This document shows positions 1-64,000 of a DNA stretch of 64,000 bases, piece by piece (the stretch's first letter is position 1; each line of letters begins with the position of its first letter). A program made the translations under genes and the position numbers. Origin of the DNA: Porodaedalea pini (taxonomy: Eukaryota > Basidiomycota > Agaricomycetes > Hymenochaetales > Hymenochaetaceae); the NCBI GenBank assembly GCA_002794775.1, contig NBAY01000006.1, positions 186,001 through 250,000 on the forward strand, in the 5' to 3' direction. The notes below the pieces were generated by a model that saw only the letters and a program-made list of their open reading frames with translations, was not told where the DNA came from and made no database searches.

Positions 1-1
1 A

Positions 2-2330
2 CGGCCCATAGCTATGCTACAAGACTCGTGTCACGGCAGAAAAACGTATAGGAACAACATAGAGACCAGTATGAAGACCATGGTGCTTGGAAACCACTGC
101 ACCATGTACAAACACCTCTGAGACATGGCGTGTGCCGCGAATTCACCTCTCTACATGCGAGATGTCGAGAAAATGGATAAACAAGATGACCGGGCTGCGG
201 AGCGCGTTTTTTCATCATCGTCTCTTGCATGGCTGGTTGAGAACAGACCTGATAACCTCAGCACTATAACGTATCTCTTTATTTTTGGAGAACTCATTGA
301 CGCTTATCAGAACAGATCTATCTCACATGCTGAACGCGTCCGCATGGTACTGCGGGCCCATTACTTTGTGGAGATCTGGAGGCGATTTTTGCAAGAGGCG
401 AGATACCCCGCAAACCGAACATGTCTCTCTCGAGAAGCGCTCGATATAACCTCCTTCCTTGTGAATGGGTTTCTTGCGTTAATTTTTATCTACAGGGATT
501 ATTTCAATGGGACGTCTATACCCCTGCTCCCATGGCTCCACTCGAGTGAGGCATGCAAACATATATTTGGTGAATGTAGGAAGGAGGTCAAGGATTTCGA
601 TTTCGCCACTTTTCTACATCTAATGCCAAAAGTCCATTGGCTCGTTCGGTACTCAATGCGACTCGGAACGGAAGACGCCAAGGCACGAGCAGGAGGCTAC
701 GCGCATACATGGCAGGACTTGGAAGGACTGTCTCTCTCCAATCTGACATCTTTTCCTAGTGATGGCGAGATTGCACAGATCGCAAAATGCAGTTTTTCTG
801 ATGCAGAGGACTTATGGCAACAACTCGGAATATACATGTCTGATCTTCGTGGCCCTCAAGGCAGTCGCGCAGTGCTGGCCAACAAAAGCACTGATGGCGA
901 ATCCTCAGACGACGCTAGCAACCTCAGCGAGACGGAGGTGGACAATGGAGGGAAGGGGGAAGACCTTTCTGTGCCATCCCTATCATCCTGGTATCCCGAC
1001 CTCAAGAGTACACCCGACACCTCAGGAGTACACTCGGCTACTGGAGACGGATTGCTCGCTCCCGGTATCGCTGAATCAGAGCGCGCGGTGTTGGAAAGGC
1101 TTTTTATGCAAGAACAAGATGTTTACACAAGCGGTCCAACACGGCACACCCCAGTCGAAGATGCGATGCTGAACATTTCATGCGCAAAGTTGTTTTTGGA
1201 TTTTGATACATCTCTCCGAATGTAAGTTTTTGTTTACTTTTTCAATCTACGGTTGTAATACTGATTCATGTTACAAATAAACTAGTGAGGAACTGAATAC
1301 TCCAACAAAGGAGGAGTTTGAGGAGTTTCTTTTGGAATACCGCCGCATTATTGGTAACACGCTTGCGGACAGTCTTCCACCCGTTATTGAGCTCACGCCA
1401 AATTTGCAATTGCGTTCTGACGAAATTGAGTCTCAACTATCTTTTAGTGACCTTATTTCTCTTCGCCGAGCTCATGAAACGAAGTTCGCACGCAAGGCTG
1501 TCCGAACAGCTACCTCAAGTACTACGGCGCAGTTGGAAGTCCAGGATTCACGAGCGCGACACCACCTAATCAAGCAAATCAACGAAACACTCAAATTACA
1601 GCAAGAAATTGGTACCGGTACTGGCTTAGAGCGTCGAACAAGGTGGACGGTAAAAGAGCTAGCAGGGAATGCAGGGAATGCTGCTGCTGCTGCTGCAAAC
1701 AGGGCAGCAAATGTATGTATTTGTTATCTTGTTATCTCGTCCTTTCTACTTACATTCATAATATAGATGCTTTCGAAACGGTGCGCTATATACTCAAGAT
1801 CACGGATTCCTCCCACTGCAATCCAGCGCTTGTCTAGCGCTGGAATTGATGAGATGACACCTTTGCAAGATGGGGTATACGGTATCGTTTACATTTTGCA
1901 GTGCTTGCTGCTTGCACGCAGTGAGTGTTCTGTTATTCTTTCATAAATATTTCTTATTGAAATGTATATTATAGTACAATCCGTCTACGTAAAGGGAGCT
2001 GGGGAACACGGTAAACATGCATGGGTACAAGAAGCAACAAATATCGGACGAGTCTCGTATATTTCAGTACAGACATTTGAACAGGCCGGCGGTCGTGTCT
2101 TCAGGGAGGTCCTTTCCTCTGTTGCCCACCTTCACGTCAGATCATTCGCCCACATACCACCATTCGAGCTCATATGCATTCTTCCCAACTGTCCGATCAT
2201 GCGCCATGACAGAAACTCCATCGAGCTCTCAGCCGGTTCATTTGACATTTGGGGGGAAATTCATGCAATATCAAACAATTTTGCTGCGGTAATGAGAGAG
2301 TTTAGGAGGAGAAATACCAATGATAATTAG
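2..2330 (+). pseudogene. Partial gene of a repetitive Agaricomycete protein family (mobile-element-like), internal stop
   Basis: The reading frame is already open at base 2, so the 5' part lies outside the window. It is coding-like across 2-1221, 1286-1712, 1767-1920 and 1975-2330; the three introns are GT-AG and all phases close, giving about 785 codons. One in-frame TGA at 119-121 breaks it. Residues on both sides of the stop (HGRKTYRNN before, SPLYMRDVEKMDKQDD after) look like one continuous block of a family I recall as multi-copy in mushroom genomes. Other visible segments are FGELIDAYQNRSISHAERV and LPWLHSSEACKHIFGECR. The last reminds me of C-terminal regions of transposase-like proteins, but I cannot point to a DDE triad. 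Either a pseudogene or, if translation restarts at the ATG at 125, a shortened protein. Function unknown; mobile-element origin is inference. Confidence 0.6.
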
Positions 2331-4114
2331 CTTATAGTTAATACAGCTTTCTAATTACAATGTCCTAGTTGTCTTTTCCATAGCGCATAAAAAGCAGAGT
2401 GAAGAGATAGCAAATTGACGACAAATCAGGTGTGGAACCAAAAAAAATGTAGGCCTGGGGCCCAAATCCAGATAAAACTTACCGAAATTTCCATATGTCA
2501 AGGTCAATCCGGATAAAATTGGCCCGATTTGGGGCAAAAAAATCCAGATAAGGAACCCCCTTCTGGACCCAGGCCTCTATCGGGATTGCCGGGGGTCCTC
2601 TTGTCACCTCACAACAAATCGTTAGCTATCACGCCGTTAAGAAAGTTGCCGAACAGGGCCTAAGAATTAATACATACCACACACTTATACACCCTTCGAA
2701 TTCATTGTATCTCCACACACCCCTCATACATGGAAACAGAGCAGAAAAGAAAGAAGCCGGGAAAGACGCACAGAACGGGAGACACGCGCGTGAGTTGTGA
2801 AAGGAACAGAAGGAAAGGAAAGAAAGATGATACAGCAGATGATGGATTATGTACCATGAGCGAAGCGCTTCAGATATTCTGAGAGGTGAGACTATGGAAA
2901 CACCAAGGAGTGATGGACGGCTCAAGAAAGGAAAACCGTAGCGTGTGTGCACGAAACAGAGAGAGATATAGAGAGGGAGAACAGAATCAGGCAGCAGATA
3001 CAAGGGTATGATGGATCGGCACTCGAGGTCGTGCGATCGCTGCTGACTGGAAGCAAGAAAGCAACATGGGAAAAGAAGTAGTTGATTGGATAGTCGGAAG
3101 AGAAAGGGGAAAGGAGAGAGCCGTCCGGAAAAGGAGAACCAGAATTTAATAACCTAGGTTTAATGACGGGCAGAAAACACTGATGCGGGCGGATAATACT
3201 ACAAAACTCGTTAGGTCATGATCAATCGTAAGGTCGTGATTTAAAAAAGAAAAGCATGAAAGGACAAAGCAATCGGTTGCAGTGGGGAGGACGCGGCGAG
3301 ATCTTGTCGAGAAAGCAGAACCCGGACAGGAGATGCTTGGCCCCCTACATCGAGAGGAGACCACCGTCGCGCGGCGCAGAGCAATTCCTGTGCACTCGCA
3401 CGTGTTGGCAAAGGTTGTCATGTCTACCGAACTGTACTGCTTTCATTCACCAGTTAAAACCCGGGAAAACAACATCCTTGCCCAGAACTTGCCATTGGTG
3501 AATATGAAATATTTTTATGAGATTTGCAATGGTGTTGTCTCATCGGTCTTGAGCATTCCCAAAGATATTGTGATGAGTTCGAGCCCAAGCTCCACCGTAC
3601 TGTGCAAAAATACAACTGAAAGTCACGCAGTAACAGTGGTTTCATGTCGTGCTTATTATGCAGATAAAAAAGAAGCCCAGAGAGATAAGTAGCAGAGGGA
3701 AATCATAGACAATATACAAAGAGGACGCTTCAGCAAGCGGGTATCAATCAGTACTCGTAACACAGTATAATAACGGGAATTCCAGGGTGGAAGGAGAGGG
3801 AGGTGCGGGACAAAGGGAGCCAAGAAATGTTAAGGACAGTAGGATTAGAATTATTCACAAACCAGGCAATCCGTGAGGCTCCACAAAGGAGACATAAACA
3901 GAGACAGGAGATAGAGGCGCATAATGGCATGAAGGAGTGTGCGAGGTGTTTATGCTATATCGAAGCCCGCTGACCCAGAAGCGGAGAGGGAAAAAAAAAC
4001 GAAGGAGGGGAAAGACACTAAATGAAAAACATGCGAATATTGAAAAAAATAATAGAAGAAACGGGATACGAGGCGAATAAAAAGGGGAAGGAGAGAAGCA
4101 CACAGAAGAGACGA
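2331..4114. other. Intergenic region between two convergent genes
   Basis: No supportable gene. The plus strand is rich in short purine runs from about 2700 to 4090, which breaks up coding frames; the ORFs here are short and compositionally biased. The right end is the 3' flank of the kinesin gene, which is transcribed leftwards. A possible small inverted-repeat element at about 2450-2580 is listed separately. Confidence 0.6.
2450..2580. repeat. Candidate small inverted-repeat element (MITE-like)
   Basis: The left edge has AGGCCTGGGGCCCA and the right edge, read on the minus strand, AGGCCTGGGTCCAG, so the ends are imperfect inverted repeats about 130 bp apart. Inside, the words AATCCAGATAA and AATCCGGATAA occur three times. 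This is the shape of a non-autonomous element, but there is only one copy in the window and no clear target duplication. Confidence 0.35.
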
Positions 4115-7100
4115 TCATAAGCATACAAACTTCGACTTGCGCTTTTGAAGTTCTTCTACACGCATGTCGAGCTGTTGTCGGACCCGCTCCTTCGCTCGTC
4201 TCTCTTCGTCGAGACGACTCTCCAGTGATTGCTTCTCTTCGATCACAGACCGTCGAACTGTAGTGACCTCCCGTCGCGCATCTTCGAGCTCATGGCGCAA
4301 CCCTTCAATTCGACCGTTGAGCGTATCTCGCTCCCTCGCAAGCTCGGTGGCCTGCATCCGAGCTTTGCGTACTGCAGAAGTCATTGTCAGACCAAAGTAT
4401 ATATCAACGATGAACAAAAGACATACAATTCTTTTCCGAATCACCAAGGGACGTCTCTAACGTCGACACAAGATCCATGTGCGCTTGCAGATCACTCTCA
4501 CAGTGAGATAGCTGCTTGTTTAGCGTCTTTATCATGACCTCCTGCTCCTCGATGTGCTTTGCCTGCTCTTCGAGCTGGCTCGTGAGCTTCGGATCAGTTG
4601 CAGTCCCGGCAATCGAGGTGCCACCCGTCGAGGTTGCAGGCGAGTCTGGATTCGAATCGCGGGACGAGGCTGAGCTCCGCAGAGTATTCGACTGCGAGGA
4701 TACGCTATTCGCAACATCGATGGGTACTGCAGATGGTAGAGGCGGGATAGACTTTGGAGCGGGAGGAGGTGGGATGGAAGGAGGAGGGGTGAGCGGAGGG
4801 AGCTTTGACATCCCGGTTCTGCGATCGGATATCGTCCGCGAAGAAGCATTCGAGTCGGATTGGGGGATACGAGCATGGAGGTCGCGGACGGTACCCTCTT
4901 GCTTACTTCGCTCAGATAGCAGGTTATCTCGGTGCTCCTTCGTCTTCTGCAGTTCTACTTGGGTCTCATTGAGCAGCGAGCGATGCCGTTCCAGCTCTTC
5001 AGCGATTTGTTCATGCTGCGCCGCATCCTGTGCCATCCTCTGCTTCTCCGATTGAGACACCTCGAGCGCTCTTCGGAGTTCGTCAAGCTCGGACTCATAT
5101 CGCAAACGCTCAATCTGCATGGACTCTGCATTCTCCCGGAGGGCTGCTATAACCTTATCCTTCTGCGCGAGAGCATCCGAGTGCGTTCGCCTCGTCTCCT
5201 CTTGCGCAATGACGTAGTCATCTGTCGCAGCTTTGTAGGAAGCCACCTCTTCAAGCAAAAGCTCGTGGTCTCTACGCAAGGTCTCGCGCTCCTGCGAAAA
5301 GCCCACCTCAGCATCAGCCAAAGCTTTCGATAGGTGCTCCCGCTCTTGTATAAGGAGTGCCTCGCTCTGCGCATGTGCGTTCTCCAAGTCCTGGCGGTGT
5401 TGGTCTAAGGCAGCAACGTTGGTGTTCTCGAAGTCAGAAATGATTTGCTGGTGTTCAGCCCTCAGCTTCAAGATTTCCTCAGTCTTCTCCTTTAGTAAGG
5501 CATCGAGTGCCTCCTGATGAGCTGCTTCTGCTTCCTTAAGGGTGATCTCCACTTGACTCTGAGAAGACTCCAATTCGCTCTTCAGGCTCTGCGAAGCCTC
5601 GAAGTCACCTCTGAGCTTGCTGAACGCTTCCTCGTGAGACTTCTCTAGTTCCGAGAGTACTTCAGCGTGCTGTTCCTGCAGTTTCTGCAACGCATCCTGG
5701 TGAGCAGCGTCAGCTTGCTCCCGGGATAATCGTTGCTCGTCCTTGAGCTTGGCGATGCCCTCGTCGTGCGACTGCTGTACTTCTGTGAGCAACTCAGCAT
5801 GTTGTTTCTGGAGTTTCTGCAGTGCCTCCTCCTTCTCTGCCAAAATAGCCTCCTTCGTAGTATCGTGCTGCCCAAGCGTACTTTCCAGGGTCTTCTGCAG
5901 CGCCTCGATCTCCAAGTTCTTCGACTCTTCAAATTCCGCGAGCCGGGCAGAATGCCTCGACTTTAGCCGCTCGACAGAAGCAGAATGATCGAGCTGCTTC
6001 TTCTCGAGGATCGACGCGTGTTCTTCCTTGACCTTGCGCAGATCCTCGGCAAAAGCGGCTTCCTTCTTCTCTACCGCAAAAGTATGTTCTCCTTGCAGCT
6101 GCTTCAAAAGATCCGCCTGCTGTGATTGCGATTCGGTTAATGAACCTTCTCGTGCTAGCTCTGCCATCTTAAGCTCTCCAGCATGCTCTTCCTTGAGGCG
6201 CTCGATAGCAGCTTGCGTCTCTGCGTCCTTCTTGGCAAGGACGTCGGCATGATCGGCGCGAAGCTTACTTAATGCCTGGTAGTACTCCTCCTCGGTGCGA
6301 TGGAGAGTATCCTCCTTCTCCTTGACAACACTCTCGTGTTCCAAAGTGAGCTTCGCAAGAGTGGCCTCATGTTCGTCTTTAGCCTGCGAGAGGGTTTTGT
6401 TGACATCCTCCATAAGCTTCCGAAGTTCCTCCTCATGATCCGCCTTCAGTTTTCCGAATGCCTCCTCGTGATCATGCTGAGATTTCGTCAAAGCCTCAGA
6501 AGCGTCCGCGAGCTGCTTGTGAAGATCAGCCAGCTTCTCGTCGTGCTCAACCTTTGAACGCTCCAACAATACGTCTAGATCAGCCTGTTTATCGCGTATC
6601 GCCTGGTCATGCTGAGATGTAGAACCATCGAGTAGGGCAGTAAGTTCGGCTTGCTTCGCGTTTAGTGCTTGTTCGTGCTCCGACTTCGCACTTTCCAGCA
6701 AGGAATCAAGTCCAGTCTGCTTGTCTCGCAAAGCGCGTTCATGCTCGGCCTTAATGCCCTCAAGTAGAGCGTCTACTTCTGCCTGTTTGTCGCGTAAAGC
6801 CTGCTCGTGATCCGCCTGAAGCTGCTTGAGAGTCTCCTCATGTTTCTCTTCAAGAAGTGTACGTTCCTCAAGAAGGTGTGCCTCTCGTTGCCGGAGAGCA
6901 TCGATGTCGACTAGAACATCATGATGCTCAGTGCGAAGGGCCTCGAGTTCGGTTGACATGTTGAGAGTCTAGTCATCGTCAGAGATAGGACATGCACATT
7001 AAAGGAACAATATATACCTGGTCACGCGAGAGTTTAGTGAGATCATTGTGTTGTCTACGAATTTGGCTGAGTTGCTCGTTGAGCTCCTCAACCTCTTCAT

Positions 7101-10100
7101 GATGTTGAGCTTCCTTCTGGGCCATAGACCTTCACGAAACGCACGTTAAAATGGGAATTGGATGCAAAGAGAAATGGTTACTCACAACATAAGCTCATTT
7201 AGTCTGTCAAGCGGTTCATTATCCACCACGAGATCGCTCGGTGGGTTTCTGATCTCCATACTCTTCCGAATGGCATTGATCTGATTCATGATTTGAGGTG
7301 ACAGGTCCGATCCATGAGAATCACGGTGGCCGTTGCCCACAATGTCGCTATGCCTCGTAGACGGTCTCTCTTTATCCCTGAGAGCTGATTCAAGCGTCGT
7401 GATCTCGGCCTCACGCTCCTTCAGAACCTCCTGGAGGCGCATAATCTCCTTCTCAAGGCTTGGTACTGAGCGTTCATGACCGGGTCCAATGGGCAAAGAG
7501 ATAGACAGATTGGGCCGCAAACCACCAGGCGAATGCCGACCAGCATGCCCATATGCAGGATTGATGCCGCTGACTCCCAGTCCGTTGGTTTCAGGTGAAG
7601 AAAGCATGCGCGAGCGCGCCGAATAGAGCTCCTGAGAAAGCGACTGCGATTGCGACAGCGACCTCGAGCGTAGCGACTCCGCCGAGGCCGCCTGCCGGAA
7701 AAAAAGCTGCCGACCAGCTGCGTTGACTTGAACCTCGCTCGCCTCGCGGGAGCGCATGCCTGGACGACGCCGCATGCTGTTCACAGGCGTCTCGGATGCC
7801 CTCTCGGGCGACTCTGAGCGCGATGGGCTCCCGAGCTTAATCTCATTGATCTGCCCTGCCAAGTCTGATATTTCCTTCAATGCGTCGCGGTACTTGGACG
7901 TTACTGAAGACAAATCGGCGAGCGTCGCAGCATGCGTTTCGCGCAGACTCTTGAGCTGGTGAGTGAGCGATTCGTCGTCATTACCGTCGTGTTCATCCTC
8001 CGCATCACTTGATTCAGTATGAACAATCTTAATGGCCTTAGCAGCTTGAGCCATGTCAAGCTCAAGGCTGCGTCGAGCTTGTTGTACTTCGGCATTGATG
8101 TCACCAAGGCGTGCACGGTCGTTATTGGCCTCCAACCGCTTTGACTGCCATTCCTCCATCTTCAACTCCAAGTCCCGGACCCGCTTCTCGCGCTCTTCAA
8201 GGTCGCTTCGCCATGATTCGCCGTCATTCAGGATGCCATCCAAACGCGACTGCAGAACTTCCACCTCTCCCCGCTTTACCTCGCTTTCGTTCTCCAGCTT
8301 CTCCACCTGAGCACGAAGGCTCAGGATGGATTCGTCAGAACGTGCTAGGCGGCCTTCGAGCTCCGAGATATAGTGAGCAGAGCGCCCTTCAGTATCCTTG
8401 AACCGGGCTATTTCGCGCTTGAGATCGGTGACAGATTCGCTTGATGACATCGTGGTGTCCTCCTGCTGCTTGATCTTTTCCTCAAGATCGCGGATGTATG
8501 CCTCTGTAGAGGCCTCGCGTTCGGCGAGCTTGCCCACTCGGCTCTTCAGCTCTTCGACGTACATCTCGGTCGCCGAGTGTCTCTCCGTGAGTTGCGAGAG
8601 CTCTTCCTCCTTCTCTTCGACCAAGTCATTCGTGTGTCGCAGGGCAGCACGGTTGAGGCTAAGCTCAGCCTCCATCGCGCTGATGGTCTTCTCGTACTCC
8701 TCAATGACGGGTCCGACAATCTCTTCGTATTTGGCGGTGCCTGACATGGCTCCGGAAGTGGAAGTGCGTTGCTTCTCACCGAGCTCACGGCGAAGTCGCG
8801 TAAGTTCTTCCGTTCGATCGACAAACTTCGCACGCAGATCTTCGTAATTGGACTGTAACTCGACCATCCGCGATAGCACCTTCTTGCTCGCGCCCTCCGC
8901 CTCGCCAGCGTCACCTGCACCACGTATAGAACCTGTACCACCCTCTTTCAGGCTCTTCATCTCCTTGCGAAGACGCGTGACCATGTTCTGGAGCCATTCA
9001 AGGTCATCCCAGCCCTCCTCTTTCTCCGTCACGACCGCTCTGTTCTTGATGTTACGCGCACGATTCGCGTACTTGAGCGTGTTGACCGTCTCACCAGCAT
9101 TCCATTCGGCGGGACTGACACAGGCAATCATGAGAGTGTGAGCGTTACCGCCGAGGGAGTCTTGAAGAAGACGAGTGAGCTTCGAATCTCGGTAGGGGAT
9201 GTGCGATGCGGTGTGGGATTTAGCACGAGATGGATCCCCAAGAGCGGAGATTACATTTCCCAGTGCAAGTAAGCCACTATTGATGGAGATACCTTCTTTG
9301 ACACGCTCACCAGCAGCGGCAGTACGTTTAAGCTAGAAGCTTTAATTAAATTTATGTATGCGAAAACGAAGAATTTAAACGCACCCGCTCAGAGCCAGCC
9401 AAGTCCACGAAATGGAATTTGGAAACGACAGTGATCCACTCTCCGGGTTCGTCTTCCACGTTCCTTGCCTTCCCGTCAGCCGAATGCGAGCCCAACGCAC
9501 TCGACGGTCGCAAGGTCCCACCCCGACCCATGGCAGAAGCGAAGCTCGGTGTAGGTGGCCTGCCGAATGTCGGGGACGAGACACGGGTAGAGCCACCGGA
9601 AGTATTGAATTGATGCGATGCGGGACGCGCGAGGCGTGAGGGCGATCGAACATTGCCCGGCACAGGCGTCGTGGAACGAGGAGGCTGCCCCGACCCGGTA
9701 TACTTCCTCTGAGTGAGAGTCAGAGAAAAGATGGCATGCGAACGCGAGGACTGAGCGTTCATGTCCGTTTCGTTCGTCCGGCGAATAGCTGTTCCCTGCC
9801 GGATAAGATTCATGACTTCGTTCGTATTCCGTACGGATATTTCGCGCAGACCGTCCCAGATGATGTGCCCGTGCTTGTCCTCCCTAATTTGCACGTCACG
9901 CCGCCCACCGCCCACATCGTCGTAGCTAAGGAGGTCAATCAATTCCTCATTATAGAGTTCAACGAAAGAGCCTTTGATGCTGTATGACCAAGCTCCGGCA
10001 CGCTCGTCCTTTAACGCCGCTGCTCGGGAGAATATCTCGGAAATGGAACGAGGAATTATACCCATTCCATTGTAAGGGTCTGAGGGATCGGCATCGAGGT

Positions 10101-10614
10101 CGACTCCAGTCATAGAGTATCTGTGGCACATAGGTATCAACATCGCGAAAAAGATCGGAATGTAAAAGTTACCGCGTACGTCTTTCCACTGGACGTCTGG
10201 CCATACGCGAGAATCGTGCAGTTGAACCCCTCAAGGAAGCGAGATAAAAGAGGAGCAGCTGTATCTCTAAAGAGCTCATATTGTGAGGCCTCTGGACCGT
10301 GCACCTGGTCGAACGCGAATGTTTGCTTCTTGCCCGGGGTGTTCGAAGCAGCAACTGGACCTGCACCGCTGCCATTTGCACTCTGTGCCCCACTTGTCGG
10401 ATCTACAGAGACAACTTGGTTCGAAACGGCATGGATGATAGCGCGCTGGAAGCGCGAAGGAATAGAGGTTGTGTCCTGCTTGGTCGTCGGTCGTATTCGC
10501 AGGGCTGTGGCGAGGATATGTACAGTTATTATTAACAAATTTGCTTTGACAAAAAGCACGCTGCTCACCAACTTGGACTGAGGTCGTTGCCGCCGCACTC
10601 GAGGACGGGGCCAT
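4115..10614 (-). CDS. Kinesin-4-like motor protein, 2054 residues
   Basis: CDS is the complement of 4115-4371, 4427-6968, 7018-7129, 7186-9332, 9385-10120, 10180-10504 and 10569-10614; all phases close (2055 codons). The N-terminal motor has the P-loop GQTSSGKT (around residue 120), switch I NAQSSRSH (around 250), switch II DLAGSE (around 365) and the [12 protein letters not shown] neck-proximal motif typical of the kinesin-4/KIF4 group. The rest is almost all coiled coil, including about five tandem copies of a 25-residue unit around residues 1170-1280. Between switch I and II lies an unusual Ser/Pro/Arg-rich insertion of about 90 residues. Plus-end microtubule motor or chromokinesin activity is inferred from family. 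The start is the ATG at 10614; an in-frame upstream TTG is ignored. The C-terminus ends KSKFVCL; a further small 3' exon cannot be excluded. Transcribed divergently from the inositol kinase gene. Confidence 0.93.
6480..6840 (-). repeat. In-frame tandem repeat in kinesin coiled coil
   Basis: The encoded protein repeats a unit of about 25 residues with the core [17 protein letters not shown] roughly five times (variants [51 protein letters not shown]). The unit keeps the heptad pattern of the coiled coil, so it likely lengthens the stalk by duplication. Confidence 0.75.
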
Positions 10615-11132
10615 GGAGAGCGTTGAGGACAAGTCGAACGCGGTGAACGCGGTGCACGGCGGATGCTGTCGAGAAAGTCGCTAGGGACTCAAGCGGCAAC
10701 AAGCTTTCCCTGTTTGGTAATGATTAGTAATCATGGGTGACATCTTTAAACCCTTTCTCCTTTCATCTCTTCTTTCTGATCTTCCCCCTTTTATTTTCTC
10801 TACCTGCCGTCCCTAGCGGTCCACGAATCAGCAATCTTCCGCAATTAAAAATTCCATCTTTTTTTCCCTTGGACGTTGGACTGATTTGTTTGATTGCGTT
10901 GCGGTCGCGTCCTGTCACCCGTGCACGCGTATAGCCTAGAGGACCTGATATGTAATCAAACTGAAATACGCTCATACAACTCTAACGTCTATTCCAATGA
11001 CTTAGGGCAGAATCAACTGGACCTCGCACTACTTATCATCTTCTGTGTCACGCCACTGGTACCATATGCAAGATCCGATCTGAACATCTGCGAACTTGAT
11101 CTTCTACTCTCTCCTCAAATTGCCCTCACAGT
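10615..11132. promoter_or_regulatory. Divergent promoter region, kinesin / inositol kinase
   Basis: The 518-bp gap separates the starts of two divergently transcribed genes and must hold both promoters. A pyrimidine-rich stretch on the plus strand (about 10745-10875, CTTTCTCC-type runs) is the commonest visible feature; fungal core promoters often contain such runs. I see no clear TATA box placed for either gene. Confidence 0.5.
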
Positions 11133-12581
11133 ATGCATCCGTCAGCCAGCGAACAACTTCACACGGGCTCTACTTCTCCTGATGACTGGAGATACGTCTC
11201 TGAGGGCGGAGCGACCATTGTCTTCTCCTATCGCGGTCCGCCGCACGCCATATTTTCTGACACCGTTCTCAGGCTGCGCAAAGTGAGCCGTGAACTCAAG
11301 CGCGACGTAGAACTGCAATCCGTTTCCGAGTCGGCCCCGTTGGAAGGGGAAGAAGAGGAGCCAGATGACTCGTCTATCTCGTTTCAGCAAGAAGTGACTT
11401 CCCAACTGATTGCACCAGCGTATCTTCCCCGCTTGGAGAGTGTGCGTGTTGAGCGGCCGTGGCTTGAGGCCCTAAAGGCCGTTTCGGAGAACGCCCGTCC
11501 TTCGGAACGACAATGTAAAGATGAGATAGATGTGCGACGCCGCAAAGCTGTGCTTGCGACCGATCTCGTAGGTGGAAATGGCTGGGCAGTGGAAATTAAA
11601 GTACGCACGCATATCCTTGGATCCTTCTCTTCCATTAGCCATTCATACTCTCCATCCTTCTTATCTTCCCTGCAAATTCAAGCCGAAATGGGGCTTCCTT
11701 CCGAACCTTGAATACCTTTCGCCAGAGACGCGCGTTATCAAGTCGCGCCGTTGCCGTTTCTGCATGCATTGCCAATATAGAGCCGAGAAGGGCGGGAGTG
11801 CTTCCCACGGATACTGTCCCCTTGATTTGTACTCCGGCAATAATGAACGAGTATCCCACGCGCTGCGATGCTTGTGGAAAGCCTGGATGAGAAGCAGTGG
11901 TGCTGTAAACAACCTCAAGTTCTTCGCACGCGGCGAACTAATTGATCCGCAAGAGTCTGTAAGCAGCTTGTGGATTTCTCTGAAGAACAATGGTTCTGAT
12001 GCCAAAACAAAAAGTCCGACAAACTCCAGCAGATTCTGTTAGGGTCGTCGAATGGAGTTGGAGAAGACGAGCTTATGGAAGCTTTTATCAACGCTCTCCT
12101 ACCCGTCCTCACAGGAACCCCAGTCCTGCGGCGTATTGCGCAACTACAACGCACACTCGATTCGCTGGATATCGAGGGTCTCCTGTCTTTGCACACAGCC
12201 TATTGCCAAGCTCGCTTTCCCAATTCGCCCAGTTCTACTATCTCGCTCGAGGACCTCTTCCCAGACCCTTCTCTTGATGATTGGGTGCGATTCGTTGCTA
12301 CCTACCAGTCTCAGGATCCTATCACAGATCTGGACTCCGCGCAATTGCACTATCATGTGATGGCGTACTTACTGTCTGCAACGTTCAAGGATTGCTCGAT
12401 CATGCTCCGCCTCGGGCAAGGTACAGACGAGCCGGACAGTATTACTGTCATTGACCTTGGCCCAAAGAGCATGAATCGCTTGAAGCAGTGGGCCGAACTT
12501 GACCGCAACATAGCTACGTCTTTTGTAGACGATGGATCGTATTCTTGTCGCGATGAATTTCTCTCTAGCGATCTCTGTTGA
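11133..12581 (+). CDS. IPK1: Inositol-pentakisphosphate 2-kinase (IP5 2-kinase)
   Basis: CDS joins 11133-11600, 11683-11958 and 12015-12581 with closed phases (436 residues). Family blocks are clear: N-terminal WRYVSEGGATIVFSY and VLRLRK, then EIK|PKWGFLPNLEYLSPE across intron 1, the Cys/His-containing IKSRRCRFCMHCQY block, and the C-terminal AYLLSATFKDCSIMLRL and TVIDLGPKSMNRLKQW blocks. The enzyme makes inositol hexakisphosphate from IP5, which feeds mRNA export and pyrophosphate-inositol signalling (family knowledge). The position I remember as Asp in the usual DLD motif near the C-terminus is Gly here (DLG); whether this matters is unknown. A partial inverted copy of exons 2-3 lies about 2 kb downstream. 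Confidence 0.92.
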
Positions 12582-14054
12582 AGTTTATTCAAACATCCAT
12601 ATGGGTCCAGACGCATTAGTCTGATGGTTATTTTTCTCTATATTCAATGACGTCTGTTGTGTTTTTTTCGGCTTGCACGAGTCTGATTCTCTGCATGTTC
12701 GCGCCTGCCACCGGGACCAAATAACACCAAACTGTCAGTCACGTAGCCCAAACATGGCAAAACTCGATCGCTTTAGGAAACGGAGTTTGAAACGAGATCC
12801 AGGTAATGTAAAGTCTTTCCCTCGCCTCCTTCGTCCTTCAGCACCTTGCTCTCCTACCACTACCACCTCCTGCCTAAGATCATAATCACCTTGCGCCATA
12901 CCTCATCGCTTATACTTCAGTCACCTTACATTCAAGTACGTACATACACTAGTACTCGTCTATCCACTGTGCCACCCAATTTACATGCATGCGTAGGCAG
13001 CCTGCCACCCTCGACCGACGACTTTAAATCACTGCATACATGCCTGGTCACTCTTCCTCGGGTCACCGTCATACCCTCAGGTGTGTTGGTACTCGTCTAT
13101 CCCATATACCATCCTACTCACAAGCTTTGTAGATGTCTGCCACCCGCAGCTGACTTCTATACACAGCCTCGATAACAACAGTCATGTATTCGCGCATCAC
13201 CTACTCTACAATGTGCCGCACACTAAGGTGCTCCACCGCCCCTTCATGAGTATGTATCCATTGTATTCCACACATCACTCACGCTGACCGTCTCCGTCTT
13301 ATGCCACTCAGCATGCCTCCATATGACGCCCACCCACCTTGCACCCTACGCTGCTCTGGAGGAAGAATGACAAACGCCAGTTGATAGGTATGTATTACCT
13401 ATGTGCCACCCTTTCCTGTCGCTGAGCACCGACAAATAGGCGCTCGCTCATCATTGCATGCGTTCGATCTCACTCATACGCCCTGGCTTGTGACTATCGC
13501 ATTTATTCTTCTATGTAATCTTTATCTTTTGTACTGTTGCCTTCCGCGAAGTCCTGGACCCGCGCTTGCGCGACCAGGCATTGACGTCGACGCCGCTAGT
13601 GCTCCGTCCATAATGTGGCAGGTCGATGGAGTCATCGGACAGTCCGACTTGCTGGTCAAATAGACCGCGGAAGCCAGCACTGTCGATGCCCGATGAGGTC
13701 CGAGACCGGCTTTGCGCCAGATTCACTTGTCGGGTCGCTGAGGGCCTCGCCTCTGTGCCCCCAGTAAGCCTCTCTTTTGGTGCGGATGCATAAATACTTT
13801 CTGGGATTTGGAAGAGGACTGGTGGATTATTTGGGATTTTATGTGCTTATATATTGATTTGGAAATATTTAAACGTTTTCGCTTAATCATTAAGCTAATG
13901 CGAACTCCGATCACACGCATATAGTCACTTTCAGTAGACAAATTTCTGCATATGCTTTATACTTGGGCCTTGATATTAGGGACTTGCTTGGGTGGAAGCC
14001 GGCTTGCCTAATATTGAGTAACAATCACACTAAACCATATTTATTGGAATTTTA
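12582..14054. other. Intergenic, pyrimidine-rich, no gene seen
   Basis: About 1.5 kb downstream of the inositol kinase gene. The stretch 12830-13450 is C/T-rich with recurring words such as ACTCGTCTATCC (about 12953 and 13088) and TGTGCCACC/TGTGCCGCA, suggesting an old, badly degraded repeat. No frame shows domain-like sequence. Confidence 0.5.
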
Positions 14055-14084
14055 ATATATATATGTGTGTGTGTGTGTGTGTAG
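14055..14084. repeat. TA/TG microsatellite
   Basis: A short run of TA dinucleotides followed by about nine TG dinucleotides. A plain microsatellite lying between the inositol kinase gene and its inverted partial copy. Confidence 0.9.
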
Positions 14085-14363
14085 GCAACCAGAACCCCCA
14101 CGTAACGCATTATGCCAAACGGGACTCAATTGATCAACACGATTTGCGAAGCCTTTTCAAAAGTGCCGCTATATATGACTTTGGCTGCTACGAGTATTCA
14201 TAGCAAGGCGCTCTTGTGTTCAAACCCAGCCATTGTCTATTACAAACCAGCTGAGGTACTAAAGCACCGAGTGTTTAACCAAATACTCCTGCATGCTCAA
14301 TTGTTGCTAAGACACACGAAAGTTACTGTAGGTGATTGTACTGGTGCAACTGTAACGTGAAGG

Positions 14364-14768
14364 GTCCAGATCTGTGATAGGATCCTGAGACTGGTAGGTC
14401 GCGACGAATCGCACCCAATCATCAAGAGAAGGGTCTGGGAAGAGGTCCTCGAGCGAGATAGTAGAACTGGGCGAATTGGGAAAGCGGGCTTGGCAATAGG
14501 CTGTGTGCAAAGACAGGAGACCCTCGATATCCAGCGAATCGAGTGTGCGTTGTAGCTGCGCAATACGCCGCAGGACTGGAGTTCCTGTGAGGATGGGTAG
14601 GAGAGCGCTAACGAAAGCTTGCATAAGCTCGTCTTCTCCAGTTTCATTCGACGACCCTAACAGAATCTGCTGGAGTTTGTCGGACTTTTTGTGTTTTGGC
14701 ATCAGAACCGATGTTCTTCAGAGAAATTCACAAACTGCTTACAGATTCTTGCGGATCAACTGGTTCGT
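14364..14768 (-). pseudogene. Inverted partial copy of IPK1 (end of exon 2, intron 2, most of exon 3)
   Basis: The minus strand matches about 11936-12337 of the inositol kinase gene almost base for base, including the 56-bp intron 2 (here slightly longer, with an extra base or two), so it is a genomic duplication and not a retrocopy. It keeps GEDELMQAFVSALLPILTG and RRIAQLQRTLDSLDIEGLL with scattered substitutions, then stops matching at ITDLD, losing the last ~80 residues. At the other end the join to foreign sequence is near 14768. The fragment cannot make a kinase, lacking the N-terminal lobe and the C-terminal catalytic block. Confidence 0.88.
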
Positions 14769-15361
14769 AGCCGCAAGTCTGATGCGCCCTCGCAGTTCAC
14801 GCGCGAGAGCGGGGCATCCTTCACGCGATTGCTCGATATGGCCTCCTTTGCTTCTTTGCGCCTGGCGGCACTTACGCCATCAGCACTCTTGTTGCATCCT
14901 GCACGGTTCTCTCCGTGTTCTATCAGTCGTATTTCACTGACGAGGAAGCGAGCTAGAGCCTCGAGCGATGTAAGCATACGCTGGGAGAAGTCTTCACGTC
15001 CCTTGAGTGCTCGCAGAGACACTTCCGCAACGTACCAGCAGAGTCTAATTTGAAGGTTTTATTTAGCAGACGAAATGAGTCGGGGAAGTGAGAAAAACGT
15101 ACTTGGTGAAGGAAGGAAACTGTAACTTCTTGGGAACGCGAGTTGAGATCTCGATTTCGCATACACGCAGCTCTGCGGGGCAATCAGCAGAAAAGCCACG
15201 AAGAGAAAAGGAACGTACTTACGCGTAGCAATGTTATACGAGTGGAGGAAGTTACCACCATACCTTCCGAGACGGACGGCAGACACACTTATGGAGAGAC
15301 CTCTCTCTACCTTCGGTTGGATACAGTCGAATTTGTCGTACTGCATAGACTCATAATGCAT
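14756..15361 (-). pseudogene. Unidentified three-exon gene fragment, truncated at the IPK1 copy
   Basis: From an ATG at 15361 the minus strand reads as three phase-compatible exons with GT-AG introns (donors near 15220 and 15100). The coding-like core reads LRVCEIEISTRVPKKLQFPS then KLCWYVAEVSLRALKGREDF and ARFLVSEIRLIEHGENR. It runs to a TGA at 14756, exactly where the inverted IPK1 fragment begins, so its own 3' end was probably replaced by the duplication. I do not recognise the family. It could be a true short gene or a gene remnant. Confidence 0.45.
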
Positions 15362-16591
15362 AAATGCGATGGCTTATGGGACATTGTTAACAATAAATCC
15401 GGCCGTTCCAGCCAGATTGTATTGCCATACTGCACAAACTTCAAAACTCATTATGAACGGTCTTATCCCGAGCATATGTGGTGTGATAATTTCGGTTGTA
15501 GCTCCAGTCCTCCTTGATCCTGATTTTGGCGTCCCGTACAGGCATATGTGCTAGAATTTGAACATTGTCAAGAGCCTAGGAATTACGCACGGATCGATAT
15601 CAATCGTGACAACGGTCCACAGTTCCAGCGCTCCAGACACGGTATGGTTCGCCCGGAATGCCGGGGGTAGATTTGATACAGCATCTTTATACATGGTTTT
15701 GTCCGTGTGAAAATCGTGCCTTCAGAGGCCATGGTCTCAGACTCAATCGCAAAGCATGAAAGCAGAAAACTACTGAAAATCGTTTCAATTGTAGTTAGAG
15801 ACGTGCTGCGCACAACAGTACAAGGACAGAAGTGTGGTTCAAACTGAAAGTGAATTGTTGTTACCGAGCAGCAAAGTACCCAAGGTCGAGGGTTGCGTAC
15901 TTCGTTTCCCGCCTTCAGTCACGGGAATATTAGAGCGTGCTTTTGTTGAAGTCCACCTGACTGCCCTCCTCGATAGTTTCCAGCTTGAAAAACATGGGAT
16001 GTAATGCGCACGGGCGGCCCCAAAGCCTCCTTTCAGCGAGTACCAATAGTAGTGAAAGTTCCTGCCTCGGTCGTGAATAAGCGCAGCAAGAATTTTGGCT
16101 GAGCATCAAGTTAGGATGACGTTCATTATAATAATAGTTAAGGTTCCCTCGCGCGATACGTTCAAGCGTGTCACCAACGCAGTCATGAGCAGATCCCTGG
16201 CTAGAAGGAAAAGAGGCGATAGATGCTTGTGAGTCATAAATCAGCGTGCTTCGGCGACTAGAGCTGCTAATGATTGTATCGAGCAAGCATGAGTCTCGCA
16301 TGAGATCTAGAGAGGGACGGACGTAGCTGGGCTGTGGTTTTACGCAAACTCGACCAGACCCTTGAAGAGCAAGCACCCTGTAAAGTCAAGCTTCTGGTAC
16401 AGTGTAGAGCAGAGAGTTTTTCCCTCTTTTATGTGCAAAGTAAGAAGGCATGTTGCAGTCGAGTCGCTTTGCTGGTCTGGGTCGTAGCCGAAAGGAACGG
16501 GTAAATTTGCTCCCGACTTAGGTAGGACGCGTAGCACGTGCCGCCTGGCAATATTCTGAGCCGGCCGACGTTCAGCTGCTTTTCAACCACC
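15362..16591. other. Intergenic, no gene seen
   Basis: About 1.2 kb between the truncated minus-strand fragment and the acyl-CoA dehydrogenase start. ORFs here (for example the 148-codon minus-strand one at 15930-16376) show no recognisable motif and no intron partners. The last part must hold the dehydrogenase promoter. Confidence 0.5.
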
Positions 16592-18567
16592 ATGACCTCA
16601 CTGCTCACTCGAACCCTCAGGAAAGCACCGCTGCCACGGCTCACGGTGCACAGACCAGCTCTTCGATTCGCCTCGCAATACAACCAGCACGTCGCAGGTC
16701 TCTCTGCCGAGCAGGCTGAGGTAATATCTACTTTTGCACGCAAAGCGCCCCGTGCTTATGCCGCTGAATTGCGTCCTTGCGTTGCACAGTTTCGGGATGC
16801 CGTGACTCAGTTCGTTGAGACAGAGGTTACACATCGCGCGAGCGAAATAGATAAAACGAATACATTCCCAATTGTCCGTTGCTCGTTGCTCGAGATAATT
16901 GTATGCTAATGGCGTGTTGTCCTTTCCTCAGGACCTTTGGCCTAAATTGGGATCCATGGGACTTCTTGGTATCACCGTATCTCCCGAGTACGGCGGACTC
17001 GGCTTAGGCTACTTTCAGCATACTCTCGCCATGGAGGTTAGCGAATTTGCCTAGTTCTTTGCATTAAGCACGTGCCAAATTCTTTGTCTGTGAATATATC
17101 TAGGAAATTTCCCGAGCGTCCGGATCCGTTGGCTTGTCATATGCAGCCCACTCTAACTTATGCGGTGAGTGTTAAGTTTGGTTTTGCCCGGTAAAGTCTC
17201 AACATAATAACATCGGTACTTCCAGTCAATCAGATTCACCGACATGGGACTCCGGCTCAAAAAGAAAAATACTTACCCAACCTTGTGAGCGGCGAGAAGC
17301 TCGGGAGTCTCGCTATGAGTGAACCCGGTTCAGGCAGCGATGTCATCAGCATGAAGACGCGCGCAGCGAAGGTTGACGGAGGCTACGTTCTCAACGGAAA
17401 TAAGTTTTGGATTACGAATGGCCCTTTGGCCTCGACGCTTGTCGTGTACGCGAAGACTGATCCTGAGAAGGGCTCGAAAGGTATCACAACATTCATCATC
17501 GAGAAGGGATTCAAGGGGTTCTCGACGCACCAGAAGCTTGACAAGTTTGGGATGCGCGGCAGTGATACATGCGAACTGGTTTTTGAAGATTGCTTCATTC
17601 CAGAAGGTGCACTCGATTGCTTGTACCTGTCGCTATCATTAATTGTATGCTTGAATTCAGAAAATGTATTGGGTCAAGTGAATAAAGGCGCAGGTGTTCT
17701 AATGTCCGGCCTCGATCTTGAGAGGCTTGTGCTCAGCGGCGGCCCTCTTGGTCTCATGCAGGCCGCATTCGATTATGCAGGTAGATATTACGACTCACCA
17801 CCTCAGTTTGCTTTGATCTGACCGAAACAGTCGAATACGTGCACACGCGAGAACAATTTGGTCAACCCATCGGAACTTTCCAGCTCATGCAAGGTATAAT
17901 CGCTTTTCGATCGTGACAAAAGAGATGGAGTGAACCTTATACACTAAAACTGCGTCTGCTCTCAACAGGTAAGATTGCGGACATGTACACCAAGCTTGAA
18001 GCAAGTCGGGCGTACGTCTATGCGGTAGCGCGCGCATGCGATGAGGGGCATATATCACGACGGGTGAGCCTCTTATTGTTTCTTTCTTTTTGTCTATCTG
18101 CACTTTTGCTGAAAACTCACTGCAGGATTGCGCAGGGTCTATCCTTTATTCGACAGAGAAGGCGATCGAGGTTGCGCTTGAGGGAATGCAATGTCTGGGT
18201 GGCAATGGATACATTAACGGTGAGCTTGATCATTGCTCAGTCCCTAATCCTCTCACGTTTCTGATTTTCTTTTCATCCCCTCTTATCTTTCCCTATGGAA
18301 CTCAACGTTATCTCATCTCGTTCTCTCGTTCGGTCTTCCACTGCCGTTCGCGGCATCAACCACACGGTGTACATCTTCCTCCTTTATCTCCACCTCTGCG
18401 TCGTGATATGATCCAAACGTGCACATCTATGACAAACATTGAAACGACTAGAATTCCCAATGGGTCGCTTCTTGCGTGACGCCCGGCTATACGCCGTTGG
18501 CGCTGGGACGCAGGAGATTCGGCGCATGCTCATTGGGCGTGAATTCAACAACGCCTTTCGTTCGTGA
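16592..18567 (+). CDS. IVD: Isovaleryl-CoA dehydrogenase, mitochondrial
   Basis: Exons 16592-16720, 16790-16873, 16932-17036, 17104-17164, 17226-17606, 17661-17780, 17831-17893, 17969-18063, 18126-18219 and 18452-18567; phases close (415 residues). Acyl-CoA dehydrogenase blocks: [72 protein letters not shown] and [15 protein letters not shown]. The catalytic Glu is in [18 protein letters not shown], the placement that sets isovaleryl-CoA dehydrogenase apart from most relatives. It oxidises isovaleryl-CoA to 3-methylcrotonyl-CoA in leucine breakdown, passing electrons to ETF through FAD. The first ~30 residues are Arg/Leu/Ser-rich, fitting a mitochondrial presequence; an in-frame ATG 54 bp upstream is possible. 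Intron 16721-16789 is 69 bp and stop-free; the last intron is unusually long (232 bp). Confidence 0.94.
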
Positions 18568-19805
18568 GCGAGGGCCAAATTGTCAAAGGTAGGATGTATG
18601 GCCGATGGCGACATGACCCGAGGCTGGGGGGGTAGTGGCATGGCCGCCAAGACGTATGGTACATCTGACAGTCAGTTGCTCTGCGATCTGGGGGTGCACT
18701 TTGATTTGCCTTGATTCTCACAGTATTCAAATTGTACACGTGAGAAGGCCTGGTGAATGAATTCCACAGTCTTAAACACATTCTTGTTCTTGCATTGTGA
18801 TTGGCTCATCAATAGAACGTGTTCACTGAACAAAGGTATTCTCGCATGTACGATTTGAGTATTGTAAGAATCAAGGCAAATACATTGTAATATGTCTCCA
18901 GTGTAAGGACTTTTTTTGATTACTGAGTCTGCTCATTTTAAAGACGTGTAATCAGGCGCTGTAGGACTTCGACTCGGCACGTAGGGCATTCATTATAGTA
19001 GCGTTGTAGTGAAAGACAGCTCACGGATGTACAGATACCTTCTTTAGGCTGTATGATCATGCTCTCATGTGCATCTTCTGGCGTATAGGGGACCTTTCAT
19101 TTCTCCTGTAGCTCAGATGCCGATCATCGAGCGGACGCGGCGGGCATCATTTTTGCTTTCCTAATGCGGCGATGTGGACCCACAGACGGCCTCCCGAAAC
19201 TTTTTCGGTCAGCTCGACTTTGTACGCTATCACCTTCTACTCGACGATGACGCTAAGCTTACCCTGCAGGCTCAGGGAGATGCCGCTTTACGTTACAGCA
19301 ATTCTGGATGGTTCTTGGTCGACATGACGTGCAGTACAGCATATCCACTTGAGAGGGAGCCTCTCAGGTTGGCATGTGTCAATAGGTCGGATAGAAAGTA
19401 AGACCCTCCCGATCCTGGTGTAGTGTAAGCAGATCCTTGATAGTCAGGTACACTTTCCATTTTCCCTATTCTGTTTATTTGTTTGTCATCGAGCTGATAT
19501 TCGTTTTCCCGTCAGATTCAACATGTCTACACAGGTTTCGTCATTGGCCTAGCCTATTATGCTTCCTCAGACGGCTCTTGCGAACCAGACTGGTTCTGCA
19601 GATGCCCAGCTGAGATCTGAACAGACCGAGACCATCTAGTATTAAATGCACCAGCCTCGCATTTCCCTCGTTCGCATCCGCTCTCCTCTCTTTCACGAGC
19701 AATTGCGCTTGTCATCTTCTCCCGCCGCCCGCCATCCGCTCCCGCACCCGCACCTACATCCGTGCCCAACATCTAACTCTGCTATACCGCGCAGTACCAA
19801 TAGAC
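18568..19805. other. Intergenic, no supported gene
   Basis: 1.2 kb between the dehydrogenase and the Zn2Cys6 regulator. A 75-codon ORF at 19174-19401 has fairly normal composition but no recognised domain and no convincing exon partners. The final 200 bp upstream of 19806 are C/T-rich and probably hold the regulator's promoter and 5' leader. Confidence 0.5.
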
Positions 19806-21569
19806 ATGCTTGCGCAAAGTCCTCCTCGCTCTCTCCTCGCATCAGATTCCGGCATGGGCATGGGCTCGAATGCGGGCATGGACTTCTCACCATCCCATCA
19901 CGTCGCCCATCTGGCGCAGGCCTTCCCACAAGATCTTCAGCGCGTCGACCTTAGTAGCCTTGAAGCGCACAGGCAGCGTGCAAACGCCTTCATGCAAGCG
20001 TTGCCTCTCGATCACTCGCTCCCCCTGCAGTCCTCCGCTCCGCTCGACTTTGAAGGCTCTGGCTTAGACGCACATAGCTACTTGAACCCAGCCTCAACCT
20101 CATCGATACCGCCGCTGCTTCACCCGAGCCATTTTGTGGACTCGTCAAGCTCGCCCTCAGGACACGTGGTTGATCCGCGTGTGTTCCTTCCCTCGCTCAC
20201 CATCGCCGAAGGCACGGCGAATACAGGCCTGAGTTTGATGGAAGATCTCTCTCCGCTAAGCTCATCGTCGCCCTCCTCTGGGAGCTGCCCGCAGACCGCG
20301 GTATTCTCGCGTCGCTCGGATGGCATTAGCGGTGCCTCGCCGAAGAGCGCACCCGCTGACGCCTTGCTGTTCTGCCGCACGGCAACGACAGGAGCGCGCC
20401 AGCGCACCGCACAGGCATGTGAAAAGTGCCGCGACCGGAAGACCAAGGTAAGAAGACAACCATATCTTTCCCGTGACTAACTAGCCTCACTCTTGTGCGG
20501 AATCTTAAACAGTGCTCTGGTGTGCGCCCGACGTGCAAACGCTGCGCGGACCGTGGGCTCACTTGCGTGTGGGCACCTGAGACGCGCGTGCGTGGTCCTT
20601 CGAGACAGCCTTTTCAGCGCACGCTCGAACCAAGAGACGTCGTGGGCGATCCGCTCCTGGCGCTGCCCGTTCCGCTGTCTGCGCCTGGCTCTCGCGAGTC
20701 CTCCCCCTTCTTTAAGGAATATGACACTGTGCACTCCGCCCCGGCAATGCAGACGACATTTCCGCGCATCGTGATACCCAGTCATCCCCTCATGACTGAC
20801 CAGCAGAAGCTGCAAAGCTGGCGCGAAGGTACTTTCCGCATGGCTGCAGTCGCGAAGGGCGCGAGCGCGCTTAGCGTCATGGGTGAACCGATCCGGCCTC
20901 TCACATCTGTTGACGACTGCTGGTACGCTGTCGAAGGTGCAAAGGTCGAGATTCCGGGCAGAGAACGTAGCGGAACAATCCGCTGCCGCAAGAGGAGCAA
21001 TTCTGTATCTGTCACACGCCTTATGCGTGCGGGTGAAGAGATGCAACCGGTCTCTGAGACCCATGTACTCGGAACCTTTGACTCCTTCGCTTTTGGCGAT
21101 GAGCCATCTGTTCCTTATCACAATGGCGAGAGTAGCGATGATTCTTCGTATGTGTTTCTTGGCTCTTCATTTATTGGCCAATACTAATTTATTACGAAGC
21201 CCGCCTCCATCGGGCGAATCCCAACCGATTTCATCATCAGAGACGTCTGACAGTGAGCAGACATTCCCGCTCCCGGGGTTTCTCCACTCGCACTCTGAGG
21301 AGCATGAGTTGCATCAGCCGTTCCCGTCGTATGATGCCGGTACGCTGCTTAGTGCGGAATTGATGAAGTTGCTCAACTTCCCAGACGCACCCTCTGCGCA
21401 CGCTTCTACGCATGACTTCGGCTTCGCGGACGCTGTGCACGAGAGCACCAGCGCACTTGTGGATCAGGTCACCCCTCTTGCGATGCCCGAAAATGTGCCG
21501 AACGAGACGGCGGACGATCTCATTGCGCAGTACCTCAACGACGATGCATTCGATACGATGCACGTATAA
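19806..21569 (+). CDS. Zn2Cys6 (GAL4-type) transcription factor
   Basis: CDS joins 19806-20447, 20513-21147 and 21200-21569 with closed phases (548 residues). The binuclear zinc cluster spans residues 205-232 (C205, C208, C215, C222, C225, C232; CEKCRDRKTK | CSGVRPTCKRC), spacing C-x2-C-x6-C-x6-C-x2-C-x6-C. Intron 1 falls exactly between the third Lys and the third Cys. The cluster sits centrally, preceded by about 200 residues rich in Ser, Pro and His. The tail is acidic, Ser-rich, and ends with ADDLIAQYLNDDAFDTMHV, a plausible activation region. I see no fungal-specific middle homology region. Nuclear DNA-binding regulator by family; targets unknown. Confidence 0.9.
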
Positions 21570-23348
21570 GTACCACGGTGGCTATTTTCGTGGCTCCTCT
21601 TTTTCATATCTCCTTCTCTCTTTCATGCTTTCTTCATATCTCTACTTTGGGGTGGTCGTATTGCTTCGCGGTGTTTTGCTATCCGTTCAAATTCCAGCTC
21701 TCCTCCCATAGATTTCAAACTCTCACGAAACTGCTTATAAACTATTGTCATCTCTGATTCTCCATATCTTGGACTTACTATTCAGGATTCTGTCGCTTTG
21801 CTGTACGTGAATTACCCTTACCCTTCGAAAAGTAAACAGTAGTGACATTATTGCAACTTCTTTCCGTTCTGTTCCACAGCATCGATATCATTTTCTTTGT
21901 CTCACTTGTTCTGTCTCGTATACTTTATGCAATGCAGTTCATCTCGCTCGGTCAGCTTTGTGAATTTTGTCTGAGAGTCTTTAACTGTGTAAGTCGCACT
22001 AGCAACCCGAGCCACCGGAACCTCCCGTGTCTCGGACGCGCCTGACGCGTCGCAACATGCACGTGGCGAGCGGAATTGCCGCATTTCGATCGCCGCATTA
22101 CAGTATTGGGATCGGCGTTCTGAATCATGCATCCTTCGTGAGATGAAGCACTGGTTCGGCACGGTAGGTCTCAGATCTGCCAGTGCTCTTTCGATCGGCA
22201 TGATTTTGAATGGTAAGGGTTATTGCAACAAGGTCTTATCTTCTTTTTACTTCAAAAGAAAAGAAAGGGGAATGAAAAGAAATGAATTTAACCGATAACA
22301 GGCATAACGCCAATACAACTCACTCTAAGGTATCAACGTCTCACTACCACCGCATCGCGACTTCCAGACTGACTCATCAATCCCCAGCACGCCTCTAGGT
22401 TTGCATAACCCATCCGAAACTCGTCGGCACGCCTCACCTCGCTCTCTGCCGAGAACATCAAATAGTAAACATCGATGGTTTTATTGTTGTTATCACCAGT
22501 AAGGCAACCGTTGACACTCATAACAGGCTCCGATGCACACTCATGCTTGACTACTGTTCTTGGTTATGCGCTGAATCCTGAGCGTGCTGTCGTCGAGAGT
22601 CTCAGTCTTGGATCGCGCTTCTCGCCGATGGCGGCGCGACGTCGGCCATTCTGCCGCATGGAAGCCAGGAACGTGAACAGTATGTGCCAGTGTTTGGGTA
22701 ATAGGGTCCGTGACCCTCTAGACTCCAGATCCAGAGGTCAGAATATTAAAGGGGTGGAATCTGACTTCTCAGCAGCCTGATGACTGTGCTGTGATAGTAC
22801 AGTATACTCCCATTCAGGTACTGAATAGCGACTCGGGAAGAATCATAGGGGATAGGAGGTAGGAGGGCTAGGCACGAGGATGCAGAGCTGACACCGACAC
22901 GAGGCATTATCATTAGGAGGCCAATGTTACACGATTATTCTGCATTGTGGACGTCTAGTAGATGAAGCTTCACAGGACAGACACAATCAGGTCAAATTGA
23001 GGGTTGCCAAGATCCGGTAAGATCTCCATACAGCATCGGTTGATACAATTGTTGGAGAAAATCACTGCACGTCATGCGTGCACACCCTTCGCTCATAGCT
23101 CGCATAAACGCAGATATATCTCATGGTCCTTCTCTGAGTCAGACATGTGCTGGATGCCGCCAGTATTTCAACGCAAGGGTCAGAACCTTCATTCTAATAG
23201 TACCAGCAACAAATACTGTGCATTCAACGCGCATCACATATTAAAGCATTTATATCGAGAAGGCTTCTTGAGTCCATTTCAAATCCATGTAGACGAGACA
23301 ACCCACGTCAGTGCGCATGCGCGCAAGCGTATAGACGTTTAGTCCAAT
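21570..23348. other. Intergenic between convergent genes, no gene seen
   Basis: 1.8 kb between the 3' ends of the Zn2Cys6 gene (plus) and arginase (minus). 21590-21960 is T-rich on the plus strand, as expected of a 3' flank. No frame shows motif-bearing protein, and I see no inverted terminal repeats. Confidence 0.5.
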
Positions 23349-24902
23349 CTATAGCAGTGTCTCTCCTAAACATCAACAATAAGAATTATTAATTTGATGT
23401 TTCTTCAGTTGAAAATTTGAGAGAAAGAGAAGAAAGCGTGAACGCACCGAGCGCGGAACGGACGAGCGAGCAGCCGACGGCGACAGTGGCCTGCACGGCG
23501 GCAGCATCGGCGAGAGAGGGGTTCACCTCCATAATGTCGAATGCGACAAGGAGGCCGGTTTCATGCACGGCTTCGCAGATGTAGTGACCTTCGCGGAAGG
23601 TCAGGCCACCACGTACCTACGGTCACAAAACGCAACACAAATTGAAGTCAGCAATCAGCAAAATAATCGGAAAAAGGATCAGCTCGCTCACCGGCGTCCC
23701 CGTCGACGGTGCAACACTCGGGTCCAGCGCATCCACATCAAACGATAGATGGATCGGGCGGTCCCGCTTTGGGTTCACATGGTCAAGCGCCTTCTCCACG
23801 ACTGAACCAATGCCGAAGCGGTCGACCTCGTGCATGGAGAATGCCTTGATGCCGTGCTCGCGCAGCAGGCGCTTCTCGCCCGCGTCGACATCGCGCAGGC
23901 CGATGTAGACGAGGCGGTCGGGCGTGAGGCGCGGCTGCACCCATGCGTACTCTGCGATGGGCGTTCGGTTGAGCCCGAGGAGGAAGGAAACGGGCATGCC
24001 GTGGATGTTGCCTGATGCAAGTGTGTTAGTCGCCAACGGGAATGAGTATGAGGAAACATAGTGAGTAGTAGTAGAGAAGGAAACAAGGGAAGGAAACAAG
24101 GGAAGAACTGACCTGACTCCGTCGTCTCGACGGTGTTGAGATCGGCGTGCGCGTCGACCCAGATCACGCACGCGTTGGGATAATGGCTGCTCGGCAGGGA
24201 GATAGATAAGGTTAAGCACATACACGTTGGAGCGCGATCGACAGACACGCGAATCAATTTTATTCTGCAATCAACGTACCTCAGCGTCCCGGAGATTGTG
24301 CCCATAGCCTGCATCATAGATTTAAAAAATCGTTAGTTTTCATGCTCTTAAGAATGAGGAAAAGACATAATGAATGGGGAATCATAGACCCACCAACGAG
24401 TGATCACCACCAATCGTGACAGGCAGCTCGCCGCGCGCCACGTATGTCCCAACGACATCTGCAACCGCTTTCGAGACCTTCGATACGAGGCGCGGGTTCT
24501 TCAGAATCCCAATCGGCGGGTCCTGCTCGGCAGAAACCTCCTCGAACTGGTGGTGCCCGTCGAAGTTGACCGCCCAGCCGAGCGATTTGAGCTGGTCGAC
24601 CAGTCCGGCATTCACGAGGTGAATTGGCCCTTGGTCTACGCCTGCCTTTGGCTGCGATGGATAGTGAGAGGATGTAAGGGCGAGAGAGAGGAGAGGGCTG
24701 TACCTGGCCACCGCTGGGACGTGACGAGAGTAGTTCAGCAAATGACAAGGATCCAAGGCTGGATGTACCGACCTGAACGGACAACCTACGATCTGTTTCG
24801 CGAATTAGAGGAGATTGAGCGAAGCTGTTGCGACTGATATGGATAGTCAGGACGTACAGCAGCAGTCTTCGGGGTCGAGAGAAATTTGTGTTCGCTGGCC
24901 AT
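23349..24902 (-). CDS. CAR1: Arginase
   Basis: Nine exons on the minus strand: 24858-24902, 24773-24792, 24704-24713, 24394-24651, 24280-24308, 24113-24186, 23692-24011, 23448-23616, 23349-23365. All phases close, giving 313 residues, normal for the family. The manganese-binding signatures are intact: [18 protein letters not shown] and [20 protein letters not shown] and the ending ALGETLL also match. The enzyme hydrolyses arginine to ornithine and urea, cytosolic in fungi by family knowledge. Exon 2 is 20 nt, exon 3 only 10 nt (encoding most of SGGQ) and the last exon 17 nt; GGDHSL and AMGTISG are joined only after splicing. Divergent from the riboflavin-pathway gene at 25406. Confidence 0.95.
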
Positions 24903-25405
24903 TTGTTGTCTTCACGGATCTGTCTTGACTCTTGAACGGCGCTCGTCGCTGTCCTTATCAAGGAAAACTTGAGCAGTTCGCTGGTTTAAGTATTCTTCGC
25001 GTCGGCCGAGCAGCCCACGATCGATGCTATACAAGACGCTCACGAATGGGCACTGCCATTTGACCGATTTCCTCTAAGTGACATAGCTCCGGCCTATGGA
25101 ATGCCACAAGCGCCTGTCGCCATATGCATGCAACTCACAATTGCTATGCGGCCTCCTTCGCTTCTGTCATTGCCAGCAGTTTATCCTTGAAAATTTCCTG
25201 GACAAGACGAGAAGGCGTGGGCGCAATATGGTGCAATGAGCGTGATGAGCGGAGGTGCAGAATGAGTCAGCGTTTGGGAATTGTAAGCGGACCCGACCGA
25301 ATTTGAGCCCGTCTCGCTGAGTCTCGGTCATCCTGAGGAATCCATACATATATATGCTGCTGCTTTCTCCCTTCTCTTCCTTTTCTCAACCCACTGTCTA
25401 CAAGT
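24903..25405. promoter_or_regulatory. Divergent promoter region, arginase / DHBP synthase
   Basis: 503 bp between two start codons on opposite strands. Just before the plus-strand ATG there is a TATATATGC stretch (about 25349) followed by a long CT-rich tract (CTTTCTCCCTTCTCTTCC), a common layout of fungal core promoters. Confidence 0.5.
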
Positions 25406-26231
25406 ATGGCTCCTCCGAACGGACAAATAAATGGCGCCCCCACGAAAAAGAAAGTCGTGAGCGACCCAACGTACCCGACGCTGCACGATACACCGACTCG
25501 AACAGACTTCGCATTTGACGAGATGGAGGACGCGCTTGCTGCGTTCAGACGCGGCGAGTTTCTTGTGGTCATGGACGATGAAAGCAGGGAGAACGAGGGA
25601 GATCTTATTTTGTCTGCAGCGCATTGTACGACGGAGAAGCTGGCGTGGATGATCAAACATACGAGGTGCGTGTATTCGCACTATTTTCGTTGAATTTCCA
25701 GTCTGATCGGAGGTAGCGGTTATATTTGCATAGCGCTGCCGGGTGAAAGACTGGAAGAGCTCGACATTCCTATGATGGTACTCAATAACCAGGATCGGAA
25801 TAAGACCGCATACACTGTCACCGTCGACTACAGACATGGTACCGTTCCATCCTCTCTCTCCTTACTTCCATCTCATATCCCCTTCTGCAGGCACAACAAC
25901 AGGCATCTCCGCACACGACCGCGCCCTGACAATCCGCTCTCTCATCTCCCCCTCCGCATCCGCATCCGACTTCTCTCGGCCGGGACACGTGGTGCCATTA
26001 CGCGCGCGCCCAGGCGGCGTGCTAGCCCGGCCGGGGCACACTGAAACAAGCGTGGATTTGTGCCGACTAACGGGTCAGGCGCCGGGCGGCGTGCTGTGCG
26101 AGCTCGTGAACGACGATGTCGAGGGCTCGATGGCGCGACGTGATGATTGTCGGAGGTTTGCGGACCGCTGGGGACTGCGGATGGTGAGCGTGGAGATGCT
26201 GGCGGAATGGCGGAAGACACATGAAAGCTAG
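25406..26231 (+). CDS. RIB3: 3,4-dihydroxy-2-butanone 4-phosphate synthase
   Basis: CDS joins 25406-25665, 25717-25838 and 25891-26231, phases closed, 240 residues, the usual size for the stand-alone fungal enzyme (no fused GTP cyclohydrolase II domain). Signatures: DDESRENEGDLILSA with the acidic metal-binding residues, SGYICIALP across intron 1, TTTGISAHDRA, and GHTETSVDLCRLTG. It converts ribulose 5-phosphate to the four-carbon unit of riboflavin plus formate, using magnesium. The start is the first ATG after the CT-rich leader. Confidence 0.96.
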
Positions 26232-26682
26232 CAACGTTAGGAGTGACTGTACGTGTGCGCTGTCCTGCGCACTCCGCATCTGCGGCATAATTTCTAAAAC
26301 ACCTCCCTTTACGCTATTTGTGAAAAGAGCGGGAATTTTTCTTCCGTCTTGACTATATGCGCATGTTACCCTCGCTCGCGGACCTTATAGATTGCCCAGC
26401 TTATTTTTTCTCCCATAATAAATCGCATTTCGAGCGCATATACGGACGTTTTGCTATGTCTTCCCGTTGAGCTAAAAATAAATAATCATGACGCTCCTTC
26501 TCAGAACTATAATAGAAATAGAAAAGGCCTCGTTGCGACGTCGTCAGATCTCGACAGCAGCCCTGCACCCACCAACAGCCCTGCACGTCCCCCCTTCTAT
26601 ATCTCATCCTGCACAAAAGTCGCGCAGAGCTCAGTTCTTTTCCTCCATCCACGAACGCGAATAGTGAGATCAAGACTTGAAG
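26232..26682. promoter_or_regulatory. Intergenic / aminotransferase promoter
   Basis: 450 bp between two co-directional genes: the 3' flank of the riboflavin gene, then the aminotransferase promoter, which has a CT-rich run (26590-26645) before the ATG. No other gene is seen. Confidence 0.45.
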
Positions 26683-29682
26683 ATGTTCACTGGCAGCAAC
26701 CCGCCCTCTCGCCCGGTCTCGCAGCCCCCTTCGCGCCCGCGCACCCCGCTCGAGCAGTTTAGGGATGTGGTGAGTCCTTTGTGTGTTTTGTGGTTGTGAA
26801 GACGATCGCGGAATCGTGCACTGGAACGATGACGGGGAGTGGAGAGACCCGTATATGCGTCCGTGCACGAGTCGAGTCGACGCGACGCGCATACTTACAT
26901 CATGATTTACAGGTCCACGAAGCGATGCGGCAGCTCAAGCATGAGAGGGAGTCTGAGGCGCATAGAGTAAGCGACATCTTTCGTTCTTGCCCTTCTTAGC
27001 GCGCTTATTCTCAACACAACTCGACTTGATGTAGATCTTCCGTGCGGCAGCTGGACATCAGGCGCAGGGTATACTCCCGCAGACTGTAAATCCGGAAGAG
27101 GTGCGATTCTTACCTCTTCCCTAGCTGATATTTTTGTTTCTGATTGACAGTCAATTACTGGCGATTTGTAGGAGACTGTCCCGGGCATTGAACACCCCGG
27201 TTCGACGGGCGTCATCTACTGCTCGGACCGTGCGATAGCGAACGGATTCAGCTACGCGTGCGTCCAATTTCAAATTCCCTCACATTCCGCCTCCTTACTG
27301 GAACTATGTACGGGACCTGTTTAGATCGAGCCATGAGTGGGCGAACCTCGGTCAAGGAGCACCGGAGGTTGGAGATCTCCCGGACGCCCCGCCTCGCCCG
27401 ACGCACCTCGATATCCCTTTCGACGTGAGTACTGTTTTTCTCTCCCCTCTTCTCCCTTTTTATTTACTGGCTTATGTTTTATGTGAACGATTCTGTAGAG
27501 TTTGGAATACGCGCCAACAACGGGTGTCAAGGGTACGCTCCGCCTCGCTTCCTTTCCACCCACTTTAATGCGTACTATATCACTACTAATTACGTGTCTG
27601 CATCCGCAGCACTCCGCGAGGCGGTTGCGAATCTGTACAATGTGAACTACCGCGAGGGCAAAGACAACAAGTACACATACGAGAATGTGTGCATCGTCCC
27701 CGGCGGGCGAGCGGGCCTCTCACGCATCGCTGCGGTCATTTCGAACGTTTATTGCGTGCGTGCTTTCTTTCCGCCTTTCTCTGTCCCCCACCCCACCCCA
27801 TCCCCCCCTTTTTTTAAAAAAACGAACATTTCTTTGTTTATACTGACTAAACTTCATGACAGGCATACCAAATCCCGGACTATACTGCGTACGACCAGGT
27901 CCTCGGCGCTTTCAGGCGCCTCGTTCCGATTCCTACTGCGTGAGTAGACATGGTATCTTTTGGATACGGCGTATTAATTCTGTTGAATATCGTAGTCTGG
28001 ACCCTGGAGTCAGTCCTGTCCCAACCGAATCAATTGTTTTTTGTCTTGCCTTTCTTTCTAACGTATGAAATGGTGTTTAGGACAATTACCGCCTCAACAT
28101 CGAGCAGACGAAGGTCTGCCCTGTTCTATTCATAAGCTCTTGATAGCTTAGCTCATGTGCTTTCCATTTCGTTTTTGATTGGGTGATCAGAGAGATATAC
28201 GCTCGCAAGGCCTGTCTGTCATCCTTGCTTCAAACCCACGCAACCCCACTGGCCAGGTCATCAAGTACGTGTTTGCTTTTGTCCCAGCGGGAGACCAGCT
28301 CGTGACTGCGCGCTAGGGGCGATGATTTGGAGAACCTTGTTTCGCTTAGTCGCGAGGGGACGACGCTCATTCTTGATGAGGTATGCAGAGTCAACCAGCG
28401 CGATTCTACTTAGTTAGTTATCGGTTTCTTTGAAGTTCTATTCGTGGTATATCTACCCTGAAGAAGGCGAAGAGTATGGGAAGTCGATCTCCTCTGCGTC
28501 ATACATCAAAGGTACGTTGTTCTTTTTGATTTCAAAGTGTCAATATTATCTGAAGTTGGATGCATGCCCTCAGATGTCAACGAGGTATGGAACTTTGTTT
28601 ATTAACCACTATTAAAGGAAATGGCTCATCGCGTTGTGCTTTTTTAGGACCCCGTCATCATTGTTAATGGGTTGACGAAGGTAGAAATGTCTTCATATAT
28701 GCAGACTATGTTTAAGACTGACTAGTGGATCAAAGAACTGGCGCCTTCCAGGCTGGCGCGTCTGCTGGGTGCTCGGCCCTAAGAACCTTATCACTGCGCT
28801 GTCGCAATCTGGTGAGGTTTTAGAAATCATTTTTTGGAAGTTGTCATGAACACTGATGTCACTTTATTGTACAGGCTCTTTTTTGGATGGCGGCGCCAAC
28901 CATCCGTGAGTCTCTGCGCTTAACCAGTCAAGTCTGGTGCTAGCTGTGTTAACCTACGAATCTTTACCTCAGCTTGCAACTCGCTGCCATCCCGCTCCTG
29001 GACCCACAACACGTCCAGCAAGAAAAGGTGTGTCTACTTTAGTCCTTGCCCCTCACAACTCCGGGATCACTGTTATTGACTTCACGTACGAAATAGATTG
29101 CTCTGCAGAAGCACTTCAAGATGAAGCGCGACCATGTGCTGAAGCGGCTCGCGAAACTCGGGCTCAAGGTCGATATCCCGCCGACGAGTACGTTTTACAT
29201 CTGGCTTAACCTCGAGCAGCTGCCGACGCCGTTGAATAATGGTCTTGTGCGCATCCTTCCTTCTCTTCCTTCTCGTTGCTGGACTCTCGCTTATATTTTC
29301 TTTGTTTCCGGCTGATTCTGCTGGGTAGACGTTCTTCGAGGAGCTGCTGAAGGAGAGGACGATCGTCATCCCCGGCATCTTCTTCGATATCAACCCTTCG
29401 CACCGCAGAAACCTCTTCAACTCGCCGTGCCATCACTTTATACGCATCTCGTTCGGTCCACCTCTTGAGGATCTCGACAAGGGTGCGTATTTCGTACTTA
29501 TAACTTTTGGGCTGCAAGTATACTGATTTTTCTTTTCTGACGCAATAGGTATTGATGCAATCGACCGCGTCCTGAGGAAGGCGAAGCGCGAGGGCATGAA
29601 GTCCTTTGGGCATAACTACAAGAAGAGCATCGAGGACCGGTCGGTGCTGGAGGAGGACGCGCAGAATGTGCCGAATGTCTAA
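26683..29682 (+). CDS. PLP-dependent aminotransferase, class I/II
   Basis: A 3-kb gene split by many short introns (about 16 exons by eye). In order it reads PGIEHPGSTGVIYCSDRAIA, WANLGQGAPEVGDLPDAPPR, SLEYAPTTGVKALREAVANL, GGRAGLSRIAAVI, ASNPRNPTGQVIK, LDEFYSWYIYP, VNGLTKNWRLPGWRVCWVLG (with the PLP-binding Lys after NGLT), FLDGGANHPLQLAAIP, and a C-terminal small domain ending FIRISFGPP. This is the aspartate-aminotransferase fold; NPxNPTG and the Lys-x5-GWR spacing fit class I/II. The fungal subgroup opening with PGIEHPGSTGV has no substrate I can name. ATG at 26683 follows a CT-rich leader; stop TAA at 29680-29682. Internal exon borders were checked by protein continuity only. Confidence 0.9.
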
Positions 29683-29987
29683 TCAACATGAAGTCATGAC
29701 GAGTTCTTGGCAGTGAAGGTATTCCTTGTTCGTTCCGTACCGTGTATATCAGTGTATAAACGCGCCTGAGATGTGTAGCCAGATGGTCTTGAGAGCATAC
29801 ATATAATGACATTAGCTTCACCTGTCACAGCATATCCAATTTGAAGAAGAGAGAGATAGAAGGGCTCGTGAGAGCCAGATGTTTTGCGAGCTATAGCTAC
29901 AAAAGTACAAATTACACGGAATTTGCACAGAAGTATATAGAGAATCGCAAGGAGAGAGATAAAGTCAAAGCGCTCAAACTAATGCAT
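29683..29987. other. Intergenic, tail to tail
   Basis: 305 bp between the convergent 3' ends of the aminotransferase and eIF3c. Nothing else is seen; both terminators must lie here and the two 3' UTRs may overlap. Confidence 0.5.
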
Positions 29988-32966
29988 CTAGCGAACACGC
30001 GCCGTCGCTGACGAGTTTGGCATCCGGTTACCCAGTCCCTGTGCGAAGCGTGCACCACGGCCACCTCGGGCACCACCTTAAGAACAAAAGTCAGTCAGAA
30101 TTTCCATATGACAAATACAAGAAAGAAAGGACAAGACATACCCCTTGCAGTACCACGCGAACGCTCTCCACGACCCTTGCGTTCGCCCGTCTGCTCACCA
30201 CGTTTCTCGCCCTTGAGGCCCTCCGCACGGTCGCCCCACGCAGATGTGCCCTGCTTCGCATCGAGCGTCTTCTCGTTCTGCTCGATGAGCGTCGCCGCGC
30301 GCTCTGCGAGCGTGAGTGCGAGCTGCTGCACACGCGCGAGGTCGACGTGGTGGAAGACGACGACGCCTGCGCCCTGATCGAGCGACGCCGCGAGCTCCTC
30401 TGTCCAGATCATCTTGGATACGATGGAGGTCACCTGCTTTAGGGGAAGGGAGAAGGTGCGTGCGAGAAGGGAGAGGGAGAGTGTGCTGTAGTGCGGGGCA
30501 TATGTGAAGAGATAGGTGCGCAGTGCTTCTTCTTGGATGCGTCTTGAAGAAAGACATAGATGTCTGTAAATAATGATATCTTTGAATAAGATAGGAGGAC
30601 TTACTTCGACAGCATCTCCTTGACTGACGCAGACTCGGGCATGAGACTCCAGATCTTGATGCTCTGAATGAGATCGCGGCACTTCTCCCAGTCGCCCTCT
30701 TGCAGTGCCTTGCTGGCTTGCATAATGTGATCTCGCGTGCTCTCTGGCGGACCCGTGAATACCTGACGGTCCGCGAAGTCGAGCAAGCGCCGGAACGGCT
30801 TCGATACGATCTTGCGCCTCTGCTCCTCGCTGTCGACGCTCGCGAGTACAGGAATCTCGACAAGCATGCTGGAGACAAGGAACGCCGCTTCTAAGAGCTC
30901 GGTGTTGATGTGCATGTGAAATGGCAGCTGTCTCTGGCGCTCCGCCTTCTCTTGCTCGGGCGACAGCGTCTGGTAGCGCTGTTGGTGCACGCCTTGCGCA
31001 AGGAGCTCCTTCACGCGCTGCGTGTTGAATATGTCCTGCAGAGTAGCTTGCGCCTCGCGGACAAGGCCCATACGGAAGGCAGACAGCCCGATCTGTACGA
31101 CGGCGCGGTTGTATAGAATCTGCGTCGCGACATCGGCGCCGTGTACCGTCTCCTGCAGATGTGACATCAGTAGCATGTCGCGGGCACGGTGGAAATCGTT
31201 GTGCAGAGCGTGGTGGTAGACGTGACAGAGCATCGCACGCATCTTCAGGATCCCGCTGTCAGACTTGTAAAGGTGTACGCAAAGTGCTTGGATGAGCGCC
31301 TTGCTTGACCCACAAGAGGACAGAGATACAGAGGGAGGGGACGCAGTCGAGGCGAGGGAGGATTCAAGGGCTTGAACGACGGCGTCGGGCTGTAACTATG
31401 CTAAGCACGCAATAGACAGCAAACATAAACGGAACACGTACCTTTGAGTAAATGTGATCTAGCCGCCGCAGAATGACTCGGGATAGCGGGTCATGTTGCT
31501 TCGTCTTTTCGTAGAATCCCTGTGACAAGCAGATAGTCTGATATAGACCTTTCTCGTCCCTTAGCCTCTCGACGTATTCCGTGCCGTGAGGGTCGATGTT
31601 TTGAAGGCTCTTCGTGAACTCATCGTCCAAGCGGTCAATGAAGCTAATTATACTTCCGCGTATGCGGACAATCTTGTCCTTTTCTTGCTCCGGAGTGCGC
31701 TCAGCAAGCTCGTCGTATTCCGCAGTCACTTCTTCCACCGAGTACTGAGGCTCAGATGCAAGGATGTTGATCAACGCATCCACTTCCCGCTGAGCAGACA
31801 ACCATAATTCTACCGGCATGTGCGTTGCGATAGACGAATTGTAGTCGAAGCGCGAAGAAACAAGGGCCAGAAGCACCCGAATGCGCTGATATACTGTTGC
31901 AGCAACGTCAAGCAGCTTCTCAAGAATCTTGATCTGCTCAGCTCTGTCCGTGTTCTGAAAATAATGTCAGTAGATGAGTCCACATATTTCGTGAGAGCTT
32001 ACCTTTTTCCCTCTCGCCTCTTGTATAAGCTGGAGATTTTGGAAGATGCTTTCTGACGTGTACTGCATGGCCTTGCCGCCCTTACCGACAGTTGTGAAGT
32101 CATCGTCCCCGGCAGAATCTGCCTCCTCACCTCCCTTCGGCTTCTTCACCTTCGATGGAGCAGTAGCAACAGCGACTGGGGCAGGGGCAGCGTATTCGCG
32201 CTCAAATGCTTCGGGGTCCTACAGAAGTTGACGCATATATCAGAAGGCGTCTATCATCATGGTAGGATTGCTTCACCTCTTGCAGGAGCTTAATCTCCTT
32301 CTCGTACTCCTTGCTCGTCTTCCGAACCTTCTGCTTCATAGTGTTGAGTGCGCGCGCATTCGATGCATTCATTTTTTTCTTCGCCTCCTTCTCCTTTGCC
32401 AATGCAGTGTTCAGAGACTGGTCCAGACTCCATAAAGTGCGAATGTAGAAGCTAGGAACGTGTTCGGAAAGGTTTATTTGACGCTCGACCAGACGACAGA
32501 GTTTGTCGAATTCTGATAAGGAGGTATGAATTCAGCGCCACGAGCGTAGACGAAGTAATCAGTCATCATGCTCACCATTCGAAATCGCTATCCAGTCGTT
32601 AATTTTGAGAGCATTCTCAATGGTCTTTCCAACACCTTCCATCTCGTCGACGCGCTTCTCGCTCGCGCTCTTTACCACGCGCTTCACGTCCTCGTCGCTC
32701 TCGTCGCTCGCATCCCCGCCGACGAGGAAAGCACTCTTCTTCTTCTTCGGTTTCTCTTCGTCCGACTCGTCTTCGTCACTGTCCTCCTCGGATTCAGACT
32801 CTGAACTCGAAGAGCTTGATCCTGCGCCCTTAAGGAATCGTGACATGCCAGTGGGCTTTGATGGCGCGGGTTTCGCAGGCGCCTCCTCGTCGCTGGACAT
32901 GAGCTCCTCCTCCGACTCTTCAGTGTCGGAATCCGAGTCACCAGCTTGTCTAAAGAAACGAGACAT
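29988..32966 (-). CDS. NIP1: Eukaryotic translation initiation factor 3 subunit C
   Basis: Minus strand, ATG at 32966, stop TAG at 29988-29990, several short introns. Begins [20 protein letters not shown], the typical eIF3c start, with a long Ser/Asp/Glu tract and a second MSRFLKGAG. Core blocks include [93 protein letters not shown] and [16 protein letters not shown]. The PCI region is near the C-terminus ([20 protein letters not shown]) and the tail is Arg/Gly-rich ([10 protein letters not shown]). This core eIF3 subunit links the 43S complex to eIF1 and eIF5. Housekeeping and intact as far as I can read; internal exon edges set by protein continuity. Confidence 0.94.
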
Positions 32967-34924
32967 GGTGTTGATACAATTTGCTCAGTGAATATGTAGC
33001 GATGAAGCAGCGAGACTCGGAATCGTCGGGGACGGTGTCGGCGTTGACCTCGCCTGAATTTTTGTGTCATGCTGAACAGGGTCACAGTTTCAAACTCAGA
33101 TGTCCTCTTTTGGATTGCAGTGCCGATCCTCCCTTCTTTCCACAATATAAAAATTAATGCCGTTCGAACACATATGCTGCGAACCGCTAGTAGTGTTTCT
33201 TTCAAACCAATCATCGAATACTACGTGATGGCATACGAAGTATTCTTCAAATTTCAATTCGGATTGTATTTTGTGTCATTTCGCTATAATCGTGCAGGAA
33301 ACCTACTTGATGAGGAACCTGATACATGATTCTTTCATATGATGTATGACATCTTCCGTGGCTAACAAGCGGGCTTTGACGATGAGGAAATCCTTACTCG
33401 ACGGTATTTATCTGGGCTCATCACAGCAACGGGGACGATTTCCTTTTCGTAAAAAGGCGGATTTTGAACCCGTATGGCTTTGTCAAAGTCGACTCATGGG
33501 TACCGAAAGCGCATGTCTGCATAGTTATCGTCAAGTGAACATGGGTCCTGAAAAGACTCAGAGAGACGTGCTCTCAAGTTGAGGCTGGTTGACTATTCGA
33601 GATATTAGTTTTGTTGAAAAAAACTTCTATGGTCAGATTTCAATGCTTTTTTAAATCATTTATGGTGTTGGCAAGCCGGATTCTTACAGACTCGTCTTGC
33701 TCGTTACATAGTCTCTCAAACAGATTCGAACGATATGTTCATCAGAAGTGGTGCTGCGTACATGACCTAGACTTCGAACAGGCTACATGAATACAATCAC
33801 TAGGCGTGCCTCTCGTCAGTTTCCATGAGTGCACTCGTCCTGAGTATTTGGATTGGAGAAGGACTGTCTTTCGATTCATTTCTTTCAAACAACACTAAAT
33901 ATAACACGGTCTTCTCGAGGACCTCCGGTGCTTTGTAAAAGGAAGTCTCTTATAGTGGACCAGGATAACTCTGCCGGCTGCCTTTCAGAAACAGCATACT
34001 ACGTCGACGAAAGATAAAGTGACCTCCGTATCATATGCATGAAAAGGAAAGTAGTATACAGCACGGACCACCATGATCTATCGCGATGACCGGACCATAT
34101 GCATGCTCGAACTTTACAAGACTTCTCCTTGTTGCTTTCCCGGTGTTCGTAAGCTGCTGAGGTTTTACTTTGGATATTGAAATGTACTTATTACGGGAGC
34201 ACTAGTCCTACATTGTAGCCCATACCAGACTCAGTCGTATGCGATAGCGTGACAGACCAAAGTTAAGGCTTGAATTGTATCATCCGGGCATCAGGAATAG
34301 CGGATGAGAGCGACCTTCCTTATGTGGTGCGCTCGATCAATTTTGGACCCACCTGCCTTAATAGTCAGCGCGTTGACTGAGGCGCGTCGCGCAGCCATGA
34401 GGGCGTCCCCGGGACGGGGAACACACTCCATTGGAGCTCGCTTGGAGTTCGGCTGGAGTCAGGGTTGATATTATGTAATTGATGCAGCAGAAATGCCAAT
34501 GAAGTGCCGATTTAGTATGTAATTGTAACTTTTTCGGTAGTAAAGAATGGCGATCATCTGTATTACTGCTAATACCAAATCCGGCATGCGTGCGACGATC
34601 TTTTTTTGAGTTGTGTTTTTTACCTAATGAGATGCAAGAAGGCAGCATTGCAGTGAGAAGCTCGAAATGATATGCCGAGGAAGAAGCTTTGTTTATTTAG
34701 CAGGCTATTTTAAGAAAGAAGGTTAAGGTACCCAACAATGAGTATCTGCATACATGTACAAAGCACACTGGCAAGTCCGTGAACAGTAGAAACGAATTGG
34801 GTAAAGTATAGGCAGATATAAGCGATGTTCTACAGAAGAACTCCTGTAACGTACTGTGACAAAAGTGAACATAGATCACACTCGTCGGTCAACGAACTCC
34901 CTTTGCCAAACTGGACGAGGTCGA
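32967..34924. other. Intergenic, boundary to the accessory island
   Basis: Nearly 2 kb with no supportable gene. The first few hundred bases must hold the eIF3c promoter. From about 33600 the sequence is AT-richer and has no open frame with domain-like content. It marks the change from housekeeping genes to transposon-rich sequence. Confidence 0.5.
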
Positions 34925-37900
34925 ATGGTCAGAGGCAAAAAGCCCCCACCTGGATTCAAGGCCCTTGAAGGCTTGAAGCCTTTCGTATACCATAGCTCTT
35001 GCCCTGAAGCACAAGGCGAAAGTAGGAAGCAGCTGGGAAAACCCTGGGTGACGCGAGACGGATGGGCAGCTCAACACGTATGTTTTTTTTCTTCCTCATT
35101 TTCTTGCCCATACTGAAGACGTGCAGTGCTATGACTGTGGAAGCCAAATAATCCACCACCTCCACCCCACTAGCTACCCAGACCTCCCCATACCAAGCCC
35201 TTCTCCCACCAAAGCTCGGGCTGAGACGATGCAATGCTCTGTGCCAGGTTGCAGGGGCCGGGGAAATACTCGTTGTCCAACCATACAGTGCAGACACCAT
35301 TGCATTTCTTCCAACCAGACATGTAGAGAGCACGCTAAGATGCCTGGAAGGCCTGTCCCTGGCCATGACATCCTCGACATAAACAACCCCCCAGGAGTGC
35401 CCCCCCCAGTCGCAGGAATACCCTCCACCACTCAAACCACCCCCCAGTCCCTCAGAGCTTCAGAGAATATGTTTGACGCTGAGAGACCTCCGGCAGCGAG
35501 GCAAAGTTCAAGCCTCGCAGTTCCAATAGGCCCGTTATGGCTAAACTCGCTAACATCGTTCCAGCGGGAGTACACAGAGGACATGGAAGCTGAGCAGAGA
35601 CGGAAATAAATGGATTCAGAGCTACAGAAAGAAGTGACAATCACCTTCTTCCCAGCAGTAAGCCTATCAAATACAACACCGCTCCCTTCCCTCGCTCATC
35701 TGCTTAATTCAAAGGTTGGACGACCAGCAAAGCATCTCCAAGTCAAGGTCCAGAACAAAATTGCACTCTCGATTGAAGCCATTCACGAATGGAACCCTCA
35801 CCAAAAGGTTCTGACATTCCTTGCGGTGAACGAGGAAGTAGACTGTATATCGCACTTCAATGGAAAAATCTGGGTTCAGATCTCAAAGGGCAGTGTGTTT
35901 GAGTTTGGTCCTAGGAGAGGGCTACTCTTCTGCTCTATTGACTTTGATGACGCAGTGCCAAAGTACTTGGAGGAGCTTAAAGAGGTCGAAGTGGAACATG
36001 CATTCCGCTCAAGTGATGCAAAGCGAAAAGGGGAGCCTTTATCCTCCCCTCAAAAGCAGCACCGTAAGGAGCAGCTGATACCGCGTTGTACACCTGAGTC
36101 CCCAACCTTGACACAGCGCCACCTTGCACCTGTGACCTCCCAGACAGCTCCAGGTGCCCATCTGCCTACAACGTCCCAGACACGTCAGGACGCCGCAAAA
36201 TCTGCCCTACCTAGCACCATACAGACAAACCCAAGGTTCCCTGATGGATACTCTGTCGATCGACTCTTCAAATTGAGGGAGGAGGCCTTGAGGCAGTCTC
36301 ATGAATTCAGGCGGCCACTCAAGGAGACCTTCGCCAAATTATACGACGGGAATAAATACTCCAACAGCAGCTACCATGAGACGTACAAGAAGCTGGAAAA
36401 CAGGGACAAAGTGATAGGAAAGGTGTCTCACGATACATTGATAAGTTGGCTGAGGAGGAGAGGCGACAAAGGAACGTATGCGGAGTTCCTAAGGATGAGG
36501 AAGGAGTACTCCTTTGGTGCGAATGTTAATGCACTGGCAACTGGGACCTCTACTGCTGATACGTCGACTAACGTACCACCCACAACTGCTTCATTCACCG
36601 TGCGGCTGTTCCCACTTATCAAGGAACCACGCAGCTCTGCAAACGACCTCCTTGAACTGGACCTTGACAGTCCATCATCGCCGATTCTACTCGATGAGAA
36701 CTACAGCTATGATAGGTAAGCAGCTTCAAACAAACTCAAGTTGTTCTGAATAACATGTCGCCCCTTCCAAAGCAACTCGAGGGAGTGCCCCATTTGTCAC
36801 AGGCCACTCCCTTCCAACCCATCATCTGGCCTACAGGGGATGCTCACAGATGCCCAAGTTTGCATGGATGGCCTCCTTCACAACTATAGGGAGAATGACA
36901 GCTTAAAGTTCGGAGGCGATTCACACGAGGGAGTATGCAGGGTTCATGCAACAGAGCTAGGCACAGAGGAGGGCTGGAGGATAGTGACGGACTGGTTCGA
37001 GTTTGCGGAACGTGTCCAACTTTTCATCTTCTCTGGCCGCGTCACGGCGTGGGCTGCAGACCCTACAGTTCTCCCCACATACTCCAAAGCTATGGCGTTG
37101 GTTGAGAATCGCAAAGGTTGGATTCCCGGTGAAAGGTGACGGTACGGTCTACTGGCAGACTCGGACCTGGTTGAGTTCGGCCACTGGGGGTTCACTCTAA
37201 TGTGTCTGATGGAGGGGATAGTGTCAGGAAGTGTGGGGAAGTGTAATAGAATACTCGGGGCTAGGTGTCGACTCGAGGACGCGAGTACAAAGGACGACCG
37301 GCAAAACGTGCCTAAATGCGGTCGGAGAACAAAGAGCAACTACGATCTTGACAACCCGGGCTCGGAAACTCGCCAGTGAAGACAGGAATCGATACTATTC
37401 GTCGAGACGATTCTGAATCTGAAAAGACCTCGAGACGCGATGCAGAATTGACGGAGATATAGCAGTTGCACTGGTTGCGGCTGGCGGAACGCACGGAACT
37501 CCCGGAACCAAAAGCTATTTTCGTAGCTCTACGACACGGGCTCGGAATCGTGCAAGAAAAGACAATGTTCGAAAGCGATTTTCGACGAGATTAAGAATCT
37601 GAAGAGAGCTCGGGAAACGGATAAGAACTGAGGGCGATATAGCGAAAGCAAGATTTGGCCGAAAACGGGACTCGAGACGGAACGGACGGAACGACACTGA
37701 ACGGCGACGGAGACGAGAACCAAAGACTGGGACTGACTCGGGGGAACTAAACTTGTATTTTTGAGACATTTACATGAGTGTTTAAATAACCAACAGAGGG
37801 TTGAGCCTCTGAGCGGCGTACAAAGGACACAAAGACAGACCGGAGGCTCTAGCCAAACAACGCCAAATAGCCAGAACTCGGAGCCGTAACTCGAGAACAT

Positions 37901-38664
37901 GAGTAATTAAGCTTCGGGAGGCTCGGAACAATACCAGATGTGACCCAAAACGGACTTCGGTGGCTCACCGGTGCAGAACCAAGCTGTATGCGTCGAGTTA
38001 ATACTGCCAAACACTGAAACTGTCCTGAAATGCGTCGGGGATACTTGTAAGACTGTCCTGAGTCGAGTCGAACCTAATAGAGCCGATTCCGAGGCCAGCG
38101 GCATCGGGATCTCCACACCGGTACAGACGAGGGGCTTTTCAACTATGGCTAGTACGTGACCACAATGTTTAATGCGATGTGCTCTAAGTCTGACCCTCAT
38201 TTAGCTTTGGTGAACCTGGAGCGTCAGTAATATATACCGCTCTAAGCATGGCCTTTAAATCAGGGGTAGGCACCGTGCAAGGTAGCAAAGTTCCAACTGC
38301 AGAAGTCATGCACAGCGTTCTCGTGCCGGAGGTCTGTATCTCGTTCATTAAAGAGGACCTTCAGGTGAGCGATGAACTTGCTCGAGAACATTTTGTCCGA
38401 AGTGGGCACTTTGGAAGCGTCATGTACGACAAAGATGCGGCTGAAGAGGCCTGTCGGCATCTGCGTACCTTTGGTATGGAAGTCCCCAAAACCACTCGTG
38501 TGGATGACAAGGTTCCCCGAGACGAGGAACACCAAGAGGATGGTAACAACTCAAACCAACTGACCCATATCGAACGCACAGTTGTAAGAGAACCCTACTT
38601 GTATACTACTGGCAGATCTACTCTGACGTACGGTTATAGTTTAAACAGGAGGTCTCCAACTTAA
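34925..38664 (+). pseudogene. RTC4-like domain protein with N-terminal Cys/His cluster, one in-frame stop
   Basis: Exons 34925-35077, 35127-36715, 36773-37135 and 38205-38664 join with closed phases into 855 codons, broken only by an in-frame TAA at 35607-35609, directly followed by ATG. The N-terminus has a zinc-ligand-like cluster (CSVPGCRGRGNTRCPTIQC, then HHC and CREH). The C-terminus has ECPICHRPLPSNPSSGL and GWRIVTDWFEFAERVQ, then after the last intron SFGEPGASVIYTALSMAF and VLVPEVCISFIKEDLQ. That order matches the RTC4 (restriction of telomere capping 4) C-terminal domain as I remember it. Molecular function is not established. The last intron is 1069 bp, about twenty times the others, and filled with repeat. 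Possible outcomes: pseudogene, stop/re-start at the ATG (36610 onward lacks the Cys cluster no more than the N-terminus), or readthrough. Confidence 0.65.
37136..38204. repeat. Repeat-filled 1.07-kb intron of the RTC4-like gene
   Basis: Donor GTGACG at 37136 and acceptor TTTAG at 38204 fit the reading phase exactly. Inside, two diverged direct repeats of about 175 bp (about 37330-37500 and 37515-37700) share words such as GGGCTCGGAA, ATCTGAA and GGAACG. A TTATTTAAAC stretch on the minus strand (about 37785) followed by a transcribed-looking segment suggests a decayed LTR or small element. I could not define its ends or a target duplication. Confidence 0.5.
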
Positions 38665-39059
38665 CAACTCCCTGCTCTTCACAAGTGGGAGAGCTAGTGT
38701 GGAAGGAGACGAAAACAGACAATGGAAATACGATCCTTGAACTCCTGGACTAGTCGCCCTAAGCTACTTCCACATGCTGCGCCATTCTTTTGAGATCAAT
38801 TCTAAGCCAACTAACCGCCACTCATTTGCCTCCCTTTTTACTTCATCCGATGTTCAACTGTCAGGTTCACAATACCCTCATTAAGCTTTTAATTTCCTTC
38901 TCAACCCCTTTGGTCCAACTCAGCACGCTCATTCAGTCCAACTCGTGACAGTTGTTTCGTACAGGATTATTTTCTACTTATTCGACTTGGTAATCTCTTT
39001 TATCTTTCATAATAAATAGTCATATAGGTTTAAAATTATACCCAAGTGATTTTGGTACA

Positions 39060-39255
39060 AGATTCCTGAGCACAGAAGGCAGCCTTGACCCTAGGAGTCG
39101 TTGTGAGCGACTGACAGGCTTCTAGCGACGCTAAAAGCCCGTCAGTCACTGTAACGCGTGCGGGATGTGACTGTGACTGACGCACTTTTAGCGTCGCTAA
39201 AAGCCTGTCAGTCACACGTGATACTCCCGTGACTACAGAAGCCAACCTTGTCACA
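39060..39255. repeat. Palindromic MITE-like element, copy 1
   Basis: Two hairpin units (39108-39149 and 39172-39214), each folding on itself around GCGACGC or GCGTCGC, are set head-to-head around a spacer of about 24 bp that includes CGCGTGCGGGATGTGA. The whole element is thus an inverted repeat built of smaller inverted repeats. The outer flanks (CACAGAAGGCAGCC on the left, GGCTTCTGTAGTCACGGG on the minus strand at the right) also match copy 2. It ends about 85 bp before the ATG at 39340. Confidence 0.85.
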
Positions 39256-39525
39256 TGTAAGGCGTGATGGCATCATTGAATTCACGCTAAGCAACTCGCG
39301 CCTAATCCGCGACTTTGCACTCACTGCTCACCACTCACAATGCAAGCAAGCACCTCTAAGCTACTCTCCATGACGCCTAAAACAATTTGCGAGGTTTCAC
39401 CTAGTGAGACAAACGACGACGACTGGGCAGTAAAGGAGGAGCTCGATAAGTGTTGGAAGAGGCGCTCTCTCAATGGGAAGACAGCTGCCGTGGTCTTAAC
39501 CCCCATCGGGGCTTCTGCTGCCTAC

Positions 39526-39948
39526 TGTCAGGACTCGAACTTCCCCTTTTCTTTATTTCCCCTTTTCCTTTTTCGTTTCTGTTAATTGCTCCTTTTCATT
39601 ATCTTTAATCATCTTTCCAATCACTTCCCACACTCCCTCTACACGACCTTCATTCGTTCCATTCCCACTCGTTATGTAATGTTAGGTAATATAGTCTCAC
39701 GGTCGTCGCTATATAAGGTCTCAGGAATCGCATGAACTCCTTGTTCTGCTTTTCCTCTTACCTCCGCGTCGACCTAGGTGAGACTCGTCCCCCTTGTATT
39801 AGTCTAGTCTTGTATTAATCCTCTTACCTCCGCGTCGACCTAGCCTGAGTAAGCGTGTCCCGAGTCTACGCTCGAGTATAGCACGTCCCAGACGACAGTC
39901 AGCCGAGGCCTGCCCAGTCCGAGCCGTCTCCCGGGCTTCCGCCTAACA
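39526..39948 (+). repeat. 5' LTR of gypsy element 1
   Basis: 423 bp, TG...CA ends. A TATATAAGG box at 39710-39718 is followed about 33 bp later by GTTCTGCTTTT (39743-39753), the likely RNA start. A 24-bp block beginning CCTCTTACCTCCGCGTCGAC is present twice (39754-39777 and 39820-39843). Confidence 0.97.
39710..39753 (+). promoter_or_regulatory. LTR TATA box and probable transcript start (self-primer sequence)
   Basis: TATATAAGG at 39710-39718, then GTTCTGCTTTT at 39743-39753, about 33 bp from the first T of the box, where a fungal RNA polymerase II start is expected. The same 11 bases in reverse complement form the primer-binding site after the LTR. Confidence 0.75.
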
Positions 39949-39949
39949 T

Positions 39950-39960
39950 AAAAGCAGAAC
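39950..39960 (+). other. Primer-binding site, self-primed type
   Basis: AAAAGCAGAAC begins one base after the LTR. It is the exact reverse complement of GTTCTGCTTTT in the LTR and does not begin with TGG as a tRNA 3'-end site would. This matches the self-priming scheme known from Tf1 and sushi elements. Confidence 0.8.
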
Positions 39961-40652
39961 CCCACCCAGGCTCATCCCCAGCGTACGTCGTCGCTGTCGA
40001 CTCGCCTTCACTCAGTCTAGAGGAGCGCTCCCCTCGACGGATTTGACGTGTAAACCCCCTGAACGACAACCCTCAACCCTGCCCGGACGTTTTCGGATGT
40101 TCGTGTATTACATAAACATATCAACCGACATCTCCCGACCCTGGCTCTACGAATTAGCCTCTGGTGGAGCACGCACCTAACGTGGACGTGGGTAACCAGA
40201 CGAGTCCAAACTTCGACAACAATCTCGTTTGTAATCTCACTCGGATCCTACCGCCTCGTCATCAACTTCGCTGACGAACCCGCTCAACGTTGGCGTAACC
40301 CCGGATCGAACACGCAACCGATCCCTGTCCCACCGCCAACGTCAAGATAGATCTCACCGACGAACAGCGACGGGCCCTTCCTGCCTCAGCCCGTTGGGAT
40401 CCAGATCGACCAGGCTACGTCGCGACCAATAACAGCGGCGTCACCCACGACATCTGGTGGAGTGAAGTCCGGCACGGCTGGTATTCGTCAGACGAACGAG
40501 GAAGGAGAGCAAGGTGGCCTCCAGCTACCCCATCGTCACCCGCACCGTCAACATCTACGGTTAACCTACCACCGACTCCGGGTCCTTACCGCGAGACCAA
40601 CAGAGATCCCTCACCGCCGACTCCCCCAGAACCTTCAACACCCGAACCCGCG

Positions 40653-41732
40653 ATGTCAGCAGAAGGTTTCAGCCAACAGCAAATGGCGCAGATCGCGGCC
40701 ATCGTTGCGAATGCCTTCGCCCATCAGGCGAACAACGCCCCAGCACCGGTCGCGGCCGCTAACCCCCCGACCCCCAACATAGACGTCGCCCGACCGCGTG
40801 AATTCACTGGTGGCGACGATTACCTTGACTTCAGACGCGAAGTCCTTCTTTTCGTGTCCGCGAACCCAAACCGATACCCTACGTCGGAGAGTAAGATCTA
40901 CGTAGCTCTCTCCTACCTGAAGGGTGGTAATGCGGCAACGTGGGCGCAGAACTACGTCGAGGAGTCGACAACGGCGGGAATCGTTACCTTCACGGACAGC
41001 TGGGAAAGATTCCAGGAACGACTCGACGCCTCGTTCGACGATCCGAACCGAAAGGAAGCTGCGCTGAAGGATTTCCGGGAGAAGGTTCAGAAGGACCTCA
41101 CCGCGGATAAGTTCTTCCAACAACTTGACGTCATCATCAAGCGGGCGGAACTGAAAGACGACAGCGTTATCTGCGACCGCCTCAAGCGAGCAATGAACAT
41201 CGAGGTAGTCCGCGGCGTGCTGAGGTCGACGCCCGTACCGACAACGTATGAGGCGTGGAAGAACAAAGCTATCGAGATCGATCGCGGAGAACAGCAGATC
41301 CGCGCGATTCAACGAGGCCGCCCGTTCATACCGCAACCTCGCCAACAACAACCGGCACCCCCCGCTCGGCGCCAAGTTGCAACCCCGCACGTCGACAAAC
41401 GCGACGCGACCGGCGTCACGTTCGGAGGTATCGGACAACCGATGGACGTCTCTATGAACGAGGCACGTCGCAGAAGAGCTTGCTGGATCTGTGGTCAAGA
41501 AGGCCACTTCAAGGACAGGTGCCCGCAGGGGAAACCGATTATCCAGCGCATGCTGGAACTGATGGCCCCTGGCGAACGCCGCATCCTCGCAGACGAGCTC
41601 GGAGCGATGAAGGAGTCAGCCTTCGAGGAAGTCGTAGACACTCGGAGGTCGACGGTGGAGGACTATGTGGAGGAAGGAGAGAATGACGAAGAGGTCGTTG
41701 ACTCGCAGGGTTTTGCGAGTGGTCAGGCGTAG
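40653..41732 (+). CDS. gag: Gag of gypsy element 1
   Basis: 359 residues from the first ATG. A gag core (PREFTGGDDYLDFRREVLLF ... RFQERLDASFDDPNRKEAAL) is followed by a Pro/Gln-rich linker and a CCHC zinc knuckle CWICGQEGHFKDRC. The same frame stays open and protein-like upstream to 40299 without any ATG, and element 2 shares this with an in-frame 6-bp size difference. The true N-terminus may therefore lie further upstream and use a non-AUG start or another mechanism. Ends TAG at 41730-41732, overlapping pol in the -1 frame. Confidence 0.93.
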   Translation: MSAEGFSQQQMAQIAAIVANAFAHQANNAPAPVAAANPPTPNIDVARPREFTGGDDYLDFRREVLLFVSANPNRYPTSESKIYVALSYLKGGNAATWAQNYVEESTTAGIVTFTDSWERFQERLDASFDDPNRKEAALKDFREKVQKDLTADKFFQQLDVIIKRAELKDDSVICDRLKRAMNIEVVRGVLRSTPVPTTYEAWKNKAIEIDRGEQQIRAIQRGRPFIPQPRQQQPAPPARRQVATPHVDKRDATGVTFGGIGQPMDVSMNEARRRRACWICGQEGHFKDRCPQGKPIIQRMLELMAPGERRILADELGAMKESAFEEVVDTRRSTVEDYVEEGENDEEVVDSQGFASGQA

Positions 41733-41750
41733 CCATCGGGGCGACTGACC
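41708..41750 (+). promoter_or_regulatory. Predicted -1 ribosomal frameshift signal, gag/pol of element 1
   Basis: GGGTTTT at 41708-41714 lies in the gag frame as G GGT TTT, fitting the X XXY YYZ slippery rule. Six bases later GGTCAG (41721-41726) can pair with CTGACC (41745-41750). Pol is in the -1 frame and open from 41702. The same arrangement is preserved in element 2. Confidence 0.75.
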
Positions 41751-44700
41751 GGGAAGAACAAGGGACTTTGAATCCGGACTCGTTAAAATATAACCAACCG
41801 TCTGTACAACACGTAGATGCGAACGACGTCGATGGTTTTCCGGAGTATGAAGTCCCCACCGGTGTGAAAAGAAGTGAAGGGTATGAGCAGTTGTTCATGA
41901 GAGGAACTGGCGGACGCCAGCTGGACCTTCTCCTGAACGTCGGACACAGTGTGAAAGGTGAAGTGAGGGAGGTAGACGCTCACGCACTCGTGGACTCGGG
42001 ATGTACAGGATCGTGCATCGACGTGAGGTTCGTCGAACGGTATGGGCTAGAGACGAAGCGGTATATCCGACCCCTTGCGGTGCTCAATGCCGACGGCACG
42101 CACAACGAAGCTGGGTTGATCGAGGAATACGTTGACGTTGAACTCACGATCGGTCATCATAAGGAACAGATCGTCCTGGCAGTAACCTCATTGGCGTCTT
42201 CTAACATCTTCCTGGGGTACGACTGGCTTCGACGACACAATCCAGAGGTCAACTGGAAGACGGGGACACTCGACTTTACTCGCTGTCCAGGTGAATGCGT
42301 GGTAGAGAAGGACGACGTGGAAGGTATGCGGAGGGTGTGGAGAGCAGCAGAGGAGACGAGGAGGGTGAGAGAGGTGCGAATGGACAAGGAGTCCTGGCCC
42401 GCATACCTCAACGACTACGCCGACGTCTTTAGCGAAAAAGGCTTCGAAAAGCTACCGGAACACCGACCGTGGGACCACGTCATCGACTTGAAGCCCGACT
42501 TCAAACCAAGTGACTGTAAAATCTACCCGCTCACGCCAACAGAGCAACAGTCACTCAAGGACTTCCTCGATGAAAACTTGAAGTCGGGTCGCATTCGACG
42601 GTCAATATCGCCCATGGCGTCGCCCTTCTTCTTCATTAAGAAGGCCGACAAATCGCTACGCCCGATCCAGGATTACCGTAAGCTCAATGACGGTACGATC
42701 AAGAACAAGTATCCCCTCCCTCTCATTGACGAACTCGTCGACAAGGTCAAGAAAGCGAAGTACATCACTAAGCTTGACCTTCGCTGGGGGTACTACAATA
42801 TCCGGATCCGCGAGGGTGACGAATGGAAAGCAGCGTTTCGCACAAACATGGGCCTCTTCGAACCGACGGTCATGTTCTTTGGTCTCTGCAACGCCCCGGC
42901 AACGTTCCAGGCTTTTGTCAATCACATCTTCAAGGAACTGATTTACGCTAACCTGATCATCGTATACCTCGACGACATATTGATCCTCTCGGAGACCATT
43001 GAGGAACATATAGACACGTCGAGGCGCGTCCTTCAGATCCTGCGAGAGAATGGCCTGTACCTGAAGCCGGAGAAGTGCGAATTTGACGCCAAGGTCGTCA
43101 AATACCTCGGCCACATCATTGGTAATGGCGAGATCAAGGCTGACCCAGCAAAGACGGAGGCGATTGCGAACTGGCCGGTCCCACGAAACCTGAAACAGCT
43201 ACAACAATTCCTCGGCATGGGTAACTGGCTACGACGGTTCATCAAGGACTACAGTAAGGTGGTCCATCCGCTGACGTCGTTAACGGGCAAGAAGGACTGG
43301 GTATGGGAGACCGAACAGCAGGAAGCGTTCGAGGAGCTGAGACGACGTCTCTGCTCACCTCCAGTCCTAGCCATCGCCAACGACGAGGGTCCTTTCCGCG
43401 TAGAAGCGGACTCGTCAAACTTTGCGCTCGGCGGTGTGTTGTTGCAAAAACAGGAAGGGAAGTGGAGGGTGATTGCCTATAGGTCAGAAGCGCTCCTACC
43501 CGCTGAACGAAACTACGAGATCTACGACAAGGAGATGCTCGCGATCGTTTCGGCGCTCAAGGAATGGCGACAATACCTCCTCGGCGCTCGCCACACGATC
43601 GAAATCTGGTCCGACCACGCTAACCTCACCTACTTCAGGTCAGCGCAGAAGCTGAGCTACCGTCAAGCCCGCTGGCGAACCGAACTCGAAGAGTTTGACT
43701 TCCACCTCGAACACAAGTCGGGGAAGACGATGGGCAAGGCGGACCTATTATCGCGCAAGGCAGGTTACGACAAGGGCCAGGATGACAACGACGGCATCGT
43801 CTTCATCAAGGAAAAGTGGTTGAATCGGGGAATAGTGAGGACGTCGCGGGATGAAGTGTTGGAACGAGTGGGTGAAGCGCAGAGGGCACAAGACGAGTCG
43901 GAAAGGCCGACGAATATGGTAGAAGTCGACGGGTTGTGGCGAATGAAAGGCAAGGTGTACGTGCCGTCGACGATGAAGGAAGCGGTGTTGAGGGAGTGCC
44001 ACGACTCGACCCTGGCAGGACATCCGGGATCGTCGAAGACGGTCGAACTGGTACGTCGAGACTTCTGGTGGGCGTCGATGTTCTCCGATGTCCGAGCATA
44101 CGTCCGAGGATGTGACCGCTGCCAACGAACGAAGGCTCTGAGGGCATCAAGGTCGAGGCCACTTCATCCAAACGCGGTCCCTGAAGGTCCCTGGGAAATT
44201 GTCACGGTCGACCTCATCGGAGAACTCCCGGACTCCAAGGGGCACAACGCAATCTGCGTTTTCGTCGATAGGTTCTCGAAACAGATGCACGCGATCCCGA
44301 CGACAACAAAATTGTCAGCGGAAGGCATGGCTCAACTGTACCGCGACCACGTCTTCCGTCTCCATGGCTTGCCAAAAAAGATCATCCATGACCGAGGCAC
44401 GCAGTTTGACGCATCAATGATGAGGGAGCTGTACAAACTCCTACACATCGAAGGCAACCCGTCGACGGCGTATCACCCGCAAACGGACGGTCAGACGGAA
44501 CGCGTCAACCAAGAGCTCGAACAGTACCTCCGGCTCTTCGTTGACCATCGGCAGTCAGACTGGAAAGACTGGCTCCCTCTCGCAGAGTTCGCCTACAACA
44601 ACCGAGAACACTCGGCGACAAAGATGTCACCCTTCTACGCGAACACTGGACGTCACCCTAGGAGCTTCGACGCCGTACGAACTTCCTCTACCAACATGTC

Positions 44701-45358
44701 GGCAGAAGAATTCGCGAAGCACATCAAGGAGACCCATCGCGCGGCAAGGGACAATCTGGTCAAGGCAGCAGAAGACATGAAACGCTACCATGACCGGACG
44801 GCAGGAGCATCGGTGGAATACAAGGCTGGCGACAAGGTCTTCCTTGACGGGCGAAACATCAGTACGGACTCGCCAACAAAGAAACTTGCAGACAAATGGT
44901 ACGGCCCCTTTGACGTCGTCGACAAGGTAGGAGCGAGCGCGTACAAGCTCAAACTCCCGAAGCGATGGAAAAAGGTCCACCCTGTCTTCAACGAAGCCCT
45001 GTTGAAACCCGCCGTTGAACCGTCGTTTGAGAGCCAGAAGCTACCGCCACCGCCACCACCGGAAATCGTCGACAACGAAGAGGAATACGAGGTTGAAGAG
45101 GTCATTGACTCACGTCTGCACCGAGGTAAACTACAGTACCTCGTCAAGTGGGTCGGGTACAACGAACCGACCTGGCAACCGGAGACGGACTTCGGCGAGA
45201 ACGCAAAGGAGGCAATTGCTGAATTCTACCTCAAACACCCCGGTGCTCCCCGCAAACTCGATATCCCTCGCTCACGACTCCGTCCGCTCTTCGTCGACAC
45301 CGAGCCAGACGACCGCGATCTTGGTTGGTCGGGACGCCCAACCTTGAGGGGGGGGTAA
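41714..45358 (+). CDS. pol: Pol polyprotein of gypsy element 1 (reached by -1 frameshift)
   Basis: 1214 codons plus stop after the slippery site; no ATG starts the frame. Aspartic protease VDSGCTGS; reverse transcriptase with RPIQDYRKLN, YITKLDLRWGYYNIRI and catalytic VYLDDILIL; RNase H with EADSSNFALGGVLLQ, YDKEMLAIVSALKEW and WSDHANLTYF; integrase with an H-H-C-C zinc finger (HDSTLAGH ... CDRCQRT) and DDE core (VTVDLIGELPD, HDRGTQFDASM, YHPQTDGQTERVNQELEQYL). The C-terminal chromodomain (YEVEEVIDSR, LQYLVKWVGYNEPTWQPETD) should steer integration toward modified histones. The TAA abuts the 3' LTR, and the polypurine tract GAGGGGGGGG lies inside the last codons. No inactivating change seen. 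Confidence 0.97.
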   Translation, partial: CEWSGVAIGATDREEQGTLNPDSLKYNQPSVQHVDANDVDGFPEYEVPTGVKRSEGYEQLFMRGTGGRQLDLLLNVGHSVKGEVREVDAHALVDSGCTGSCIDVRFVERYGLETKRYIRPLAVLNADGTHNEAGLIEEYVDVELTIGHHKEQIVLAVTSLASSNIFLGYDWLRRHNPEVNWKTGTLDFTRCPGECVVEKDDVEGMRRVWRAAEETRRVREVRMDKESWPAYLNDYADVFSEKGFEKLPEHRPWDHVIDLKPDFKPSDCKIYPLTPTEQQSLKDFLDENLKSGRIRRSISPMASPFFFIKKADKSLRPIQDYRKLNDGTIKNKYPLPLIDELVDKVKKAKYITKLDLRWGYYNIRIREGDEWKAAFRTNMGLFEPTVMFFGLCNAPATFQAFVNHIFKELIYANLIIVYLDDILILSETIEEHIDTSRRVLQILRENGLYLKPEKCEFDAKVVKYLGHIIGNGEIKADPAKTEAIANWPVPRNLKQLQQFLGMGNWLRRFIKDYSKVVHPLTSLTGKKDWVWETEQQEAFEELRRRLCSPPVLAIANDEGPFRVEADSSNFALGGVLLQKQEGKWRVIAYRSEALLPAERNYEIYDKEMLAIVSALKEWRQYLLGARHTIEIWSDHANLTYFRSAQKLSYRQARWRTELEEFDFHLEHKSGKTMGKADLLSRKAGYDKGQDDNDGIVFIKEKWLNRGIVRTSRDEVLERVGEAQRAQDESERPTNMVEVDGLWRMKGKVYVPSTMKEAVLRECHDSTLAGHPGSSKTVELVRRDFWWASMFSDVRAYVRGCDRCQRTKALRASRSRPLHPNAVPEGPWEIVTVDLIGELPDSKGHNAICVFVDRFSKQMHAIPTTTKLSAEGMAQLYRDHVFRLHGLPKKIIHDRGTQFDASMMRELYKLLHIEGNPSTAYHPQTDGQTERVNQELEQYLRLFVDHRQSDWKDWLPLAEFAYNNREHSATKMSPFYANTGRHPRSFDAVRTSSTNMSAEEFAKHIKETHRAARDNLVKAAEDMKRYHDRTAGASVEYKAGDKVFLDGRNISTDSPTKKLADKWYGPFDVVDKVGASAYKLKLPKRWKKVHPVFNEALLKPAVEPSFESQKLPPPPPPEIVDNEEEYEVEEVIDSRLHRGKLQYLVKWVGYNEPTWQPETDFGENAKEAIAEFYLKHPGAPRKLDIPRSRLRPLFVDTEPDDRDLGWSGRPTLRGG

Positions 45359-45781
45359 TGTCAGGACTCGAACTTCCCCTTTTCTTTATTTCCCCTTTTC
45401 CTTTTTCGTTTCTGTTAATTGCTCCTTTTCATTATCTTTAATCATCTTTCCAATCACTTCCCACACTCCCTCTACACGACCTTCATTCGTTCCATTCCCA
45501 CTCGTTATGTAATGTTAGGTAATATAGTCTCACGGTCGTCGCTATATAAGGTCTCAGGAATCGCATGAACTCCTTGTTCTGCTTTTCCTCTTACCTCCGC
45601 GTCGACCTAGGTGAGACTCGTCCCCCTTGTATTAGTCTAGTCTTGTATTAATCCTCTTACCTCCGCGTCGACCTAGCCTGAGTAAGCGTGTCCCGAGTCT
45701 ACGCTCGAGTATAGCACGTCCCAGACGACAGTCAGCCGAGGCCTGCCCAGTCCGAGCCGTCTCCCGGGCTTCCGCCTAACA
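45359..45781 (+). repeat. 3' LTR of gypsy element 1
   Basis: Identical by eye to the 5' LTR over 423 bp. It follows the pol stop codon without a gap and is followed by the second CCTAC copy, after which the interrupted host gene resumes. Confidence 0.97.
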
Positions 45782-47124
45782 CCTACTATGCCGAACCAGA
45801 AATGTGGCAGTTTTATCTCGAAGGCTCTTCTATGAAATCACTCAGTGGAGACTTTGACGAGGGAAGTATCGTATCCTTGCTATTCAGAAACACACAGGAC
45901 TTTGATCTACGGCTGAAAAAAAGCTTGAAATGTTCAGAGCGTGACGGACGCGTACTAGCTCGCCACGCCTTCCGCGACAACTTGCAACGGACCACCGCAA
46001 CCGACTTCACGCACGCTTTTATGCAGCTCATCGTTGCTGACAGGTTGGCATGGGCTTTAAGTGATCGCCCGGATACCGACAACTGCCCGCTTCCCATACC
46101 ACACATGCCACCCGGAAAGAGATCGGACATTGAGAAGTACCAGAGAATCTTCGACCTACACCTGAAGTGGGACGAGACGCTCGCTAGTTTCCTCGACATT
46201 TGGAACACCTACAAGAATACGCCCGTCGCGTCTACAGAACCTGCAAAGAAGCCTCCCAAGAAGAGGGGCAAACATAAAAGTGTTCAGAGCGTCACTGCCA
46301 GGGACTCGAGGCCAGCAGGATCTGAGGACAAAAATGAGCATGCTGAGACGTCAGGGGTTACCTCGCTGACCTCTTGTTCGCTGGTTCCTGGACAGAGCAA
46401 CGCCTCTGCAGGGATATTGCAGAGGACATCAGTATTGGCGTCCCTGATGGGTGGTATAGAGGACACTGAGTCACGCGTAAGGTTGGCCAAGGTAGAAAAC
46501 AACTTCTGCCAGGCAGCGCTTGGCCTATTTGCTCTTGCTCAGGTGTTTATCATCCCTTTTTACTCCATCCGCTCAGCATGTTAGTCAGCTAACAAGGGCT
46601 GAATTTGTCAGAGGGAATCTATGCGTCCTACTGACGATCCTAGCTATGTGCCTCCTCGTATCGTCGAGGTGTTAAAGTTTGTCAACACCTTCTACTTGCT
46701 TTCGTTTTCTGATGTGTTTACAACGTAATAATTTAGGGAATTCTACCCTAATCTCTTGGAATCACTCATGAAGATGGACGACTTCGATTTTCTCCGCCCC
46801 CTTTATCTCACAACTGCAATATCGCCTGTGTGCCTTCTGAGCACACTCCAGTACATGCAGAGTGGGTCGTCTCGCGTCGGCCTTAGGCAAATAGTCGAAG
46901 TGAGCTCTTTTTTCCATCTCTGATGAGCTAGCTTTCTTGACACCTTAAAGGGCATGGGAGTCACGGCTCTCCTTCCGCACACCCAGCGCCGTGACATCGA
47001 GTATGGCCTGCTGAACCTCATCTGCAAGATGGCAGTATTCGGCTGGAAGTCGTTCGATGACTCGATGTCCGCTGTCAGGCCAGGAATACATTTGGAAATA
47101 ACTAGTGATAACTCTACACAGTAG

Positions 47125-48447
47125 GATCTAGCCAAACAGCACAGTATCATGAACACACCCAAAACTTGCACATATGCACTTGCATTATGCTCATCAACTA
47201 GCATGTAACATGATACTCATAACAAATCATCTAAGGACATATCCCCCAAATCCCACCCAAGGCACAATCACTCAAGCGCACCTGAATAATCATTAGCCAT
47301 GTGAAACTCTAACCAGAAATAATTATTATTATCATACCGAATAGGCCTCTGGACAAGCCGAGCCACATTGATCATAGGAGCCCAGTCTACCTCCACCTGA
47401 ATAGTCGTCTCAACCAGGATACTGAAATAATATGCAGTCAGATGGTCTAACCCAAAAGAGGAAAAGACAATCATTACTTGATTGGCTCCATCTGGCAGTA
47501 ACCATCAGACTGGGTAGGTCTCAGAAAGGCCATCAAGTGATTAAACAAGAGGCGCAGGTAGGAGTGTATTTTGGCACAGCTCAACATCATAGAGGAAGAC
47601 ATTTAGGGAATTGCGTACCAGGCAATGACCTTTTCACAAAGATATTTGACTATCACAGTACTCAGATATCGGATATAAAGCCTAGCAAGGTCCCTGATCA
47701 AAAGCATTCAATTAGTCGGTTGCAGAAGAAAAGAGGGTACACATCTTATTCGGTAGTCATGGCTTCAGGAAGTTGCACAGCCTCACCCATTTTAGTGTGG
47801 GAAAGGAAGTCAGAAAGGATGGAAGACCAAGGTCTAGGCTGGCCTCTCCAAATGGAGGAAGCAGTGTTCATGATGATCAGCAATGAGTCATACACGGTCA
47901 CAATGGCTTAATCAGTGGCAATCACATCAGAGCATGATGATGATCAGCAATGAGTCATATACTGTCACAATAGATCAGTCAGCCGTGATCCCATGTAGTC
48001 ATGATGAAGTAGTCAAAATGAGTCACAAGGAGTCAGAAGGGATAGTCAGAGAGTGTCATGTATCATCATATGTAGTCATTTGTAGAATCAGGTCTCTAGT
48101 AGTGTAGTACAGCTTTGTATCTGCCAAAGGGCATAAATAGGGCATGTTTTGCTGCCCTAGAAATCAATATACATTTTCCCCTCTAGATCTCAGAAGCACA
48201 GAACCACCAGGGTTCTTAGTCAGACTACAGTTAGGAACTCAGCAGTTAAGAACTCAGCAGTTAAAACTGTCACTCTATTATATTCATTACTACCAATTAG
48301 TTTGGTACCCTATCTAGCACAGCCTAGATTCATCAGCAAGACAAGCTTGCAATCTCCAACAGCTACACACAGCTATCACACCAATCTCTGTCCCTCTTCA
48401 CTGAACACCTGGGAAGGACCTGTTTAGATAAATAGACCGGTCAACTC
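47125..48447 (+). mobile_element. Degraded LTR-like sequence (possible Copia-type remnant)
   Basis: The stretch ending near 48362 looks like an LTR: a GGCATAAATAGGGC TATA-like box near 48130, an AT-rich transcribed-looking part, a doubled AACTCAGCAGTTAAGAACTC segment (about 48235-48265) and the end CAATCTCCAACA. 47870-48060 repeats the phrase AGCAATGAGTCATA twice. No pol coding sequence is visible and I cannot fix both ends, so this may be a solo LTR. It lies between the interrupted unknown gene and the 5'-truncated JmjC gene. Confidence 0.35.
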
Positions 48448-51400
48448 AGTGGAAGTGCCATTGGATTCATTTCACACCAGAATATTATCATCCCCACTTC
48501 CAGCAAGACACCGCCATACTTAGAGACTGGGAGAGCCAAAACGTTATCAAATCATCGTCCCCTGCAATAGACAAGAGCCAGATTCAAATTGCAGATGTTG
48601 ACCGTGAGTGGGACAAGCAGCAGAAGTTGAAACCTGTCAGCCTTCAAGTCGTCCAGATCCTGAGCAGCAAGATCGAAGACGTACACTCGAACGCCTGAAA
48701 GGGGGTGGTCATCGACCTCACAGGAGATGAGCCAGAGGAGTGGCTGACGAGGGAGATTCATCTGCGGAGCACAAGCTTGAAGCCAGAGTTTCCAGAGGTG
48801 GAGCCCGAAGTCGACCAGCCTCCGTCCGATATGCCGCTGTCACCCAGAAATCTTGGAGAACGTCCGAAATCTGTGCCGGCGCGGGGTAATCCAGGTGCCA
48901 AACCTCTCGCAAAGAAGCCTCGTCGTCCCAAGAAGTCGAAAGAGATTGTCGAGGAGCGAGATGACGATGATGAACCAGACGTTGAGAGGGACGAAGGTGA
49001 GGTCAAAGGCAAGCGCAAAGACGAACACGCCGGCGGTGATGAGGAAGAAGAAGATGACGTTCCAGTCCCAGACCCGAGGCAGACGCAGGTGCATTCGAAG
49101 AAAGCGAACACATCAAGTGCTTCTGACGACGCAGGAAAGAAGCGCAGGGCGTTCGTTGAGGATTATGAGTCCAGCAAGGAAGAGGATGGTGACGACGCCT
49201 TGATTGAAGTGCGTTGGAGTCGACAACCACCGTACCCTCAGCTGACGTACCCAAAGGGTAGCAAAATCCCTATCAGGACATGCAAAAAACCCAAGGCCTA
49301 TGTGGAGATAGATGAACTGCACGACTTTGGCCCCGGCGACGGAAATGGTGACTTTGGGATGGACGTCGATGAGCCAGCCGTGCATGAAGTTCACCTCATA
49401 AAAAATGGACAAGGTGTGTGGATCTTATATACTGAAGACAACCTCGGACCTCTCGCCCACGGTGGGGAACAAACACACTTATTCGTGTGTTTTCAGGTAT
49501 TACAAAACGCGTGGAACTTTTTTGGGGACAGAACAACTCCCAAGTAGTACCACGAAAGCGTTCGGCTGGTACCACCACCCCAGAGAGGTTCACTAAGAAG
49601 AAACGCGCCGGTTCAGACAGCAGGGAGGTAGACAATTCTGCTAGGGTGGATCAACCCATCAAAAGCTCTGATGTCGGCGTACAGGAGGCTTCGAGGACGA
49701 ATGGTGCACGCCTACAGGACGATGTGCACTCAGGCGACGAACTTGACCCCAAGGGCTTGTATCCTCCCCCTTGCAGCCACGTCCACGATCTTCGACGTGC
49801 CTATGATCGCAAACCACCGATCGTGAGCACGTTTAACAAGTAATGCCTTGAAAAGTCACTGATATTTAGCCTACCTTGCTTAGCCAAAGCAAAAACCCAT
49901 GAAACTGTCTTTTCTCAGGCCGCTCACAGAGTCTGAGCTTCGGGAACGCCAACGGCAAAGTGAGGAGTTGCGGAGGGCCTTGGACGACATGAGCAATCTC
50001 ACGGCACTCTCGGATGCATCAGACAGTGAGCCTGAGCTGACGAAACGGCCAGACCGCGCGCTGGAAACCACTTACGCCGCAGACGAGTTCGTAGAGGTGA
50101 CACACGATGTTTTATTCTGGCCTTCTATGGTAAGCCTCAATCTTTGTATTCCGGTAGTTCACTGACACTGCTTGTTTAGGGGGAGGCCCAGGAAGAAATA
50201 GCAGGGATCATGCGCAAACATCCTGACTCTAATCACAAAGGACCCAGGCGTCTGCAGGTCGTCAAGCGGACGTACTGGGAGAGTTTGACCAACAAACAGC
50301 GCAACAAAATGATCAGCAAGGGTACTGTACACGTCGTCGGCCCCCCCACAACCCCTCCCCATGGGATTACAGGAATTGATGATCCCAAACTCAAGAACTT
50401 GCTCAACATCGATGCGGACCATCAATGCAGAGGTACGTCTTCTCTTTGCTGTACTTTGATCCATGGTTAAGGTACCCCTTACAGATCTTACTCTGAAGAG
50501 AGGGCCAAATGACGACGAGACGTCAATCACACGCCGCATTACCATCAGGGAGTTCCTGGACGAAATTAGAAGGAAGCGTGCCCCCCCTCCTCCACCTAGA
50601 AAAGGGAAGCCTAGGAAGGTAGTAGAACCTCGTTGGTGCTGTAACGTGCTGGACGTTCCTCTCCTTCACAACTGCCTTCCACTGTATGTCTCACGATGAT
50701 GCATGCTGACGAATCGCTAATGTAAACTCGATAGTGACTTCGACGACTTCTCCAAGTACGCTCATGAAGACTACATGTCGTGGACGCCATATACAAGGCT
50801 GGGGCTCAAGTCACTTGCCACACAGTGGGCATTAGCTGCGCACGCCAGCGCGTACTCCCACCTCCACATCAACGCAGGCAGCATGGCAACGCATATCTAC
50901 ATGCTGCATGGCAAGAAGGCATGGTGGATTGCACGAGATGGCAAGTTATATGCTGAGGAAAATGGGTGGGAAGCGACGGAGGCGGAGTTCGACTGTGTGT
51001 ACTTGTCTGAAGGAGATGAACTGTAAGAGAATTTACTAGCTTTATCCTGACTCGCAAGTTTTACCCTTCTTGATGACTGACTTGCTGTAGGTTCATGCCC
51101 CCATGCACTCTGCATGCAGTCCTTACTCTGGAAGATAGCATTGCAATCGGCGGTCACTTCTACAGTTACCGTACTATGGAACGAACCCTTCACGCTCTCT
51201 TGCAAGAGCATTATTTCAGGTCCATAATCACCAACACAGAGCACACTCGCGCCCCTCTCCTACTAATGAAGGGCTTCATGAGCAGGGTCCATGCGCTGAA
51301 GCACAACATAGTCAACCGTAAGTTTTATGCACTATCATATAGTGGGCTACGGTTGATTGTTTTTCAGCGGATGACCCATCTCCAGAAGAGTTTTCCGCGC

Positions 51401-51702
51401 TCCTGATAACGGTCAGACAACTTAATAATCTCTGGCCTGAGCTCCCAGATGAGTCCGTTGAAGACTCATGGCAAGGCACCGCACAATTCAAGGAGGACTA
51501 CCGAGCAGTGGCCCAGGAGGTGTCGTGGTACTTGAATGCTGTTCCACACCACGAAGCCCTACAAGAAGCTCTAGCTGCCTATGAGGAGAGGTTCTTTGAG
51601 TTGGTAGATTATCACGAGAGTATGAAGCCGATGGGGTTTAAGAAGAGGAGTATGTGTAGAGTACGGTCGGATGTAGCAGATCCAAGACATCATTCTGCGT
51701 AA
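48448..51702 (+). pseudogene. JmjC-like protein gene, 5' truncated, in-frame stop
   Basis: Coding-like sequence starts after an acceptor near 48447 (WKCHWIHFTPEYYHPHFQQD) and runs through an in-frame TGA at 48696-48698 into GVVIDLTGDEPEEWLTREIH. No ATG fits; upstream is LTR-like DNA. A basic/acidic low-complexity region with KPLAKKPRRPKKSKE follows. Exons after short introns (for example 49414-49496) lead to the JmjC region: YSHLHINAGSMATHIYMLHG, KAWWIARDGK, GDELFMPPCTLHAVLT and AIGGHFYSYRT. The distal His (LHAV) and GGHFY are present, but the usual HxD iron pair reads H-I-N. JmjC proteins are usually histone or protein demethylases/hydroxylases; with Asn in place of Asp and a stop codon, activity is doubtful. 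Confidence 0.7.
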
Positions 51703-52226
51703 CTAGTACTTAATATCATCTTCTCTGCCGCAATTTTCGACTGGTAGTAAGGGGCCCTGATATTTCCTCTGATGGCTTTAGCCAGTGCAATGCAGGCATT
51801 GTCGCTGTCCCGTGTAGTCTGTCCCTCATGTGTTTTCTTTAAATCAGGTTCAATTTGACGGTATACCTGCTCCGGTGTAAACTAGATAGTCACATCCTTA
51901 ACTCCCCTTGCTTCCTTCGAACGTTTGGAACGTCAGTACGACACTTGGTTCCACGATTCTGAAAGAAAAGAAGACGGGAAGGGGGGTTTGGGTCGAAGGT
52001 ACCCTTTCATGAGTCTTGGAGTCCTTGTTCAAGATAACTAAATCACTGCATCTTTTACAAGACAGTTATTACACTTGATCTATATTACATTATTACATAT
52101 ACATGAAAATCGAGGACGCCAGACAACATAATGTAGTAAAAATAAAGATCTGAGGTCAAATACAGGAGAAACAGAGGAAGCAATGCAGGGATACAGCAGC
52201 AGGTGAGGATTTGAAGTGAGAGATGG
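51703..52226. other. Intergenic, no gene seen
   Basis: About 520 bp between the 3' ends of the JmjC-like gene and the convergent NC2-beta copy. AT-rich in 52030-52150; nothing recognisable. Confidence 0.5.
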
Positions 52227-52790
52227 TCACTGGTTCACCTCAAAATGTGCACGAATAGCAGCCAAAGGTTCCTCTTGCTGAGCCAACAGTTCCTCCTCCG
52301 TAAACGCGGAACCCGGGTTGCTCAAGCTTCGATTCACTCTTCTCTCGATCTCGATCTCAATCTTGAGCAAGGAGCAGAAAGTTAGGACTTCCAGAGCATA
52401 GACATGTGTGTATACATACCTTTACAAGCTTCTTGTGGTCCTTCAGCACACCCAACCTCTGTTGTGAATTCTTCAAACCCAAGTCTGCACCGCATTCATA
52501 ATCAGTCTAAAGAAATAGTGGAGGACACCGACCTTGAGAGCACTTACGATGTGGTCCAGTGAAGTGGCCTTTTTTGACTCCTGTTCGCAGATTTCATTTG
52601 CCTCCGAGGATGTCAAACGTATGAACTCTGCAAGGCCAGCTAGCGAGGCTCGTCAGCAGAAACTCCAAACATACAAAATACAAATGGTATACACACCGAC
52701 ACAGAATTAAACGACCAGATACCGCGTGTTCTTCGCACAGGATATACACAACGTCTTACGTATCATGAGTGTCCACTCTCCTGTATTTCT
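52227..52790 (-). pseudogene. Decayed copy of NC2-beta / DR1 histone-fold subunit
   Basis: Minus-strand exons about 52697-52780, 52529-52639, 52420-52484 and 52227-52361 join in phase. The protein reads ISCAKNTRYLVV, stop, FCVAGLAEFIRLTSSEANEI, then CEQESKKATSLDHIVSALK, LGVLKDHKKLVKIEIE, and ends in a Glu/Gln-rich tail to TGA. AEFIRLTSSEANEIC and the following helix match the negative cofactor 2 beta subunit (TBP-binding repressor), whose normal form has Glu where the TAA at 52707-52709 sits. The first histone-fold helix (usually LPKATVAKM) is largely lost. Introns are kept, so this is a duplicated gene that decayed, not a retrocopy. A functional copy presumably lies elsewhere. Confidence 0.75.
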
Positions 52791-53289
52791 TTCGTATACT
52801 GACGTGACCTTTTGCTTATCCACAGGGAAGCACCTGCGGACTTAGAGGGCGAAGAGTAGCGCCTACAGGCCGACTCATTTCCTGTCCGTACACTTCCCCC
52901 GATCGTACGAACTAATAGCTATCAGAGATGAGGGTACGTCACGGGTTGGAGAGGCTGGGACGAGAGCGTATTTCTTGTGTAACATTACAGCCGGTTTGTG
53001 AGTAGGCGCTTCACTTTACAAAATGCATGCAATTCACCGCCATCAGGAGCTTCACTAGCAACAAGCAGGCTATAAACATTCTAGTACCCAATGAGTACAG
53101 GAAGAATCGATTCACTCATAGTATGAGTGAAGGTACCTCATTTTATTGTCAGAGGTGTTGCATTGTGGAAGTAAACAAGAAGAGGCTAGCCTCTGCTTCC
53201 GCATCATCAGCAGCTTCATCTGCCTCCGTGATTTTGAGCGTCGGGTTGGTTCTTGCATCTTCCGCCATTATTTTCTCGTGGATAAGCTG

Positions 53290-53475
53290 GCTTCAGTAGT
53301 CACAGGAGGAGTCGTGGGCGCCTGACGGGCTTCTAGCATCGCTAGAAGCCTGTCAGTCACAGTCATGTCTCGCGTGCGTTACTGTGACTGACGGGATTCT
53401 AGCGTCGCTAGAAGCCCGTCAGGCACCCACGACTCCTCCTTAGTCACGGCTACCTTCTGTGTTCAGGAATCCTGC
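53290..53475. repeat. Palindromic MITE-like element, copy 2
   Basis: Same design as copy 1: hairpins at about 53323-53359 and 53385-53422 around a spacer with CGCGTGCGTTAC, enclosed by GGAGGAGTCGTGGG and, inverted, GGAGGAGTCGTGGG. Flanks GGCTTCAGTAGTCAC (left) and CACAGAAGGTAGCC (right, minus strand) match copy 1 in opposite orientation. Within the hairpins CTTTTAGC is CTTCTAGC here, with the partner arm changed to match (GCTAGAAG). Confidence 0.85.
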
Positions 53476-54386
53476 GCTAAAATTTATTGGGAATAATGTT
53501 AAATGTATTTAACTACTTGTAATGGAAAATAGAAGGCCTAACTAAATCTTATAAGCAGAAAATAAGGTTTTACGAAACAACAGCATCTCTGAGGGACGAC
53601 ACAAGCTCATCCTCCATCTCAAGAACCTTTGTTTTGTTTTTATTTGAAAGGCTTGTCGCATCCATGAGATGCCTTATGGCTGGAATAGAGTTGGTTAAGA
53701 CTGATGCAGAAGTATGGGTGAGGAACTGCTTCGATTCGTCGTCCCGAAGCTATCCCTGCCCCCAAGTTACATCCCAGACAAACTTACATGTATTCGGCAC
53801 AACCTAAGCTCTCGCCGATTGAAGTCTGCCAGAAAGGCCCAGCATTTGACGAAGAATATGATTGGCTATCGTCCTTTGATGCTGTCGAAGCTGCAAGCGG
53901 CGTCGACGATGACGATGTGATCGTCAACAACACAACTTGCAGCTCATACCAGTGTCAGAGGCCTTAGCCAATCCTTCCAGTCAACGTCGGGCCTGTATTC
54001 AGCATGTACAAAAGGTGAGAGGCCAGGCCAGCGTCGTTGAAGCTGGGGCCATCGGTCGTAGATCGCGGTGAGATCGGGGGCCATCTAGTCGAGGCAGTTG
54101 CGTGTCAATGTTGCCATGCTTGCCAACTTATGTGTCGGCAAGCATGTCAACGACGGTAGACGGTGCATACTGCGGTGGTGGGGACTGTGATGGTGTGAGT
54201 CTAACCGTGGTTTTTGAGGCCGAAGCCTATATAAGGGTTGGTAGACGCCGTTCTCACGCGAACATGACTTCAGACTCAGCCATGTGTAATCCAATATACC
54301 GTGTAACATATATGAGCGCCGCACTAGTGTGAGCGGTAGCTGAGAAACGAACATCTTTTGCAGCGTTATATTATACAATGAAACGG
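53476..54386. other. Intergenic, target region of gypsy element 2
   Basis: About 900 bp without a supportable gene. One frame near 53770-53960 has acidic, protein-like content (GPAFDEEYDWLSSFDAVEAA) but is short and closed by stops, possibly a remnant of another transposon. The right end carries the AACGG target duplication (54382-54386). Confidence 0.45.
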
Positions 54387-54799
54387 TGTTAGGCGGGAGC
54401 CCGGGAGACGACTCGGACTGGGCAGGCCTCGGCTGACTGTCGTCTGGGACGTGCTATACTCGAGCGTAGACTCGGGACACGCTTACTCAGGCTAGGTCGT
54501 CGCGGAGGTAAGAGGATTAATACAAGTCTAAACTAATACAAGGGGGACGAGTCTCACCTAGGTCGTCGCGGAGGTAAGAGGAAAAGCAGAACAAGGAGTT
54601 CATGCGATTCCTGAGACCTTATATAGCGACGACCGTGAGACTATATTACCTAACATTACATAACGAGTGGGAATGGAACGAATGAAGGTAGTGTGGGAAT
54701 GATTGTGTAAGATGGGTAAATATAATGAAAAGGACGAATATAATAAAGGAAATGGTAAAAGGGAAAATAAAGGAAAAGGTGAAAGTTCAGGTTCTAACA
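54387..54799 (-). repeat. 3' LTR of gypsy element 2
   Basis: 413 bp, directly abutting the pol stop codon (TAA, complement of 54800-54802). It keeps CpG at the three sites where the other LTR has TpG or CpA. Confidence 0.95.
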
Positions 54800-57700
54800 T
54801 TACCCCCCCTTCAAGGTTGGGCGTCCCGACCAACCATGATCGCGGTCGTCAGGCTCGGTGTCGACGAAGAGCGGACGGAGTCGTTGACGAGGGATGTCGA
54901 GTTTCCGAGGTGCACCGGGATGTTTGAGGTAGAACTCAGCGATCGCCTCCTTCGCGTTCTCGCCGAAGTCCGTCTCAGGTTGCCAAGTAGGTTCATTGTA
55001 GCCAACCCACTTGACAAGGTACTGTAGTTTCCCTCGGTGCAGACGTGAGTCTAAGACTTCCTCGAGTTCGTATTCCTCCTCGTTGTCGACGATGTCTGGC
55101 GGCGGCGGCGGTGGTTGCTTCTGGCTTTCAAAGGACGGTTCGACGGCGGGTTTCAACAGGGCTTCGTTGAAGACAGGGTGGACCTTTTTCCATCGCTTCG
55201 GGAGTTTGAGCTTGTACGCGCTCGCTCCTACCTTGTCGACGATGTCAAAGGGGCCGTACCATTTGTCTGCGAGTTTCTTCGTCGGCGAGTCTGTACTGAT
55301 GTTTCGCCCGTCAAGGAAGACTTTGTCTCCAGCCTTGTACTCCACCGAAGCTCCTGCTGTCCGGTCATGGTAGCACTTCATGTCCTCTGCTGCCTTGACT
55401 AGATTGTCCTTAGCAACGCGATGAGTCTCCTTGATGTGCTTGGCGAATTCTTCCGCCGACATGTTGGCAGAGGAAGTTCGTACGGTGTCGAAGCTCATAG
55501 GGTGACGTCCGGTGTTTGCGTAGAAGGGTGACATCCTTGTCGCTGAATGTTCGCGGTTGTTGTAGGCGAACTCTGCGAGGGGGAGCCAGTCCTTCCAGTC
55601 CGATTGCCGATGATCGACGAAGAGCCGGAGGTACTGTTCAAGCTCTTGATTGACGCGTTCCGTCTGACCGTCCGTTTGTGGGTGGTATGCCATTGACGGG
55701 TTGCCTTCGATGTGTAGGAGTTTGTATAGCTCCTTCATCATCGACGCATCGAACTGTGTGCCTCGGTCGTGGATGATCTTCTTCGGTAGGCCATGGAGGC
55801 GGAAGACGTGGTCTCGGTATAACTGAGCCATGCCTTCTGCTGACAGTTTCGTCGTCGTCGGGATGGCATGCATCTGTTTCGAGAATCTGTCCACGAAGAC
55901 GCAGATTGCATTGTGTCCCTTAGAGTCCGGGAGTTCTCCGATTAGGTCGACCGTGATGATCTCCCAGGGACCTTCAGGGATCGCGTTAGGATGAAGCGGT
56001 CTCGACCTCGACGTTCTTAAGGCTTTCGTCCGTTGGCAACGGTTGCATCCTCGGACGTATGTTCGGACATCGGAGAACATTGACGCCCACCAGAAGTCTC
56101 GACGTACCAGTTCGACCGTCTTCGACGATCCAGGATGTCCTGCCAGGGTCGAGTCGTGGTACTCCCGCAATACCGCTTCCTTCATCGTCGACGGCACGTA
56201 CACCTTGCCTTTCATCCACCACAACCCGTCGACCTTCACCATATTCGTCGGCCTTTCCGACTCGTCTTGCGCTCTCTGCGCCTCACCCACTCGTTCCAAC
56301 ATTTCATCACGCGACGTCCTTACCACCCCACGGTTCAGCCATTTCTCCTTGATGAACACGATGCCGTCATTGTCATCCTTGCCCTGATCATAGCCCGCCT
56401 TGCGTGACAGCAAGTCGGCCTTGCCCATTGTCTTCCCCGACTTGTGTTCGAGGTGGAAGTCGAATTCCTCGAGTTCGGTTCGCCAGCGAGCTTGACGATA
56501 GCTCAGCTTCTGCGCTGACCTGAAGTAGGTGAGGTTGGCGTGGTCAGACCAGATTTCAATTTTGTGGCGAGCGCCAAGGAGGTATTGCCGCCACTCCTTG
56601 AGCGCCGAAACGATCGCGAGCATCTCCTTGTCGTAGATCTCGTAGTTTCGTTCCACCGGTTCAAGTGCCTCTGACCTGTAGGCGATCACCCTCCACTTCC
56701 CTTCCTGCTTCTGCAACAACACACCACCGAGCGCAAAGTTCGACGAGTCCGCTTCTACGCGGAAAGGGCCCTCGTCATTGGCGATGGCTAGGACTGGAGG
56801 TGAGCAGAGACGTCGTCTCAGCTCCTCGAACGCTTCTTGCTGTTCGGTCTCCCATACCCAGTCCTTCTTGCCCGTTAACGATGTCAACGGTCGGACCACC
56901 TTGCTGTAGTCCTTAATAAACCGTCTCAGCCAGTTTCCCATGCCGAGGAACTGTTGCAGCTCCTTGAGGTTCCGTGGGACTGGCCAGTTCGCAATCGCCT
57001 CCGTCTTTGCCGGGTCAGCCCTGATCTCACCATTGCCAATGATGTGGCCGAGGTATTTGACGACCTTGGCGTCAAACTCGCACTTCTCCGGCTTCAGGTA
57101 CAGGCCATTCTCTCGGAGGATCTGGAGTACGCACCTCGACGTGTCGATATGCTCCTCAATGGTTTCCGAGAGGATCAGGATGTCGTCGAGGTATACGATG
57201 ATCAAGTTCGCGTAGATTAGGTCCTTAAAGATGTGGTTGACAAAGGCCTGGAACGTGGCCGGCGCGTTGCAAAGACCAAAAAACATGACCGTCGGTTTGA
57301 AGAGGCCCATGTTCGTGCGAAACGCTGCTTTCCATTCGTCACCCTCGCGGATCCGGATATTGTAGTACCCCCAGCGAAGGTCAAGCTTAGTGATGTATTT
57401 CGCTTTCTTGACCTTGTCGACGAGTTCGTCAATGAGAGGGAGGGGATACTTGTTCTTGATCGTACCGTCATTGAGCTTACAGTAATCCTGGATGGGGCGT
57501 AGCGATTTGTCGGCCTTCTTAATGAAGAAGAAGGGCGACGCCATGGGCGATATCGACCGTCGAATGCGACCCGACTTCAGGTTTTCATCAAGGAAGTCCT
57601 TGAGTGACTGCTGCTCAGTCGGCGTGAGCGGGTAGATCTTACAGTCGCTCGGTTTGAAGTCGGGCTTCAAGTCGATGACATGGTCCCAGGGTCGGTGTTC

Positions 57701-58444
57701 CGGCAGCTTCTCGAAACCTTTTTCGCTGAAAACGTCGGCGTAGTCGTTGAGGTATGCGGGCCAGGACGTCTTGTCCATTCGCATCTCACTCACCCTCCTC
57801 ATCTGCTCCACCACCTTCTTCACCTCGCCTAGGTCCTCCACCGGCTCCCTCTCGATCGCACATTCTTCTGGACAGCGGGTGAATTCGATTGAGCCCGTTT
57901 TCCAGTCGACCTCCGGATTGTGACGTTGAAGCCAGTCGTACCCCAGGAAGATGTTCGATGACGCTAGGGACGTTACTGCGAGGACGATCTTCTCCTGATG
58001 ACGGCCGATCATGAGTTCGATGTCAACGTACTCCTCGATCAATCCGGCCTCATTGTGCGTGCCATCGGCGTTCAGCACCGCGAGGGGTCGAATGTAGCGT
58101 TTCGTTTCCAACCCGTACCTCTCGACGAACCTGACGTCGATGCAGGATCCCGTGCATCCCGAATCCACAAGGGCATGCGCATCTACCTCTCTCGCCTCAC
58201 CAGCTATTTCATGCTCGACGGTCAGGAGAAGGTCCAGCTGGCGTCCGCCAGTTCCTCTCATGAACAGTTGTTCGTACTCTTCATTCTTGTTCACACCGGT
58301 GGAGACTTCGTAATCGGGAAAACCATTGACGTTGTTCGCATCTACGTATTGTACAAACGGTTGGTTATATTTTAGCGGATCCGGATTCGAAGTCTCTTGT
58401 TCTTCTCGGTCAGTCGCCCCGATGGCTACGCCTGACCATTCGCA
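54800..58444 (-). CDS. pol: Pol polyprotein of gypsy element 2 (reached by -1 frameshift)
   Basis: Same length (1214 codons plus stop) and domain order as in element 1: protease VDSGCTGS, reverse transcriptase with VYLDDILIL, RNase H, integrase with H-H-C-C finger (CNRCQRT) and DDE residues, and a C-terminal chromodomain (YLVKWVGYNEPTWQPETD). The protease-RT linker differs most from element 1 (IEREPVEDLGEVKKVVEQ here). The frame is open from the slippery site without an ATG until 58294, so translation by frameshifting from gag is more likely than a separate start. No stop or frameshift lesion seen. Confidence 0.96.
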   Translation of the reverse strand, partial: CEWSGVAIGATDREEQETSNPDPLKYNQPFVQYVDANNVNGFPDYEVSTGVNKNEEYEQLFMRGTGGRQLDLLLTVEHEIAGEAREVDAHALVDSGCTGSCIDVRFVERYGLETKRYIRPLAVLNADGTHNEAGLIEEYVDIELMIGRHQEKIVLAVTSLASSNIFLGYDWLQRHNPEVDWKTGSIEFTRCPEECAIEREPVEDLGEVKKVVEQMRRVSEMRMDKTSWPAYLNDYADVFSEKGFEKLPEHRPWDHVIDLKPDFKPSDCKIYPLTPTEQQSLKDFLDENLKSGRIRRSISPMASPFFFIKKADKSLRPIQDYCKLNDGTIKNKYPLPLIDELVDKVKKAKYITKLDLRWGYYNIRIREGDEWKAAFRTNMGLFKPTVMFFGLCNAPATFQAFVNHIFKDLIYANLIIVYLDDILILSETIEEHIDTSRCVLQILRENGLYLKPEKCEFDAKVVKYLGHIIGNGEIRADPAKTEAIANWPVPRNLKELQQFLGMGNWLRRFIKDYSKVVRPLTSLTGKKDWVWETEQQEAFEELRRRLCSPPVLAIANDEGPFRVEADSSNFALGGVLLQKQEGKWRVIAYRSEALEPVERNYEIYDKEMLAIVSALKEWRQYLLGARHKIEIWSDHANLTYFRSAQKLSYRQARWRTELEEFDFHLEHKSGKTMGKADLLSRKAGYDQGKDDNDGIVFIKEKWLNRGVVRTSRDEMLERVGEAQRAQDESERPTNMVKVDGLWWMKGKVYVPSTMKEAVLREYHDSTLAGHPGSSKTVELVRRDFWWASMFSDVRTYVRGCNRCQRTKALRTSRSRPLHPNAIPEGPWEIITVDLIGELPDSKGHNAICVFVDRFSKQMHAIPTTTKLSAEGMAQLYRDHVFRLHGLPKKIIHDRGTQFDASMMKELYKLLHIEGNPSMAYHPQTDGQTERVNQELEQYLRLFVDHRQSDWKDWLPLAEFAYNNREHSATRMSPFYANTGRHPMSFDTVRTSSANMSAEEFAKHIKETHRVAKDNLVKAAEDMKCYHDRTAGASVEYKAGDKVFLDGRNISTDSPTKKLADKWYGPFDIVDKVGASAYKLKLPKRWKKVHPVFNEALLKPAVEPSFESQKQPPPPPPDIVDNEEEYELEEVLDSRLHRGKLQYLVKWVGYNEPTWQPETDFGENAKEAIAEFYLKHPGAPRKLDIPRQRLRPLFVDTEPDDRDHGWSGRPTLKGG

Positions 58445-58450
58445 AAACCC
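58408..58450 (-). promoter_or_regulatory. Predicted -1 frameshift signal, gag/pol of element 2
   Basis: On the minus strand GGGTTTT (complement of 58444-58450), six bases, then GGTCAG pairing with CTGACC (complement of 58408-58437). Position and sequence equal those in element 1, although neighbouring bases have changed (GCGAAT for GCGAGT). Confidence 0.75.
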
Positions 58451-59505
58451 TGCGAGTCGACGACCTCTTCGTTATCGCCTTCTTCCTCCACATAGTCCTC
58501 CACCGTCGACCTCCGAGTGTCTACGACTTCCTCGAAGGCCGACTCCTTCATCGCTCCGAGCTCGTCGGCGAGGACACGACGTTCGCCTGGCGCCATCAGT
58601 TCCAGCATGCGCTGGATGATCGGTTTCGCCTGTGGGCACTTGTCTTTAAAGTGGCCCAGCCCACCACAGATCCAGCACGCACGTCGTCGTTGTGCCTCGT
58701 TCATCGAGACGTCCATCGGTTGACCAGCGCCTCCAAAGGTGACGCCGGTCGCATCGCGTCTGTCGACGTGAGGGGCCGCTACCTGACGGCGAGCTGGGGG
58801 CGCTTGTTGTGGTAGGCGAGGAGGGGGAAGAAAGGCGCGTCCTCGTTGGATAGCGCGAATCTGCTGTTCGCCGCGGTCTATTTCAATCGCCTTGTTCTTC
58901 CAATCCTCGTATTTCGTTGGGACTGGCGTCGACCTTAGCACTCCACGGACCACCTCGATGTTCATCGCCCGCTTGAGGCGATCGCAGATGACGCTGTCGT
59001 CTTTCAACTCGGCGCGCTTAATTATCACGTCGAACTTCTGGAAGAACTCGTCCGCGGTTAGGTCCTTCTGAACCTTATCTTGGAAATCCTTCAGCGCTTT
59101 CTCCTTGCGATTCGGGTCGTCGAACGAGGCGTCGAGTCGTTCCTGGAATCTTTCCCAGCTGTCGGTGAAGGTGACAATCCCCGACGTTGTCGACTCCTCG
59201 ACGTAGTTCTGCGCCCACGTTGCCGCATTACCACCCTTCAGGTAGGAGAGAGCTACATAAATCTTACTCTCTGACGTAGGGTATCGACTTGGATTTGCGG
59301 ATACAAAAAGGAGGACTTCACGTCTGAAGTCGAGGTAATCGTCGCCACCAGTGAATTCTCGTGGTCGGGCGACATCTATGTTGGGGGTCGGGGGGTTAGC
59401 GGCCGCGACCGGTGCTGGGGCGTTGTTTGCCTGATGGGCGAAGGCATTCGCAACGATGGCTGCGATCTGCGCCATTTGCTGTTGGCTGAAACCTTCTGCT
59501 GACAT
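58426..59505 (-). CDS. gag: Gag of gypsy element 2
   Basis: 359 residues, same length as in element 1, with the gag core (PREFTGGDDYLDFRREVLLF) and CCHC knuckle CWICGGLGHFKDKC. The same frame continues open upstream of the ATG with conserved protein-like sequence (LTDEQQRALPASARWDP, then WYSSDERGRRARWPP) and a 6-bp in-frame length difference from element 1, hinting at a longer Gag. Confidence 0.93.
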   Translation of the reverse strand: MSAEGFSQQQMAQIAAIVANAFAHQANNAPAPVAAANPPTPNIDVARPREFTGGDDYLDFRREVLLFVSANPSRYPTSESKIYVALSYLKGGNAATWAQNYVEESTTSGIVTFTDSWERFQERLDASFDDPNRKEKALKDFQDKVQKDLTADEFFQKFDVIIKRAELKDDSVICDRLKRAMNIEVVRGVLRSTPVPTKYEDWKNKAIEIDRGEQQIRAIQRGRAFLPPPRLPQQAPPARRQVAAPHVDRRDATGVTFGGAGQPMDVSMNEAQRRRACWICGGLGHFKDKCPQAKPIIQRMLELMAPGERRVLADELGAMKESAFEEVVDTRRSTVEDYVEEEGDNEEVVDSQGFANGQA

Positions 59506-60203
59506 CGCGGGTTCGGGTGCGGGTGTCGAAGGTTCTGGAGGAGTCGGCGGTGAGGGGTCTCTGTTGGTTTCGTGGTAAGGACCTGGGGTCGGTGGTAGGT
59601 TGACCGTAGACGTTGACGGTGCAGGTGACGACGGAGCGGCTGGGGGCCACCTTGCTCTCCTCCCTCGTTCGTCTGATGAATACCAGCTGCGCCGGATTTC
59701 ACTCCACCAGATGTCGTGAGTGACGCCGCTATTATTGGTCGCGACGTAGCCTGGTCGGTCTGGATCCCAACGGGCTGAAGCAGGAAGGGCCCGTTGCTGT
59801 TCGTCGGTGAGATCTATCTTGACGTTGGCGGAGGGACAGGGATCGGTTGCGCGTTCGATCCGGGGTTACGCCAACGTTGAGCGGGTTTGTCAGCGAAGTT
59901 GATGACGAGGCGGTAGGATCCGAGTGAGATTACAAACGAGATTGTTGTCGAAGTTTGGACTCGTCTTGTTACCCACGTCCACGTTAGGTGCGTGCTCCAC
60001 CAGAGGCTAATTCGTAGAGCCAGGGTCGGGAAATGTCGGTTGATATATTTACGTAATACACGAACGTCCAAAAACGTCCGGGCAGGGTTGAGGGTTGTCG
60101 TTTAGGGGGTTTACACGTCAAGTCCGTCGAGGGGAGCGCTCCTCTAGACCGAGTGAAGGCGAGTCGACAGCGACGACTTACGCTGGGGATGAGCCTGGGT
60201 GAG

Positions 60204-60214
60204 GTTCTGCTTTT
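60204..60214 (-). other. Primer-binding site of element 2, self-primed type
   Basis: On the minus strand AAAAGCAGAAC starts one base after the 5' LTR, as in element 1. Its complement GTTCTGCTTTT lies in the LTR (complement of 60411-60421) just downstream of the TATATAAGG box. Confidence 0.8.
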
Positions 60215-60215
60215 A

Positions 60216-60628
60216 TGTTAGGCGGGAGCCCGGGAGATGACTCGGACTGGGCAGGCCTCGGCTGACTGTCGTCTGGGATGTGCTATACTCGAGCGTAGAC
60301 TCGGGACACGCTTACTCAGGCTAGGTCGTCACGGAGGTAAGAGGATTAATACAAGTCTAAACTAATACAAGGGGGACGAGTCTCACCTAGGTCGTCGCGG
60401 AGGTAAGAGGAAAAGCAGAACAAGGAGTTCATGCGATTCCTGAGACCTTATATAGCGACGACCGTGAGACTATATTACCTAACATTACATAACGAGTGGG
60501 AATGGAACGAATGAAGGTAGTGTGGGAATGATTGTGTAAGATGGGTAAATATAATGAAAAGGACGAATATAATAAAGGAAATGGTAAAAGGGAAAATAAA
60601 GGAAAAGGTGAAAGTTCAGGTTCTAACA
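60216..60628 (-). repeat. 5' LTR of gypsy element 2
   Basis: 413 bp; carries all three CpG transitions relative to the 3' LTR (near 60238, 60270 and 60330). It contains the TATA box, the self-primer start and the doubled 24-bp block. Confidence 0.95.
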
Positions 60629-60837
60629 AACGGATACTGATGAAAACTGTGTTCCTTTACGTGATACAAGGGCCTGAAGTGTGTGGGCAGTTATATCAAG
60701 GCGTACAAGTTATACCAGGTGTCTGAATGACCCATCTCTTCAGTCCTGAAGATGCAGAAGCTCTTTTACGTACTCGAAGAAGAGCGCAAGAAGCAGGGAC
60801 TCGCAAGCACTGAAGTCTTCTTTTCTTTGCTTTTCAT

Positions 60838-60871
<34 letters not shown>

Positions 60872-60997
60872 TCGCCAATATTTAGCTGTAGATGGAATTT
60901 ACCACCGTAACTAGACTTGCATCTAAGCCGTAATACTCTGCAGCTGAACATACTGGCGTGTCTGGATTAACACACGTCATCCTCAAGTTGGTTTAAG
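60629..60997. other. Intergenic, between element 2 and the TET/JBP-like gene
   Basis: About 370 bp holding the second AACGG copy (60629-60633) and the 3' flank of the minus-strand dioxygenase gene. No gene seen. Confidence 0.5.
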
Positions 60998-62610
60998 TTA
61001 CAAAAAAGACTCCCTCAGTTCTTCCATTGTAGAGAAGAGATCGCATCCCTCTTTCCACCTCTGATCTCCGTCCCCATACTTCTCAACCTGTTTATGGTGC
61101 CCTTGCTCTATCCAACGAAACAAGCCACTGGCAGAGTAAAACACGAAGGACCTCCTTGTCTCCCCCTCCTTCAAGGCTGCATTTTTGTGGCTAATTCCAG
61201 CAGATGGGAAGAATACAACATCACCGTGATGAAGCTCCAGTGCAACCTTAGCTTCCTTCAGCATAAGCTGAGCGGAAGTTCTATAGTTGAACCTCCCGAA
61301 TATCCCAACTGTACAAACTCCAAATACAAGGTTCTTGAGGTCCTTGTGCCAGTCACAGACAGTATTGGTGCCATAGTTGAGGGAGTAGGCAGCGAACTGT
61401 AAGTCTGGGAAGTGTTGAGAGAGAAGTCCGTCGACCATGAGCAGTTGAAGCTGGGACAGAGAGTAGAGCTGGGCAAGTTTGGGGAACCAGATTCTGAAGC
61501 AGTCTATCCAACAAAGGGGGGATCAACTCATGCATTTCAGATAAAAGACACAAACGGACCTGCGATGTGATCGACGTACGCTGTCACAAAAGGATCCTTA
61601 CAGAACTGTATAATGCAGTCCTCAACCTTCTCATTGAAAGTCTTGGTACTGGGATGCTTCCCATCCATCAAATGTTAGCATACAGGCAGATTTTAGAGGG
61701 GTTAAAGAACAAAACAAACCATTTGCCCTCCACCAACAGACGTACCAAAAGAAAAGCAAGGAAATGCACCTCGAGTATGGTTCATAACGGCCCTTTTCGA
61801 ACTCTTCCATGGCAGACTCCACATTATCTATGACGGCTATCCAGCTGAAGTGCTTCCCACCAACGACTGCTTCCCAATCATCTCCCGGAATTTTGCACTT
61901 AACAACGTAGACCTGCCCTTCTTTAGATCTGACAACCTGTGCCCGACTAATCAAATGTGAGTTTTAAGCATGCTTTCTAACTTATTCTTCACCCCACTCA
62001 CCTTAAGATATTTTCTATGTATGTCCCACCTTCCTTCTCGATGAACATTTTCAGTTCTTTGCTGCACTCTGTGCCCAGGTTGGGATTTCTGCCCAGTGGA
62101 GCTTGCTGATCGTATGAGTCTGGGATTTCTTTAACGTTGTATCCAATCCAAGCTGGATCTGTGTGAGGAAGACACTGCACGGTGTTCAGAGAGCATCGGA
62201 CCTCTGCGCCTTCAATTTGCGACTCTCTTGAGCGTGGAGTAAGCCGGTCACGCTGAACTAGCCGAGCTGCCTGCTTTCGAGCATTCTCGAACTCTGTTGT
62301 AGGCTTCTGCTGAGGCTCTGGACCATTTATTCGAAAGTTTTCAATGCTTGATAAATAGGTCAGTCTATGAACGACCCCAGGTCACACAAAGGGCTTGAAG
62401 GACAAAATACCTATGGCCCAGAATGTGTTGGTTAAACTCCAACACCTCAAGTCCCACAGGAAGTCTCAGAGTAGGATTACTTTCTGCAAAGGATGTGTCC
62501 TTGAAATGCAACGTTAAGGCTTTAGCAAAATGAAAGAAATTCGAGGTTGTGCTCACTGGACCCCATGGTTCGTACTGATTTCCTGTAATTCTATTGTAGG
62601 CAGAATTCAT
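60998..62610 (-). CDS. TET/JBP-like 2-oxoglutarate, Fe(II)-dependent dioxygenase
   Basis: Exons complement of 62411-62610, 62002-62346, 61770-61946, 61560-61648 and 60998-61503; phases close, 438 residues, no lesion. The C-terminal half holds the double-stranded beta-helix core: CFRIWFPKLAQLYSLSQLQ, FAAYSLNYGTNTVCDWHKDL with H323 and D325, FGVCTVGIFGRF, HHGDVVFFPSAGISHKN with H376, and GETRRSFVFYSASGLFRWIE with the 2-oxoglutarate-binding Arg (387 or 388). This order matches the fungal TET/JBP-type family, some members of which oxidise 5-methylcytosine; the family is expanded in basidiomycetes and linked to transposons. Substrate here is unknown. The N-terminal half (GYNVKEIPDSYDQQAPLG) has no domain I know. 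A MITE lies 80 bp upstream of the ATG; an additional upstream exon is possible. Confidence 0.82.
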
Positions 62611-62690
62611 CTCTTTAGAGCTATTTCCTGCTTCTTCTCTTAGCTTTATTTGGTTAATGGATGTTGAGATCCCTGAGACAAAAGGTCAAC

Positions 62691-62821
62691 ATGGGTCACG
62701 TGTGACTGATGGGCTTTTAGCCACGCTAAAAGCCCGTCAGTCACAGTCACGTCCCGCGTGCATTACAGTGACTGACGGGCTTTTAGCGTGGCTAAAAGCC
62801 CGTCAGTCGCACGTGACCCAT
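62691..62821. repeat. Palindromic MITE-like element, copy 3
   Basis: Ends ATGGGTCACG (62691-62700) and CGTGACCCAT (62812-62821) are perfect inverted repeats. Inside are two hairpins (about 62703-62744 and 62767-62808) of the form GTGACTGACGGGCTTTTAGC, a GTG or CAC turn, and the complement, around a spacer with CGTCCCGCGTGCATTACA. The outer flanks differ from copies 1 and 2, so it is a shorter or different subtype. It starts 80 bp upstream of the dioxygenase ATG on the minus strand. Confidence 0.88.
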
Positions 62822-63264
62822 TCAGCATGTCAGGCTCAGCAGCTGTGCACGCGAGAATAGATAGAAGAGTCTTCCAGCACAGAAGAGAATTAAATACTGT
62901 GTGATTAATAGCGCTAAGTTTCTCTGGCTACTCCAGTGGCATTCCGGACTTCTGATGAATCCGCCCATGCACCTGTGTTTAAGCACTTGAGGAAGTTTCC
63001 GGGTCTGTCCAGTGTATTAGGAACGATTTAAAGTCTCCTCATGTACAAAGAAGCCGGATGGCTGAGACGTCCTTGCCACGGCACATGAGGCGCCTCACAC
63101 GACCTTTCAACTCTTATCGACCACTGCGAGAAGAGCTTGCTTGAAATTAAACCCATTCATCCACCGACTTCTGTGTGGGAAAGCTCCCCTCAAGCAGTTT
63201 ATTACCCTTATCTATCCCATCGCGACTCCTTGCTCCCTCTGTCGTCTACCTACCCCCCTTCAAC

Positions 63265-63438
63265 ATGGGAAAAGTTACCCTCCCCACTCAGACGAAACAA
63301 AAACCCCCTAAAAGGGACAAGAAAGGTTCGCAGGCCTTCCCCGCCAAAAAATCTTCACCATCCGCAATTCGTGTGCATGCACCGGGCGCATTAATTAGGT
63401 TTTGGAAAGAGTTAAGCCTAAGTTTTACTGAAATTTAA
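63265..63438 (+). CDS. Possible first exon of an unidentified gene
   Basis: The ATG at 63265 follows a CT-rich leader and opens a basic, Lys/Pro-rich frame (MGKVTLPTQTKQKPPKRDKK, then KKSSPSAIRVHAPGAL) before ending at TGA or an unclear donor near 63400. Composition looks like a nuclear-type N-terminus. Any continuation would be separated from it by gypsy element 3 at 63571. Weak; it may be chance. Confidence 0.25.
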   Translation: MGKVTLPTQTKQKPPKRDKKGSQAFPAKKSSPSAIRVHAPGALIRFWKELSLSFTEI

Positions 63439-63570
63439 CACACGAACTTACTCACCGCATCAGATGGATCATTCCTGTCCCCGTCCGTCCGTGTCCTTCA
63501 TGATTTTTTTTCCAGAACGGTCTTCTCACTTTTGTATCTTCCCGCAGTGCTAATCGACACAATACCCATA

Positions 63571-63984
63571 TGTTAGAACCTGAACTTTCACCTTTTCCTT
63601 TATTTTCCCTTTTACCATTTCCTTTATTATATTCGTCCTTTTCATTATATTTACCCATCTTACACAATCATTCCCACACTGCCTTCATTCGTTCCATTCC
63701 CACTCGTTATGTAATGTTAGGTAATATAGTCTCACGGTCATCGCTATATAAGGTCTCAGGAATCGCATGAACTCCTTGTTCTGCTTTTCCTCTTACCTCC
63801 GCGACGACCTAGGTGAGACTCGTCCCCCTTGTATTAGTTTAGACTTGTATTAATCCTCTTACCTCCGTGACGACCTAGCCTGAGTACAGCGTGTCTCGAG
63901 TCTCCACTCGAGTATAGCACGTCCCAGACGACAGTCAGCCGAGGCCTGCCCAGTCCGAGTCGTCTCCCGGACTCCCACCTAACA
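63571..63984 (+). repeat. 5' LTR of gypsy element 3
   Basis: 414 bp from TGTTAGAACCTGAAC to CACCTAACA, closely similar to element 2's LTRs and in opposite orientation, with the same TATA box and GTTCTGCTTTT (63778-63788). Confidence 0.92.
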
Positions 63985-64000
63985 TAAAAGCAGAACCCCA
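63571..64000 (+). mobile_element. Ty3/gypsy element 3, cut by the window edge
   Basis: After the LTR comes the self-primer site AAAAGCAGAAC (63986-63996) and the first leader bases, so a third element of the same family begins here and continues beyond the window. A solo LTR would not be followed by the primer-binding site. Confidence 0.85.

Follow-up and report, generated by a model that had tools for sequence, protein, structure and literature searches.

How does an LTR retrotransposon start its first DNA strand when the site beside its 5' LTR does not resemble the target of a tRNA, the usual primer in most LTR elements? The question arises in a stretch of 64,000 nt from the basidiomycete Porodaedalea pini (contig NBAY01000006.1, positions 186,001 to 250,000), hereafter the window. 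An earlier note, made from its letters alone, described three gypsy elements in which 11 nt just past the LTR are the reverse complement of 11 nt within it, and proposed that the RNA of these elements folds back to prime its own copying, as in Tf1 and sushi chromoviruses. We followed up this proposal in the window, in the 53-Mb genome assembly of the host and among other retrotransposon families of that genome. Our results make it very probable that this family, here called family A, self-primes its reverse transcription, as a further case of the Tf1/sushi kind, where the mechanism is already known.

The elements of the window

Family A is, on its sequence features, a Ty3/gypsy chromovirus LTR retrotransposon; we class it so because of the domain set of its gag and pol, which includes a chromodomain, the -1 overlap between the two frames and the polypurine tract. 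Its LTRs have TG...CA ends and are flanked by 5-bp target duplications. Copy 1 lies on the forward strand, with a 5' LTR of 423 bp (TGTCAGG...CCTAACA, 39526-39948) that is base for base the same as the 3' LTR (45359-45781), and the target duplication CCTAC on both sides. The gag ORF (40653-41732, 359 aa) encodes a Retrotrans_gag domain and a CCHC zinc knuckle. It overlaps by 31 nt the pol reading frame (41702-45358), which lies in the -1 frame and encodes protease, reverse transcriptase (RT), RNase H, integrase, SH3_Tf2-1 and chromodomain. A candidate -1 slippery site, G GGT TTT (41708-41714), falls within the overlap and is in register, as worked out by hand. In the domain search, pol showed integrase zinc and core domains besides protease, RT and RNase H, the core at 31.4 bits against a cut-off of 32.6, and a chromodomain at the integrase C-terminus (PF00385, E 2.4e-9). 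After the G-rich polypurine tract GAGGGGGGGG (45346-45355) come the stop codon of pol, TAA, and then the 3' LTR.

Copy 2 lies on the reverse strand. Its 5' LTR (60216-60628, 413 bp) has three differences from its own 3' LTR (54387-54799), its target duplication is CCGTT, and it holds a gag ORF (58426-59505), a pol ORF (54800-58294) and the same candidate frameshift heptamer, from 58450. Copy 3, on the forward strand, has its 5' LTR at 63571-63984 and runs past the end of the window.

The complementary pair and its conservation

The pair described in the earlier note was recovered in all three elements, on both strands and with all six coordinates exact. The putative primer binding site (PBS) AAAAGCAGAAC is perfectly complementary to the putative self-primer GTTCTGCTTTT: 39950-39960 pairs with 39743-39753 in copy 1 (forward), 60204-60214 with 60411-60421 in copy 2 (reverse), and 63986-63996 with 63778-63788 in copy 3 (forward). 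The spacing given there is also correct: because the LTR of copy 1 ends at 39948, its PBS starts after a single base, T39949. In every copy the TATATAAGG box (39710-39718 on the forward strand in copy 1) starts 33 nt upstream of GTTCTG, the predicted 5' end of the RNA, and in copy 1 the PBS begins 207 nt downstream of that start. As expected, the PBS half is missing at the two 3' LTRs of the window, which hold only GTTCTGCTTTT (45576-45586 and 54582-54592). When the LTR of family A and the 30 nt after it were shuffled with dinucleotides preserved, a perfect complement of at least 11 nt starting 0-3 nt after the LTR arose in 1 of 5000 shuffles, a figure that covers complementarity and position at the LTR edge and leaves the TATA-defined start site out of account.

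The pair is unchanged in all 32 distinct copies with both sites, namely the three window copies and 29 other loci fetched from the genome (the best 30 of 40 scored matches were fetched, one of them, L001, being window copy 1). In the alignment of 32 rows, two of which (L001 and copy 1) stand for one locus, 91 of 548 columns vary and none of the 22 pair columns does, which has a probability of about 0.02 if sites are independent. Taken alone, this invariance is weak evidence, because the fetched loci are nearly identical to copy 1, with 0-7 differing columns over about 550 nt. A pattern spanning the LTR edge occurs at 272 places, and among the 100 listed, 97 hold the PBS (95 of them exactly) and three are other LTR ends. 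Allowing up to three mismatches, the genome contains 884 PBS-like sites, against one for a reversed control pattern. This high copy number, with the identical LTRs of copy 1, points to recent activity of family A.

The same design with different letters

More telling is the comparison with other chromoviruses of the same genome. Translated RT segments fall into three groups, A, B and C, of which B is 67% and C 60% identical to A; C was found once by its RT, among the 150 of 1196 candidates that were scored. For the pairs of B and C, a single element of each family was examined. Each has a perfect 11-nt pair 2 nt after the LTR (AGTTTCGACCT/AGGTCGAAACT in B, AGAATTGTTAA/TTAACAATTCT in C), lying 35 nt downstream of a TATA-like box (TATATAAG in B, TATTTAAG in C), and the letters of the two pairs are unlike those of A and unlike each other. 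The helix is exactly 11 bp in all three families, with mismatches bounding both ends, and 11-nt complements arose in 1, 1 and 2 of 5000 dinucleotide shuffles for A, B and C, respectively. The LTR ends were set by the second LTR and the target duplication: 445 bp, 100% identity and TTCTG in B, and about 650 bp, 99.8% and AGACC in C, where the 5' LTR begins TATC at the place at which the 3' LTR has TGTC. Edges like that of B, within three mismatches, number 130 in the genome, against 2 for the reversed control. Both families have a chromodomain (E 6.8e-19 in B; E 1.1e-9 in C, in a frame that differs from that of the integrase end of that copy). We regard this comparison between families as strong evidence for self-priming.

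The pair reported for C came from a search made after its LTR ends were fixed. An inverted 11-mer from the first scan of RT loci, AACATTTTGAG, was dropped, as it lies inside gag (C2:2138751-2139026), and so was a 10-nt inverted match at another locus (L116, contig C66) that had no LTR support.

Host tRNAs and tRNA-primed elements

The earlier note had named a host tRNA pairing better with the PBS as a finding that would speak against its reading. None emerged among the 51 tRNA calls tested, an incomplete set (59 places found, 52 fetched and 51 confirmed by ARAGORN). Within these calls, exact matches inside the PBS of A are at most 7 nt long, the longest being internal to a tRNA; there is no exact match at a tRNA 3' end, an 8-nt match falls downstream of the PBS, and tRNA 3' termini fit the region at 8 of 12 positions at best, at offset 7. 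The absence of a TGG start, also remarked on in that note, was borne out: the first TGG after the LTR is at nt 194 in A (copy 1), 56 in B and 35 in C. Family A thus has neither the TGG start of tRNA-primed Ty3/gypsy elements nor, within the incomplete tRNA set, their complementarity to a tRNA 3' end. The PBS region of C has a 10-nt match to an internal stretch of tRNA-Ser, starting 9 nt after the LTR. Among the tRNA-like matches, four stand 131-138 nt apart in one array (G000:C1:917318-917798), and ARAGORN called two of them tRNA-Met.

Other families of the same genome served as controls. In two Copia families (L144 and L146; contigs C12 and C143), the PBS pairs over 14 and 16 nt with host tRNA-Met around the anticodon arm, as in half-tRNA priming; for one of them we placed the LTR end at the start of the tRNA-Met match, which lies 2 nt inside the BLAST match. 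A self-pair sought 0-3 nt after these LTRs gave complements of 7 and 5 nt at most, and complementarity to the anticodon arm of tRNA-Met is absent from the PBSs of A, B and C. A divergent gypsy family, D (contig C71; L168/L147/L149/L169), with relatives on C59 and C4, has an LTR of 281 bp, the target duplication GTCAG and the RT stretch GDCNSG. We found no chromodomain in its 3' ORF, no self-pair (5 nt at the longest) and no match of more than 7 nt to the tested tRNAs.

Covariation and folding

Covariation of PBS and LTR among genomic copies of one family, which had been proposed as a check, was not found; the two sites change together only between families. In A, 2 of the 97 listed PBSs are variant, the mate is unchanged in both, and there is no compensation. 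In B, 10 of the 11 listed places with one mismatch were fetched and seven have a change inside the PBS core: two have a matching change in the mate, one pairs only as G-U, and four lose one or two pairs. Each side of the two matching changes is a CpG transition, and CpG decay on both sides would also explain them. So the variants of A and B do not show selection on pairing in decaying genomic copies.

In RNA started at GTTCTG, the helix is part of the predicted minimum free energy (MFE) fold of both A copies, with a mean pair probability of 0.95-0.96, and the folds predicted for A and C have all of R-U5 closed by it. When the sequence of B is extended by 40 nt downstream, its 11-bp helix drops out of the MFE fold and has a mean pair probability of 0.28. 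The two further duplexes of the Tf1 'pretzel' were not both found in A, B or C; at most one per family is above chance, and none in A copy 1. For the duplex downstream of the PBS, 300 (A copy 1), 14 (A copy 2), 1446 (B) and 1079 (C) of 2000 mononucleotide shuffles were as good; for the upstream duplex the counts were 998, 606, 70 and 8 of 2000, in the same order.

A repeat and a missing unit in R

Between primer and PBS, copy 1 has a 24-nt direct repeat in R, on the forward strand, whose first unit (39754-39777) abuts the self-primer and whose second (39820-39843) starts 66 nt after the first. An exact search found 34 LTRs from which this 66-nt unit is exactly missing. Of these, 24 can be matched into 12 pairs on the same strand, with 5.75-5.85 kb between partners; the LTRs of one shortened element are expected at 5767 nt (the 5833 of copy 1 less 66). 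The 11-nt pair is kept in all 16 shortened 5' LTRs fetched (of the 34), with the gap 66 nt shorter. The unit (GTGAGA...CCTAG), right behind the self-primer and the first repeat, resembles a small GT...AG intron.

In a tree built without the repeat, printed with no support values, the shortened copies are scattered over several places, so either the change took place more than once or an old state has persisted. That the unit is gone from both LTRs suits an event at the level of the RNA or of strong-stop DNA, either RT slippage or GT...AG splicing. That the RNA of family A is sometimes spliced in R, the short R then being copied into both LTRs, strikes us as a long shot. Splicing predicts that the letters of the first repeat are retained, and they are in all five shortened copies that cluster with copies 2 and 3 of the window; against it, four of the 16 that were fetched, sitting on other branches, have the letters that the second repeat has in copies 2 and 3. 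The data on shortened LTRs are also explained if RT slipped from one 24-nt repeat to the other, or if a state with a single repeat is old. Were splicing to occur, family A would be a self-priming retrotransposon with an optional intron in the loop between primer and PBS, still transposing.

Discussion

Our results suggest that the PBS of family A is complementary to the first 11 nt or so of its own RNA, with the start placed from the TATA box, instead of to a tRNA. The RNA would start at GTTCTG, about 33 nt after the box, and its first 11 nt would loop back to pair with the PBS, which begins 1 nt past U5. The RNase H of the element would then cut after base 11, as in Tf1, and the freed 3' end would be extended across U5 and R to yield minus-strand strong-stop DNA; the transcript 5' end, the fold-back, the cleavage of the primer and its extension are the steps that we infer. 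In each cycle the PBS of the new copy would be remade against the primer, keeping both sites matched, and this remaking would explain why the pair is nearly invariant within a family and has different letters between families.

Three other accounts of the pair have to be weighed. A host tRNA, whole or half, might be the primer and the 11-nt pair a chance inverted repeat. This would agree with the habit of most LTR elements, including the two Copia families with tRNA-Met sites, and it draws on the incompleteness of our tRNA list. Yet it would have to accommodate the distant first TGG of A, B and C and the poor match of tRNA 3' termini to A, and it would require the same accident in each of three families, which makes it highly improbable. 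The near identity of the fetched loci to copy 1 would suit an account in which recent copies share the pair by descent, as a relic under no selection, but B and C have other letters and perfect complementarity at the same place, and we give this account almost no credence.

The pair might also be real but act in another function of the RNA, for instance by closing a helix needed in packaging, dimerisation or the control of translation, with priming achieved otherwise. In the folds predicted for A and C, the helix that closes R-U5 does resemble a possible packaging structure. Nonetheless, a position defined by the LTR edge and by the TATA-defined start, with a fixed 11 bp in three families, is that of a primer and its PBS, and no other candidate primer site was seen; we consider this account very unlikely. 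The reading of the earlier note, self-priming of the Tf1/sushi type, is supported by the likeness to the architecture of Tf1 (PMC7175516), by the two further families, by the absence of such a pair from the two Copia families and from D, and by the lack of a better partner among the tested tRNAs.

The published systems place family A among known relatives. In Tf1, the first 11 bases of the RNA are complementary to the PBS and RNase H cleaves between bases 11 and 12 (PMC7175516); Tf1 also needs two further duplexes (PMC10085805). Tf1 and Tf2 of Schizosaccharomyces pombe resemble A in having a chromodomain and, next to the 5' LTR, a PBS that pairs with 11 nt at the start of the RNA, a start that in A is predicted (PMC7175516, PMC10085805). 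Tf1 differs from A in having one ORF and no CCHC motif in Gag (PMC10085805), whereas gag and pol of A overlap in the -1 frame and its Gag has the CCHC motif. The latter traits are those described for the Tf1/sushi group outside fission yeasts, which has a CCHC Gag and predominantly -1 frameshifting (PMC10085805), and the CCHC Gag and candidate frameshift of A appear to match that usual layout. The group has fungal and vertebrate members, among which self-priming is described as common, and its tree includes marY1 of Tricholoma, MAGGY, skippy and sushi-ichi (PMC10085805). Family A resembles these other chromoviruses, as described for the group (PMC10085805), in its CCHC Gag, candidate -1 frameshift and probable self-priming, and appears to differ in the letters of its pair and the 24-nt repeat in R. 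Self-priming was also proposed for the gypsy element Tcn1 from Cryptococcus neoformans, a basidiomycete yeast (PMC7175516). It is predicted for most plant elements of the Tcn1 clade (PMC6317226), and for one Tcn1-like plant element neither tRNA priming nor self-priming was detected (PMC2864245).

Among the 120 pol homologues listed of 5653, the named sources are fungal except for one alga and one fish, and the closest named relatives are Sanghuangporus vaninii pol proteins, named hypothetical, which are 69% and 67% identical across 96% of the query. Viral contigs scanned with the pol protein alignment gave no relatives. A literature search that mostly excluded subscription papers found no paper on family A itself. 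We see family A as a further case of known self-priming because the mechanism is already described for the Tf1/sushi group and we found no paper on A: what is known from yeast and fish relatives is self-priming, and what is new here is a well-supported further example.

Overall, one fungal genome appears to hold at least three chromovirus families, each with its own perfect 11-nt self-primer, beside two Copia families with tRNA-Met sites. Because these coexist, the rule that RNA start and PBS change together, over a length of 11 bp, would be testable on natural variants. The recent activity to which the copies of family A point lies outside the yeasts in which the mechanism was established.
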